From Chroococcidiopsidaceae cyanobacterium CP_BM_ER_R8_30 (GTDB taxonomy: Bacteria > Cyanobacteriota > Cyanobacteriia > Cyanobacteriales > Chroococcidiopsidaceae): 45,344 nucleotides of DNA. Positions 1-45,344 of the stretch are shown here, piece by piece. A program made the position numbers and the translations under genes. Below the pieces are notes generated by a model. It searched no databases, was not told where the DNA came from, and worked only from the letters and a program-made list of their open reading frames with translations. Each line of letters starts with the position of its first letter. Positions within the stretch are counted from its first letter, which is position 1. The stretch is from NCBI GenBank assembly GCA_019244235.1, contig JAFASY010000290.1, positions 1 through 45,344 of the forward strand. The letters run 5' to 3'.

Positions 1-2
1 AC

Positions 3-125
3 TTGCGTCACCCGGGCTGGCTGAGTCAGCCAAAGTTTGCCACTAGCTTGGTACAGCAACTCAAGGATGTCCCAGAATTCCATCTAAGCTATCAACGCGA
101 CGGTGTTTATTTGTTTTCACGGTGA
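3..125 (+). CDS. C-terminal end of an unidentified protein (partial)
   Basis: An open frame enters from the left edge and stops at TGA 123-125. About 40 residues are visible. They end in ...YQRDGVYLFSR, with a hydrophilic helix (TSLVQQLKDVPEF) followed by what looks like a final beta-hairpin. I do not recognise the family with confidence. Tails of this style occur on large cyanobacterial membrane glycosyltransferases and DUF2079-type proteins, but that is only an impression. The frame is on the same strand as the next gene, 31 bases downstream, so the two could be co-transcribed. Confidence 0.55.
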   Translation: MRHPGWLSQPKFATSLVQQLKDVPEFHLSYQRDGVYLFSR

Positions 126-156
126 ATTGATGTTGAAACTTTAGGAGGTCAACCCG

Positions 157-471
157 ATGCAGACAACAGTCCCTAATGTCAAACAACTGCCTATAATTCC
201 CAAACAAGGAGAACTCTACCTGTCAATTAATTTAGCATTGGCAGACCCTGGTCAGGTATGGCAACTTGCGAAGCAACTTGGATTCATCCCAGAGTTAGCC
301 TACTTACCAACAACTGTAGGAATTGAAATTCATGCCCTCCTCCTCCAGGAAAAAAGTCAGTTAAGTTCCCTTTTGGACGCTAATGAGTATGATGCTCGAA
401 TTGAGAGCTTGTTAGAGGCTGGAATTAACTCAGATGCCATCCGCTTTGTCTATGGCAGAGGTCATCAATAA
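157..471 (+). CDS. Hypothetical protein, 104 aa
   Basis: No family recognised. The start is well supported: a full AGGAGG Shine-Dalgarno lies at 142-147, nine bases before the ATG, which is unusually strong for a cyanobacterial gene. The protein is soluble, with no signal peptide or membrane segment. It has a Leu-rich central part (VWQLAKQLGFIPELAYL) and an acidic helical C-terminal half (LLDANEYDARIESLLEAG) ending in a basic tail. The size and helical character would fit a small regulatory or partner protein. The upstream fragment and the downstream AraC gene lie on the same strand. Confidence 0.6.
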   Translation: MQTTVPNVKQLPIIPKQGELYLSINLALADPGQVWQLAKQLGFIPELAYLPTTVGIEIHALLLQEKSQLSSLLDANEYDARIESLLEAGINSDAIRFVYGRGHQ

Positions 472-528
472 TTAGCCAGAAGATTAGAACAGTTGCTACT
501 ACTAGCCTATAGCTCTAACCGATTGAGC

Positions 529-1404
529 ATGGAGATCCCCGTTTATCACATTGAGCAACTGGATGCGTTTTCAACAGAGAAAACGAGTATTGGAGTGAAA
601 CGATTAGAGCAAGGTTTTAAGAATAAGCAGAACATTAGATCCTCCCATCGCCACAGTTTTTACCAAATTATCTGGGTAACACGAGGGCGTGGAGCGCATT
701 TGATCGATTTCAACACTTACCCAATAGAGCCATTTACTTTGTATTTCCTTTCGCCTGGTCAAGTCCACGAATGGAAGTTAACTGAGGCTGTTTTTGGCTA
801 TATCATTGCCTTCACAAACAAGTTTTTTTCAAGCTCATTACAAGATACAAGTCTACTTTCAGAGCTACCGTACTTCTACATCACCAATACCCAACCCTTA
901 CTCTGTGTAGGCAACGAACAAGCTGCCATATTTAATAATATTATTCAAAGAATTGAGACCGAATATCAAGCTTCACTCATTGACCATGAGGCTATGCTGT
1001 CTGCTTACCTTCGGATTTTGCTGATTGAGGCGAAGCGAATTTACTGTCCAAATCAAACAACTTATACTGTTACTTCAAGCGTTCTCATTACCAAACAGTT
1101 TCTACTTCTGATTGAGGAGAACTTCCTGACTCAAACATTTGTCAGTGAGTATGCCAAGCTGCTTGGTATCACTGCTAACCATTTAAATGAAACTGTTAAA
1201 CGAACAACGGGAAAGACAGCAGGAGAGCTGATCCGAGATCGCTTGCTACTAGAAGCAAAACGCTTGTTAATTTACTCAGAGCTCAGCATTTCAGAGATTG
1301 CTCACAAGTTGAATTTTGAAGATCCTGCGTATTTTGGTCGGTTCTTCAAGCGGTACGCGCACTGCTCACCCAGCGATTTCAGGCAGCAAGCCACCTCTTC
1401 GTAG
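529..1404 (+). CDS. AraC family transcriptional regulator
   Basis: This 291-residue protein has the two-domain AraC layout. The N-terminal cupin sensor begins near residue 40 with an HRH motif followed by YQIIWVTRGRGAHLIDF, and continues with YFLSPGQVHEW. The C-terminal double helix-turn-helix (about residues 205-290) contains FVSEYAKLLGITANHLN and ISEIAHKLNFEDPAYFGRFF, the second being the diagnostic AraC signature. The frame is open back to a TTG at 493, but the ATG at 529 gives the normal family start. The gene lies 106 bases upstream of a co-directional flavin monooxygenase, which it probably controls in response to a small aromatic ligand. That link is inferred from position only. Confidence 0.9.
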   Translation: MEIPVYHIEQLDAFSTEKTSIGVKRLEQGFKNKQNIRSSHRHSFYQIIWVTRGRGAHLIDFNTYPIEPFTLYFLSPGQVHEWKLTEAVFGYIIAFTNKFFSSSLQDTSLLSELPYFYITNTQPLLCVGNEQAAIFNNIIQRIETEYQASLIDHEAMLSAYLRILLIEAKRIYCPNQTTYTVTSSVLITKQFLLLIEENFLTQTFVSEYAKLLGITANHLNETVKRTTGKTAGELIRDRLLLEAKRLLIYSELSISEIAHKLNFEDPAYFGRFFKRYAHCSPSDFRQQATSS

Positions 1405-1510
1405 CGATTCCTGTGAAAAGTATCAAAGCAACCTGAATTTTGTCCTAATACTTCGCTTCCAGCACCCTCTACGATTGGCGGTACAGCCTCAGTAGGGAGC
1501 CAATATCCAG

Positions 1511-3154
1511 ATGACTGACGGTAAATCTCATTTCTCTGTCGCAGTCCTGATTGTGGGAGCAGGTCCGGTTGGATTAGCACTAGCGATCGAGCTTGGCTTA
1601 CGTGGTGTGAATTGCCTCATTGTTGATGAAACCGATGGACAGATTCAAGTTCCAACTGCAAATTATCTTAATTGCCGCACCGTGGAGTTTCTAAGGCGTT
1701 GGGGAATTGCGGATGAGGCGCGATACCGCAGCTTTAAGAGCGATTATCCTAATAACGTTTTGTATCTTACTGGATTAAACGGGCATGAACTAGCTCGGTT
1801 CGAGCGTCCAGCAAATGGTGCTAGTGCTGCTCGATGGTCAGTCAGCCCAGAAGGACCGCTCTGGTGCCCCAAAGCCTATTTCGACCCTATCTTAAGAAAG
1901 AAGGCAACAGCGATTCCCTCAGTTCAGTTGCGATTTGGTTGCCGACTCGAACGCTTCCACCAGACTCACAACGGCGTAGTTGCAGAACTTATAGATGTTG
2001 CTTCGCAGCGTCACGAGCAAATTACGGCTGAGTATCTGGTTGGCTGTGATGGCGGAAGGAGCAGCGTTCGTCACCAGTTAGGGATTAAGCTGCAAGGGGG
2101 CTTTGCATCACACCGACAGCTTCTGGTTTGGTTCAAGTCGCCACTTCTGAAACACCACCAATTTGGTCCAGCCGTATTGACCTGGATTCTCAAACCCGAT
2201 GGCATCGCTCTACTTTCAGCACTGGATGGTGGGGAAACCTGGCGGACTGGTCCCTGGTTGAGTCAGGAAGAAGTTGACCGAAGAACACCAGAGGAATGGG
2301 TGCGTCTAATTATTGGTGATGGCATCCCGTTTGAGGTCTTGGGGAGTGGCTACTGGGGTGGACATCATGCAGTCGCCGAACGCTACCGCCAAAATCGCGT
2401 ATTCCTGGCTGGAGATGCCACACACCTACTTACACCTGCTGGTGCATTGGGTATGAATACAGGTATTGGAGATGCCGTTGATTTGGGGTGGAAACTAGCA
2501 GCGACCCTTCAGGGTTGGGCAGGAGCAGAATTGTTAGAAAGTTATGAACGCGAGCGACGAGCGATCACACTCCAAAATATTGCCGCATCAAGCGCGTTGC
2601 ACAATGCTGATAAACACTTTGAGTATTCTGAGAATCTCGATGCTGATACTGAAGCGGGCAAGCAGTTGCAGCTTACTCAGCTTGGCAAATTGCTGCTGGA
2701 GTCTTCACGAGGGCTAGAATTTAAGACCGGCATTCCAGGAATCGTCCTTGGGTACAGTTATGACGAGTCACCCATTTGTATCTCCGATGGCACACCTACC
2801 CAACCGTTAGAGCCGAATGCCTATACTCCATCTACCAGACCCGGTGCACGCGCACCACATGCTTGGTTAGCTGAGGGGCAATCCACGCTTGATTTGTTCG
2901 GACACGGCTTCACATTACTGCGGCTTGGTAACTGGGTGCCTGATACTGCTTTGCTCGAAGCAACCGCGCAGGAGTGTCAGTTACCCCTTAAGGTGACTGC
3001 TCTAGAGCAACCAGAGATACTTGAGCTATACGAGCGTCGCCTCGTGCTAGTGCGACCGGACGGACATGTTGCTTGGCGATCAGATGAGATGCCTGCCCGA
3101 CCCAAAACAATACTTGACCAGGTTCGAGGTGTCGCACCTGCTAATCGAGCTTAG
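1511..3154 (+). CDS. FAD-dependent aromatic-ring monooxygenase (PheA/TfdB/MhpA type)
   Basis: The 547-residue protein is a class A flavoprotein hydroxylase that would insert one oxygen atom into an aromatic or polyketide ring using NAD(P)H. The dinucleotide-binding fold is at the N-terminus (GAGPVGLALAIELGLRG, residues 16-32). The DG motif (VGCDGGRSSVRHQLG) lies near residue 180, and the FAD ribityl motif GDATHLLTPAGALGMNTG near residue 300. The last 150 residues match the thioredoxin-like tail of the phenol-hydroxylase subgroup. Length is normal for the family. The substrate cannot be read from sequence. The preceding AraC gene is the likely regulator, and the gene is convergent with the RES toxin 45 bases downstream. 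Confidence 0.92.
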   Translation: MTDGKSHFSVAVLIVGAGPVGLALAIELGLRGVNCLIVDETDGQIQVPTANYLNCRTVEFLRRWGIADEARYRSFKSDYPNNVLYLTGLNGHELARFERPANGASAARWSVSPEGPLWCPKAYFDPILRKKATAIPSVQLRFGCRLERFHQTHNGVVAELIDVASQRHEQITAEYLVGCDGGRSSVRHQLGIKLQGGFASHRQLLVWFKSPLLKHHQFGPAVLTWILKPDGIALLSALDGGETWRTGPWLSQEEVDRRTPEEWVRLIIGDGIPFEVLGSGYWGGHHAVAERYRQNRVFLAGDATHLLTPAGALGMNTGIGDAVDLGWKLAATLQGWAGAELLESYERERRAITLQNIAASSALHNADKHFEYSENLDADTEAGKQLQLTQLGKLLLESSRGLEFKTGIPGIVLGYSYDESPICISDGTPTQPLEPNAYTPSTRPGARAPHAWLAEGQSTLDLFGHGFTLLRLGNWVPDTALLEATAQECQLPLKVTALEQPEILELYERRLVLVRPDGHVAWRSDEMPARPKTILDQVRGVAPANRA

Positions 3155-3199
3155 CTGAGGATTATCGGGCAAGAATAGCAGACCAATAGTTTTGTGAAG

Positions 3200-3679
3200 T
3201 TAACGGTCATCATTACTTTGGGGTTCAGTTTTCCACATGCGGTTATCAAACGTGAACTCCATAGGTGGATCGAGCACTAGCTTCAAATCTGGGTGCTGGG
3301 GATTCAGAATGTAGTTGAATTCGACTGGGATAATGGCAGAGGGAACTTTGAGGACGGGCGTTTGGTTAGACAATAGCCATTGCTTGCCGATGTTCTGTAG
3401 GCTTGGATATGCAGTCTCTTGTTGCCAATCTGTAGGCAAACTATCTATATCGACTGCTTTTATATTTGTGTTGTCAGGAAAAAAGGCTCGGATCGCAACC
3501 AGGGGAATTTTAAGACTCTCGGTGTGAACGAAGACTTCCAGACTAGCAAGTGCTAAACTTTCAGCTGTATAAACGACCAGGAACCCTTGAGGAGTCCAAT
3601 GAGCTGGTGCATAAAGCCCGCCTTCTCCAGAGAAAGCATGGTCTTTATGTTTTTGCTTGCAAATCCGCCAAACATGCAC
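3200..3679 (-). CDS. RES-domain toxin of a type II toxin-antitoxin system
   Basis: This 159-residue protein fits the RES family, whose characterised members degrade cellular NAD+. Visible family features are the N-terminal VWRI with Arg5, the GEGGLYAPAHWTPQG stretch (residues 18-32), Tyr37, Glu48 and His52 in YTAESLALASLEVFVH, and the C-terminal EFNYILNPQHPDLKLV. Length is typical. The start is GTG at 3679 and shares one base with the antitoxin stop (TAGTG), the tight coupling expected of such a pair. The usual Arg-Gly-Gly-Arg-Phe form of the second motif is changed to GEGGLYAP, so activity is likely but should not be assumed. Confidence 0.88.
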   Translation of the reverse strand: MHVWRICKQKHKDHAFSGEGGLYAPAHWTPQGFLVVYTAESLALASLEVFVHTESLKIPLVAIRAFFPDNTNIKAVDIDSLPTDWQQETAYPSLQNIGKQWLLSNQTPVLKVPSAIIPVEFNYILNPQHPDLKLVLDPPMEFTFDNRMWKTEPQSNDDR

Positions 3680-4119
3680 TAGCCGAACATCCCATATTCA
3701 GCTCGGTACAGCATCTCCTCAACTTTCTTAGCTCCGGCGTCAGTAGAAAGCGCACTTAAAGGTGTCTGTCCCTCCAGCGCCACTTTTGGGGTAGAGAGCC
3801 AACGCTGCGTCTCAGTCTCGTCCTCAAATAATTCGAGGGCTTGCTGACAAATCCGATTGAAGCGCTCTAGCCGATCGGCAATTGCTGGCTTAAGGACTGG
3901 ATTTTGCTTCTCGTATCGAAACTGAGTACTCTCTGAAATCCCAAACAAATGCTTCACGTCTGCTCTACCTAAGGCAAATCGTTCAGAGGCATTCTTAATG
4001 GACTGATACCGCAAGGCAGTTACAGTACTGTCTCTCGTAGCACCCTGCGCTCTAATCCTGGTTGTTTTCTGATCTAAATCAACTTGTTTGGCAGCTTTGA
4101 CCATACGCCATAATTTCAT
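3679..4119 (-). CDS. Xre/MbcA/ParS-type antitoxin (DUF2384) paired with RES toxin
   Basis: This 146-residue antitoxin precedes and overlaps the toxin by one base. The N-terminal two thirds is a helical Xre-like DNA-binding region (ASERFALGRADVKHLFGIS). The C-terminus is the toxin-binding MbcA/ParS domain (LFEDETETQRWLSTPKVALE, then TPLSALSTDAGAKKVEEMLY). The frame stays open to 4254, but the extra residues look non-coding. The ATG at 4119 is preferred, with ATG at 4104 also possible. A perfect inverted repeat spans the start codon and would suit autorepression by the antitoxin-toxin complex. Confidence 0.88.
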   Translation of the reverse strand: MKLWRMVKAAKQVDLDQKTTRIRAQGATRDSTVTALRYQSIKNASERFALGRADVKHLFGISESTQFRYEKQNPVLKPAIADRLERFNRICQQALELFEDETETQRWLSTPKVALEGQTPLSALSTDAGAKKVEEMLYRAEYGMFG

Positions 4120-4146
4120 TTGACACTTTAATTTTATCAAATGAAA
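4114..4146. promoter_or_regulatory. Inverted repeat over the RES/Xre antitoxin start, probable autoregulatory operator
   Basis: TTTCATTTGA at 4114-4123 is the exact reverse complement of TCAAATGAAA at 4137-4146, with a 13-base AT-rich spacer. The left arm contains the antitoxin start codon (4117-4119 on the minus strand). Perfect 10-base arms at this position are what an autoregulated Xre-family operon would carry. The operator role is inference. Confidence 0.6.
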
Positions 4147-4207
4147 CGATAGACGCTGCTCAGCTATACGGGTGAATACAGCATCTACAACAAGGATTCC
4201 ATTCAGT

Positions 4208-5269
4208 TTAGTATTCACCCCAACGATGCCACTGGCGAAAATCCGTTCCGGCACTCACAGCTAAACCAATTTGGTGCTGCGAAGATAGTTCATCGTGACC
4301 ACCTTCGTTGGCACCAATGTAGTACATACGAAAACTGCCGTCCTCCATTGCTACTACACAAGGCGTGCCTACTGCCCGTGCATCCCAACGACCAGAACCC
4401 TTTTGAGCATGGGAAAAAATAGCACCTCCAGCTTGCTGCCCTTGCTGTTTTTGCCAGTGAATCCCATCGTCAGAAACAGCTAAGCCGATGGAGTGATAAC
4501 CAGTGTTGTTAACACCTTCGTAGAACATTACGTACTGCTCGTTTATTTTCAGAACATGGCGAGTACCAATGCCTCTCTCATCAAAACTCCCAGACTCACC
4601 TGGTTCTAAAATCTGACCGACTTTTTCCCAGTGCAAACCATCGGTAGACACAGCTAAACCGACTAAGAATCCTCTATCAGGATTTAAGGTATGGTAGTAC
4701 AGTTTCCAGGTTCCATCATCATCAGGCAAGACTTGTGGCCAAGCGCAGAACAGGGCATCAAACTCCCCTGTCTTACCTAAATCGAGAAAAGCCCCTTGAT
4801 AAGGACCTTCCAACCGTACCCAATTTATGCCATCACGAGAGATAGCACAGCCGGGGCGCATATTTACCCCTTTAGCTTTAAAGCCTCCCATATCAACAAC
4901 TGTATGGTCACCACCGAAATACCACATCCAATAAAGACCATCGTGAAAATAGACATTACTCGCACCAACATGAGCTGAGTCGAACCGACTAGGATCTCGG
5001 TGAGGCTCGAAGACAGCCCCCATAGTTAATAATCCCCGGACGCGTTGCCAATGAATTCCATCAGCAGAAATTGCTAAACCACAGCGACCAGTAGGCAGAT
5101 TGATTTGCCGATCGAAGGATGCATCCCGACCGTAGTACCACATCTTCCAAGTTCCATCAGGACAGTACAAAATCTGTGGCGAAGAAACCCGTTCGGAATC
5201 CCACCAGCCTTCCGCTCCAGGCATGAAAACCAATCCTGGTTGATGATTTGATGTTTTTGAGTAAGTCAT
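4208..5269 (-). CDS. Five-bladed beta-propeller, glycoside hydrolase family 43/32/62-like protein
   Basis: This 353-residue protein contains five copies of a blade motif: GLAISADGIHWQRV, GCAISRDGINWVRL, GLAVSTDGLHWEKV, GLAVSDDGIHWQKQ and a degenerate GLAVSAGTDFRQW. Each is preceded by a WKMWYYG-like strand (WKMWYYG, YWMWYFGG, WKLYYHT, YVMFYEG, FRMYYIG). This is the pattern of the arabinanase/levansucrase/fructosidase fold. Acidic residues that could form the central active site are present (SERVSSP, RFDSAHVGAS, FDALFCAWPQV), but substrate and catalysis cannot be read. The ATG at 5269 is chosen because the upstream open frame crosses the brnT remnant. No signal peptide is seen, so it is probably cytoplasmic. 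It sits alone between two toxin-antitoxin loci. Confidence 0.75.
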   Translation of the reverse strand: MTYSKTSNHQPGLVFMPGAEGWWDSERVSSPQILYCPDGTWKMWYYGRDASFDRQINLPTGRCGLAISADGIHWQRVRGLLTMGAVFEPHRDPSRFDSAHVGASNVYFHDGLYWMWYFGGDHTVVDMGGFKAKGVNMRPGCAISRDGINWVRLEGPYQGAFLDLGKTGEFDALFCAWPQVLPDDDGTWKLYYHTLNPDRGFLVGLAVSTDGLHWEKVGQILEPGESGSFDERGIGTRHVLKINEQYVMFYEGVNNTGYHSIGLAVSDDGIHWQKQQGQQAGGAIFSHAQKGSGRWDARAVGTPCVVAMEDGSFRMYYIGANEGGHDELSSQHQIGLAVSAGTDFRQWHRWGEY

Positions 5270-5302
5270 ATCTAGTCTAAAACTATATAAAAGAAGTACT
5301 GG

Positions 5303-5395
5303 TCGGCTGTTTTTACCTATCGGGAGGGAAGAGTGCGCATTATCTCGGTACGGCGAGCACGAAGAGAAGAGGTGAAACTCTATGAAGGCAATTGA
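5303..5395 (+). pseudogene. C-terminal remnant of a BrnT toxin gene
   Basis: Frame 5303-5395 reads ...AVFTYREGRVRIISVRRARR and ends EEVKLYEGN, the characteristic C-terminus of BrnT ribonuclease toxins. It overlaps the brnA start by 14 bases, exactly as in intact brnTA operons. Upstream the frame meets TAA at 5288-5290, and the residues before VFTY fit the family only after a one-base shift. The N-terminal two thirds of the toxin is missing, because the propeller gene starts at 5269 on the other strand. This is a decayed toxin beside an intact antitoxin. Confidence 0.72.
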
Positions 5396-5606
5396 TTTTG
5401 ACAAAAAGTTTGACAACGGAGAAGACATTACCCAATCGCTTGATCTCGCCAACGCACATCGTCCTGGTCATGAAAACCGCCGTGTAAATGTTGATTTTCC
5501 TGCTTGGATGGTTGAAGAGCTGGATATGGAAGCAAAGAGGCTTGGAGTGACTCGCCAATCTATCATCAAGGTTTGGATTGCTGAGCGCCTTGAGCGCCGT
5601 ACTTAG
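5382..5606 (+). CDS. BrnA/CopG-family antitoxin
   Basis: This 74-residue protein resembles BrnA antitoxins: an acidic N-terminal half (MKAIDFDKKFDNGEDITQSL) that would bind the toxin, followed by a ribbon-helix-helix DNA-binding domain (RRVNVDFPAWMVEELDMEAK, then RLGVTRQSIIKVWIAERL). An AGAGG Shine-Dalgarno precedes the ATG. The gene is full length, yet its BrnT partner upstream is reduced to a stub, so it is now a solitary antitoxin. It may persist as a repressor, or as protection against a BrnT elsewhere in the genome. A hairpin follows the stop codon. Confidence 0.85.
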   Translation: MKAIDFDKKFDNGEDITQSLDLANAHRPGHENRRVNVDFPAWMVEELDMEAKRLGVTRQSIIKVWIAERLERRT

Positions 5607-5630
5607 TACTAGATCGATCTATTTACTAAG
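5602..5630 (+). terminator. Hairpin at the end of brnA
   Basis: CTTAGTA (5602-5608) pairs with TACTAAG (5624-5630). The spacer contains the palindrome AGATCGATCT (5611-5620), giving a long, nearly continuous stem starting at the brnA stop. No clear T-run follows, so it may be a weak terminator or an mRNA-stabilising structure. Confidence 0.4.
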
Positions 5631-5707
5631 CAGGGACAATTATCAGAATCACGACAGCTCTAATTCCTCTCGTGTCTAATATAAGTAATACTTAGACAGT
5701 GAGAGAT

Positions 5708-5968
5708 TCAACTGAATCTAATTTTTAGTATCAAAATCACGGAGACAAGACATAAGAGTACAGCATTCGAGGCAATGACAGGAAGATCGCTAATCACAAT
5801 GCCATACACCAGCCACATGCTAATGCCTGTACAAAGAACAACTAACATAGTCCAAGACAGATCCTGAGCCGACTTTGATTGCCAAGTTTTGATCAATTGA
5901 GGCAAAAAGGCAATTGTAGAGACGACTCCGGCTGTTAGCCCTAGAGCTGTCGTAAAATCAATTTCCAT
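5708..5968 (-). CDS. SemiSWEET sugar transporter (PQ-loop / MtN3 family)
   Basis: This 86-residue protein has three membrane helices, the size and topology of a bacterial SemiSWEET, which dimerises in the inner membrane to carry sugars. The family motif FLPQLIKTWQSKSAQDLSW follows the first helix, with the Pro-Gln pair at residues 23-24. The second helix carries MWLVYGIVISDLP and the third begins with ASNAVLLCLVSV. Length and motif order are normal. The gene is single and its substrate is unknown. A short perfect inverted repeat lies just upstream of the start codon. Confidence 0.9.
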   Translation of the reverse strand: MEIDFTTALGLTAGVVSTIAFLPQLIKTWQSKSAQDLSWTMLVVLCTGISMWLVYGIVISDLPVIASNAVLLCLVSVILILKIRFS

Positions 5969-5981
5969 TTTCGTTCGCGCT

Positions 5982-5997
5982 TCTCAAATCTTTGAGA
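5982..5997. promoter_or_regulatory. Short inverted repeat upstream of SemiSWEET gene
   Basis: TCTCAAA-TC-TTTGAGA is a perfect 7-base inverted repeat ending 14 bases before the SemiSWEET start. It could be an operator or a leader hairpin. Function is not shown. Confidence 0.3.
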
Positions 5998-6095
5998 TCC
6001 TAAAATACCTTTGACCTTATTCATAGTCTGAGGTGGTAAACTTACGTGTTTGGAGTGTTACTCCTGGTACTGGCTGGCTTAAATCGACGAAGTCT

Positions 6096-6545
6096 TTAGC
6101 GTTGCTCCTGCCGCTTTGGCAAAGCAGCAGTTCGAGTTCGTTGACTAGCTTTAGAGAGCTTTGCCTCAATAAAACAAACTATCTGTGTTTCTAAATCTGT
6201 GAAAGACTGACGTTGTTGCAGTTCTGCCAGCACTGTCTGCTCAATTGCTTCCAATTCAGTTTGCCACAGTGCCAGTATGCGTTCACAAGTTTCGCGGAAC
6301 TGAGTGTTTAAATTCTCGTCCCAATTCAAATCACTGGTCAAGTAGTCAACTTCCTTGCCACCAACCAAGACACGTACAGATGCATCTGTTGACTGTACCA
6401 TACCCCAGCAACCATTCCACACTTTTTGTGTTGGGGGTGCTTCAGCTTGGCACCGTATCCGGACAAGATCGCCAGGTCGATAGTTCAAATTTTCTGCTGG
6501 CTTAAGGGGTTGAGAGGGAGGAATCATTACTGTGAAACTGGACAT
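6096..6545 (-). CDS. Hypothetical protein with a possible SH3-like N-terminal domain
   Basis: Not recognised as a named family. From ATG 6545 the protein is 149 residues. The open frame extends to a TTG at 6617, which would add 24 residues. The N-terminal half (YRPGDLVRIRCQAEAPPTQK, then VWNGCWGMVQS and VRVLVGGKEVDYL) has the rhythm of a small SH3/KOW-type beta-barrel. The C-terminal half is a long acidic helix (CERILALWQTELEAIEQTVL) with a basic tail. There is no signal peptide or membrane segment. Similar proteins seem scattered in cyanobacteria, from memory only. The gene stands alone. Confidence 0.6.
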   Translation of the reverse strand: MSSFTVMIPPSQPLKPAENLNYRPGDLVRIRCQAEAPPTQKVWNGCWGMVQSTDASVRVLVGGKEVDYLTSDLNWDENLNTQFRETCERILALWQTELEAIEQTVLAELQQRQSFTDLETQIVCFIEAKLSKASQRTRTAALPKRQEQR

Positions 6546-6617
6546 CAGGTAACTACCTTGTGGCTTTTCAACCTCAGTTTGCTCAAATGGTAGCGTTGCT
6601 TTATCTCTATCGTCCAA

Positions 6618-7132
6618 AATTTATCTGCTGAGCTAAGCCAGGAAAAGCTACTAACGACAGTTGTTTATTATCACTCTCTTGTAGTATGCTTTCCAGTCCA
6701 AAAAGTGCTCATTTCTTACTCATTTTTTTGAATATATGACACTAGATTGAATTTCGGGCAAAACTTACGCATAAATTAGTCAAGAAAAGAGTAGTGAATT
6801 AGGTAAGCTAAGTAGAATAGGAGGTCTCTCTAAATTCCAAGAAGTTTTGACTTCAGTTATCAATTGGCAGTACTATTAATAATTCACTTAATTCAGCATG
6901 GAGATAGTGACAAGTTTTAATACTAAGGATAAGCTATGTCAAAAAGGCTTTGCTCTTAGGCTTAGTGGTTCCGCAGCTATCTACCATCGCTATTGTGAGC
7001 TTACGTAGAGGCAGCGGCATCAAGACAATAGTAATACTTTTTAAGACATTTTCATTACAACTTGCAGATTTGTTGTTGTTATTTATATAGCTATATTAAA
7101 ATTCATTATTCAATAACATTACCGAGAAGAAA
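6618..7132. other. Intergenic region, about 515 bp, AT-rich
   Basis: No gene or RNA is supported here. Around 6930-7040 a short open frame reads like a signal peptide (KKALLLGLVVPQLSTIAIVS), but it has no clear start and soon ends, so it may be a relic. The 3' part presumably holds the promoter of the PstS-like gene. Confidence 0.4.
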
Positions 7133-8215
7133 ATGAACAATAATACAGAAAGACGTACACCGCTCAGCAAAGACGCTATCTTGCTGATTAGAGGTTTGAT
7201 TGTTGGTGAAGTATTGTCAATTGCTATCATTGGTGGACTATGGTTGTGGCTGAGACCGCGATTGCAAGTTGGTAACACAGTGTCTTCCTCTAGCCAAATT
7301 TCAGGTACTGTCTCCACTCCCACTCATTCGACCTTTAAAACAGTTTCTAGTGTGCCAATTGGCACATTCAATTATGGTGGAAGTACAGCTTGGGCACCGA
7401 TCCGACTGGTGGTAGATTCTCAGCTACAGAATGCTCGCCCGGAATTGCAGTTGCGTTATGTAAACCCAACTTATGGCAGCGCTGGTTCTGGTGCAGGAAT
7501 CCGCATGTTACTCTCTGGACAATTAGACTTTACACAATCTTCTCGTCCCCTCACAGTTGAAGAACGTGCTGCAGCTCGGCGGCAAGGCTTCACACTTGAG
7601 CAACGTCAGGTAGGTGTTGATGGTATTGCAGTAGTCGTTAATCCATCTCTTAAAGTCCCAGGCTTAACTATTACCCAGTTACAGCAGATTTATTTGGGAC
7701 AAATTACAAATTGGAACCAGGTAGGTGGACCAAACCTGCCCATTGTCCCTCTCTCTCAACACCCGGAGAACGCGGACGTAGAATTACTCCCTGAACAGCC
7801 TGGGTTACAGAGGCAAGTACCCAGTGCCAATGTAAGATATGTCTACTCCACAACCGAGGCGCTGCGCCGCCTTAGCCAAACTCCTGGCGGTATATATTAC
7901 GCTTCTGCGGCGGCTGTCGTGCCTCAATGCTATGTGAAGCCTTTACCCTTGGGGCTAACTTCCACTCGGCTGATAGCACCTTACCATGGATCTTTAGTGT
8001 CACCGGGGCAGTGTCCCTCAAAGCGCAATCAGCTGAACACAGAAGTTCTTAAGAACGGTAGTTATCCGCTCACTACCAGATTGTCTGTGGTTATCAAGCA
8101 AAACAAGGGTAGGGAACAGCAAGCAGGGGAAGCTTATGCTCGCCTCTTACTGACAAACCAGGGCCAAAAGGAAATTGAACAGGCTGGGTTTGCCCCAATT
8201 CACTCTCATCTCTAA
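7133..8215 (+). CDS. Membrane-anchored PstS-like substrate-binding protein
   Basis: This 360-residue protein is a type II periplasmic-binding domain of the PstS phosphate-binding family. An uncleaved N-terminal helix (about residues 15-40, LSIAIIGGLWLWL) tethers it to the membrane. A Ser/Thr-rich linker follows, then the binding domain with FNYGGSTAWAPIR, NPTYGSAGSGAGIRMLLSG, DFTQSSRPLT, GVDGIAVVVNPSL and LQQIYLGQITNWNQVGG, all PstS-type motifs around the anion site. No Pst permease or ATPase genes are near. Together with the kinase gene immediately downstream, this suggests phosphate sensing or scaffolding rather than classical transport. The role is inferred. Confidence 0.85.
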   Translation: MNNNTERRTPLSKDAILLIRGLIVGEVLSIAIIGGLWLWLRPRLQVGNTVSSSSQISGTVSTPTHSTFKTVSSVPIGTFNYGGSTAWAPIRLVVDSQLQNARPELQLRYVNPTYGSAGSGAGIRMLLSGQLDFTQSSRPLTVEERAAARRQGFTLEQRQVGVDGIAVVVNPSLKVPGLTITQLQQIYLGQITNWNQVGGPNLPIVPLSQHPENADVELLPEQPGLQRQVPSANVRYVYSTTEALRRLSQTPGGIYYASAAAVVPQCYVKPLPLGLTSTRLIAPYHGSLVSPGQCPSKRNQLNTEVLKNGSYPLTTRLSVVIKQNKGREQQAGEAYARLLLTNQGQKEIEQAGFAPIHSHL

Positions 8216-8221
8216 ATGATG

Positions 8222-8266
8222 TTGGATTTTTGGGGCTTCGGTTTAGCGAAAGGCTTCAAAATCCAA
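8222..8266 (+). terminator. Hairpin after the PstS-like gene
   Basis: TTGGATTTT (8222-8230) pairs perfectly with AAAATCCAA (8258-8266), and an inner TTCG/CGAA pairing extends the structure. It lies 6 bases after the stop codon. Probable terminator, although no long U-run follows. Confidence 0.45.
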
Positions 8267-8482
8267 TCCGTATTTCTTTGGTGGCTAGATGCAGTCTTTA
8301 TGAAGTTTAGATAAAGTCTAAGAAGAACTACGTAGGTGTTCTCAGCCTTTCTTCAGGCTGAACCATACATTGGTTCTAAAGGTCGTTTTTGTTCCAAGTA
8401 AAATTACTCAACGTTCCACTGGGAGGCAGCTCCTTAGCTTACGTTGAGCAAGCTCAGTGTACTAGGCGGACGCATCATCGAT

Positions 8483-9760
8483 ATGCTAGGTAAATTACTT
8501 GAGGGACGCTATCAAATTGTTCAAGTTCTCAGTAAGGGAGGGTTTAGTCAAACCTACCTAGCTCAAGATACTTACCGACCTAGACGCCCCAACTGCGTTG
8601 TTAAACATCTTAAGGTTGCCAGTAGTAACCACGATATCTCTTTGCAAGCTCTTAGGTGGCTATTTGTGAGAGAAGTGGAAGCCCTGAAAAAGTTAGGCAG
8701 CCATGACCAAGTCCCTCAGCTTTTAGATCATTTTGAAGATAAACAAGATTTCTACTTGGTGCAAGAGTTCATTAAAGGGCATCCGTTGAGTTTAGAACTA
8801 CAGCCAGGCCACTGCTGGACTGAAAGTCAAGTTTTGCAATTGCTGCAGGAGGTTTTGAGCATTCTGGAGTTTGTGCATGGCCACGCACTTATTCATCGAG
8901 ACCTCAAACCAGGCAATATTATTAGACGAGATCGGGATAGCAGATTAGTACTCATTGACTTTGGATCGGTTCAGCAAGCTTCAACTCAAATAGTTAGGTT
9001 TCAAGGCAAGACTCGTACTAGCATTACCGTCAGCATACCTGGTACCATTGGTCTTGGGACACCAGGCTATATGCCGCTTGAACAGGAGCAAGGTAGACCA
9101 CGCTTCAATAGCGACATCTATGCCTTGGGCATGATTGGTATTCGAGCGCTGACAGGACTAAAGCCTACACAATTGTCAAGAGAACAAAATACGGGTAAGC
9201 TAATCTGGCAATACCAGGCGCAGGTTAGTACGACCCTAGCTGATATTCTTAGTAGGATGGTGCAGCCTGACTACAGATGCCGATTCGAATCAGCGACAGA
9301 AGTCCTACAAGCGCTCCTGCCATTGACGACGTCAACTCGCTTTCAGGTGGAGGCTCCTCCTTCGAGAACGTTGAATAAGCCTGAGCAACCAGTACAGGAA
9401 GAGTTAGCTCCAACACCACTAGCACCTCCATCAGCCACTATCGCTTCAGGATCTCCAGTCCCTTATAGAAAAGGGAATGTTAAGCAGCGCCAAGCAAGCG
9501 CTGCAACGGCAGTTGCTGCTGCATGGGAACAGGCTTCTCTGCCTAAGCAGAATAATAAGCAGGCTTTGGATAACGAGGAACTGCAACCACTCTTAGATGA
9601 GCAGAGCAGTCATATTACTGTATCTACCCTTCCTAGCAAATCTGCTCTGCTGATTGGCTTGGTGATAGGTATTATCTCTGGTCTAGTTCTTATGATGGTG
9701 AGCTACTATTCTCTACAGCTACCAGCCCCTACTCCTAAGACCCAATCCCATTCTTCATGA
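8483..9760 (+). CDS. Serine/threonine protein kinase with C-terminal membrane anchor
   Basis: This 425-residue eukaryotic-type kinase begins with the common cyanobacterial start MLGKLLEGRYQIVQVLSKGG, so ATG 8483 is preferred over TTG 8444. The glycine-rich loop is followed by VVKHLK with the ATP-binding Lys, the catalytic loop HRDLKPGNI (His138, Asp140) and the DFG motif (Asp159), so it should be active. After about residue 280 there is a low-complexity Pro/Ala/Gln linker. A single transmembrane helix lies near residues 388-412 (LIGLVIGIISGLVLMMV), with only a short tail beyond. The kinase domain is therefore cytoplasmic and there is no large external sensor. The gene follows the PstS-like gene on the same strand. 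Confidence 0.92.
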   Translation: MLGKLLEGRYQIVQVLSKGGFSQTYLAQDTYRPRRPNCVVKHLKVASSNHDISLQALRWLFVREVEALKKLGSHDQVPQLLDHFEDKQDFYLVQEFIKGHPLSLELQPGHCWTESQVLQLLQEVLSILEFVHGHALIHRDLKPGNIIRRDRDSRLVLIDFGSVQQASTQIVRFQGKTRTSITVSIPGTIGLGTPGYMPLEQEQGRPRFNSDIYALGMIGIRALTGLKPTQLSREQNTGKLIWQYQAQVSTTLADILSRMVQPDYRCRFESATEVLQALLPLTTSTRFQVEAPPSRTLNKPEQPVQEELAPTPLAPPSATIASGSPVPYRKGNVKQRQASAATAVAAAWEQASLPKQNNKQALDNEELQPLLDEQSSHITVSTLPSKSALLIGLVIGIISGLVLMMVSYYSLQLPAPTPKTQSHSS

Positions 9761-9787
9761 ATCAAGGAAGTGGGGAGTAGCGCGAAT

Positions 9788-9812
9788 CCGAGCGGAGGAA
9801 GCCTCCGCTCGG
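9788..9812 (+). terminator. Strong hairpin after the kinase gene
   Basis: CCGAGCGGAGG (9788-9798) and CCTCCGCTCGG (9802-9812) form a perfect 11-base GC-rich stem with a 3-base loop, 28 bases after the kinase stop. The U-tract is poor (AACTTTG). It could serve genes on either strand. Confidence 0.55.
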
Positions 9813-9843
9813 AACTTTGTAAGAGGGGGAAAAGAGGCCCAAA

Positions 9844-9981
9844 TTATTGCCTTTGTTCGATCGGATGTTGATTGTTATTTGCAACGCTATCCCTATGGAT
9901 TAAGAACGCCACGATCCCAACTACAACTAAGTTAGTTATTAGTAGCCCAGTAGCACTCCAAATCCAAACTTTCATTGTCAT
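9844..9981 (-). CDS. Possible 45-aa single-helix membrane protein
   Basis: A short minus-strand frame (ATG 9981, internal ATG 9975, stop TAA 9844-9846) encodes MTMKVWIWSATGLLITNL, a strongly hydrophobic segment (VVVGIVAFLIH) and a polar tail rich in Asn and Gln. The architecture of one helix plus a hydrophilic tail is that of a real small membrane protein. No Shine-Dalgarno is visible and I recognise no family. The only feature in the interval 9761-10132 besides this is the hairpin at 9788-9812. Confidence 0.35.
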   Translation of the reverse strand: MTMKVWIWSATGLLITNLVVVGIVAFLIHRDSVANNNQHPIEQRQ

Positions 9982-10132
9982 AGTATTAAGCTTGTTCAAT
10001 AAAACAACTTTAAAATGTGTCCTATCATACCTTATTGCTAGGGTAAAGACAATCCCTAAATATTAAGTGAGAGGATTCTTACCAGCATAAGCATTCAAGT
10101 TATCATGCTATGAGCTTGAGGCTAGAGGCTTG

Positions 10133-11392
10133 ATGCTTAAAGGGAACTTACGGAGTCACGAATTAATCTTTGCGATCGCAATGTGGCTGCTCAGCCGACT
10201 GTTAATTGCCATTGCTATGTTACTCATTGCCCCTTCACTCTCGACTCCACCAAACGGTATTGTACCCACAGTTAGCTGGGATGTTTTCTCGGCATGGGAT
10301 AGTGTCTTCTATGAAAAGATTGCCACCTCCGGCTATGAATATGCTCCTGATAGCCATAAACATTCTGTGGCTTTCTTCCCTCTATTTCCCTTGTTGATTC
10401 GAGGTTTCATAGCTCTTGGCTTGCCAGTTGAAGTGGCAGGCACATTGGTAAATAACTTGGCATTTCTAGGTGCCTTGATTGTGCTTTACCGTTGGATAGA
10501 CGAGCGCCATGGCGTTAGTGCTGCTCGGTGGGCTACTGCAGTCCTAGCCTGGTGTCCGCTTTCTTTGTTTGGGACTGTGATTTACTCAGAGGGACTGTAT
10601 TTATTGTTCAGTACAGCTGCTCTTGGGGCATTTGATCGAAAGCATTATGCAAAGGCAGCTATTTGCGGGACATGTGCCACTGCCGCTCGCCCTACAGGAG
10701 TGGCGCTCATTCTAGCCTTTTTGATTGTGGCATGGAGATTAAGGTCTGGGACTAGAGCCTATCTTGCTAGTCTAGCTACAGGCGCTGGGTTACTTCTCTA
10801 TAGTTTGTACTGTAAGCTTCAGTTTGGCGACTACTTGGCGTTTCTACATGCACAACAGGCATGGAGACCTACCACTGGGTTTAATTGGCAACAGTGGTGG
10901 AAAATGTTAATGCAAATTTCGGTTGGGACAACGAATTGGAAATATGGCTCAATTAAAGATCCTTGGCATCCGCTACTGTTTTTGCTGATTGTGGGGAGCA
11001 GCTATCTCCTATGGCATTACCGCTTTAGAGGCTTAGGTTCTACTAAAACAGATTATGGTTTTGCTTTCTTGGGTTTATGTCTGTGGCTTCTTGCAGGCGA
11101 TCCGTTGACTGACGTAGTTGCAATTTTCGGTGGTGCTTATCTGCTGTGGTACTTACGTACACAACTTAGCCCTGTCACTATTATCTATGGCTTTTGTGCT
11201 TTAGGATTGCTCTTGGTTTCTGGCAGTACGATATCTCTAAATCGCCTAGCTTACGGTATTGTGTCACTAGAGATCGCCCTTGGTGTGTTGCTAGCCCGCT
11301 ATCCCCGTTGGGGATACATAGTCATGGTCTTTTTTACCATCCTACTAACAAGCTTCGCTGTACGATTCGCTCAAAAACAATGGGTCGCTTAA
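10133..11392 (+). CDS. PIG-V-like integral membrane mannosyltransferase
   Basis: This 419-residue protein has about ten hydrophobic segments and resembles the bacterial branch of the PIG-V/GT-C family, which transfers sugars from polyprenyl-phosphate donors outside the membrane. A typical first-loop motif is present (SWDVFSAWDSVFYEKIATSG, containing an Asp-rich pair), followed by AFFPLFPLLIRG, FGTVIYSEGLYLLFSTAALG and CATAARPTGVALI, matching the order seen in the family. ATG 10133 is preferred over the adjacent TTG 10130. The gene is convergent with the helicase, with only 9 bases between the stops. Acceptor and sugar are unknown. Confidence 0.8.
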   Translation: MLKGNLRSHELIFAIAMWLLSRLLIAIAMLLIAPSLSTPPNGIVPTVSWDVFSAWDSVFYEKIATSGYEYAPDSHKHSVAFFPLFPLLIRGFIALGLPVEVAGTLVNNLAFLGALIVLYRWIDERHGVSAARWATAVLAWCPLSLFGTVIYSEGLYLLFSTAALGAFDRKHYAKAAICGTCATAARPTGVALILAFLIVAWRLRSGTRAYLASLATGAGLLLYSLYCKLQFGDYLAFLHAQQAWRPTTGFNWQQWWKMLMQISVGTTNWKYGSIKDPWHPLLFLLIVGSSYLLWHYRFRGLGSTKTDYGFAFLGLCLWLLAGDPLTDVVAIFGGAYLLWYLRTQLSPVTIIYGFCALGLLLVSGSTISLNRLAYGIVSLEIALGVLLARYPRWGYIVMVFFTILLTSFAVRFAQKQWVA

Positions 11393-11401
11393 GATTCACT
11401 A

Positions 11402-14095
11402 CTATTCAACAACTTCATTCACCGGGAAACGATCTAAAAGCTGCATAGCCCGGTAGGCATTGCGTTGCAAAACTTCCGAAAGATGGGGGATGTGTGGAAC
11501 CTGAGACAGGAGATCTAAGGTCCGGCGTAAGAGTCGTACCACATCCCCTTCATCTAGACTTGTGTTCGCGCAAAGTTCCAGCCAATCTACTCCCAATGCC
11601 CACTGCTCTACTAGGGCAATCAAGTCGTACTCCAACCAAATTGGCAGCGCTACATCAAATCGGCGTTGCAATTGGAACAACTGACGACGGGTTGAGCGCA
11701 ATCTAGCCAAAGCTTCCTCTACTTCTGAGGCAAGGGTATATCGCACCCAGCTATCTGGGCGCGGCGTCTCAGTTACCAGTGCCGCAATTGCTGTTGCTAG
11801 GTGATGTGGAGCTAATTCGTCAAGTTCACCGCTAGCTAGTGCTAACCCTAGCCACAACTCATTATCTCCCCGAATTGCTGCCGCGACTTGTCCTAAAGCT
11901 GTAGGCAGCAAACTCCTATCTTCCTCAGCCTGTCCTTGGTCAACCAAACAACCGAACCGTTGCAAAATTTCAATTAGGTTGAGAAATTCTTCCCAGTGAT
12001 GTTGCGATTGTTGATTCAACTCGGCTTGACGCACCGCTATTTCTGTTTCTAACTGTAAACTTCTCGCCCGACGTTTAAAGATATTAGCTGGATTTCCAAC
12101 TTTATGGATGGGGTGGGTTTGCAATTTAGCTTTGAGTGTGGCAACTCGCTCCTGCTGCGCCAAGACTTCTGGTGCTGTTGGAGCCAATGTTGCTGCCGAT
12201 GAGATGCCTTTTGCGATCACCTCTGTCGTTGTGTCACCACGACGCGATTGACCTGGCTTCAAAGGCATCTCAACAGGTGGAGCCAAATTACTAGGAATCT
12301 CAAGGCGCGGTAATTCAGCATACAAATCCACCACATCCTTTGTTGTGGCTACATACCAGCGGTTATCTTGTCCTAAGCAGATCAAATAAGGAGCCTGACC
12401 AGATCCTGGCGTCTTGGCAACTAACACAGCCTCTATTGGTAAGGCAGTTGGCACATGCTTACCCTTTAAGCTCAGCAACGTTCCTGTCATCGTAAAGCCG
12501 ATCAACATCGCCAACTGTTCAGTCCGCTCCGTCTGAGCTTGGTCTTGCAATGTCTTTAGCAACTGGTTTTCAACTTTGAGGCTCGCTTGTAACTTCTCGA
12601 AGCTTGCCAACTGTATCATGTCTACATTTGCCAATTGCGACTGAAATTGGGCGAGTTGACCTTGGAGTTCAGCCAGTGCTTGATACTGAGGCTTCAAATA
12701 CAAGGTCGCCATATACTGACCAAAGCTACGTTCTACCAACTCCTTAGCTTGCTCTAGGGTGTGAGTTTGCAGCAGATTCAACACCATGCCATAACTAGGT
12801 GTAAACTGGCTCACCAATGGATCTGCCCCAGATGTCGCCAAATAAACAGCTTCTCTCGCACCCTCAAATTGCGTTTGCAGTGTCACGACATGTCCTAGCC
12901 GATCCATGCCTCGCCGTCCAGCCCGCCCTGCCATTTGCAAAAACTCTGAAGCGTTTAATAGCCGATGTCCCCGATCAGTGCGCTTGGAAAGGCTAGAAAT
13001 AACTGTTGTGCGGGCTGGCATATTGATCCCAGCAGCTAGCGTTTCAGTAGCGAACACCACTTTAATTAACCCCTGCTGAAACAGTTCTTCCACCAATCCC
13101 TTCCAGGTAGGCAAGATTCCGGCGTGATGAGCCGCAATGCCATGATATAGGGGTTGAATCTGACCAGAACGACCTGCTTCCGGATTCCGACGCAAAAATT
13201 CGTCAATCTGCCATCGCAACTGTTCTGCCTCAGCTTGATTGACCAGTGACAAATCTCCCAACTCGGCTACTGCCTTATCACACCCCCGCCGACTGAAGAT
13301 GAAGTAAATTGCTGGTAGCATATCTCTTGACGTTAGTTGAGTCAGGACATATGCTAAACTGGGCGGCTCAGGTCTTGGACCTCCTCTCTCTAACCTCTTA
13401 CCTCGAAACTGCTTTAATTGAGGGTTAATCTTTGAGGAGTCGCTGTTGAGGAGGGGAAATAGTCCTTTGGGATTACAGAAGTGAAACTCTAAAGGTACAG
13501 GGCGAAAGTCAGAGTAAATTAATTCGGTGGGACCGTGAACCTGGTTGATCCAGTCCGTCAGTTGATCGCTGTTAGCGATAGTAGCCGAAAGTGCCACCAA
13601 TTGGATTTCTGACGGGCAATAAATAATCGATTCTTCCCAGACTGTACCGCGTTGGCGATCGTTCATATAGTGGCACTCATCTAGCACCACCGCCTCAACA
13701 CCTACCAAAGAGGTACCGACTTCCCCAATTGGCGTGCCGTAAAGCATATTGCGAAAAATTTCTGTCGTCATTACCAAGATTGGTGCATCTCGGTTAATTG
13801 AGGCATCCCCGGTTAATAAACCTACCGTCTGGTAGCCAAAGCGCTTGCGGAAGTCACGCAATTTTTGATTCGACAGAGCTTTGAGAGGGGTTGTATAAAA
13901 CACCCGCCTTTCGTGAGCGAGGGCACGATAGATTGCATATTCCCCAATTAAAGTTTTCCCTGCTCCTGTAGGGGCGCAAACAACAACTGAGCGACCAGCA
14001 TTCAGAGCAGCAATTGCCTCCTGCTGAAACTCATCCAGCTCAAACGGAAATATGCTCTTGAGATCGAGTTCTGGAGACAGCGCAGGATAATTCAC
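11402..14095 (-). CDS. Ski2/Mtr4-like superfamily II RNA helicase (ISE2-like)
   Basis: This 897-residue helicase has Walker A APTGAGKT (residues 41-48), a DECH box near residue 138, ALSATIAN near residue 168, the Ski2-type motif TETLAAGINMPARTTVISSL, and QMAGRAGRRGMDR near residue 390. The C-terminal region (about 720-890) matches the DSHCT domain. This is the cyanobacterial relative of plant chloroplast ISE2, which works in RNA processing and translation. The central insert (residues about 450-700) contains coiled-coil-like helices and a beta-rich segment. Length and domain order are normal. Confidence 0.93.
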   Translation of the reverse strand: MNYPALSPELDLKSIFPFELDEFQQEAIAALNAGRSVVVCAPTGAGKTLIGEYAIYRALAHERRVFYTTPLKALSNQKLRDFRKRFGYQTVGLLTGDASINRDAPILVMTTEIFRNMLYGTPIGEVGTSLVGVEAVVLDECHYMNDRQRGTVWEESIIYCPSEIQLVALSATIANSDQLTDWINQVHGPTELIYSDFRPVPLEFHFCNPKGLFPLLNSDSSKINPQLKQFRGKRLERGGPRPEPPSLAYVLTQLTSRDMLPAIYFIFSRRGCDKAVAELGDLSLVNQAEAEQLRWQIDEFLRRNPEAGRSGQIQPLYHGIAAHHAGILPTWKGLVEELFQQGLIKVVFATETLAAGINMPARTTVISSLSKRTDRGHRLLNASEFLQMAGRAGRRGMDRLGHVVTLQTQFEGAREAVYLATSGADPLVSQFTPSYGMVLNLLQTHTLEQAKELVERSFGQYMATLYLKPQYQALAELQGQLAQFQSQLANVDMIQLASFEKLQASLKVENQLLKTLQDQAQTERTEQLAMLIGFTMTGTLLSLKGKHVPTALPIEAVLVAKTPGSGQAPYLICLGQDNRWYVATTKDVVDLYAELPRLEIPSNLAPPVEMPLKPGQSRRGDTTTEVIAKGISSAATLAPTAPEVLAQQERVATLKAKLQTHPIHKVGNPANIFKRRARSLQLETEIAVRQAELNQQSQHHWEEFLNLIEILQRFGCLVDQGQAEEDRSLLPTALGQVAAAIRGDNELWLGLALASGELDELAPHHLATAIAALVTETPRPDSWVRYTLASEVEEALARLRSTRRQLFQLQRRFDVALPIWLEYDLIALVEQWALGVDWLELCANTSLDEGDVVRLLRRTLDLLSQVPHIPHLSEVLQRNAYRAMQLLDRFPVNEVVE

Positions 14096-14230
14096 TCAAT
14101 AATAATTTCAACCCACTTGCAAACTAAATCAACCACACCCTTATCAACATCAAGATATGACATACCTTGACTTAATTGTAAACCCATCTATCAACAGAAT
14201 AGGTCTACTCTCCCCTGCCCCTCTGCCCTC

Positions 14231-15139
14231 TTACTCTCCCCCAGCTCTCTTCTTCCCCAACTCCTCCGCACGCTCCGAAGCCGCTCGAACTGCTGCTATA
14301 AGAGCTGAGCGGAACCCTGCCTGCTCTAGTGCTGCTACCCCAGCAATAGTAGTACCACCGGGACTAGTAACGCGGTCTTTTAGTTCCGCTGGGTGCATTC
14401 GAGTTTCTTGCAACAACTGAGCTGTCCCTTGAACGGTTTGCAGAGCTAGCTGAAGAGCGATCGCTCTTGGTAATCCAACAGCTACACCTCCATCCGCCAA
14501 CGCCTCTACCATCAGCGCGACATATGCTGGTCCTGAACCAGATAGCCCCGTTACTGCATCCATGAGTGTCTCTGGGACTTCGACAACTTCCCCTACTGCT
14601 GCAAACAGTTGTTGCGCTATTGCTAGGTGAGTTTCATTACTTTGCTGACCAAGAGCGATCGCTGTCATCCCAGCTCCTACAGTTGCAGGAGTATTGGGCA
14701 TAGCGCGGATAACTGGAAAATGGGGAAAAACCGTTTCTAAATAGTTCAATGGCACGCCTGCCAAAATTGAAACCACTAATGGTAGCTCTTGAGCTTGCAC
14801 TCTTCGATCTAGGGAGATACTTGCGGCAGAACGTTGAGTAGCTAGTGTTGTCACCACATCTTGTAGTGACTGAGCTACGCTAGAAAAAACTTGAGGTTTA
14901 ATGGCTAAAAGCAATACCTGCACTGATTGAGCAACTGCTCGATTATCATCTGTCACCTGAACGCCATATTGCTGCTCTAAAAAGCTCCTGCGTTGCTGCT
15001 GCGGTTCGCTTACTAAGACTTCTGATGGTTGATAAATCCCTTTATTAATTAAGCGGGATAATAGCGCTTCCCCCATTACCCCGCCACCAATCAAACCAAA
15101 CTTGACCAACTGAATAATTCCTATCTCTAACCGAGTCAT
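14231..15139 (-). CDS. proC: Pyrroline-5-carboxylate reductase
   Basis: The enzyme makes proline from pyrroline-5-carboxylate using NAD(P)H. The N-terminal Rossmann motif is FGLIGGGVMGEALLSRLI, followed by LLAIKPQVF. The signature region has VIRAMPNTPATVGAGMTAI, GLSGSGPAYVALMVEALADG and PGGTTIAGVAALEQAGFR, all diagnostic of ProC. The 302 residues slightly exceed the usual length of about 270-280. An in-frame TTG ten codons inside gives an alternative start closer to relatives. It follows sepF on the same strand (112-base gap), a conserved arrangement in many bacteria. Confidence 0.95.
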   Translation of the reverse strand: MTRLEIGIIQLVKFGLIGGGVMGEALLSRLINKGIYQPSEVLVSEPQQQRRSFLEQQYGVQVTDDNRAVAQSVQVLLLAIKPQVFSSVAQSLQDVVTTLATQRSAASISLDRRVQAQELPLVVSILAGVPLNYLETVFPHFPVIRAMPNTPATVGAGMTAIALGQQSNETHLAIAQQLFAAVGEVVEVPETLMDAVTGLSGSGPAYVALMVEALADGGVAVGLPRAIALQLALQTVQGTAQLLQETRMHPAELKDRVTSPGGTTIAGVAALEQAGFRSALIAAVRAASERAEELGKKRAGGE

Positions 15140-15251
15140 GAAGTGATGAGCTTGTGCTCAGGGCAGGCTCTACCAGCACTGCCCTAATATAACGATAGAG
15201 CGTTTTTTACCGGAGATGGCTCTGGGGGTTAGCCCTTGCATGCTCAGCACT

Positions 15252-15833
15252 TCAACTTGATTGAGCTATTCTGGTGGAATCTGGGGTCCAGGCAGGAGTG
15301 GGAGTGACCGGACGGGCGTGAAGCACTTGGGGGGGTGCCTGATGGACAACTCCAGACTGGGTAGTAACCTGGACGCAGATGGGCGTAAACAGAAAGATAC
15401 TCTCACCAACTCGCTCTTGATGTCCCTCAATGGCAAAGGTACCGCCAGCAACAAAATCTACCGCTCGCTGAGCCTGATCCGGGTCCATCATTGTCAGGTT
15501 TAACACAACTGACTTACGCTCCCGCAGAGCTTGAATCACCTGAGGCATTTCCTCAAATGAGCGGGGCTCCATAACAATGACTTCTGCAATACTGTTGATG
15601 GCTCTTGGCATCCCAACCACATTATTCATATTTGGCTCTACTCCTGGCTCGGAAGCAAGAGTAACCCGCTCTCGAATCCGACGACGACGACGCTCCTCTT
15701 CTGGTGTCATCTGGGGGCTTTCTTCTTGATATGGGTGTTGGTAATCATCCCCCTCTTCCTCATATTCGTACTCGTATTCCACAGGATCATTCAGACCAAC
15801 TAAATCTCGGAGTTTTGAAAAGATATTGTTCAC
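15252..15833 (-). CDS. sepF: Cell division protein SepF (Ycf50/Cdv2-type)
   Basis: This 193-residue FtsZ partner starts [14 protein letters not shown], a membrane-binding amphipathic helix. A very acidic linker ([12 protein letters not shown]) and an Arg cluster ([11 protein letters not shown]) follow. The SepF/DUF552 core is near residues 80-165 ([49 protein letters not shown]). The C-terminal extension rich in Pro and Gln is usual in cyanobacteria. It probably shares a transcript with proC. The upstream region contains an exact-looking tandem duplication that may carry its promoter. Confidence 0.95.
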
Positions 15834-15889
15834 AGCTTACTCTCCCTCGGTCATTAGAACATTCATTCATTAGTAGTTAAGCGGAAAAC

Positions 15890-16065
15890 GCTATTTTAAT
15901 CAATAGCTTATCCAAAAGTCGTCATCTCTATGTTTGGTTATATCTCCAGCTTTTCATTACCTTTTTATTACTTTAGAATGCTATTTTAATCAATAGCTTG
16001 TCCAAAAGTCGTCATCTCTATGTTTGGTTATATCTCCAGCTTTTCATTACCTTTTTATTACTTTA
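15890..16065. repeat. Two-copy 90-bp-period tandem repeat upstream of sepF
   Basis: Positions 15890-15975 and 15980-16065 are 86-base copies differing at one base (A 15910 versus G 16000), separated by 4 bases, so the period is 90. The copies start GCTATTTTAATCAATAGC and end in CTTTTTATTACTTTA. They lie 57 bases upstream of sepF and may duplicate its promoter. The rest of 15834-16385 shows no gene. Confidence 0.9.
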
Positions 16066-16385
16066 AGCCAGTTTTGTATCATCCTTTGCAGACATAACGC
16101 CTCGTACAGAATTGGCGCAAAGCTTTTCACTCAACCTAAGTTGACGTTTGCTTTTACAAATTAAATCTGGGTTTGGAAGACTTAAAACATCTGTACCTGA
16201 GTTTTACAGTAATTAAATGAGATGTCTTCCGTATTTCCACTGATATTGCTGCCAAGGGTCAGAGTATTCCAGTATTCTTACTTGCTTACTTAAATTTACA
16301 CGGTATTATTACAGGGATAAATTTTCATCGACTCTCTATTAAATACCAGTATCATCACGGAGCGATTTCTCCACATTGAGCTTAC

Positions 16386-16838
16386 TCAATCTGCTACAGA
16401 TGTAACTTCGCTTTTTGAACCAGGAAAAAATTTCTGGCTTAGCCAATAAGTCAAAATGTGAGACAGCAACCCCAAAGGACCAGCAAATAAACACAAGGCA
16501 AGTGAATGAATTGTCCAAATACCTGTTCTCTGACCCTCCCAATAAATCCAGCGACCCACAAACAGGTCCATCACTAAGAAGTGAACCCACCCAGTTGCTG
16601 CCGCCTGCTCATCTGCAAAGAACCGGGCAATATCTGCTAACTGGGGATTAGATAGGGCCTGGGCATTCTCGGGTGTAATACTGCTAACGAAAAGATATAG
16701 ATACAATCCTGCCAGTGCGACATAGGGTAGGTACGATTCCATAACTCGCCGCGTGACCCCCCAGTTGGGTAACAAAATCATCAGCACCCAGAAAGGCAAA
16801 ACAAATAGATTAGCTCCACGAAAAAGTGCACCTGTCAT
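16386..16838 (-). CDS. ABA4-like family membrane protein (DUF4281)
   Basis: This 150-residue protein has four hydrophobic helices and the family landmarks ANLFVLPFWVLMILLPNWGV, TRRVMESYLPYVALAGLYLY, GWVHFLVMDLFVGRWIYWEG and FAGPLGLLSHILTYWL. The plant homologue ABA4 is needed for neoxanthin synthesis; the cyanobacterial function is not established. The polar residues His, Asp and Arg in the WVHFLVMDLFVGRW segment are conserved in the family and may form an active or binding site within the membrane. The gene is monocistronic or shares a region with the cobW remnant upstream. Confidence 0.9.
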   Translation of the reverse strand: MTGALFRGANLFVLPFWVLMILLPNWGVTRRVMESYLPYVALAGLYLYLFVSSITPENAQALSNPQLADIARFFADEQAAATGWVHFLVMDLFVGRWIYWEGQRTGIWTIHSLALCLFAGPLGLLSHILTYWLSQKFFPGSKSEVTSVAD

Positions 16839-16926
16839 AGTTACCCGACGAATAGCTAACAGCTAAATGCTAGCAGCTACCTCACTAGCTAGGTAATGCG
16901 ACCAATTGCGACTCAACGTTCCGCTC

Positions 16927-17303
16927 TTAGCGGCTCCAGCGGCGCGCCCGTGCAAGCTCAATTTCAGGTGGATTGAGTGCTCGACCAATAAACACTAGCC
17001 GGGTTTGCTGAGGCTCCTCTGGTCGCCACGGACTGTCATAAAACTGCTCAAATCGTGTTCCTACCCCTTGTCACACCAGCCGCGTCGATTTGTTAGGTAC
17101 GGCAACAAATCGCTTGATTCGATAAATCTCCTGCTGTTGTGCCAGTATTTGCAACCGATCCTTTAAAGATTCTGGGTCAAAGGAGCGTGGTAAGACTATG
17201 TGCGTTGAGGCGATCGCCTCTTCATGTTCGTGGTCTATCCCAGTATCATGATGGCTAGGACAAGCGGCCAAATCTTCTTTTTCTCTTTGCGTTAGTTAAA
17301 CTG
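16927..17303 (-). pseudogene. C-terminal fragment of a CobW/COG0523 GTPase gene
   Basis: The reading frame resembles the C-terminal domain of CobW-type metal chaperones: a His-rich stretch (HHDTGIDHEHEE), STHIVLPRSFDPESLKDRL, IYRIKRFVAVPNKSTRLV, then QGVGTRFEQFYDSPWRPEEP and LVFIGRALNPPEIE. The last two segments are separated from the first by an in-frame TGA at 17068-17070. The whole N-terminal GTPase domain with its P-loop is absent, and an in-frame TAA closes the frame upstream near 17303. The gene is therefore both truncated and interrupted. Relatives are often zinc-responsive, which fits the Zur-type gene farther along, but this copy is dead. Confidence 0.82.
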
Positions 17304-17349
17304 ATTGCCGCTTGCCCAAGTTATCACTGCTAACGTTTCCCTGCAAGCC

Positions 17350-17405
17350 ACAATCCTGGAGGCTTGATGATGACTAAAGCACCATCACCCAGTCCCCAGG
17401 ATTGT
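17350..17405. terminator. Long stem-loop downstream of heme oxygenase
   Basis: ACAATCCTGG (17350-17359) and CCAGGATTGT (17396-17405) are perfect inverted arms with a 36-base loop that itself contains TGATG/CATCA pairing. It lies about 60 bases past the heme oxygenase stop. A terminator or a small repeat element is possible. No U-run is obvious. Confidence 0.4.
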
Positions 17406-17465
17406 CCCATTAACGATTTGAGATTGCCTGAATCTGATTGTTCAAGAGGAAGTTGGTTACTGAAT

Positions 17466-18182
17466 TTACTCAGCAGTTGCCAATTCTGTGCTACCGCGTG
17501 TCCGACGACGTGTCAAGCTGTTGAATAGCATTTGACCAATGGCCTTAACCAAATTGCCTTCCAGTTCTTGGAACAGCTTCATATTCAGACCGAAAGCCGC
17601 ATTAGCTTCGTCTACAATCCGATCTACGGTAGCATCAGCAATCGGCAGTTGATCTAGAGCCTGACGATAGTCAGCTTTGAACTGCTTCTCATCGGGAATG
17701 TCGTGAAATTCATAAAATGCAGTACCTTCGCCATTGGAGAGGTTCATTGCCCGCTGAGCAATGCCCTTAAGAATTTGTCCACCCGACAAGTCACCGAGAT
17801 AGCGAGTATAAAGATGGGAGATGAGCAGTTCTGGCTCACTCGTAGATAATTCTCGAATTCGCTGCACGTAGGCTTCTCCAGCCGGAGATAGAGCCACTTG
17901 TTCGCGCCAGTTGCTGCCATAGTAGAAACTGAGGTCTTGTTCTAGGCTGCGCCGCCGATTCAGTTGAGGAAAATAAATCTTAGATAGAATTGGGTGGTTG
18001 CGATGGCGCTCCATCTCCTCTTCCATTGCTGAGTAGACGAAGTAGAGATTACTGACCAACTTGCGGTAAGAATTTTTTTCAACAACCCCTTTCAAGAAAC
18101 ACTTGACAAAGCCAACGTTCTCAGCCATGGTGTGGGCTTTTTTTGTGCCCTCTCGCAATTTGGTTGCTAAATTACTGCTCAT
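17466..18182 (-). CDS. ho1: Heme oxygenase (biliverdin-producing)
   Basis: The 238-residue enzyme opens heme to biliverdin IX-alpha, CO and Fe2+ with ferredoxin, the first step of phycobilin synthesis. The proximal heme ligand is His17 in GTKKAHTMAE, as in other cyanobacterial HO1 proteins. The distal helix has the Gly-rich YLGDLSGGQILKG motif, and YFPQLNRRRSLEQDL is also typical. Length matches the roughly 240-residue family. It is soluble. The next gene upstream is fasciclin, 253 bases away, so heme oxygenase probably has its own promoter. Confidence 0.96.
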   Translation of the reverse strand: MSSNLATKLREGTKKAHTMAENVGFVKCFLKGVVEKNSYRKLVSNLYFVYSAMEEEMERHRNHPILSKIYFPQLNRRRSLEQDLSFYYGSNWREQVALSPAGEAYVQRIRELSTSEPELLISHLYTRYLGDLSGGQILKGIAQRAMNLSNGEGTAFYEFHDIPDEKQFKADYRQALDQLPIADATVDRIVDEANAAFGLNMKLFQELEGNLVKAIGQMLFNSLTRRRTRGSTELATAE

Positions 18183-18435
18183 GTTAAATGTCCAACGTAA
18201 AGGTCAACTACAGGTTTAAGTGCAAAGAGACTAAAATGCCACTAAAACGTTACATTAGACCGATTTGCTGAGAAATTTTGTTAAAAATTCTAAAGCTAGT
18301 GCAAGTTAGCCTAGTTAAGCCTGCTTAAGGCAGTAGATAGCAGCTAGGAGGTTAGGACAGGGTAGTTTAGATTTGGTGAGGAGGAGACTAACTTCTACCT
18401 GCCCGTATCCTCCTAATTCCCTTAAATGAGATCTA

Positions 18436-19110
18436 TCACTTGCTGAGTTTGACCCCTGGCGGTATCAACACTTTATTGATTGCGTGGATCACTCCATTGC
18501 TTGCTGGAATGTCAGCCTGCGTTACTTTGGCCTTGTTTACTGTGACTGTGTTGTCGGTGCTATTGACCTTTACAGTTACAGGGCTACCCTCAAGTGTTTT
18601 AAATGATCCAGACTTGAGTTGACTAGAAGTAATGTCACCTAGGACAACATGATAAGTCAGAATTTTCACCAGTTTCTGTTTATTGGCTGGCTTCAGCAGG
18701 TTTTGCAGAGTGCCCTTTGGTAAGGCAGCGAAAGCTGTATCTGTGGGCGCAAATAGTGTATAGGGTCCGTTGCTAGACAAAGTGCTTGTCAAGCCAGCAG
18801 CTTTCACTGCCTGGACTAGCGTGCTGAAGGAGCTATTGCTTGCTGCTACATCTACTATGTTTTGACTTGTTGCGGGGCTTGCAGAGGGAGAAGAGGTATC
18901 AGATGGGGAACTTGTAGGAGAAGTCGTATCGGAGGGAGAAGGGGTACCAGATGGGGACTCTGTAGAAGTCTGAGCAACCAAAGACTTGCCTGCAAGAAGT
19001 GTTCTTGTTTGACCCAGGCTCGGTTGGCTGTACGCAGATAGAGCAACAAGACTACTTGTCCCAATGACACTGAACAAAACTATGCCGAAATTACGTTTGC
19101 TAGGTTTCAT
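18436..19110 (-). CDS. Secreted fasciclin (FAS1) domain protein
   Basis: The 224-residue protein has an N-terminal signal peptide (basic MKPSKRNFG, then hydrophobic IVLFSVIGTSSLVALSAYS). A low-complexity Ser/Pro/Thr linker (about residues 48-85, repeats of SPSDT type) follows, then one FAS1 domain of about 130 residues. The H1 motif is YTLFAPTDTAFAALP, the YH pair is in ILTYHVVLG, and the H2 motif is NGVIHAINKVLIPP. Such proteins mediate adhesion in the periplasm or extracellular matrix. Position beside the stress operon and on the same strand (161-base gap) may be meaningful, but a separate promoter is likely. Confidence 0.93.
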   Translation of the reverse strand: MKPSKRNFGIVLFSVIGTSSLVALSAYSQPSLGQTRTLLAGKSLVAQTSTESPSGTPSPSDTTSPTSSPSDTSSPSASPATSQNIVDVAASNSSFSTLVQAVKAAGLTSTLSSNGPYTLFAPTDTAFAALPKGTLQNLLKPANKQKLVKILTYHVVLGDITSSQLKSGSFKTLEGSPVTVKVNSTDNTVTVNKAKVTQADIPASNGVIHAINKVLIPPGVKLSK

Positions 19111-19271
19111 GGATTATGGCTCGCTGTCTAGTAAAAAAATAACCTACCGTCAGCAGAAGGTAGTTGAAGCTTTGAAAAAGCCCTTCTGTTTGGCGATAGA
19201 TATTTTAGAGCGAATGTATATTATCAGGTTTTGACCCTACAGGAAAAAGGATGTGCTTAAAGGGCTATTCT

Positions 19272-20438
19272 TCAAGGCTTAAGTACAACCTTAATGCAGT
19301 TATCTTTTTTATGCTTGAAAATCTCGTAGCCTTGCGGTGCTTGCTCCATAGGCATTATGTGGGTAACAACAAAAGACGGATCAATCTCACCATTTTGAAT
19401 GCGTTCAAGCAAAGGACGCAGGTACCTGTGGACATGAGTCTGTCCCGATTTAAAGGTTAAGGCTTTATTCATAGCAGCACCCATTGGTATCTTGTCAAGA
19501 AAGCCTCCATAAACGCCGGGAATCGACACACTCCCACCTTTACGACAGGCAACAATCACTTGCCTCAAGGCAGTTGGTCGGTCTGTCTCCAGACGTACTG
19601 CTTGTTTAACCTGGTCGTAGAATGAATCTGGACCCGTGCCATGTGCTTCCATTCCTACGGCATCCATACAAGCGTCTGGACCACGACCACCTGTCATTTC
19701 TTTGAGTGCTTCACCAGGATCGACTTCCTCGTAGTTAATAACTTCTGCCTTGCCTGCTTTCGCCATCTGGAGGCGTTCGGGGACTCGATCGATTGCAATG
19801 ACACGCTCAGCACCAAGCATGTAGGCACTGCGGATGGCGAATTGTCCTACAGGTCCACAGCCCCAAATAGCGACAATATCACCAGGCTGAATATTGCAGT
19901 TTTCTGCCGCCATGTATCCTGTCGGGAAAATATCTGTTAGAAACAGCACTTGTTCGTCTGTCAGTCCATCAGGAATTTTGAACAAACCAACATCAGCAAA
20001 GGGAACGCGAGCATATTCAGCTTGTCCTCCAGCATAACCACCCATCATGTGAGAGTAGCCGAAAAGACCAGCTGGAGAATGGCCCATGAGCTTCTCTGCC
20101 ATCCAAGCATTAGGGTTGGAGTTGTCGCACAGCGACCATAAATCTTTTTTGCAGAAGAAGCAGTTCCCACAGGAGATGGTGAAGGGGACGACAACGCGAT
20201 CGCCTACCTGCACATTCTTCACCGCGCTGCCAAGCTCAACAACCTCTCCCATGAATTCATGACCAAGGATATCGCCTGATTGCATTGTCGGGATGAAGCC
20301 ATCGTAAAGATGGAGGTCAGAACCGCAAATTGCGGTGGATGTGATCTTGACTATGGCATCACGCGGATTAATAATTTTGGGATCAGGTACTGTATCGACG
20401 CGGACATCTTTAGCGCCATGCCAGCAGACAGCTTTCAT
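19272..20438 (-). CDS. Zinc-dependent medium-chain alcohol/formaldehyde dehydrogenase
   Basis: This 388-residue MDR-family enzyme oxidises an alcohol or aldehyde adduct with NAD+. Catalytic zinc ligands are Cys38 ([10 protein letters not shown]) and His60-Glu61 (GHEFMGEV). The structural zinc lobe has Cys90, Cys93, Cys96 and Cys104. The Rossmann motif [20 protein letters not shown] lies near residue 190. The overall pattern, with a long lobe after the Rossmann domain ([14 protein letters not shown]), matches the glutathione-independent formaldehyde dehydrogenase-like group. It is the last gene of a five-gene operon and starts 18 bases after the SRPBCC gene. Confidence 0.93.
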
Positions 20439-20456
20439 TAAGTATTCTCCGTATAG

Positions 20457-21134
20457 TTACTTACGACCAGAAGGTTGGCCTTCTGTTGTGGCTATCTCAC
20501 CTGCTTCCATCAATTGCTTGAAGCGGCGGAGATCATCTCCGGCTTGCTGTTCTGGTTCTTCGCCAAAAAGTTTGGCAATTGCTGCCCCGATTGCACCTCC
20601 AGGCGGATTGTATTCAAGAACAACCTTGACCTCGGTACCACGTCCACCCGGTGCAGGAGTAAAGCGCACAAAACCAGAATTATCAACATCTGCCCCCGCA
20701 ACCGAAGCCCAGGCAATTAACTGATTTTCTTGATCTGTGACAATGTCTGCATCCCATTCCACACTAGTACCCAAAGGCGCGTTGGCTATCCAGTGCGAAC
20801 GCTTGGCATCGTACACCTGCACAGATTTAAGATGCTTCATGAAAGTCGGCAGTTTCTCAAAATCGTGCCAATAGCGATACAGCTCGTCTGCTGGTTTATT
20901 AATCGTTACAGTCTTCTCAACTCTGATGCCTTGGTTCATATCTACTGCTTCCTGTATGCCACTTTGTCCAGTCGCACCATGATAGACAAGGCCCCCTCCA
21001 GCTAGTGCCATTAAAGCGCCTCGTAAAGAGCCTTGCCTTAAACCCAGCAACACTAGGGCACCGCCACCGATCAGCGACGCCCAACGTTCTGTTCCACTCT
21101 GACTTGTCTGCTTATCTTCTGGTGTTGATGTCAT
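20457..21134 (-). CDS. SRPBCC-domain protein with N-terminal membrane region
   Basis: The 225-residue protein combines an N-terminal Gly/Ala/Leu-rich segment of one or two helices (LIGGGALVLLGLRQGSLRG, ALMALAGGGLVYHGATG), resembling the YgaP/DUF2892 type, with a START-like SRPBCC domain from residue 70. The domain begins RVEKTVTINKPADELYRYWH and continues with FEKLPTFMKHLKSVQVYD and VEWDADIVTDQENQLIAWAS. It probably binds a hydrophobic ligand near the membrane. The same domain pairing is common in bacterial stress-associated operons. It lies 12 bases after the DJ-1 fusion gene and 18 bases before the dehydrogenase. Confidence 0.87.
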   Translation of the reverse strand: MTSTPEDKQTSQSGTERWASLIGGGALVLLGLRQGSLRGALMALAGGGLVYHGATGQSGIQEAVDMNQGIRVEKTVTINKPADELYRYWHDFEKLPTFMKHLKSVQVYDAKRSHWIANAPLGTSVEWDADIVTDQENQLIAWASVAGADVDNSGFVRFTPAPGGRGTEVKVVLEYNPPGGAIGAAIAKLFGEEPEQQAGDDLRRFKQLMEAGEIATTEGQPSGRK

Positions 21135-21146
21135 ACCGTTAACAAC

Positions 21147-22241
21147 TCACATTTTGACGGCAGCACTTGTCGTTGGCTGCGCTGGTTGTATATTGGTAGC
21201 GCCCATCCGTGCCCGGTAGATTTCTGCAAGATGCCGCTCGTACAGTGCCAGGTCATCTTCAATCGCAGTAAAAATGGCAGTTGATACGGGATCGGTAAAT
21301 TGCGTCCGCAGATTGTAGGCATCTACAACACCAGTTTGGATATCGCCAAGGATAGTGCGTAGGAGAAATTCTTGATCGCTGCCCTGTAATGCGGTTTTTA
21401 ACTTTGCATACTTATCAGCCGCTTGTGCTGGTAAAGAAGGCTTTTCACCCAAAGCTGCTAAACGCGCTTCTAGCACCTGGATATGGTTCTGCTTGTTAGC
21501 AATCATCTCTTGCAGTAGCGATCGCAATTCGGCATCTGAAGTCTTCTGAGCATACTGCTCAAAAGCCTCCTGTCCGTAGCGCTCTCCGGCTAGAGCCGTA
21601 TTCAGACCTTTAACAATCTCACCTTTTGTTGAACCACCCCAAGAGTCAGCTAGCTTCCACCAATCAGCAGTGACATCCTTTTCATCTGGCAGCGCAGCAT
21701 CTTTACCACCATACCCCAGACGACTGAGAATCGCAGTGGTAAAAATCGCCAAGTCTCCAGGTTGACGAGATGTCAACAAGTTGCCGTCAACTACCAAGGG
21801 TTCGTCAGTATAGTCAGCACCCGCATTAATCATGTCCTTCCGAATAGCGACGAAACCTGTAGCTCGCTTACCCCTGAGTAAATCACCTTCGATCAGAACT
21901 TGCGGTCCGTGGCAAACGGCAGCAACTAGCTTTCCTTGTACCATCATCTCCTGGACAAAGCGAACCGTATTGGGATTGGTGCGCATCCGATCTGGAGCCA
22001 TACCGCCAGGAATCACAACAGCATCAAATTCAGAAGCAACAGCTTCTGTAGTTGTCCCATCCGCTGTCTGAGAAAGCTTACCCTGTTTGCCCTTATATGT
22101 CTCATTGGTGCGCGAACCGAGTACAACAACTTCGACTCCCGCCATCTGTAGCCCTTTATAGGGGACTTGAAATTCTGCATCTTCCACCCCATTTTCGATC
22201 AGGATGGCAACTCGCTTATTGATAGCTCGGTTGTATGTCAT
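21147..22241 (-). CDS. DJ-1/PfpI domain fused to a ferritin-like DUF2383-type domain
   Basis: The first 190 residues are a PfpI-type DJ-1 domain: RVAILIENGVEDAEFQVPYK, FDAVVIPGGMAPDRMR and the nucleophile elbow AAVCHGPQ with Cys110. Glu20 in NGVED lies at the usual position of the acid partner. Residues from about 205 to 350 form a four-helix bundle: LNTALAGERYGQEAFEQYAQ, LLQEMIANKQNHIQVLEARL, LLRTILGDIQTGVVDAYNLR and IEDDLALYERHLAEIYRARM. This resembles DUF2383/ferritin-like proteins, with Glu and His at some metal-ligand positions and others replaced. The fusion suggests protein or carbonyl repair coupled to oxidant or metal handling. Third gene of the operon. Confidence 0.85.
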   Translation of the reverse strand: MTYNRAINKRVAILIENGVEDAEFQVPYKGLQMAGVEVVVLGSRTNETYKGKQGKLSQTADGTTTEAVASEFDAVVIPGGMAPDRMRTNPNTVRFVQEMMVQGKLVAAVCHGPQVLIEGDLLRGKRATGFVAIRKDMINAGADYTDEPLVVDGNLLTSRQPGDLAIFTTAILSRLGYGGKDAALPDEKDVTADWWKLADSWGGSTKGEIVKGLNTALAGERYGQEAFEQYAQKTSDAELRSLLQEMIANKQNHIQVLEARLAALGEKPSLPAQAADKYAKLKTALQGSDQEFLLRTILGDIQTGVVDAYNLRTQFTDPVSTAIFTAIEDDLALYERHLAEIYRARMGATNIQPAQPTTSAAVKM

Positions 22242-22272
22242 CGCTTTTACCGTGGTTAACTTACAGTACTGA

Positions 22273-22659
22273 TTAGCTAATTGGTGTCGGGAAAAGATCT
22301 AAGTAATCCTCTGAGAGATTTGCCCTCATATCAGCAAACTCACCGGGCGTGACAGCTTCCTGTATCACTGAGAATACTGCCCGAGCATGAATAGCAGCAG
22401 CAGGTGGCTCCACGCCTTCTTTTTCGCTCACGCGCTGATAAAAGTCTATAAGTGGGAAGTATTGACCATTCTCTCCCTCTCTCCCTTGGAGATATTGACC
22501 AATCTCTGGTGGCAACTGTGCTGCCAGTTGACTTGCTTCATTCCCAACTATGCGTTCTTTCAGAGTTTCTAAGGTGGCTCGAATAGCTTTCTCTGCCTCT
22601 TCTTTCGAGCTAAGTTGAGCAGCATCCTGAACCTGTTGAATGAATTCGTTTCGCTTCAT
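22273..22659 (-). CDS. DUF2267 family protein
   Basis: This 128-residue helical protein matches the DUF2267 pattern: MKRNEFIQQVQDAAQLSSKE, then AEKAIRATLETLKERIVGNE, AAQLPPEIGQYLQG, the segment FIDFYQRVSE-like FPLIDFYQRVSEKEGV, and HARAVFSVIQEAVTPGEFAD. Biochemical function is unknown. The family commonly sits in stress-related operons. It is second in the operon, 56 bases after the small ferritin-like gene and 31 bases before the DJ-1 fusion. Confidence 0.9.
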   Translation of the reverse strand: MKRNEFIQQVQDAAQLSSKEEAEKAIRATLETLKERIVGNEASQLAAQLPPEIGQYLQGREGENGQYFPLIDFYQRVSEKEGVEPPAAAIHARAVFSVIQEAVTPGEFADMRANLSEDYLDLFPTPIS

Positions 22660-22715
22660 CTTTCACCCTGAAGTCACTCACTAAACCAACATTTCACTCA
22701 CTAAAACTGACCTTC

Positions 22716-22946
22716 CTATCGAGCTGCAAAGCTACCTAGTCGCTGTGCTAGTAATTCTTTAGCTCGATCGGCAGATTTTTGGCATTGTTCTTTTGCCTCT
22801 TGGAAAAATTGAGCGAGATCCTTATCTCCAGCCTGCTCAGCATCCTTAACATATTTGTCGTAGGTTACGGTACCTTCTAGAGCATGGTAAAGTACGCTGA
22901 CCAGGTTGTATTGTTCGTTCTTAGTGCCTGTAATATGTTCGCTCAT
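22716..22946 (-). CDS. Small ferritin-like helical protein, 76 aa
   Basis: This short protein is nearly all helix: YNLVSVLYHALEGTVTYDKY, VKDAEQAGDKDLAQFFQEAK and EQCQKSADRAKELLAQRLGS. It looks like half of a four-helix bundle, similar to small rubrerythrin-like proteins of stress operons, so it may dimerise. Metal binding is uncertain because an ExxH pair is not evident beyond YHALEG. A GGGAG Shine-Dalgarno stands in front of the ATG. It is the first gene of the operon, divergent from the DUF6335 gene across 330 bases. Confidence 0.8.
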   Translation of the reverse strand: MSEHITGTKNEQYNLVSVLYHALEGTVTYDKYVKDAEQAGDKDLAQFFQEAKEQCQKSADRAKELLAQRLGSFAAR

Positions 22947-23276
22947 TGTTTATTCTCCCTTTTATTTATTCCAATCGTCCTTTTCAGATCAATTTGCCAC
23001 TAATCGACTTGCATCAATGGCTTATTAAAGCGTCACCAATTTTTGAATAACGCTCTTGGCAAGGTCAAATGTTTTGACTACAGCCTATGTCCGACAAGTT
23101 GGGAGATTCGTCGCTCCAAAGATAGAAACATTTATCATGTTCAGCACTCTTAGATTCTCTCTAAAGAGCTATAAAAAGGTGTTGAGCTTTTATTGCTGTT
23201 ATAAAAAGCTAATATTGACATCTGTTTGGAATTCTACTGTTAAATTAGGTATACAAGAATGTAGGGAGTAAAGATT
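22947..23276. promoter_or_regulatory. Divergent promoter region between the stress operon and the DUF6335 gene
   Basis: The 330-base interval is AT-rich. It holds an inverted repeat AGCTTTT (23185-23191)/AAAAGCT (23204-23210) directly upstream of a plus-strand promoter at 23215-23243. I see no promoter of comparable quality on the minus strand. No gene is supported. Confidence 0.5.
23215..23243 (+). promoter_or_regulatory. Candidate sigma-70 promoter of the DUF6335 gene
   Basis: A perfect TTGACA -35 (23215-23220) is followed after 17 bases by TGTTAA (23238-23243), a weak -10. The ATG at 23277 is 33 bases beyond, with GGGAG as Shine-Dalgarno. Confidence 0.5.
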
Positions 23277-23687
23277 ATGACTAGCAAAGCTAACAACTCA
23301 GAGAACGAACAAATTGCTAACAGCGAGGATCTCCCAGAAGCAATTACTGAATCCTATGGAACTGGTGTTAAAGAGCAACCAGGGTTCAATATCGGTGGAA
23401 GAACTATGCAGGACGAAATGAGAGAGTACACCGACGTGAGTCCAGAACTATCTGGTGGAGATATTGATGCTGCGTGGGATCAGGCAGATGTAAGTGGCGA
23501 AGAAGCAGTTGGTGGAACTGTTGCAACTCCTGACCAAGACATTGTTGATGAACTAGGAGATGCTGTCGGGCTAGGAATGGCAGAGCAAGAATATGTCCAT
23601 ACAAACGAGGTATTAGAAACTCGCGATGCTCGGCGCTGGGAGCTAGATCCTACTTCTTCTGAAGATTATCAAGAGCGACGCCAATAA
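23277..23687 (+). CDS. DUF6335 family protein
   Basis: The 136-residue acidic protein has the layout of cyanobacterial DUF6335 proteins: SEDLPEAITESYGTGV near residue 20, SPELSGGDIDAAWDQAD in the middle, and TPDQDIVDELGDAVGLG with EVLETRDARRWELDP near the end. Function is unknown. Low hydrophobicity and many Asp, Glu, Gly and Ser residues suggest a partly disordered protein, which would suit desiccation or osmotic stress, but that is speculation. It is co-directional with the carotenoid-protein gene 145 bases downstream. Confidence 0.9.
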   Translation: MTSKANNSENEQIANSEDLPEAITESYGTGVKEQPGFNIGGRTMQDEMREYTDVSPELSGGDIDAAWDQADVSGEEAVGGTVATPDQDIVDELGDAVGLGMAEQEYVHTNEVLETRDARRWELDPTSSEDYQERRQ

Positions 23688-23832
23688 CCAATAAGCTGAT
23701 CTTATGCAGTCGGATCTAGCTGACCTCTGCCTTGAGGCTAGTTTCCTTCCTCTGTCTGTAGCAGGTTTAACTAGCATTTGCTCTCTTGCTACTGTGCGGG
23801 GGTTAGTCAGAACTAATAAATCGGAGTTCAAC

Positions 23833-24324
23833 ATGACATACACTCAAACTAATGACGAAACTATAAATCAAGCTTTGAAAGCAATCCGAGGCTTGGATGT
23901 AGATGAACAGTTGGCACTATTTTGGTTCGTCTACACTGAAATGGGTAGCTCGATCACCCCTGCCGCGCCAGGAGCAAGTACTGTCTCGCCAGATGTAGCT
24001 GAAGGGCTGTTTAATCAAGTTAAACAGCTATCCCATGAAGAACAATTACAGGTTCAGCGTGACTTAATTAACAAGGCAGATACTGTATTCACTCGTGAGT
24101 ATGGCTCTATGAGTGACACAACTAAATTGCTATTTTGGTATCGACTGGCGCAAGGGATGGAGAACTCTACTATTATCCCTATGCCGCCTGGGTACAAGCT
24201 TTCTTCTCAGGCAGAGGAGCTGCTTAATCAGGTTAAGGGATTAGAATTCGAACAGCAAATTACCCTTTTCCGCGACTACGTGTCACCCATGGGTGCTGAG
24301 GCAAAGGGAGGCGCTGAAGTATAA
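23833..24324 (+). CDS. Helical carotenoid protein (OCP N-terminal-domain family)
   Basis: This 163-residue all-helical protein is the stand-alone carotenoid-binding domain of the orange carotenoid protein family. It carries the two internal repeats ALFWFVYTEMGSSITPAAP and LLFWYRLAQGMENS. Tyr34 and Trp102 occupy the positions of the ring-stacking residues Tyr44 and Trp110 of OCP. There is no C-terminal NTF2 domain and no CTDH gene nearby. HCPs quench singlet oxygen, and some quench phycobilisomes. The ATG at 23833, with GGAG upstream, is preferred; the longer open frame to 23704 adds unrelated residues. Confidence 0.93.
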   Translation: MTYTQTNDETINQALKAIRGLDVDEQLALFWFVYTEMGSSITPAAPGASTVSPDVAEGLFNQVKQLSHEEQLQVQRDLINKADTVFTREYGSMSDTTKLLFWYRLAQGMENSTIIPMPPGYKLSSQAEELLNQVKGLEFEQQITLFRDYVSPMGAEAKGGAEV

Positions 24325-24576
24325 GAATTCGGGATTTACGGATTAACTCTTCCTAATTTAGAAGAAAGAATTCTTCTCAGCCCCGAAGTCTGTCTAGCAG
24401 TAACAAGTGACAGAAACAATCAAGCTAAATTAACGCAAGCAGTTCAGCCTAGGTTCTGAATTTACCCAAGAAGTTACGCCTTGTGGAAGTTTTGGATGGG
24501 TTAATATCAGTACCTAGGTTTTAATATGTAGAAATTTTCCAATCTTCAAGCTAGATATCAATTCAAATATTTTCAG

Positions 24577-25005
24577 TTACGTTCCTACCTCCAGCTGAAG
24601 CTGGCAGAGAGAGCACAAGCCAAAGAATTCTAGGGTATGATAGTAGATCTTGAAGGCTTGAGAGGAGCGCAAGTTCGCCTCAAGTTCGTGAACCGGGCAC
24701 TCCTTCAGAGGGAAGGACTGACCGCAATTTAGGCAAGTTAAGTGGTGTGTATCTTGCTCCACCAAACTGTAAAGAGATTCGCCATTCGTGGATGTTCGAA
24801 GTTGGACGATTCCCCTTAGGGTCAAAGCTTTTAAAGTGCGGTAAACAGTTGCCAGTCCAATATTCTGATGCTGGTTACGTAGCATAGTAAAGAGCTCTTG
24901 GGCGGAGACAGCACAGTCTAGATGTTGCATCAACTTGAGAACTTGTGCCTGACTTCGAGTGAGTGAGTCTTTGGTGGATTCAGGAGGATGCTGACGAGGT
25001 TCCAT
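24577..25005 (-). CDS. zur: Fur-family metalloregulator, probably Zur (FurB)
   Basis: This 142-residue Fur-family repressor has a winged helix with ILKLMQ-like QVLKLMQHLDCAVSAQELFT and NIGLATVYRTLKALTLRG, the Fur DNA-recognition signature. The dimerisation domain carries THHLTCLNCGQSFPLKECPV and a second CxxC (LCSLCQ), the structural zinc site. Cyanobacteria have Fur, Zur and PerR. The Zur assignment rests on the early short N-terminus, the CxxC spacing and the neighbouring zinc-type transporter, so it is probable rather than proven. ATG 25005 is preferred over TTG 25029. A strong Fur/Zur box lies 138 bases upstream and suggests autoregulation. Confidence 0.82.
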   Translation of the reverse strand: MEPRQHPPESTKDSLTRSQAQVLKLMQHLDCAVSAQELFTMLRNQHQNIGLATVYRTLKALTLRGIVQLRTSTNGESLYSLVEQDTHHLTCLNCGQSFPLKECPVHELEANLRSSQAFKIYYHTLEFFGLCSLCQLQLEVGT

Positions 25006-25142
25006 ACAATGTTTAAGCGGTACAGGCAATTCTTAAGGATGAGGCGAGGAAGCAAAAGATGCGGTTTATCGCTATCGATTAACTGACTCTGGTATGACAC
25101 TAATTCAGGAGTAAGACAGTCCCAAGCCCTACCTGTTGTCAT

Positions 25143-25155
25143 AATGATTATCATT
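25143..25155. promoter_or_regulatory. Fur/Zur box upstream of the Fur-family gene
   Basis: AATGAT-T-ATCATT is a perfect 6-1-6 palindrome and matches the core shared by cyanobacterial Fur and Zur boxes. It lies 138 bases upstream of the regulator's ATG on the minus strand, and 280 bases before the secreted protein gene on the plus strand. The rest of 25006-25377 shows no gene. Confidence 0.75.
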
Positions 25156-25377
25156 CTTAATTATAAGGCTAGCAGACTAAATAATTGCGACTACAGCATA
25201 ATCTCGCCAGCAAAAGCCTGACTAGACATGCACCAATTCTGCCTGATTTATTTTTACCTGTGGCAGACGCTTGCACTCATTTGCTTTGGAAGCTTTGTTG
25301 TCTAAAAGTGAGGATGATCCTTACTTACGAAAAGTAATGGAGTGTTTCAGGATTGAAGGTCTTAAACTTATTCTCTA

Positions 25378-25406
25378 TTGCAAATTTTAACCTTATCGCA
25401 TATACT
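25378..25406 (+). promoter_or_regulatory. Sigma-70-type promoter of the secreted Cys protein
   Basis: TTGCAA (25378-25383), a 17-base spacer, and TATACT (25401-25406) form a good promoter 28 bases before the ATG at 25435. Confidence 0.6.
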
Positions 25407-25434
25407 CGACCCAAATTGTCTTAAGGCTTGAGTT

Positions 25435-25737
25435 ATGAAAAGAGATACACTGACTTTGCTCGGCTGCTCTGGCTCTTTAGCATTTATGATGCTAACAGGC
25501 AATGCTGCAAATGCTAGCACAATACCAACCCAGGATGCTGGCTTTGGTCCGACAGCAACTACTACCCAAACCGTCAAAGCAGCTTTTTCCCAAGGGACTT
25601 CCCAATTTTCTGCTCTAGACCTCAACAGCGACAGAATTGGGGATCTGGCAATTGCTAAGTTTGGCTGCGACTGTCCTAGCTGCCGCAATAAGATAGTGTC
25701 GATGATTCAAAATGGTACCTTAACTCTTCCTAACTGA
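25435..25737 (+). CDS. Secreted small Cys-containing hypothetical protein, 100 aa
   Basis: The 100-residue protein has a likely signal peptide (MKRDTLTLLGCSGSLAFMML, cleaved near TGNAANAS-T). A Thr/Gln-rich middle follows, and then a compact C-terminal segment LAIAKFGCDCPSCRNKIVSM with the cysteine motif C-x-C-x-x-C. I recognise no named family. The cysteines could bind a metal or form disulfides outside the cytoplasm. A well-formed promoter precedes the gene, and the Fur/Zur box lies in the same upstream region. The frame on the opposite strand is a shadow. Confidence 0.7.
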   Translation: MKRDTLTLLGCSGSLAFMMLTGNAANASTIPTQDAGFGPTATTTQTVKAAFSQGTSQFSALDLNSDRIGDLAIAKFGCDCPSCRNKIVSMIQNGTLTLPN

Positions 25738-25989
25738 GTTGAATACGTACAATTGAGCTGTAGAAGGGATCTAGATACTGTTACTCATCCCAGCTCAATG
25801 ATTTCAACCACTGCAAAATCCTAGCTAAGCAATTCGCTATTTCCGGTGGGTCAATAACCCTTGTGTAGCTTCCGGAAAAGATAGCTGATATTATTCCGAA
25901 AACTCTGTCTACAGCTATTAAGATGATTTGAATCATCAAGCGTTACAGAGGGAGAATTTCTGCTAATAGGTCATGAACTTACTAATTCC

Positions 25990-26874
25990 TTAAGTCCAAT
26001 TTAAAGATTCCAAGAATAACTTGGTTCTGTGAGTTTGTCTTTCAGATCTTCTGTAAGCCAGCCAAATGCAGTTAGAGACTATCTTCCCTGGCTTAAGAAT
26101 GAGAGTCAAACGCTTGGTCTCTAACCAATCCTGACAAAGATAATCAGGCAGAACACTGAAACCATAGCTCTGTTCAACAGCCTGACGAATTAGCCTCAAG
26201 TCTGGAATGATCAGCTTTGGGTTGATATTAATCCTTCTACCAAACACAACACGCCAGAAACGGCGAATAATGGGTAGTTCCTCACTATAAGCAATCCAGG
26301 GCTGCTTTCTGAGCCAATGCTCCAGCTGAGTTATATCTTCCTGTAGTAGTTCAGTAGAAACTGGAATTGTCAAGGCAGGGGGTCCAACCAACCAGAAGCT
26401 TTCGTTGAAAAGTAGCTGGTACTCGATATCTGAGCGCATCAGTTTCTGAGTGGCAACGACCAAATCCAACTGCCCTGCTACAAGTTGCTCGATTAGTTCC
26501 TGGGCTAAACCAAACTGAATTTTGTAGAGAATCCTTGCATCTTGGGGCAACTGGCTCAGGACTTTCTCAGCAAAAAACTCCTGGGGGCTACCCAATCGAA
26601 TTAAGAGTGGAGTATCGGCGCTGGAATTCTTAGTAGGAATGGATTCAAGCTGTTCAATTGCAGCGGCAGTTTGATTGTAGAGCAGTTTGCCTGCTTCAGT
26701 AGGAATCATCCGTCTTGGTGTTCTCTGGAACAGAGGATGACCTAGAGCTGACTCTAGGGCTGCTATGTGCTGGCTAACCGCAGGCTGAGTCAGATGGAGA
26801 ACCTGAGCTGCTCCTGAGACGGTCGTTGCTCGATAGACTTCAATAAAACTGCGATACCACTCCAAGCTAATCAT
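25990..26874 (-). CDS. LysR-family transcriptional regulator
   Basis: This 294-residue LTTR has the N-terminal winged helix (YRSFIEVYRATTVSGAAQVL, LHLTQPAVSQHIAALESALG, HPLFQRTPRRMIPTEAGKLL) and a type II periplasmic-fold effector domain. It is divergent from the DJ-1 / ABM / YqhD-like cluster. The 125-base intergenic region holds a T-N11-A-type inverted repeat just upstream of the LysR start. This is the standard layout of an LTTR that autoregulates and controls its divergent target. The effector is unknown, possibly a reactive carbonyl given the target genes. Confidence 0.93.
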   Translation of the reverse strand: MISLEWYRSFIEVYRATTVSGAAQVLHLTQPAVSQHIAALESALGHPLFQRTPRRMIPTEAGKLLYNQTAAAIEQLESIPTKNSSADTPLLIRLGSPQEFFAEKVLSQLPQDARILYKIQFGLAQELIEQLVAGQLDLVVATQKLMRSDIEYQLLFNESFWLVGPPALTIPVSTELLQEDITQLEHWLRKQPWIAYSEELPIIRRFWRVVFGRRININPKLIIPDLRLIRQAVEQSYGFSVLPDYLCQDWLETKRLTLILKPGKIVSNCIWLAYRRSERQTHRTKLFLESLNWT

Positions 26875-26882
26875 AAATTTAT

Positions 26883-26907
26883 TTATAAAGATGCCAAAGT
26901 TTTATAA
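26883..26907. promoter_or_regulatory. LysR-type operator candidate
   Basis: TTATAAA (26883-26889) and TTTATAA (26901-26907) are perfect inverted arms 11 bases apart, matching the T-N11-A rule. The site is 9 bases upstream of the LysR start and 93 bases before the DJ-1 gene. AT-richness raises the chance of coincidence. Confidence 0.5.
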
Positions 26908-26999
26908 TTTTTATTTTAGTTAAATTCCTCATAGGATCAAGGTAACAGGCGTCTCAAGCCTGGTTGCAATGCTCAATATCTTGTCAGAGGAATAGACCC

Positions 27000-27719
27000 G
27001 TGCAACCCCAAAAAGTTCTGATTGTTTTGACTAGTACTAGTACGCTTGGCAGCAGTGGTAAGGATACAGGCTTCTACCTTCCAGAAGTGACTCATCCCTA
27101 TGAGGTATTTGCTCAAGCTGGCTTCGGAATTGACTTCGTTAGTCCCAAGGGTGGGAAAGCTCCTATGACTGGAATCGATTTAGAAGACCCGTTGAACAAA
27201 GCCTTTCTTGATGATCCTGAGCGAGTTGCACAAGTGGAACAAACGCTCAGTCCTGACCAAATTGACCCTAACCAGTACGACGCTATCTTTTATGCCGGGG
27301 GACACGGGACCATGTGGGACTTCCCCGATCATGAGCAGCTTGCCCAGATCGCTGCTGCGATTTATGATCGCGGTGGAGTTATCGGGGCAGTCTGCCACGG
27401 ACCCGCTGGATTAGTCAATATCAAGCTTGCCAATGGGGAATACCTTGTTGCCGGAAAGACAGTTTCCGCTTTCACAAATCAGGAAGAAGCGGCAGTTGAG
27501 TTGGCTGAAGTTGTACCCTTCCTACTTGAGTCGAAGCTGAGGGAGCGTGGGGCTGAATTTTCCAAAGCACCAAACTTCCAGGCTCATGTTGTTGTGAGTG
27601 AGCGTTTAGTAACTGGGCAGAATCCTGCCTCTGCAACAGGAGTAGGAGAACAGATGACGGTGCTGATGAATCAACGGGAGCAGCGCTCAGCCTCTTCTAT
27701 ACCCTCACTTACCGCTTGA
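27000..27719 (+). CDS. DJ-1/PfpI superfamily protein, Hsp31/glyoxalase III-like
   Basis: This 239-residue protein has the Hsp31-like arrangement: VLIVLTSTSTLGSSGKDTGF, YLPEVTHPYEVFAQAGFGID, FVSPKGGKAPMTGIDLEDP, YAGGHGTMWDFPDHEQLA and the nucleophile elbow IGAVCHGPAGLVN with Cys132 and His133. Such enzymes deglycate proteins or convert methylglyoxal to lactate. GTG 27000 with a GAGG Shine-Dalgarno is preferred over TTG 26964, whose extra residues do not fit the family. It is the first gene of a cluster with an ABM protein and a YqhD-like aldehyde reductase, opposite a LysR gene. Confidence 0.9.
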   Translation: MQPQKVLIVLTSTSTLGSSGKDTGFYLPEVTHPYEVFAQAGFGIDFVSPKGGKAPMTGIDLEDPLNKAFLDDPERVAQVEQTLSPDQIDPNQYDAIFYAGGHGTMWDFPDHEQLAQIAAAIYDRGGVIGAVCHGPAGLVNIKLANGEYLVAGKTVSAFTNQEEAAVELAEVVPFLLESKLRERGAEFSKAPNFQAHVVVSERLVTGQNPASATGVGEQMTVLMNQREQRSASSIPSLTA

Positions 27720-27807
27720 AGTTCTGAGGTGGGGTTATTGACCCTACTTCAACTTCTCAAAGAACTTGCCTGACAACCCATTTGGCAGAATTAGGAGCAA
27801 TACAACG

Positions 27808-28119
27808 ATGGTTATTGAACTTGCTACAGTTGCTGTAGTGGAAGGACAGCAGCAAGAGTTTGAGCAGGCTTTCAGCATCGCACAACAGTATTTAACTGGA
27901 GCAACAGGATATCGCAGCTATCGGTTGCTACGTTGTCTAGAGCAGCCGAACCGTTATGTGCTGCAGATTGAATGGGACACCCTGAAAAGTCACACAGAAG
28001 ACTTCCGGAACTCCTCCGCTTACCAGGCATTTCGGCAGCTGGTTTATTCGTTCTACGCTGGCACCCCTGAAGTCTTACATTACGAGGTGTTGCAGCTACC
28101 ATCCATCAGCAGCGTCTAG
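27808..28119 (+). CDS. Antibiotic biosynthesis monooxygenase (ABM) domain protein
   Basis: This 103-residue protein is a dimeric ferredoxin-like ABM fold: IELATVAVVEGQQQEFEQAF, YLTGATGYRSYRLLRCLEQP, YVLQIEWDTLKSHTEDFRNS and AYQAFRQLVYSFYAG. Members act as cofactor-free quinone-forming oxygenases or simply bind small aromatics. AGGAG precedes the ATG at 27808, which is better than GTG/ATG sites upstream. It lies 88 bases after the DJ-1 gene and 49 bases before the broken YqhD-like gene, so they form one unit. Confidence 0.9.
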   Translation: MVIELATVAVVEGQQQEFEQAFSIAQQYLTGATGYRSYRLLRCLEQPNRYVLQIEWDTLKSHTEDFRNSSAYQAFRQLVYSFYAGTPEVLHYEVLQLPSISSV

Positions 28120-28168
28120 ATTTAATCCTGTCTGACCAGTGCCTATCACACCGAGCTCAAGAAAGATT

Positions 28169-29047
28169 ATGAACAACTTTACCTTCTACAACCCAGTCAA
28201 AATCCTGTTTGGCAAGGGTCAGATTAACAGTATCACTGCCGAGATTCCCCATAAAGCCAAGATCCTCATGACTTATGGCGGTGGCAGTATCAGAGCCAAT
28301 GGTGTCTATGACCAGGTCAAAGCTGCTCTGACAGGGCATTCAGTGATTGAATTCGGTGGCATTGAACCTAACCCTCGCCTCCAGACACTTCTAGAGGCTG
28401 TTGAGTTGGCTCGAAAGGAAGCCATTACATTTCTCTTAGCAGTAGGCGGCGGTTCCGTAATTGATGGTACCAAGTTTATTGCTGCTGCCGTTCCCTTCGC
28501 AGGAGAGCCTTGGGATATCCTATCTAAGAATGCTCTAGTTCCGAGAGCGCTACCAATTGGGACTGTGCTGACCCTTTGTGCTACAGGCTCTGAGATGAAT
28601 TCATTTTTTGTGGTGACCAATGAGAAAACCTTAGAAAAATTCGTCGCTAGTAGCCATCAAGTATTTCCACGTTTCTCGGTTCTTGACCCTGAGACAACTT
28701 TCTCACTCCCTCAACGACAGCTTAGCAATGGAGTAGTAGATGCTTTTATCCATACTCTGGAGCAGTATTTGACCTATCCTGCCAATGCCCCGCTCCAAGA
28801 CCGGATGGCTGAATCCATTCTGTAAACCCTGATTGAGGAAGGTCCCAAAACAATTGAGCATCCTTATGACTATGAGGTTCGTGCCAACGTAATGTGGTGC
28901 GCCACGATGGCTCTCAACGGCTTGATTGGGACGGGAGTCCCTTAGGATTGGGCAACCCACAATATTGCCCATGAACTGACGGCACTGCATGGTATCGATC
29001 ACGCTCGCACCCTGGCAATTGTTCTGCCTAGCTTACTAAATCCGTAG
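28169..29047 (+). pseudogene. Broken iron-dependent alcohol/aldehyde dehydrogenase gene (YqhD type)
   Basis: The frame begins MNNFTFYNPVKILFGKGQIN and continues with LAVGGGSVIDGTKFIAAAVP and LTLCATGSEMNSFFVVTNEK, as in YqhD. It carries in-frame TAA at 28823-28825 and TAG at 28943-28945, both explained by a single C-to-T change in a Gln codon. The same frame resumes intact after each, with HNIAHELTALHGIDHARTLA holding the iron-ligand histidines, and then stops at 29045-29047, about 110 residues short of normal. It is therefore pseudogenised by nonsense changes plus a 3' rearrangement against the znuB-type permease. Confidence 0.9.
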
Positions 29048-29899
29048 CCGCTGCCAAATTACGACCAATACGTAGGTCACAAAAGCCAAGGCACTGATAA
29101 TAAAGCTGACTGGGTAGGGGGCGTAAAAGCCAATTGTTAACCCCACCCAGGTGAAAGCCAGTGCTAGTAATGCCGAGAGCAGGAGTGCGACAAAAGGGCG
29201 TGCCACCAGACGTTGGGCGATCGCCGCTGGGGTGATGAGCAGCGCAGAACTCAGCAAAGCCCCTACAGCCGGAACGGCCTCTGCCACACTAATCGCGACT
29301 AAGACTAAGAAGACCGCACTCAGAGTTCTTACCGGGACGCCACGCGCGGCAGCAACATCAGGATCGATGGATGCAAACAGCAGCGGTCGAGCGACTGCTA
29401 AAAGAACTACAATGGCTAGCACACCAACTACAGCCACCTGCTGCGCCTGTTTGATCTCCAGACCAAAGATGGAACCGAAGAGGTAGGTAACGCCAATGGA
29501 GCTGTTGCTGGTACCAGATTTTGAAGTGTAGAGGCTCAAGAACAACACTCCCATCCCCAGAATCCAGGCTAGCACAGTACCAACCTCCACGTCCCGTGCC
29601 CGCACTCGCGGTCCCAGCGCTCCCATACCCAACGCTACCAGCGTTGTCGCACCATATAGTCCCAGCATTGGCTCAGTCCCCACAATGGCAGCACCTAGCG
29701 CTCCCGTAAAAGTCATGTGGGAGAGCGCCTCGGTTGCGAAAACCAAATTGCGCAACACGATGAAATAGCCGACTAGCCCAGCTAAGATAGCCAGCACAGT
29801 TCCAGCCAAGAATGCATAGCGCATGAAATCAAAGCTCAACATTTCGCTCACATCTTCCAGTAGATTCGGCGTGAACTGTTGAGTGACCAACGTTCTCAC
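29036..29899 (-). CDS. znuB: Metal ABC transporter permease (ZnuB family), second copy
   Basis: The 287-residue membrane protein has about eight helices of the ABC-3 family: FMRYAFLAGTVLAILAGLVG, YFIVLRNLVFATEALSHMTF, TGALGAAIVG and LLFASIDPDVAAARGVPVRT. It shares its C-terminal half closely with the neighbouring permease, so the two are probably partners. The open frame starts at GTG 29899; ATG 29842 is also possible. Its stop overlaps the 3' end of the dead YqhD-like gene. Metal specificity, zinc or manganese, is not visible. Confidence 0.9.
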   Translation of the reverse strand: MRTLVTQQFTPNLLEDVSEMLSFDFMRYAFLAGTVLAILAGLVGYFIVLRNLVFATEALSHMTFTGALGAAIVGTEPMLGLYGATTLVALGMGALGPRVRARDVEVGTVLAWILGMGVLFLSLYTSKSGTSNSSIGVTYLFGSIFGLEIKQAQQVAVVGVLAIVVLLAVARPLLFASIDPDVAAARGVPVRTLSAVFLVLVAISVAEAVPAVGALLSSALLITPAAIAQRLVARPFVALLLSALLALAFTWVGLTIGFYAPYPVSFIISALAFVTYVLVVIWQRLRI

Positions 29900-29963
29900 T
29901 CGTAGGAAGCCTCCAAGAGAGCAGTTGACGTCGCCAAAAGCAAAGACAACTTAGACGTTCGGG

Positions 29964-30881
29964 TCATAGGAGCTCTCCTTGTGGGCGTGCTCGTGTCTTT
30001 GGAAGTAACTGGAACAGACGCACCAAGCCATATGTCCCGAAAGCCAAGCTGGTAATGAAAAACCCAACAGGATAGGGAGTGAAGTAGGCGATCGCGAGCC
30101 CCACCCAGGTAAACAGTAGCGCCAGGAGAATGGAGAGAGCAACTGCTGCGGTTGGGCGCGCTGTCACCTGCTGTGCAATTGCTGCTGGCGTGACCAGCAA
30201 CGCGAAGATTAGCAGAACTCCTACCACCTGCACTGCCTGAGCGGTGGCAAAGGCTAGCAAGACGAGAAAGGCATTGTCGAGCAGGCGCACTGGCACGCCA
30301 CGGGCTTCTGCCACATCTGGATCGATTGAGGCAAAAAGTAGGGGACGGGCAATCGTCACAAGCACGGCTAGCGTCACCACCGTTGTGCCAGCAATGATGC
30401 TCACATCGCGATCACTAATTCCAAGAACGGCTCCAAACAGAAGCGTGTAGATGCCTGCCGCATAGGAGGAGGAAAGCTGGACGAAGAGAATCCCCAGTCC
30501 CAAAGCGAAGGTCTGAACTGTGCCAATAGCTACCCCCTGTCCCCACTGCATCCGACCATTTCGTTCTCCCAACACACCAATTCCCAGTGCTGCACCCAAG
30601 CAAAAGACGAGCAGACCCACAACGGGTGACCAGCCTATAAGTTTAGCCCCAACTGCTCCGGCAAAGCCAACATTCGCTAGCATATGCCCGGCGAAGCTCT
30701 GCCCACGCAACACCATAAAGTAACCCACAGCCCCAGCGAGCAGCGCAATCAGCGTCCCTGCTAGAAAGGCATTCTGCATGAAGTGGTAGGCAAACAGCTG
30801 TTGAGCGTCTGCAATGAGATTCCATGAAAGCTGCACGTCGCCTGCCGCAGCGTCAGCAAACCCGATTGGAGTGTGTAGCAT
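29964..30881 (-). CDS. znuB: Metal ABC transporter permease (ZnuB family), first copy
   Basis: The 305-residue permease has the family landmarks FMQNAFLAGTLIALLAGAVG, YFMVLRGQSFAGHMLANVGF, AGAVGAKLIG and LLFASIDPDVAEARGVPVRL. ATG 30881 overlaps the ATPase 3' end by 29 bases, which indicates translational coupling; the open frame to 31082 is unlikely to be coding. With the adjacent paralogue it would form a heterodimeric channel, unlike the homodimer of classical ZnuB. The window's GC content looks higher here than around it, by eye. Confidence 0.9.
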   Translation of the reverse strand: MLHTPIGFADAAAGDVQLSWNLIADAQQLFAYHFMQNAFLAGTLIALLAGAVGYFMVLRGQSFAGHMLANVGFAGAVGAKLIGWSPVVGLLVFCLGAALGIGVLGERNGRMQWGQGVAIGTVQTFALGLGILFVQLSSSYAAGIYTLLFGAVLGISDRDVSIIAGTTVVTLAVLVTIARPLLFASIDPDVAEARGVPVRLLDNAFLVLLAFATAQAVQVVGVLLIFALLVTPAAIAQQVTARPTAAVALSILLALLFTWVGLAIAYFTPYPVGFFITSLAFGTYGLVRLFQLLPKTRARPQGELL

Positions 30882-31779
30882 GATAAGTGACCTGCTCTGG
30901 TTGCCCGACAACAACAAGCCGCCCGTCCCGCGTTTGCAGCACCTCGATTGGCGAGTCATAGAGTTGTGAAAGTGTCTCTGACGTGATAACCTCCTGCGGT
31001 GTGCCAATTGCTGTCTGACCTCGCCCAATATAGATGACTCGGTCCAGATAGGGCAGGATCGGATTGATATCATGGGCGACAAGCAGGACTGTCACCTGAT
31101 ACTCCTGGCTAATGCTGCGAATTAAGGCAGATACAGCTTGCTGACTGTGCAGATCGAGACTGTCGAGGGGCTCATCGAGTAGCAAGATGCGCGGTCGAGT
31201 CACTAGCGCCTGTGCAATCAGTAGTCGCTGCTGCTCACCACCAGAGAGTTCACCAATCGGGCGATGTGCATAGGCAGTAGCGCCAACCAGCTCAATGGCT
31301 TGCTGGACGCGCCGTTGCTCCTCGCGGGCGCGTGCCTTCCCGCCCCCAAATCGCTTCAGCATCGGTACGGGCAATCCCCACCTGGTACCATCCAGCCCCA
31401 ATTGCACAATATCTCTCCCCCGCACTCGCACATCTGTGTCGAAGGTTCGCCGTTGAGGAAGATAGCCAACCGCAGGGTTTCCGCGCCGAACAGGGGCTCC
31501 TAAGACAGTGAGCCTCCCCTCGTGCAATGGGTACAAGCCCAAGAGTGTCTTGAGCAGAGTTGATTTGCCAGCTCCATTAGGTCCCAAGATGGCGATAAAC
31601 TCACCTTGCCGCACGTTTAGCTCCATATTGCACCAGAGCAGACGACCGCCCCGCCGTACACCAGCACGCTCCAACTGAACGACATTCTGCCTTGTGCTAA
31701 TGAAAGCCTCAGCACGAGCATTGGCTTGTATCCTAGTAGGCTGCGGCACCGGATCGATATCCCTCGATTTACTGGTCAT
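30853..31779 (-). CDS. znuC: Metal ABC transporter ATP-binding protein (ZnuC family)
   Basis: The 308-residue ATPase has Walker A GPNGAGKST (residues 66-74), the Q-loop YLPQRRTFD, signature LSGGEQQRLLIAQAL, Walker B ILLLDEPLDSLDL and the H-loop VAHDINP. The N-terminal 35 residues are an extra, probably disordered tail. The C-terminal 40 residues extend beyond the core. Family members energise zinc or manganese import. It sits between the binding-protein gene (52 bases upstream) and the permease gene, which it overlaps. Confidence 0.93.
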   Translation of the reverse strand: MTSKSRDIDPVPQPTRIQANARAEAFISTRQNVVQLERAGVRRGGRLLWCNMELNVRQGEFIAILGPNGAGKSTLLKTLLGLYPLHEGRLTVLGAPVRRGNPAVGYLPQRRTFDTDVRVRGRDIVQLGLDGTRWGLPVPMLKRFGGGKARAREEQRRVQQAIELVGATAYAHRPIGELSGGEQQRLLIAQALVTRPRILLLDEPLDSLDLHSQQAVSALIRSISQEYQVTVLLVAHDINPILPYLDRVIYIGRGQTAIGTPQEVITSETLSQLYDSPIEVLQTRDGRLVVVGQPEQVTYHATHSNRVC

Positions 31780-31831
31780 GAAAGCTGCTTTTTTGAGAAA
31801 GGTGAGTTTGTGACGTCAGTTGATGGTGTTC

Positions 31832-32881
31832 CTACCGACCAGTAGACTTAGCTAAAGCCTGCTGTAGGGCTTGCAGTTGTTTATCCTGCCAGACTTGGAA
31901 GCTCAGGGTTGGCGGAGCGAGCGTTTCAGTGATACCAACAATGGGAATGCCCGATGCTTGCGCCTTCTGCTCAAGTGCAGTCGTATCCGGTGTCACAGTC
32001 TGCTTGTTATAGACCAAAACTTTGATTTGCTTCTGTGCAATCTGCTGGTCAAACGTCGCTTTATCAGCCGCAGTTGGATCTTGGTTTTCCGCGATCGCCT
32101 TCATGAAGGCTGGCGGTGTGGTCAAGTTCAGTCCCAGGGCATTCGCCATGTAAACGAAGATGCTCTCAGTCGAGCCCACAGGCGTGCCCTGATACTTCTG
32201 CTTAATCCCGCCGATCAACTGGTGGTAGGGCTTGAGGGTCACTGTATTAAATTGTTTGTTCTGCTGCTCAAAGTAGGTCGTGTCAGCTGGATCGAGGCTT
32301 TCGAGATCGGTTGTTATCTGCTTGGCCACCTGGGTGACGTACTCCGGGCTGTACCAGAGGTGCGGGTTGTCCCCTTCGTGCTTGCCCACCAAATCGCCTA
32401 TATTGAGCACCTTACGCCCTTCCACTGGATTGGCATCGAGGAGCTTTTGCCCCCAGGGATCGTATCCAGCCCCATTCACAATCACATATTTGGCATTAGC
32501 AACCAGACGGGCGTCCGTTGGTTTGGGTTCATAGTCGTGGGGGTCAGTGTCGGGATTAGTGATAATGCTCGTGACCTTAACCCGGTTACCACCCACCTGA
32601 GACGCGATACTGCCCCAGAAGTTTTCGGCAGCAACCACCTGTACTGGTCCGCCAGTGCTTTGCTTAGTATCGGCAGTTGTTTTAGTCCTATGACTAGCGC
32701 TGACCCTAGCAACAGCATCACAGCCAGTTGGGAGCAGGCTCAGCACGGATAGGCTTAGAACTCCAGCAGCGATCACCCCTCGCCACTCTGGTTTGTACCC
32801 CTTTTCCTGAGCTGTAGGCATGCCAGGTTGGGTTCTGCCTGACCGCACTAGGCGTAGCAATTGGAATTCTCTCCTCACCAT
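31832..32881 (-). CDS. znuA: Metal ABC transporter substrate-binding lipoprotein (ZnuA-like)
   Basis: The 349-residue protein is a cluster A-I metal-binding lipoprotein. A lipobox LLPTGC (Cys54) follows a hydrophobic segment; if ATG 32821 is used instead, the Cys is residue 34 and the signal peptide is of normal length. Metal-ligand motifs of the family are present: TDPHDYEPKPTDARLVANAK, DNPHLWYSPEYVTQVAKQIT, STESIFVYMANALGL and the late VLVYNKQTVTPDTTALEQ. It lacks the His-rich loop of typical ZnuA, so zinc or manganese cannot be told apart. It is the first gene of the operon, with two Fur/Zur-like boxes upstream. Confidence 0.9.
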   Translation of the reverse strand: MVRREFQLLRLVRSGRTQPGMPTAQEKGYKPEWRGVIAAGVLSLSVLSLLPTGCDAVARVSASHRTKTTADTKQSTGGPVQVVAAENFWGSIASQVGGNRVKVTSIITNPDTDPHDYEPKPTDARLVANAKYVIVNGAGYDPWGQKLLDANPVEGRKVLNIGDLVGKHEGDNPHLWYSPEYVTQVAKQITTDLESLDPADTTYFEQQNKQFNTVTLKPYHQLIGGIKQKYQGTPVGSTESIFVYMANALGLNLTTPPAFMKAIAENQDPTAADKATFDQQIAQKQIKVLVYNKQTVTPDTTALEQKAQASGIPIVGITETLAPPTLSFQVWQDKQLQALQQALAKSTGR

Positions 32882-32906
32882 CTGTTTTTACAAACTTTTT
32901 TACGAG

Positions 32907-32987
32907 AATGATAATGAGACTCAAAAGATGTACCTGCGTTATATTACCTAACGCCCGGTCAAGTTGTCAATGAGATTCAATATCATT
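32907..32987. promoter_or_regulatory. Fur/Zur-like box pair upstream of znuA
   Basis: The first element, GAGAAT GATAAT GAGACT around 32904-32921, repeats the GATAAT hexamer and includes AATGATAAT. The second, AATGAGATTCAATATCATT (32969-32987), is a 19-base palindrome with 8 of 9 pairs matching. Both fit the cyanobacterial Fur/Zur box style, 26 and 88 bases upstream of the long znuA start. Protein binding is inferred. Confidence 0.7.
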
Positions 32988-33076
32988 AACGTTGTGTAAA
33001 CGCATCATCAGTCTGTGGTTGAGCATCTAGAGGAGAGAGAAGAGGCATGAGAGTGCCCTAAGAAACTGCCAGACGA

Positions 33077-34855
33077 CTAGAAAGTGAAAGTCGTTCTCAG
33101 CGTGCCAATGATCACGTCATTGTTGCGACCATTCTGTCCAGGGTTCGTCAACACAATCACACCAGGAGTCACCGAAATATTGTCTGACAACTGGTACCTG
33201 TAGAACCCCTCAAAGTGATACACATTACTCCGAGCAAAATTTGCGGGCGCACCAACAGCACGAAGACCTCTTAAGGTCGGTTCGACCCCGGCAACCAACC
33301 CTAAAACACTACCCTCTTTGCCTAAGTCAGGGAAAGCCACCCCAACAGCATAGGTCCAGATATCACCGTCTCCACGACCAATAATTCTGGCACTGGTTTT
33401 ATCAACAAAGCCACTGAGCGAGATTTGTTTATTGAGTCGGAAGGCCACCTCTCCACCGTACGAATTGGTGACTACTGGTCTTTGACCACCTGCTAACAGG
33501 ATTGACGGATCGTTTGCCTGAGCCGTACCAACTATGCCGCTAAACGGCGTTCTACTAGAGCCAGGTGCACCCGCATTAAAGATCCCAGTACCAGTAGAGT
33601 GATAACTGTGGGAGTAGGTGGCAGCGATACTGAACCGATCGTTGAGATTAAAGTTAAACTGCCCCAGAGCTGCATAGTCCCCGTTGAATAGACCAGCGCC
33701 TCCTTGTGGAATTGGGGCGTTATCTGCAAAGTAAGCCAGCGAGAGCGAAGTATCGCCAAGCGTAGTACCACTCTTGCCCAGAACTATGTTTGTTCCTATA
33801 CCTGTACCGCCACCGATGCGGTAAATCGGATTTACCTGAGCAAAGACAGAGAGCGCACCATTACCACCGTCACCACCATCATTGAAGTAGGGGTTCCCCG
33901 CAGGCACAATGTCGTTCACCACTCCCCCAGTGGCAGCAATATAAATTTGAGAATGACCAAATACAGGGAAGTAATACGACAGCCAATCAACGGCAACACT
34001 GTTATCAGTGCTAGGCGAGAAGCTCAAAATCGTGCTGCCCTCGCCATCATATGTCGTGAATTGCCCATTCGCCCCCGGCGTGATGGAGTTGTGGAAATTC
34101 AATCTTTGAACGTTACCTGCCGCTAAACGAGTGTGTAAGGTATCTTGACCTGTAAAGCTAGTTTGGAAATCTAAACGCACTCGGTCTTCAAACACAGCGT
34201 TATCGTTCGGATAATTCCCAAAGTCATTAACGAGAGCGAAAATGACTTCCCCCACCAGTTTTGTGGTTGTGGAGAACTGGTTAGCTTCTAACTGTGCTGT
34301 CTGAGCTTCTAAGTTATCTACCCGACCTCGCAGGGCAGTGAGTTCAGTGGCATATTCTTGTTGCAACCTCCGTAGGGTGATGATGTCTTCTTTGCGTACT
34401 AAGTCTGACGTTCCCGAACTGATCAGCTCGTTCACCCGGTCTAAGCAGGCATTCAACCCCGCGGCAAATTCGTACCTTGTCATCGCCCGATTGCCCCGAA
34501 AGGTGCCATTGGGATAGCCAGCAATACAACCGTAGCGTTCGACTAAGGACTGTAGCGCTTGAAAAGCCCAATCGGTAGGTTGGACATCCCGCAGTTGGGA
34601 AACTGAAGTGACTTGAGCCATGGGATCGTCTTGGCTAGTCTTATCTTCTTCACTTTCATGCACTACTAGATCGAGAGTGTTGGCATCAGAAGCTAAAGTT
34701 GCTGGTCGATCGGCAACTAGTAACCTCGGTGTTTTGGCAAATCGAGACTGAGACACTTCTGTTGCTGACGCTGCCGTCACAGCGGCACTAACAGCCAGCA
34801 CTACCCCAAAAATTGCTGGGCTAACCAGCAAAGACCTCCACAGATCTTTAATCAT
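33077..34855 (-). CDS. SLH-domain OprB-type porin (cyanobacterial iron-uptake-porin family)
   Basis: The 592-residue outer-membrane porin has a signal peptide (MIKDLWRSLLVSPAIFGVVL). An SLH domain at about residues 85-140 (SQLRDVQPTDWAFQALQSLV, GYPNGTFRGNRAMTRYEFAA) anchors to peptidoglycan. A coiled coil (EYATELTALRGRVDNLEAQT) follows. The rest is a beta barrel ending in TLRTTFTF, with a terminal Phe. ATG 34855 is used because GAGG lies just upstream; the open frame extends seven codons further. Members are annotated both as carbohydrate-selective and as iron-uptake porins. Placement beside the znu-type operon, and a distant Fur/Zur-like box pair, hint at metal-regulated expression. Confidence 0.9.
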   Translation of the reverse strand: MIKDLWRSLLVSPAIFGVVLAVSAAVTAASATEVSQSRFAKTPRLLVADRPATLASDANTLDLVVHESEEDKTSQDDPMAQVTSVSQLRDVQPTDWAFQALQSLVERYGCIAGYPNGTFRGNRAMTRYEFAAGLNACLDRVNELISSGTSDLVRKEDIITLRRLQQEYATELTALRGRVDNLEAQTAQLEANQFSTTTKLVGEVIFALVNDFGNYPNDNAVFEDRVRLDFQTSFTGQDTLHTRLAAGNVQRLNFHNSITPGANGQFTTYDGEGSTILSFSPSTDNSVAVDWLSYYFPVFGHSQIYIAATGGVVNDIVPAGNPYFNDGGDGGNGALSVFAQVNPIYRIGGGTGIGTNIVLGKSGTTLGDTSLSLAYFADNAPIPQGGAGLFNGDYAALGQFNFNLNDRFSIAATYSHSYHSTGTGIFNAGAPGSSRTPFSGIVGTAQANDPSILLAGGQRPVVTNSYGGEVAFRLNKQISLSGFVDKTSARIIGRGDGDIWTYAVGVAFPDLGKEGSVLGLVAGVEPTLRGLRAVGAPANFARSNVYHFEGFYRYQLSDNISVTPGVIVLTNPGQNGRNNDVIIGTLRTTFTF

Positions 34856-35559
34856 TTTTTCCTCTTGTCCCCACACCTAATTCAAATCGCGAAAGATTTT
34901 CTTTCTTGCCTAACTAAACATAGCTGCTAGAGATACAGCAGTTCTCAAGAAGATTTTGATTGTAGATGAATACTATTCCAGCCCAGACACCAGGTCTCTT
35001 GTCAAAAGACAGGCTGTCGAACTTTATTAGATTTCTGACATAAATGCCAAAACAGGCTCTGGAAGTATTGAGATGGCTTACCCTCCGCTAATTTATGCAA
35101 GAAGTCTCTTGAATGTATCTTGCTCAATCAAGAATCACTGTAACTCCTTAGCTAGCATTCATCTTGCTTAAGGAAGTCATTGGAGCTGCCACAGGCGTTG
35201 CCCTGAGTAACTCCAATTTCAGCTAGCGCAATTAACCAACACTTACGTGGATTTGAGTCCCCAGTGTTAAGAAAATGTCTTTCAAGAAATAGAAAACAAG
35301 ATTTCCAGTGAAATGACAATCCCTACCTAGGGGATTGAGGGTAGGGAGGATGTCAGTTCAAGAATCTTTCCTCACATTACTTGACACAATTGAAGTTCAC
35401 TCTTTTGAAAATGATAATATTTCTCAAGCATGTATGACGATAGTACCCGAACCTTAATCAGGCTGTCAATGAGATCTAGTATCAATTGAAATCGAGATCA
35501 CGACTTGAGAGTACTTGTAGGACAAGAGACAATAGTCCCTCGTCACTACCACTTACCAT
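34856..35559. other. Long intergenic region (about 700 bp) with metal-box-like sites
   Basis: No gene is supported. It contains a stem-loop CCCTACC (35321-35327)/GGTAGGG (35340-35346) and, farther right, the box pair listed separately. It is the probable leader and promoter region of the porin on the minus strand, plus the 3' flank of proS. Confidence 0.5.
35410..35486. promoter_or_regulatory. Second Fur/Zur-like box pair, matching the znuA one
   Basis: AATGATAAT (35410-35418, within an imperfect 21-base palindrome TGAAAA...TTCTCA) is followed 55 bases on by GTCAATGAGAT (from 35465), which opens a weaker palindrome AATGAGATCTAGTATCAAT. The same two words occur 59 bases apart upstream of znuA. 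The pair lies about 555 bases upstream of the porin start. Confidence 0.5.
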
Positions 35560-37050
35560 CTAATAGGCTTTGGCAAAGATGACTTGCGTGCTTGTTTGCC
35601 TACCCGTATAAAAACACTTGCCCACCTCTGTTTGACCAAGAGGGATACAGCGTCCCGTTGCCTTAGTTTCTTCTTGAATCTTCTCCTCATCTTCAGGAGT
35701 ACCGTCAAAATAAGCTATGTAAAATCCTGGTTTTTTCTCAATACCCGCCTTAAATTCTTCATAGGTTTCTACAAAGTACGTATTCTGTTGTTGAAATTCT
35801 TTTGCTTTCTGAAACAGGTTAGCTTGAATCTCATCTAGTAAAGTTTTGATCTGAGTTTCCAATTCGCTTTGAGCTACATTAACTTTCTCTCCTGTGTCGC
35901 GACGAACTAACACAGCAGTCCCATTTTTCAAGTCTCTAGGACCAATCTCAAGGCGTAGAGGAATTCCCTTTAACTCCCAATCATTAAACTTAAAACCAGG
36001 ACTTAGGTTGTCGCGGGTATCAACTTTGAATGAGAAAGCCTTAAGTGACTTAAACTGCTCTTCTAGTTCGCTAAATCGATTAAGCACCTGCTCTTTTTCT
36101 GCCTCTTTCCGATAAATAGGAACACCAATCACTTGCAAAGGAGCAATGCGAGGTGGACAGACAAAACCTTGGTCATCAGAGTGAACCATGATTAAGGTAC
36201 CAATCAGTCTTGTTGTGATACCCCAACTAGTAGCAAATGGATACTCTTGATTTCCTTCGGCCGATAAATATGTGACATCAAAAGCTTTAGAAAAAGTTGT
36301 TCCTAGGTGATGACTAGTTCCAACTTGTATGGCACGTCTATCCTGTGTCATTGCCTCAATTGTGTAGGTATGATCGGCACCAGGGAACTTTTCGTTTTCG
36401 GTTTTGCGTCCGGCAAATACAGGGATAGCTAAATAATGTTCGACGAGAGTTTTATAGACCTCAAGCATCTGTTTAGCTTCAGCCTCAGCCTCATCAAAAG
36501 TTGCATGAGCTGTGTGTCCTTCCTGCCAAAGAAACTCTGTGGTTCGTAAGAAAGGTCTGGTTCTGAGTTCCCAACGACAAATATTTGCCCATTGATTTAA
36601 AAGAATAGGTAAATCTCTATAACTTTGTATCCAGTTGCGATAAGCTGACCAGATAATTGTCTCACTAGTTGGTCTAACAACTAGGGGCTCACCTAACTCA
36701 GCTTCGGGATCTACTGTAATTTCTCCTGATTCAGTAACTTTTAACCTATGATGAGTTACAACAGCACATTCTTTAGCGAAGCCAGAAACATGTTCGGCTT
36801 CTTTAGAGAAGTAACTGACAGGTATAAACATAGGGAAATAGGCATTTGTATGCCCAGTCTCCTTAAACATTCCGTCTAGGATTTGCTGGATCTTTTCCCA
36901 AAGAGCAAATCCTTCCGGTCTAATAATCATGCACCCTCGAATCCCAGAGTCTTCTGCTAACTTAGCTCTGTCTACAATATCTAGATACCAACGAGAATAG
37001 TCTTCATCTCGTTTAGTGATTTTGAGTGCATCAGCTTTTTCATTGACCAT
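35560..37050 (-). CDS. proS: Prolyl-tRNA synthetase, archaeal/eukaryotic-type short form
   Basis: The 496-residue class II enzyme charges tRNA-Pro. It starts MVNEKADALKITKRDEDYSR with AGAGGA upstream, and lacks the long insertion (editing) domain of the usual bacterial form of about 570-600 residues. Visible motifs are VVRPTSETIIWSAYRNWIQS, RWELRTRPFLRTTEFLWQEG, TSHHLGTTFSKAFDVTYL and GITTRLIGTLIMVHSDDQG. The C-terminal domain ends GKCFYTGRQTSTQVIFAKAY. The zinc site, normally four cysteines, keeps only Cys in GRCIPL and GKCFYTG. The two first ligands (in the YFDGTPEDEE segment) and the last are replaced, so it looks zinc-free. Confidence 0.93.
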   Translation of the reverse strand: MVNEKADALKITKRDEDYSRWYLDIVDRAKLAEDSGIRGCMIIRPEGFALWEKIQQILDGMFKETGHTNAYFPMFIPVSYFSKEAEHVSGFAKECAVVTHHRLKVTESGEITVDPEAELGEPLVVRPTSETIIWSAYRNWIQSYRDLPILLNQWANICRWELRTRPFLRTTEFLWQEGHTAHATFDEAEAEAKQMLEVYKTLVEHYLAIPVFAGRKTENEKFPGADHTYTIEAMTQDRRAIQVGTSHHLGTTFSKAFDVTYLSAEGNQEYPFATSWGITTRLIGTLIMVHSDDQGFVCPPRIAPLQVIGVPIYRKEAEKEQVLNRFSELEEQFKSLKAFSFKVDTRDNLSPGFKFNDWELKGIPLRLEIGPRDLKNGTAVLVRRDTGEKVNVAQSELETQIKTLLDEIQANLFQKAKEFQQQNTYFVETYEEFKAGIEKKPGFYIAYFDGTPEDEEKIQEETKATGRCIPLGQTEVGKCFYTGRQTSTQVIFAKAY

Positions 37051-37150
37051 TAATGAATTCCTCTTACCAAAGTTATGTAGATTAAAGAGCTTCACGGATG
37101 ACGATCTCGATTCGTCAACCCCTTACTTCTTAATCGAAATGCCCAGTTAG

Positions 37151-37777
37151 TTATCTTTGCCCCACTATTTCTGGTGCCGCAACGCTCAAGCGCAGCTTTT
37201 CGCTCTTGACAGTCACCCAAGGCTGACCTATACCCAAGCTCGCTAAAGGACTCTCGGCTGGTACTGCTAATTTGGCACTAACTAGACCTAGTTTGGACTC
37301 TAGCTCACTTCTGAACAAGAGTAAATCAGAATCTAAAGTACTAAAAGTAGGTACGGCTAACCACTGCCGCCAGCCAAAGGCTTGACGGTTATAGCTTAAA
37401 CTACACAGTAACTGGTTGTTTTGACGGACGGTGACACAATCCTTATCCCAACTAAACTCTGCGGGTTCCTTCGGTAACCCCCAAATCTCCCGACCGCCTG
37501 CTATAGAATCTGAGTTATCTACATAGATGTGGGAAATCCAGCCGCCGAATTTGCTCCCATAGCTTACCACGGCGGCGATCGCAATCAACTCGTTGTACTC
37601 CAGCACAGAGCCTGACTCATAGGCAGATAGATAAACCCCGCCCAAAGTTTTCCCAGGCCAGATTGAGATAATGTTTAACTCTTTTGGGACCAGTGGACGC
37701 ACTCGATCAATGTCTACCAACTGCACGGTTTGGAAAGCGTAGCCTTGGAGCTTCCAAGGTGCTTGTGGGTATGCCAT
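37151..37777 (-). CDS. Acetoacetate decarboxylase-like protein
   Basis: This 208-residue ADC-fold protein has the family landmark GGREIWGLPKEPAEF, in which Lys103 occupies the Schiff-base position. The adjacent residue, normally a second Lys that lowers the pKa, is Glu104, so classic decarboxylation is doubtful. Other family features are YPQAPWKLQGYAFQTVQLVD, YVDNSDSIAGGREIWG and SELESKLGLVSAKLAVP. Such homologues in cyanobacteria and plants have unclear roles. It is on the same strand as proS (100-base gap) and dnaK, but is probably transcribed independently. Confidence 0.85.
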   Translation of the reverse strand: MAYPQAPWKLQGYAFQTVQLVDIDRVRPLVPKELNIISIWPGKTLGGVYLSAYESGSVLEYNELIAIAAVVSYGSKFGGWISHIYVDNSDSIAGGREIWGLPKEPAEFSWDKDCVTVRQNNQLLCSLSYNRQAFGWRQWLAVPTFSTLDSDLLLFRSELESKLGLVSAKLAVPAESPLASLGIGQPWVTVKSEKLRLSVAAPEIVGQR

Positions 37778-37879
37778 TTGTATCTCCTTAAAAAAGGGGC
37801 TAGGAAGCGGTGCAATTGTGCTACTTCCTAACCCCCCATGTGACTAACTACTCACGTTGGCTATATCGCGAAGAGATGC

Positions 37880-39787
37880 CTACTTACTTTCAGTAAAATC
37901 AGCATCGATCACATCATCACCGCCACCAGACGGAGCCGAACCGCCACCATCTGGAGTAGGACCACCAGCAGATGGACCACCACCAGCTTGCTGATAGAGG
38001 TTGCTACCAACAGCAAACAAAGCCTGCTGTAGTTCTGGCATGATCTTCTTGATCTGCTCATCGTCATCCTTGGTAACGGCTTCGCGCAGATCTTTCACCA
38101 AGCCTTCAACCTTTGTCTTATCAGCAGCAGGCACTTTGTCACCTAAGTCACTAAGCTGCTTCTCTGCTTGATAAGCCAAGGAGTCTGCCTGATTCTTACG
38201 ATCGATCTTCTCACGACGCTCTTTATCAGCAGTGGCATTCTGTTCGGCTTGCTGAACCATCCGCTCGACTTCACTCTTATCTAGGGTAGAAGCCCCAGTA
38301 ATGCTGATGGACTGTTCTTTACCACTACCCTTGTCCTTAGCAGTGACGTTGAGGATACCATTGGCGTCAATGTCAAAAGTCACCTCAATCTGTGGAACGC
38401 CTCGCGGTGCTGCCGGAATTCCATCTAGGCGGAAGGTTCCTAGACTCTTGTTATCGTTCGCCATTTCTCGTTCGCCTTGAAGGACGTGGATTTCCACATT
38501 GCTTTGACCGTCCACAGCGGTAGAGAAGACTTCCGACTTCTTGGTTGGGATTGTCGTGTTGCGAGGAATAATCTTAGTCATAACACCGCCTAGGGTTTCC
38601 ACGCCTAAGGAGAGCGGAGTCACGTCTAATAGCAAGATGCCAGTCACATCACCAGCCAAGACACCAGCCTGAATCGCTGCACCCACAGCTACGACTTCAT
38701 CTGGGTTGACGCTTTGGTTGGGGTCCTTGCCCAGCATGCGCTTAACCAGCTCTTGCACAGCGGGTATACGGGTTGAACCACCGACTAACACCACCTCATT
38801 GATTGCTGTCTTATCAATTTTGGCGTCGCGCAATGCATTCTCAACTGGAACGCGACAACGGTCAATCAAGTCAGAGCAGAGCTTTTCAAACTGGGTACGC
38901 GTTAGGGTCGTATCCAGATGCTTAGGACCTTCCTGGGTAGCAGTAATAAATGGTAGGTTAATTTCTGCTTGGGTAACGCTAGATAGTTCGATCTTTGCCT
39001 TTTCTGCTGCTTCCGTCAGGCGTTGGAGGGCTTGTTTATCTTTACGTAGGTCAATGCCCTCAGACTTGCGGAATTCTTCGGCTAAGTAGTCAACGATCTT
39101 CTTATCAAAGTCATCACCACCAAGGTGAGTATCTCCTGAAGTGGCTAGTACTTCAAATACCCCATCTCCTACTTCCAAGATGGACACGTCAAATGTACCA
39201 CCGCCAAGGTCAAATACAAGGATGGTTTCGTTACTCTTCTTGTCAAATCCGTATGCTAGAGAAGCTGCAGTAGGCTCGTTAATAATCCGCAGGACTTCAA
39301 CCCCCGCAATCTTACCAGCGTCTTTAGTGGCTTGACGTTGAGAGTCATTGAAGTAGGCTGGGACGGTAATTACAGCTTGAGTTACTGGCTCACCGATATA
39401 CTTGCTAGCATCCTCCACCAGCTTGCGGAGAACCTGAGCAGAAATCTCTTCTGGTGCAAACTGCTTACCAGCAACGGGACAATCTAACTTGACGTTGCCA
39501 TTGCTGTCGCGTAGGACTTTGTAGGAGACTTCAGTTGCTTCGTGGGTCACTTCGTCGTATCTACGTCCGATGAAGCGCTTGACTGAATAAAAGGTGTTTT
39601 CGGGGTTCATCACAGCCTGCCGTTTGGCAATCTGACCAACCAAGCGGTCGCCATTTTTGGCGAAGGCAACGACGGAAGGCGTTGTCCGAAAACCTTCTGC
39701 GTTAGCGATGACTGTGGGCTTACCACCTTCCATAACTGCTACGCAGGAGTTAGTTGTTCCTAGTTCAATTCCGACTACTTTTGGCAT
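37880..39787 (-). CDS. dnaK: Molecular chaperone DnaK (Hsp70)
   Basis: This 635-residue Hsp70 is full length and canonical: [56 protein letters not shown], the [18 protein letters not shown] phosphate loop, the [20 protein letters not shown] signature, and the linker [18 protein letters not shown]-like [18 protein letters not shown]. The C-terminal helical lid ends in a Gly-rich stretch and [12 protein letters not shown], close to the EEVD-like DnaK tail used by co-chaperones. It matches the essential DnaK2 group. No GrpE or DnaJ gene is adjacent in the window. Confidence 0.97.
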
Positions 39788-40293
39788 TGGAGTTCTGGCT
39801 CCGTATAACTACTAAATTTTGAGAGAATACAGGACTGCAAATTGAACCAACTGGGTTGAATCAGCGTTCTAGCTTCAATACCGTCAAAAGCCCCGAGTAT
39901 TAAATCTCTATAACCGAGAGTCTTTAAGCACTCTCTACCGGGCGCTCTTTGCACCCTGTGGAGAAGTTTATCTTCGGGATATTCATTAGCTGGTTCAACC
40001 ATATTCCGTGATGCCGTTTGCTTTCACTGTGTCTAATGTAGGCAAATCAATCAGTTGAAGCATTGGGGCGAACCGTAAAGGGTGAGTTGTGTTTGCCGCC
40101 TGTGAGGGGAGGTGGGGGGATGGAGTGATGGGGAGGTGGGAAGACTTGTCATGAAGATTGATGAGCGAAAATTGCGTCAGTAAAATCTGTGGTCAAGTTC
40201 TAAACATTCAACTTGAATGAGGCAAACTAGAGATCTAGATTGATGACATGCTCTCTCATCACCCCATCCCCTCACCTCCCCACCTCCCCTGCC
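39788..40293. other. Intergenic region between dnaK and dusB
   Basis: The region holds the dnaK promoter side, an inverted repeat GAGAGT (39916-39921)/ACTCTC (39930-39935), and two GA/CT-rich repeats. No gene or RNA is supported. Confidence 0.45.
40103..40290. repeat. Inverted purine-rich low-complexity repeats
   Basis: GAGGGGAGGTGGGGG with GATGGGGAGGTGGG (about 40104-40140, plus strand) faces CACCCCATCCCCTCACC and TCCCCACCTCCCC (about 40259-40289). The two arms are reverse complements in style and in much of their sequence. They resemble the heptamer-like GGGGAGATG repeats common in cyanobacterial intergenic DNA. The right arm lies just before the dusB start. Confidence 0.6.
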
Positions 40294-41358
40294 ATGATCG
40301 CCCTATCCCCCAGTTTGCAAGCTCGACTCTCGAACCCACTCAAGATAGGCTCCTTTGAGGTGAAAAGCCGGGTGTTACAGTCACCTTTGTCGGGCGTTAC
40401 GGATTTGGTGTTTCGTCGTCTAGTGCGTCGTTATGCTCCTGAGTCGATGATGTATACGGAGATGGTGAATGCGACGGGGCTGCACTATGTTAAGGAGTTG
40501 CCCAAAATTATGGAGGTGGACCCTAACGAGAAACCGATTAGTATCCAACTATTTGACTGTCGCCCAAATTTCTTGGCAGAAGCAGCTCAGATGGCGGTGG
40601 CGGAAGGAGCTGATACGGTGGATATCAATATGGGGTGCCCTGTTAACAAAATTACTAAAAACGGTGGGGGATCTTCTTTATTGCGGGAACCAGCGACAGC
40701 TGAGGCAATTGTGCGAGCCGTGGTGAAGGCGGTGGATGTGCCAGTGACGGTGAAAACGCGCATTGGCTGGACGGATAAGGAAATCAATATTCTAGACTTT
40801 GCCAAACGTATGGAGGATGCAGGGGCGCAGATGATTACCGTACATGGTCGCACTCGCGCTCAAGGCTACAATGGTGCAGCTAAGTGGGAGTGGATCGCTC
40901 GGGTTAAACAGAACTTGTCAATTCCAGTGATTGCCAATGGGGATATTTTCTCAGTGGAGGCAGCGGTGAAATGCCTGGAAGAGACAGGGGCGGATGGTGT
41001 TATGTGTTCGCGTGGCACGATGGGCTATCCGTTTTTGGTGGGTGAGGTAGACTACTTCCTAAAGACTGGGCAAATGCTGCCTCCACCAACACCAGTGGAG
41101 CGCCTGGAATGTGCTAAAGAACATTTACAATCTTTGTGGGAGTATAAGGGTGATCGCGGTGTCCGGCAAGCCCGCAAACACATGACTTGGTATGCTAAGG
41201 GCTTTGCCGGAGCTGGTGAGTTGAGAGGGCAGTTGAGTGTGATTGAAACGGTGCAGCAGGGATTAGATTTGCTGGAACGGGCAATTAATCAACTGGTACA
41301 CTATCCTCTACTTGATCCAGCTTTGCACCCCGAATTGAGTAATCTAGCAGCTCAATAG
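40294..41358 (+). CDS. dusB: tRNA-dihydrouridine synthase B
   Basis: The 354-residue FMN enzyme reduces uridines in the tRNA D-loop. It carries VLQSPLSGVTDLVFRRLVRR, INMGCPVNKITKNGGGSSLL with the catalytic Cys near residue 114, VKTRIGWTDKEINILDFAKR, TVHGRTRAQGYNG, IPVIANGDIFSVEAAVKCLE and DGVMCSRGTMGYPFLVGEVD. This order is diagnostic of DusB. ATG 40294 is chosen over TTG 40240, whose extra residues come from the C-rich repeat. Its 3' end overlaps glcF on the other strand by 74 bases. Confidence 0.95.
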   Translation: MIALSPSLQARLSNPLKIGSFEVKSRVLQSPLSGVTDLVFRRLVRRYAPESMMYTEMVNATGLHYVKELPKIMEVDPNEKPISIQLFDCRPNFLAEAAQMAVAEGADTVDINMGCPVNKITKNGGGSSLLREPATAEAIVRAVVKAVDVPVTVKTRIGWTDKEINILDFAKRMEDAGAQMITVHGRTRAQGYNGAAKWEWIARVKQNLSIPVIANGDIFSVEAAVKCLEETGADGVMCSRGTMGYPFLVGEVDYFLKTGQMLPPPTPVERLECAKEHLQSLWEYKGDRGVRQARKHMTWYAKGFAGAGELRGQLSVIETVQQGLDLLERAINQLVHYPLLDPALHPELSNLAAQ

Positions 41359-42712
41359 GATGCATAATGGGAATGACTTTATCCTGTGATTGTAGATGCT
41401 TGAGGAGCTGCAATGTACAACCAGGATTAGCAGAAGCAATCATGTCAGCACCAGTATTAAGCAGGTTCTGAACTTTCTGCTTTCCCAGTGCATCGGCGAT
41501 CTCAGGCTGTAGCATGTTATAAACTCCTGCACTACCACAGCACAGTGCTGCATCTACAGGTTCTCGCAGCTTCACACTAGGGATTTGCAGTAATAACTGG
41601 CGAGGTTGTACGCCAATTTTTTGCCCATGAAGTAGATGGCAGGCATCTTGATAGACTAGGGTCAGCGGTTGTGCAGTTAGAGGTGAGAGTTTTGTTGTTA
41701 ACCCAACTGTTGCCAGAAACTCCTGCACATCTTTCACTTTAAGAGCAAACTCCTCGGCTTTTTCCCGGTATTCAAGGTCATCTTGTAGTAGCCGTCCGTA
41801 TTCCTTTAAAGTGTGACCACAACCAGCAGCATTAATGATGATGGCGTCCACTCCAGTATTTGCAAAGCTGTCGATCATCTGACGGGCAATCTCTTGGGCT
41901 TGTGCTTCTTGTCCCTGGTGGTGAGGTAGTGCTGCACAACAACCCTGGGATTTGGGGATAACGACTTCACAGCCATTAGCAGTTAGGACGCGGACAGTCG
42001 CTGCATTCACTCGTGAGAAGAACAAGCGCTGCACGCAGCCCAAAATCATGCCTACCCGGTAGCGCTGCTCACCTTGGGCTGGGATGACCTCTGGTAAGGT
42101 GTCTTGGAAGGCATCTGGCGAAATTTGTGGCAAATTCGATTCCATTGCCGCTAAGCGGGGAGACAGGAGCTTGAGTAGCCCAGTGCCACGGACAAGTTTC
42201 TGCAAGCCTGATTTCTGATAGAGCAACAAAGGCGCTAGCAAAATTCGCAGCCGATTGGGATAAGGAAACAAAGAAAAAATGAGTTTTCTATATACCTTGT
42301 CGGGAAGCGATCGCGGATAGTTGCGCTCAATCTGAGGTCGAGTTGCAGTAATCAGCCTGTCATACTGCACACCAGAGGGACAAGTCGTTACACAAGCAAG
42401 ACATCCTAAGCAACTGTCAAAATGCTTTACTGTGGCGGTATTTAAGGAAATCTCACCTTCATTAATCGCATCCATAAGATAGATCCGCCCTCTAGGGGAA
42501 TCCATCTCTTTGCCCATCACTCGGTAACTGGGACAGGTGGAAAGGCAAAACCCACAATGCACACAGGCATCAATTAGTTTAGGTTCAGGGGGGTGTTGAG
42601 CATCAAAGCCACTGATCATTCCGCCATTGCTGTCTTGGTTGACTTTGAGCCAACTGGAGTTAGCTGGTTTTGAGCCAGCTCGATCGTTTAAAGGAGTTTC
42701 TGAAGCTTGCAT
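41285..42712 (-). CDS. glcF: Glycolate dehydrogenase iron-sulfur subunit GlcF
   Basis: The 475-residue subunit passes electrons from glycolate oxidation. The N-terminal two [4Fe-4S] motifs are CVHCGFCLSTCP (Cys50, 53, 56, 60) and CLGCLACVTTCP (Cys101, 104, 107, 111). Two CCG domains follow, with AAGCGHTLKEYGR, the DACHLLHGQK motif and ALCCGSAGVYNMLQPE. Length is usual. It follows glcE with a 47-base gap, one unit. With GlcE it forms the membrane-associated complex that returns glycolate from photorespiration to glyoxylate. No GlcD gene is in the window. Confidence 0.95.
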   Translation of the reverse strand: MQASETPLNDRAGSKPANSSWLKVNQDSNGGMISGFDAQHPPEPKLIDACVHCGFCLSTCPSYRVMGKEMDSPRGRIYLMDAINEGEISLNTATVKHFDSCLGCLACVTTCPSGVQYDRLITATRPQIERNYPRSLPDKVYRKLIFSLFPYPNRLRILLAPLLLYQKSGLQKLVRGTGLLKLLSPRLAAMESNLPQISPDAFQDTLPEVIPAQGEQRYRVGMILGCVQRLFFSRVNAATVRVLTANGCEVVIPKSQGCCAALPHHQGQEAQAQEIARQMIDSFANTGVDAIIINAAGCGHTLKEYGRLLQDDLEYREKAEEFALKVKDVQEFLATVGLTTKLSPLTAQPLTLVYQDACHLLHGQKIGVQPRQLLLQIPSVKLREPVDAALCCGSAGVYNMLQPEIADALGKQKVQNLLNTGADMIASANPGCTLQLLKHLQSQDKVIPIMHPIELLDYSIRGAKLDQVEDSVPVD

Positions 42713-42759
42713 TAACTAAATTTAGCAGCTAAAGGGTGCTTCTTTAATTCTGCCAATTA

Positions 42760-44049
42760 CTAAATTCCATCAACGAATCGACCAGGACTCAAAATATTTT
42801 TGTGGTCAAATTGCTGTTTAACGTGACGCATAACATTTAAGGCGTTGCCAGTGTAGCCCCAAGTATCCATCTGTTGCTTGAGTGTAATCGGTGCTTCTAG
42901 AACGGTGAGGAATCCACCATGCGACTGACAAAGCGATCGCATCTCCAAAACATCTCGCATTTGGGCATTTTCCCACCACAACCACCCTAATCCACTACCG
43001 GCATGAATCAAACCCACTTCCATCTGAGCCACGATTGCCACAGCTTGTGAGGGTATTACCCCAATTTTGCAGGTAATTTCTGACTCTGTTGTGGCTGTCC
43101 CTATTTGGGATCGTAATTTCTGCCATAGGTTAGCTTCGTTCCCATCCGAGTAGAAGGTACCCTGTAAACTTAAATGTTCCCCAATTGCTAAAATCTGAGT
43201 TGACTGCTCAACAACACTCTTTTTGATACTTTGGAAGCGAGTCACCAATCCTAATCCCTGGCCAATACTTAGACGCTCTACCAGTTGGTTCGATATTAAA
43301 TCGGCTGCAGTTGGGGTCAAAGCAGAAGTTCTTAGGGTTGTGGTGGCTTGGGTTATCGCCTCTTTTGTACCTGTTAACACAACTGTAGCTGAAGTCTCAG
43401 GCAGCGGATAAACCCGAAACGTAACCTGAGTGATAACTCCTAATGTGCCATACGATCCGGTGAGTAGCTTCATTAAGTCGTATCCTGCGACATTTTTTAC
43501 TACTCGGCCTCCGGCTTTGGCTATTTTTCCATCTGCTCTAACAAAGCTAATGCCAAGCAATTGGTCGCGCACACCCCCATAGCGCTGTCGCCAGGAACCA
43601 GTGTCAGATGTAGCAACGATACCACCTAGGGTTGCTGATTCTGGAGCCGTTGGATCGAGAGCAAGAAATTGTCTTTCTTGAGCGAGAGTATCTTGAAGTG
43701 CTGCAAACTTAGTTCCAGCTTCTACAGTTACAGTTAAATCGCCTACCGCATGTTGAATCAACTGGTTCAGGCGTTTTGTACTCACAACAACCAAGATATC
43801 TTCTCCCAGTCCACCCCAACTGAGTTTGCTGCCATTGCCACGGGGTAAAATGCAAGCCTTGTGGTGGTAGGCACAGGCAATAACTTCTGCAAGTTCAGCT
43901 TGAGTGTTGGGATAGACGATACATTGAGGATGGGTTCCGGGAGCGATTGCCTGTAGTGCCTGTTTCTGCTGTGGAACGTCGATATCTTCCCAGGCATAGA
44001 TTCCCGTCGAGCCTACAATAGATTCAAATTGAGGGATGATCTCGTTCAT
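42760..44049 (-). CDS. glcE: Glycolate dehydrogenase FAD-binding subunit GlcE
   Basis: This 429-residue FAD-linked oxidase has the FAD_binding_4 domain: CIVYPNTQAELAEVIACAYH, ILPRGNGSKLSWGG, TVEAGTKFAALQDTLAQERQ and VVKNVAGYDLMKLLTGSYGT followed by LGVITQVTF. The GlcE-type truncation of the substrate-binding C-terminus relative to GlcD is seen. ATG 44049 (MNEIIPQFESIVG) begins the domain; the open frame extends to GTG 44109 and could add 20 residues. It is divergent from the nitroreductase gene, so both promoters share little space. Confidence 0.92.
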   Translation of the reverse strand: MNEIIPQFESIVGSTGIYAWEDIDVPQQKQALQAIAPGTHPQCIVYPNTQAELAEVIACAYHHKACILPRGNGSKLSWGGLGEDILVVVSTKRLNQLIQHAVGDLTVTVEAGTKFAALQDTLAQERQFLALDPTAPESATLGGIVATSDTGSWRQRYGGVRDQLLGISFVRADGKIAKAGGRVVKNVAGYDLMKLLTGSYGTLGVITQVTFRVYPLPETSATVVLTGTKEAITQATTTLRTSALTPTAADLISNQLVERLSIGQGLGLVTRFQSIKKSVVEQSTQILAIGEHLSLQGTFYSDGNEANLWQKLRSQIGTATTESEITCKIGVIPSQAVAIVAQMEVGLIHAGSGLGWLWWENAQMRDVLEMRSLCQSHGGFLTVLEAPITLKQQMDTWGYTGNALNVMRHVKQQFDHKNILSPGRFVDGI

Positions 44050-44133
44050 AACGCAAGCAGAGGATAAATCTAGAGTATCAGTCAATGTAGTGGCGGAATC
44101 ATACTGCACGCAAGTAGTAAATTAAAGATAACG

Positions 44134-45000
44134 ATGACTAACCCAACTGAGCTACTGCATCAGCGCTACGGTACGAGCGCTTTCGATTTAGATATTGACA
44201 ACGTCAACGCAGCTCCAGGAGGCTCTACGAGTGAGAACGTTGACTGGAACGGTTGCCTAACTACGCTACTGTCTCATCGATCAATTCGCGCTTATCTACC
44301 TAAGCCATTACCACCAGGAACGTTAGAACTGATGGTTGCTGCTGCTCAATCTGCTGCTACTTCCTCTAATCTCCAGACATGGAGTGTGGTGGCAGTGGTA
44401 GAGGCAGAGCGCAAAGAGAAGTTATCTCACCTAGCTGGTAATCAAGCTCATATTCGGCAATGTCCGTTATTTCTAGTTTGGTTAGCAGATTTAGCGCGGC
44501 TGACTCATGTTGCTGTAGGTCGCGGGCTATCTCACAATGGTTTAGACTATTTAGAAATGTTTGTGATGGCGACAGTCGATGCAGCGTTGGCAGCTCAGAA
44601 TGCGGCAACTGCTGCTGAATCTCTTGGACTGGGAATAGTGTATATTGGGGCAATGCGTAACCACCCAGAGGAGGTGGCGGCGTTGCTTGGTCTACCACCG
44701 CGTGTCTTTGCTGTGTTTGGCATGTGTGTTGGCTATCCCGATCCGGCTAATGTTGCTGCTGTCAAGCCACGTTTGCCGCAACCAGCTGTGTTGCACCATG
44801 AAACTTATCATCTAGCATCTCAAGATGAGGCGATCACCGACTACAACGAGGTCATGAAAACATTCTATGCCGAGCAGCAGATGAATGTCTCTGGCGACTG
44901 GTCAGAGCATTCTGCAAAGCGGGTTGCCAGTCCTGAGTCTTTGTCTGGACGCGATCGCCTACGGGAAGCACTGCTCCACCTTGGCTTCGAGTTGCGGTGA
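44134..45000 (+). CDS. Nitroreductase-family NAD(P)H-dependent FMN oxidoreductase
   Basis: This 288-residue flavoprotein resembles the NfsA-type branch of the nitroreductase family. It carries the FMN/start motif LLSHRSIRAYLPKPLPPGTL, AAAQSAATSSNLQTWSVVAV, YLEMFVMATVDAALAAQNAA, ESLGLGIVYIGAMRNHPEEV and GMCVGYPDP. It would reduce nitro groups or quinones, or use another electron-accepting ligand. The N-terminal 40 residues are poorly conserved. The gene is divergent from glcE, with 84 bases between starts if ATG 44049 is used. It contains a HIP1 octamer near 44950. Confidence 0.92.
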   Translation: MTNPTELLHQRYGTSAFDLDIDNVNAAPGGSTSENVDWNGCLTTLLSHRSIRAYLPKPLPPGTLELMVAAAQSAATSSNLQTWSVVAVVEAERKEKLSHLAGNQAHIRQCPLFLVWLADLARLTHVAVGRGLSHNGLDYLEMFVMATVDAALAAQNAATAAESLGLGIVYIGAMRNHPEEVAALLGLPPRVFAVFGMCVGYPDPANVAAVKPRLPQPAVLHHETYHLASQDEAITDYNEVMKTFYAEQQMNVSGDWSEHSAKRVASPESLSGRDRLREALLHLGFELR

Positions 45001-45089
45001 AAATGCCTTCGTAGTCAACTTATTCACCAAGTCCTATTAGAAATTTGAGGGTTCTGGGGGCACCTTTTTGTTGCAAGTGCTAACTGAGT

Positions 45090-45197
45090 CTATTTTTTCC
45101 AAGGGAACTTGGTGCCCATCTCAGTCATCGCCGAGAAGACGAGATAGAGGACGAGAAAACCAACGCTGACTAGAAAAATTACAAATTCGTTGTTCAT
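45090..45197 (-). CDS. Small single-helix membrane protein, 35 aa
   Basis: A minus-strand frame reads MNNEFVIFLVSVGFLVLYLV, then FSAMTEMGTKFPWKK, with a helix of about 20 hydrophobic residues and a basic end. This size and layout is that of small thylakoid proteins such as PSII, b6f or NDH subunits, but it matches none I know. The start has no clear Shine-Dalgarno. It sits between a nitroreductase and an SDR gene. Confidence 0.55.
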   Translation of the reverse strand: MNNEFVIFLVSVGFLVLYLVFSAMTEMGTKFPWKK

Positions 45198-45232
45198 ATC
45201 TGGTTGAACTGAGCGACAATAAGCCTGGTGTC

Positions 45233-45344
45233 TTACTGTGCGGTGTATCCACCGTCTAATGCTAGTATCTGTCCAGTGACAAACGCTGCCTCATCTGAGC
45301 AGAACCAAACTACAGCGTTAGCAATTTCCTCTGACTTGCCAGTA
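45233..45344 (-). CDS. C-terminal part of a short-chain dehydrogenase/reductase (partial)
   Basis: The last 36 residues of an SDR are visible before the right edge: TGKSEEIANAVVWFCSDEAA, then FVTGQILALDGGYTAQ. The ending TGQ-x-LxLDGGYTAQ is diagnostic of the classical SDR C-terminus. Catalytic Tyr-x-x-x-Lys and cofactor site lie outside the window. The stop is TAA at 45233-45235. Confidence 0.9.
   Translation of the reverse strand, partial: TGKSEEIANAVVWFCSDEAAFVTGQILALDGGYTAQ

Follow-up and report, generated by a model that had tools for sequence, protein, structure and literature searches.

A DJ-1/PfpI and ferritin-like fusion protein in a shortened cyanobacterial gene island with a probable role in stress protection

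Introduction

Why would a cyanobacterium carry, on a single polypeptide, a DJ-1/PfpI domain and a helical bundle of ferritin shape, and what relates this protein to the genes packed around it? The question is raised by five genes of Chroococcidiopsidaceae cyanobacterium CP_BM_ER_R8_30, studied here within a window that comprises the whole analysed stretch of 45,344 nucleotides (contig JAFASY010000290.1). A first-pass annotation had read them as a stress operon that could remove reactive carbonyls, repair protein and bind loose metal, in a combination not previously described. The answer developed below is that of a conserved system of largely known parts, whose function we infer.

The five-gene locus

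All five genes lie on the minus strand, and their order, coordinates and intervening gaps of 56, 31, 12 and 18 bases were exact on recheck. Read in their own direction, the series begins with a short helical protein of 76 aa (22716..22946), weakly ferritin-like and lineage-specific, and continues with a DUF2267 protein of 128 aa (22273..22659; Pfam, 125 bits), the fusion of 364 aa (21147..22241; Pfam and a full-length match to 3fse), an SRPBCC protein of 225 aa (20457..21134; Pfam Polyketide_cyc) with a Gly/Ala-rich hydrophobic N-terminus, and a zinc-dependent alcohol dehydrogenase of 388 aa (19272..20438; Pfam). Divergently, on the plus strand, stand a DUF6335 protein (23277..23687; Pfam, 182 bits) and a helical carotenoid protein-like gene with the OCP N-terminal domain only (23785..24324, the start codon being our choice; Carot_N, 204.6 bits). 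The domain assignments of the locus, namely DUF2267, DJ-1_PfpI (166 bits), DUF2383, SRPBCC and zinc alcohol dehydrogenase, all stand above the Pfam cut-offs. The five genes may be co-transcribed; it speaks against taking a single transcript for granted that promoter-like and terminator-like sites across the region were no more frequent than chance.

The first gene fits the ferritin label less well than was claimed, as its Pfam Ferritin score (19.0 bits) is under the cut-off of 24.5. It is a local addition to the island: it was found in none of the 12 orthologous regions compared within the family, in 14 other genomes of the family the relatives are weak (24-30%) and, by coordinates, situated elsewhere, and the closer ones (52-61%), in five genomes of family f5, stand in 3-kb loci devoid of island genes. 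The ExxH motif is absent from the window protein and from these five relatives, and is present near the C-terminus of two distant ones (L138 and L140).

The fusion and its antecedents

The fusion is not the novelty that it first appeared to be. The structure 3fse (Ava_4496 of Anabaena variabilis), released in 2009, matches it over its full length (E 3.7e-167) and is its top fold match, with the identical two domains in the same order and no difference of kind that we could see. A protein likened to it by description, the PfpI protease plus ferritin domain alr0893 of Anabaena PCC 7120, is in print as accumulating under UV-B, according to a review (PMC6584798). What does hold is that this is a genuine fusion within a conserved multi-gene unit: far from being split in all relatives, it is full length at 75 of 79 related loci, the other four being one cut by a contig end, two single-domain relatives, and a copy in Tychonema bourrellyi (L081) without the first 128 residues, which we count against our preferred explanation. 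The original proteomics work behind alr0893 is reportedly that of Shrivastava et al. 2015.

The DJ-1/PfpI domain

The first domain (residues 8-175; 21717..22220, minus strand), which aligns to YhbO (1oi4), scores 161.2 bits against TIGR01382, the DJ-1/PfpI/YhbO subfamily (cut-off 139.05), and 134.8 bits against NF040823, the equivalog of deglycase PfpI proper, which is below the cut-off of 330. It shares its branch, the nucleophile elbow and the active-site residues with the glutathione-independent methylglyoxalases PfpI of Pseudomonas aeruginosa and YhbO of Escherichia coli, which are single-domain proteins, while the window protein adds a ferritin-like domain and a tail. The residues Glu23 (100 of 101 relatives), Asp84 (99), Cys110 (99) and His111 (100) correspond to Glu22, Asp86, Cys112 and His113 of PfpI, a mapping that we made from the alignment to YhbO and the ranges over which 8r3n aligns. 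In this subfamily PMC11987610 assigns roles to a nucleophilic Cys followed by His, a conserved Glu and an Asp of the neighbouring subunit, and reports P. aeruginosa PfpI as a methylglyoxalase that requires Cys112 and His113. Judged by alignment, the glyoxalase residues of PfpI and YhbO are retained in this half, which has those needed for methylglyoxal chemistry, in keeping with the carbonyl chemistry first attributed to it.

The same cysteine admits another use, in which its oxidation would be the function, rather than glyoxalase turnover, and the fusion would be mainly a redox-sensitive chaperone or sensor whose helical half binds clients. Such roles have been argued for DJ-1 relatives, and two otherwise intact fusions have no nucleophile: a second copy in the source genome has Ser in place of the catalytic Cys, and a copy on an Acaryochloris plasmid has Gly-Tyr in place of Cys-His, so that thiol catalysis would not be what every fusion does, a point that also weighs against our preferred explanation. 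However, a cysteine kept in 99 of 101 relatives, within the branch for which PfpI catalysis is shown (PMC11987610), argues for the enzyme, and we consider the chaperone or sensor unlikely as the principal role.

The ferritin-like domain

The second domain (residues 206-347; 21201..21626, minus strand) is a four-helix bundle with a substituted metal centre, modelled at pLDDT 87.6 and recognized by Pfam as DUF2383 at 42.8 bits (cut-off 30.8). Its model matches 3fse best (Z 20.1), together with the DUF2383 protein PA2169 of P. aeruginosa (4etr; Z 18.0, rmsd 1.1 over 122 residues) and bacterioferritin (4cvs; Z 18.0, rmsd 1.6 over 137 residues). The presence of Dps and bacterioferritin among the top fold matches lends itself to the idea of one chain with two tasks, the capture of loose iron or some other metal by this half and the repair of oxidized or glycated protein by the DJ-1 half. 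A di-iron site of the ferritin type calls for a Glu in helix A and an ExxH motif in helix B: E220 (101 of 101 relatives) and H253 (97) are there, but the Glu of ExxH, which would bridge the metals, is Lys (90) or Arg (11) at position 250 in all 101. The other half of such a site would be a Glu in helix C together with ExxH in helix D. Helix D of the window protein has no ExxH; the candidate positions for this half (Q302, 332 and E335, the first and last invariant in the 101) were placed by assuming the same spacing as in helices A and B. Since the bridging Glu is replaced throughout, a canonical iron site is unlikely, and the metal binding first proposed for the bundle is not borne out in its canonical form. 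Nonetheless, the acids invariant in all four helices (E220, E258, D307, E335), with H253 nearly so, would be compatible with a non-canonical metal site. PA2169, a stand-alone protein with the same bundle fold, is likewise without the ferritin iron site; attempts to demonstrate that it binds metal were unsuccessful, and its authors saw elsewhere in the bundle a triad that resembles a potential metal site (PMC3539698). On balance, a metal-binding bundle beside a repair enzyme seems to us quite improbable. The PA2169 triad (Glu102-Asp106-His139) seemingly has no matching positions in the window bundle, in a comparison made by hand.

The hairpin of helices A and B also aligns without gaps, weakly (E 0.035), with EncB, a ferritin-like encapsulin cargo, so that E220 falls on the Glu, and H253 on the His, of the E/ExxH pattern there, residues which we take to be metal ligands; the difference is once more the Lys/Arg at the Glu of ExxH. 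No match to the two shell families searched, NF041162 and PF04454, was found in the source genome (97% complete). The sequence corrects the reading of a ferritin-named family, in which the fold is kept and the canonical iron centre is not, so that docking or chaperoning, and no longer iron storage, becomes the target for experiments.

The fusion ends in a tail that most commonly reads KPTTGAAVSM in relatives, PTTG being found inside the last 16 residues in 74 of 102 sequences and PTTS in the window; the linker, of low confidence, and this conserved tail (21150..21194, minus strand) have pLDDT 36-39.

The island in related cyanobacteria

The gene order recurs elsewhere as a conserved core; the first-pass annotation overlooked that the unit in relatives is larger and that the first gene of the window series, as seen above, is local. 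On one strand the island carries the carotenoid protein and DUF6335, and on the opposite strand DUF2267, the fusion, SRPBCC, one or more alcohol dehydrogenases, a DUF6658-like protein, a cupin and sometimes a Mn-catalase. The five genes are a contracted form of this island, the window being without the cupin and Mn-catalase end. Where enough flank was available, the fusion has DUF2267 upstream in 51 of 74 loci (and in 7 of the 12 family regions) and SRPBCC downstream in 62 of 74 (12 of 12), and DUF6335 is present in 62 of 74 (12 of 12); a dehydrogenase then follows in 59 of 71, 39 of 64 have a carotenoid protein upstream at a distance of at most 5 kb, and Mn-catalase is found in 23 of 62 (9 of 12 family regions) and absent from the other 39. 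In 63 of 77 loci the first gene of at least 100 aa past the fusion is a same-strand SRPBCC, an order beyond chance; two of the exceptions are locus ends. We found no description of the larger combination as one system in open-licence PMC papers, as had been surmised.

All this could still be a hotspot that gathers unrelated stress genes, each under its own promoter and with no functional system among them. The median gaps in the compared loci, 79 bases for DUF2267-fusion (65 pairs), 105 for fusion-SRPBCC (73 pairs) and 108 for SRPBCC-dehydrogenase (61 pairs, of which some are separated by a further gene), would leave room for separate promoters; these medians include the window and pool overlapping collections, so that loci may recur, and against them the very short gaps are a trait of the window's lineage. 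The gene content is variable too, and two genomes (G294, 99% complete; G307, 84% complete) have an island region that lacks the fusion, which is thus dispensable within it. Against the hotspot, order and strand are kept across many genera, and relatives have a common intergenic element, TATCCCTTTGGAGYGAAGA, to which 12 of the 18 other genomes of the family have a single near-exact match each, always at the island locus (six placed by annotation and six by coordinates); a degenerate copy, spotted by eye, lies at 23108..23126 (minus strand) in the window. A mere hotspot is, in our estimation, decidedly improbable. The conserved C-terminal tail and the once-per-genome DNA element are new details.

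Proposed function

The reading that we prefer, and hold to be somewhat better than an even call, takes these genes as the core of a conserved island against oxidative and carbonyl stress, which is shortened here, and the fusion as a glyoxalase of the PfpI/YhbO type with a docking bundle that lacks a canonical metal centre. Using Cys110, His111 and Glu23 and no glutathione, the fusion would most likely turn methylglyoxal-type dicarbonyls into hydroxy acids, while the ferritin-shaped half, lacking the canonical metal centre, would be an oligomerization or docking module and the conserved tail its putative contact point. The enzyme activity and its substrates, the docking role and the triggering stress are all inferred here from sequence and gene context. 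The island probably has a role in stress protection, although its genes may adjoin without a common pathway. One Anabaena helical carotenoid protein is reported to quench singlet oxygen (PMC7660261), although that of the window may be of another type; the carotenoid protein in many relatives and the Mn-catalase in some would suggest that singlet oxygen, peroxide and carbonyls are countered together. The fusion is in this way placed within a larger conserved island and, if the reading is true, many filamentous, rock- and soil-dwelling cyanobacteria would have a single testable locus for their defence against all three of these threats. A bolder version, which we regard as doubtful, would make the metal-free ferritin fold, with Lys/Arg for the bridging ligand, an adaptor that with the tail holds the glyoxalase on a partner, within an undescribed island under its own once-per-genome element.

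The last two genes of the series would form an old two-gene unit, probably handling another reactive alcohol or aldehyde. The SRPBCC family has a pocket for hydrophobic ligands, and the window member matches Polyketide_cyc at 62.2 bits (cut-off 23.4); its N-terminus carries the earlier label of a membrane tether less securely than was claimed, since the Kyte-Doolittle mean over 19 residues is at most 1.24 (for stretches that start at residues 26 and 27), the usual threshold for a membrane span being 1.6. The dehydrogenase has both expected domains, ADH_N (88.3 bits; cut-off 23.5) and ADH_zinc_N (60.7 bits; cut-off 31.8), and in each of the 12 family regions the dehydrogenase nearest to it in sequence shares 83-93% identity with it. 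The formaldehyde-type label that it had been given is weaker than was claimed, as it scores 221.5 bits against TIGR02819, the glutathione-independent formaldehyde dehydrogenase, under the cut-off of 636.95, and formaldehyde is therefore not established as its substrate. In the six plasmid records inspected, out of 94 matched, the two genes adjoin with no listed gene between them; two of the hosts are cyanobacteria, and the others are an alpha- and a gammaproteobacterium, an actinomycete and a Deinococcus.

The gene row and the conserved island

The first-pass annotation described five tightly spaced genes at 19272-22946, and these were recovered on the minus strand with the same positions and gaps (56, 31, 12 and 18 bases). 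Four of the products, namely the DUF2267 protein, the DJ-1_PfpI plus DUF2383 fusion, the SRPBCC protein (Polyketide_cyc) and the zinc alcohol dehydrogenase, exceed the cut-offs of their models. The 76-aa product of the first gene, which had been called ferritin-like, does bear a weak likeness, although its Ferritin score of 19.0 bits lies under the cut-off of 24.5; the dehydrogenase taken as formaldehyde-type scores far under the formaldehyde dehydrogenase cut-off, and the N-terminus of the supposedly membrane-tethered SRPBCC protein has no clear membrane span. Promoter and terminator signals in the region are no more than chance level and so carry no information.

A search for the same gene order in other genomes found it kept around the fusion in relatives, but within a unit larger than five genes. 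In this island, one strand carries the helical carotenoid protein(s) and DUF6335, and the other carries DUF2267, the fusion, SRPBCC, a dehydrogenase, a DUF6658-like protein (20 bits, under its cut-off of 27), a further dehydrogenase, a cupin and a Mn-catalase. Over the 77 loci L007-L083, each gene being scored only where the flank sufficed, the counts were 60/71 for the DUF6658-like protein, 62/74 each for DUF6335 and SRPBCC, 59/71 for the dehydrogenase, 53/65 for the cupin, 51/74 for DUF2267, 39/64 for the carotenoid protein and 23/62 for the Mn-catalase; these locus counts exclude the single-domain loci L084 and L085. Within the window's family, 13 other genomes have the fusion, and regions of 16-17 kb were compared from 12 of them (all but G005), two of these regions overlapping named loci (L167 with L007 and L168 with L009, by gene layout): DUF6335, SRPBCC, dehydrogenase and cupin are each present in all 12, the Mn-catalase in nine, and DUF2267 and the carotenoid protein in seven each. 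No description of the island as a unit was found in searches of open-licence PMC papers.

Nothing in the 45-kb window matches the cupin, the Mn-catalase, the DUF6658-like protein or a further island-type dehydrogenase beyond the first, and the 76-aa gene occurs in none of the 12 family regions; what the window contains is thus a shortened island to which a first gene has been added. Elsewhere, the source genome carries Mn-catalase genes on two contigs (C37 and C152) and has a cupin relative on C14.

The fusion, which occurs in 14 of the 19 family genomes with the source genome counted, is an optional member of the island. In G294 and G307 the island is present without it, and in G297 a contig fragment has DUF6335 adjoining SRPBCC; conversely, the fusion stands outside the island, behind a short-chain dehydrogenase, in Microcoleus (L018) and in L180. 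The SRPBCC-dehydrogenase pair is an old unit in itself, the two genes being adjacent in all six plasmid neighbourhoods inspected, chosen from 94 matched records. On a Nostoc plasmid (L187:8016-12565) SRPBCC, two dehydrogenases, a PfpI-family gene and an aldo/keto reductase follow one another, in a row where the fusion is not annotated and which is a related carbonyl-type cluster.

Earlier record and integrity of the fusion

The idea that the fusion is a novel architecture is ruled out by PDB 3fse, from Anabaena variabilis, which has the same two domains end to end: its chain covers residues 3-364 of the window fusion (E 3.7e-167) and is also its best fold match. According to a passage of the AEROPATH paper, 3fse was used in solving the structure of PA2169 (PMC3539698), and a 2019 review, in a passage citing Shrivastava et al. 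2015, relates that alr0893 of Anabaena PCC 7120 (PfpI protease plus ferritin domain) accumulates under UV-B (PMC6584798).

The possibility that the fusion might be split in relatives was not borne out in the searches made for the fusion. A scan with one genome per species gave 79 loci, of which 75 match the fusion over >340 residues, all of these being cyanobacterial except two, which a single Pyrinomonadaceae MAG contributes. The remaining four are L074, cut by a contig end, the single-domain L084 and L085, and L081 of Tychonema bourrellyi (8129-8836), where the first 128 residues, catalytic Cys among them, are missing inside the contig; in its relative L032 the fusion is full length. In the phylum search at E 1e-30, 35 of 292 genomes match, 29 of them nearly full length by our own count with the source genome included; the single-domain DJ-1 matches in that search have 37-44% identity. 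The plasmid search at E 1e-40 yielded one fusion copy, in Acaryochloris. No genome was seen with both halves as separate genes, stand-alone ferritin-like halves lying outside this search. What looked like internal stops fall, in L097 and L107, at the C-terminal tail, which L107 loses; in L098 and L100 they disappeared on re-alignment.

In the Pyrinomonadaceae MAG, a lexA-like gene is the nearest larger upstream gene of both fusion copies (L076:1862-3893 and L077:6666-8924), with an AhpC/TSA-family gene farther upstream in L076.

The two halves of the protein

The residues were compared in an alignment of relatives that excludes matches of <=300 residues, hence L081 and the single-domain relatives, as well as identical sequences and the source-genome loci L001 and L002 (L002 and L086 represent one gene). 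Still in the alignment are the paralogue from the source genome (L086), the copy on a plasmid (L116) and the partial L074, this last being removed for the fusion tree. Among the 101 relatives, E23 is kept in 100, D84 in 99, C110 in 99 and H111 in 100. The two copies lacking the Cys are the own paralogue on C51 (L086:9809-10948), with Ser at the catalytic position, and the Acaryochloris plasmid protein (L116:10001-11080), where Gly-Tyr instead of Cys-His constitutes a second loss of the nucleophile. The C51 copy sits behind a 408-aa short-chain dehydrogenase, different from that of L018 and L180, and in the tree its long branch falls close to the window protein, a weakly supported position (0.53).

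The DJ-1 domain is over the PfpI subfamily cut-off and under the PfpI equivalog cut-off, and the sequence search with the window fusion matched P. aeruginosa PfpI, which is reported to be a methylglyoxalase and to show no activity once Cys112 or His113 is mutated (PMC11987610). Taken together, the kept catalytic residues, the subfamily score and this match make glyoxalase activity the best-supported guess, from sequence, for the DJ-1 half.

For the ferritin-like half, the predicted model (pLDDT 87.6) matches the fold of 3fse (Z 20.1), PA2169 (Z 18.0, rmsd 1.1, 122 residues), bacterioferritin 4cvs (Z 18.0, rmsd 1.6, 137 residues) and also Dps. Its first hairpin aligns without gaps, at weak E-values of 0.03-0.04, to EncB and to designed di-iron or manganese peptides; E220 and H253 coincide with the Glu and the His in the E/ExxH pattern of those sequences. 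The Glu of ExxH, however, is replaced in all 101 relatives (Lys in 90, Arg in 11), and for this reason a canonical iron centre is unlikely. Substitution of Lys for a metal-ligand Glu is reminiscent of the metal-free class Ie ribonucleotide reductase. Q302 and E335 are invariant in the relatives and, by equal spacing, would occupy the equivalent places in the second hairpin; a non-canonical metal site built from the invariant acids is possible.

Beyond a linker predicted with low confidence (pLDDT 36-39), the tail most commonly ends, in relatives, in KPTTGAAVSM or a close variant, with PTTG within the final 16 residues in 74 of 102 sequences. Wherever the tail pattern turned up in the loci compared, it closed a fusion-like frame (128 matches under a loose rule, loci not deduplicated), and its conservation suggests a docking motif. 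The EncB-like hairpin and the conserved tail together prompted the idea of an encapsulin cargo, which is rejected as a general explanation because neither of the two encapsulin families searched, NF041162 and PF04454, is matched in the source genome; across 292 phylum genomes NF041162 is found in 16 (seven over the cut-off) and PF04454 in seven, and by our own comparison the full-length fusion is present in only 6/16 and 0/7 of these, respectively.

The intergenic element and the surroundings

The stretch between DUF6335 and the island holds a conserved block, TATCCCTTTGGAG. Allowing up to 3 mismatches, 47 of 76 sequences contain a match to it where shuffles average 3.95, and a two-block version, absent from the window, is in 45 of 76 where they average 0.05; such shuffles overstate significance because the intergenic sequences share descent. 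Some of the three-mismatch matches clearly lie away from the block, that of the window included, whose degenerate copy was located by eye at 23108-23126. A TATCCC-type repeat accompanies the block in many relatives.

Of the 18 other family genomes, 12 have exactly one match to a 19-base pattern with one mismatch allowed, always at the island locus (six placed by annotation, six by coordinates), and its reversed control never matched; the six without a match include G296 and G299-G301, which carry the fusion. In the source genome the sole 19-base match (C113, one mismatch) is off locus, on a contig without island genes, and a looser pattern gave a single match, the same number as the control. 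A general regulator site or regulon marker is rejected, given the one occurrence at the island locus in the 12 matching genomes; the element could be a dedicated operator or leader sequence. As for a structured RNA, there is no Rfam match in window 18000-25200 up to E 1.

Just past the carotenoid protein gene lies a FUR-family regulator gene (24577-25029), which could act as a local regulator. On the strand opposite the fusion, some 4.7 kb away, there is a second, single-domain DJ-1/PfpI-type gene (26964-27719), weakly HchA-like. Finally, an ABA4-like gene (16386-16838, 169 bits) is flanked by P5C reductase and heme oxygenase genes and, with the carotenoid protein gene, makes this neighbourhood pigment-rich.
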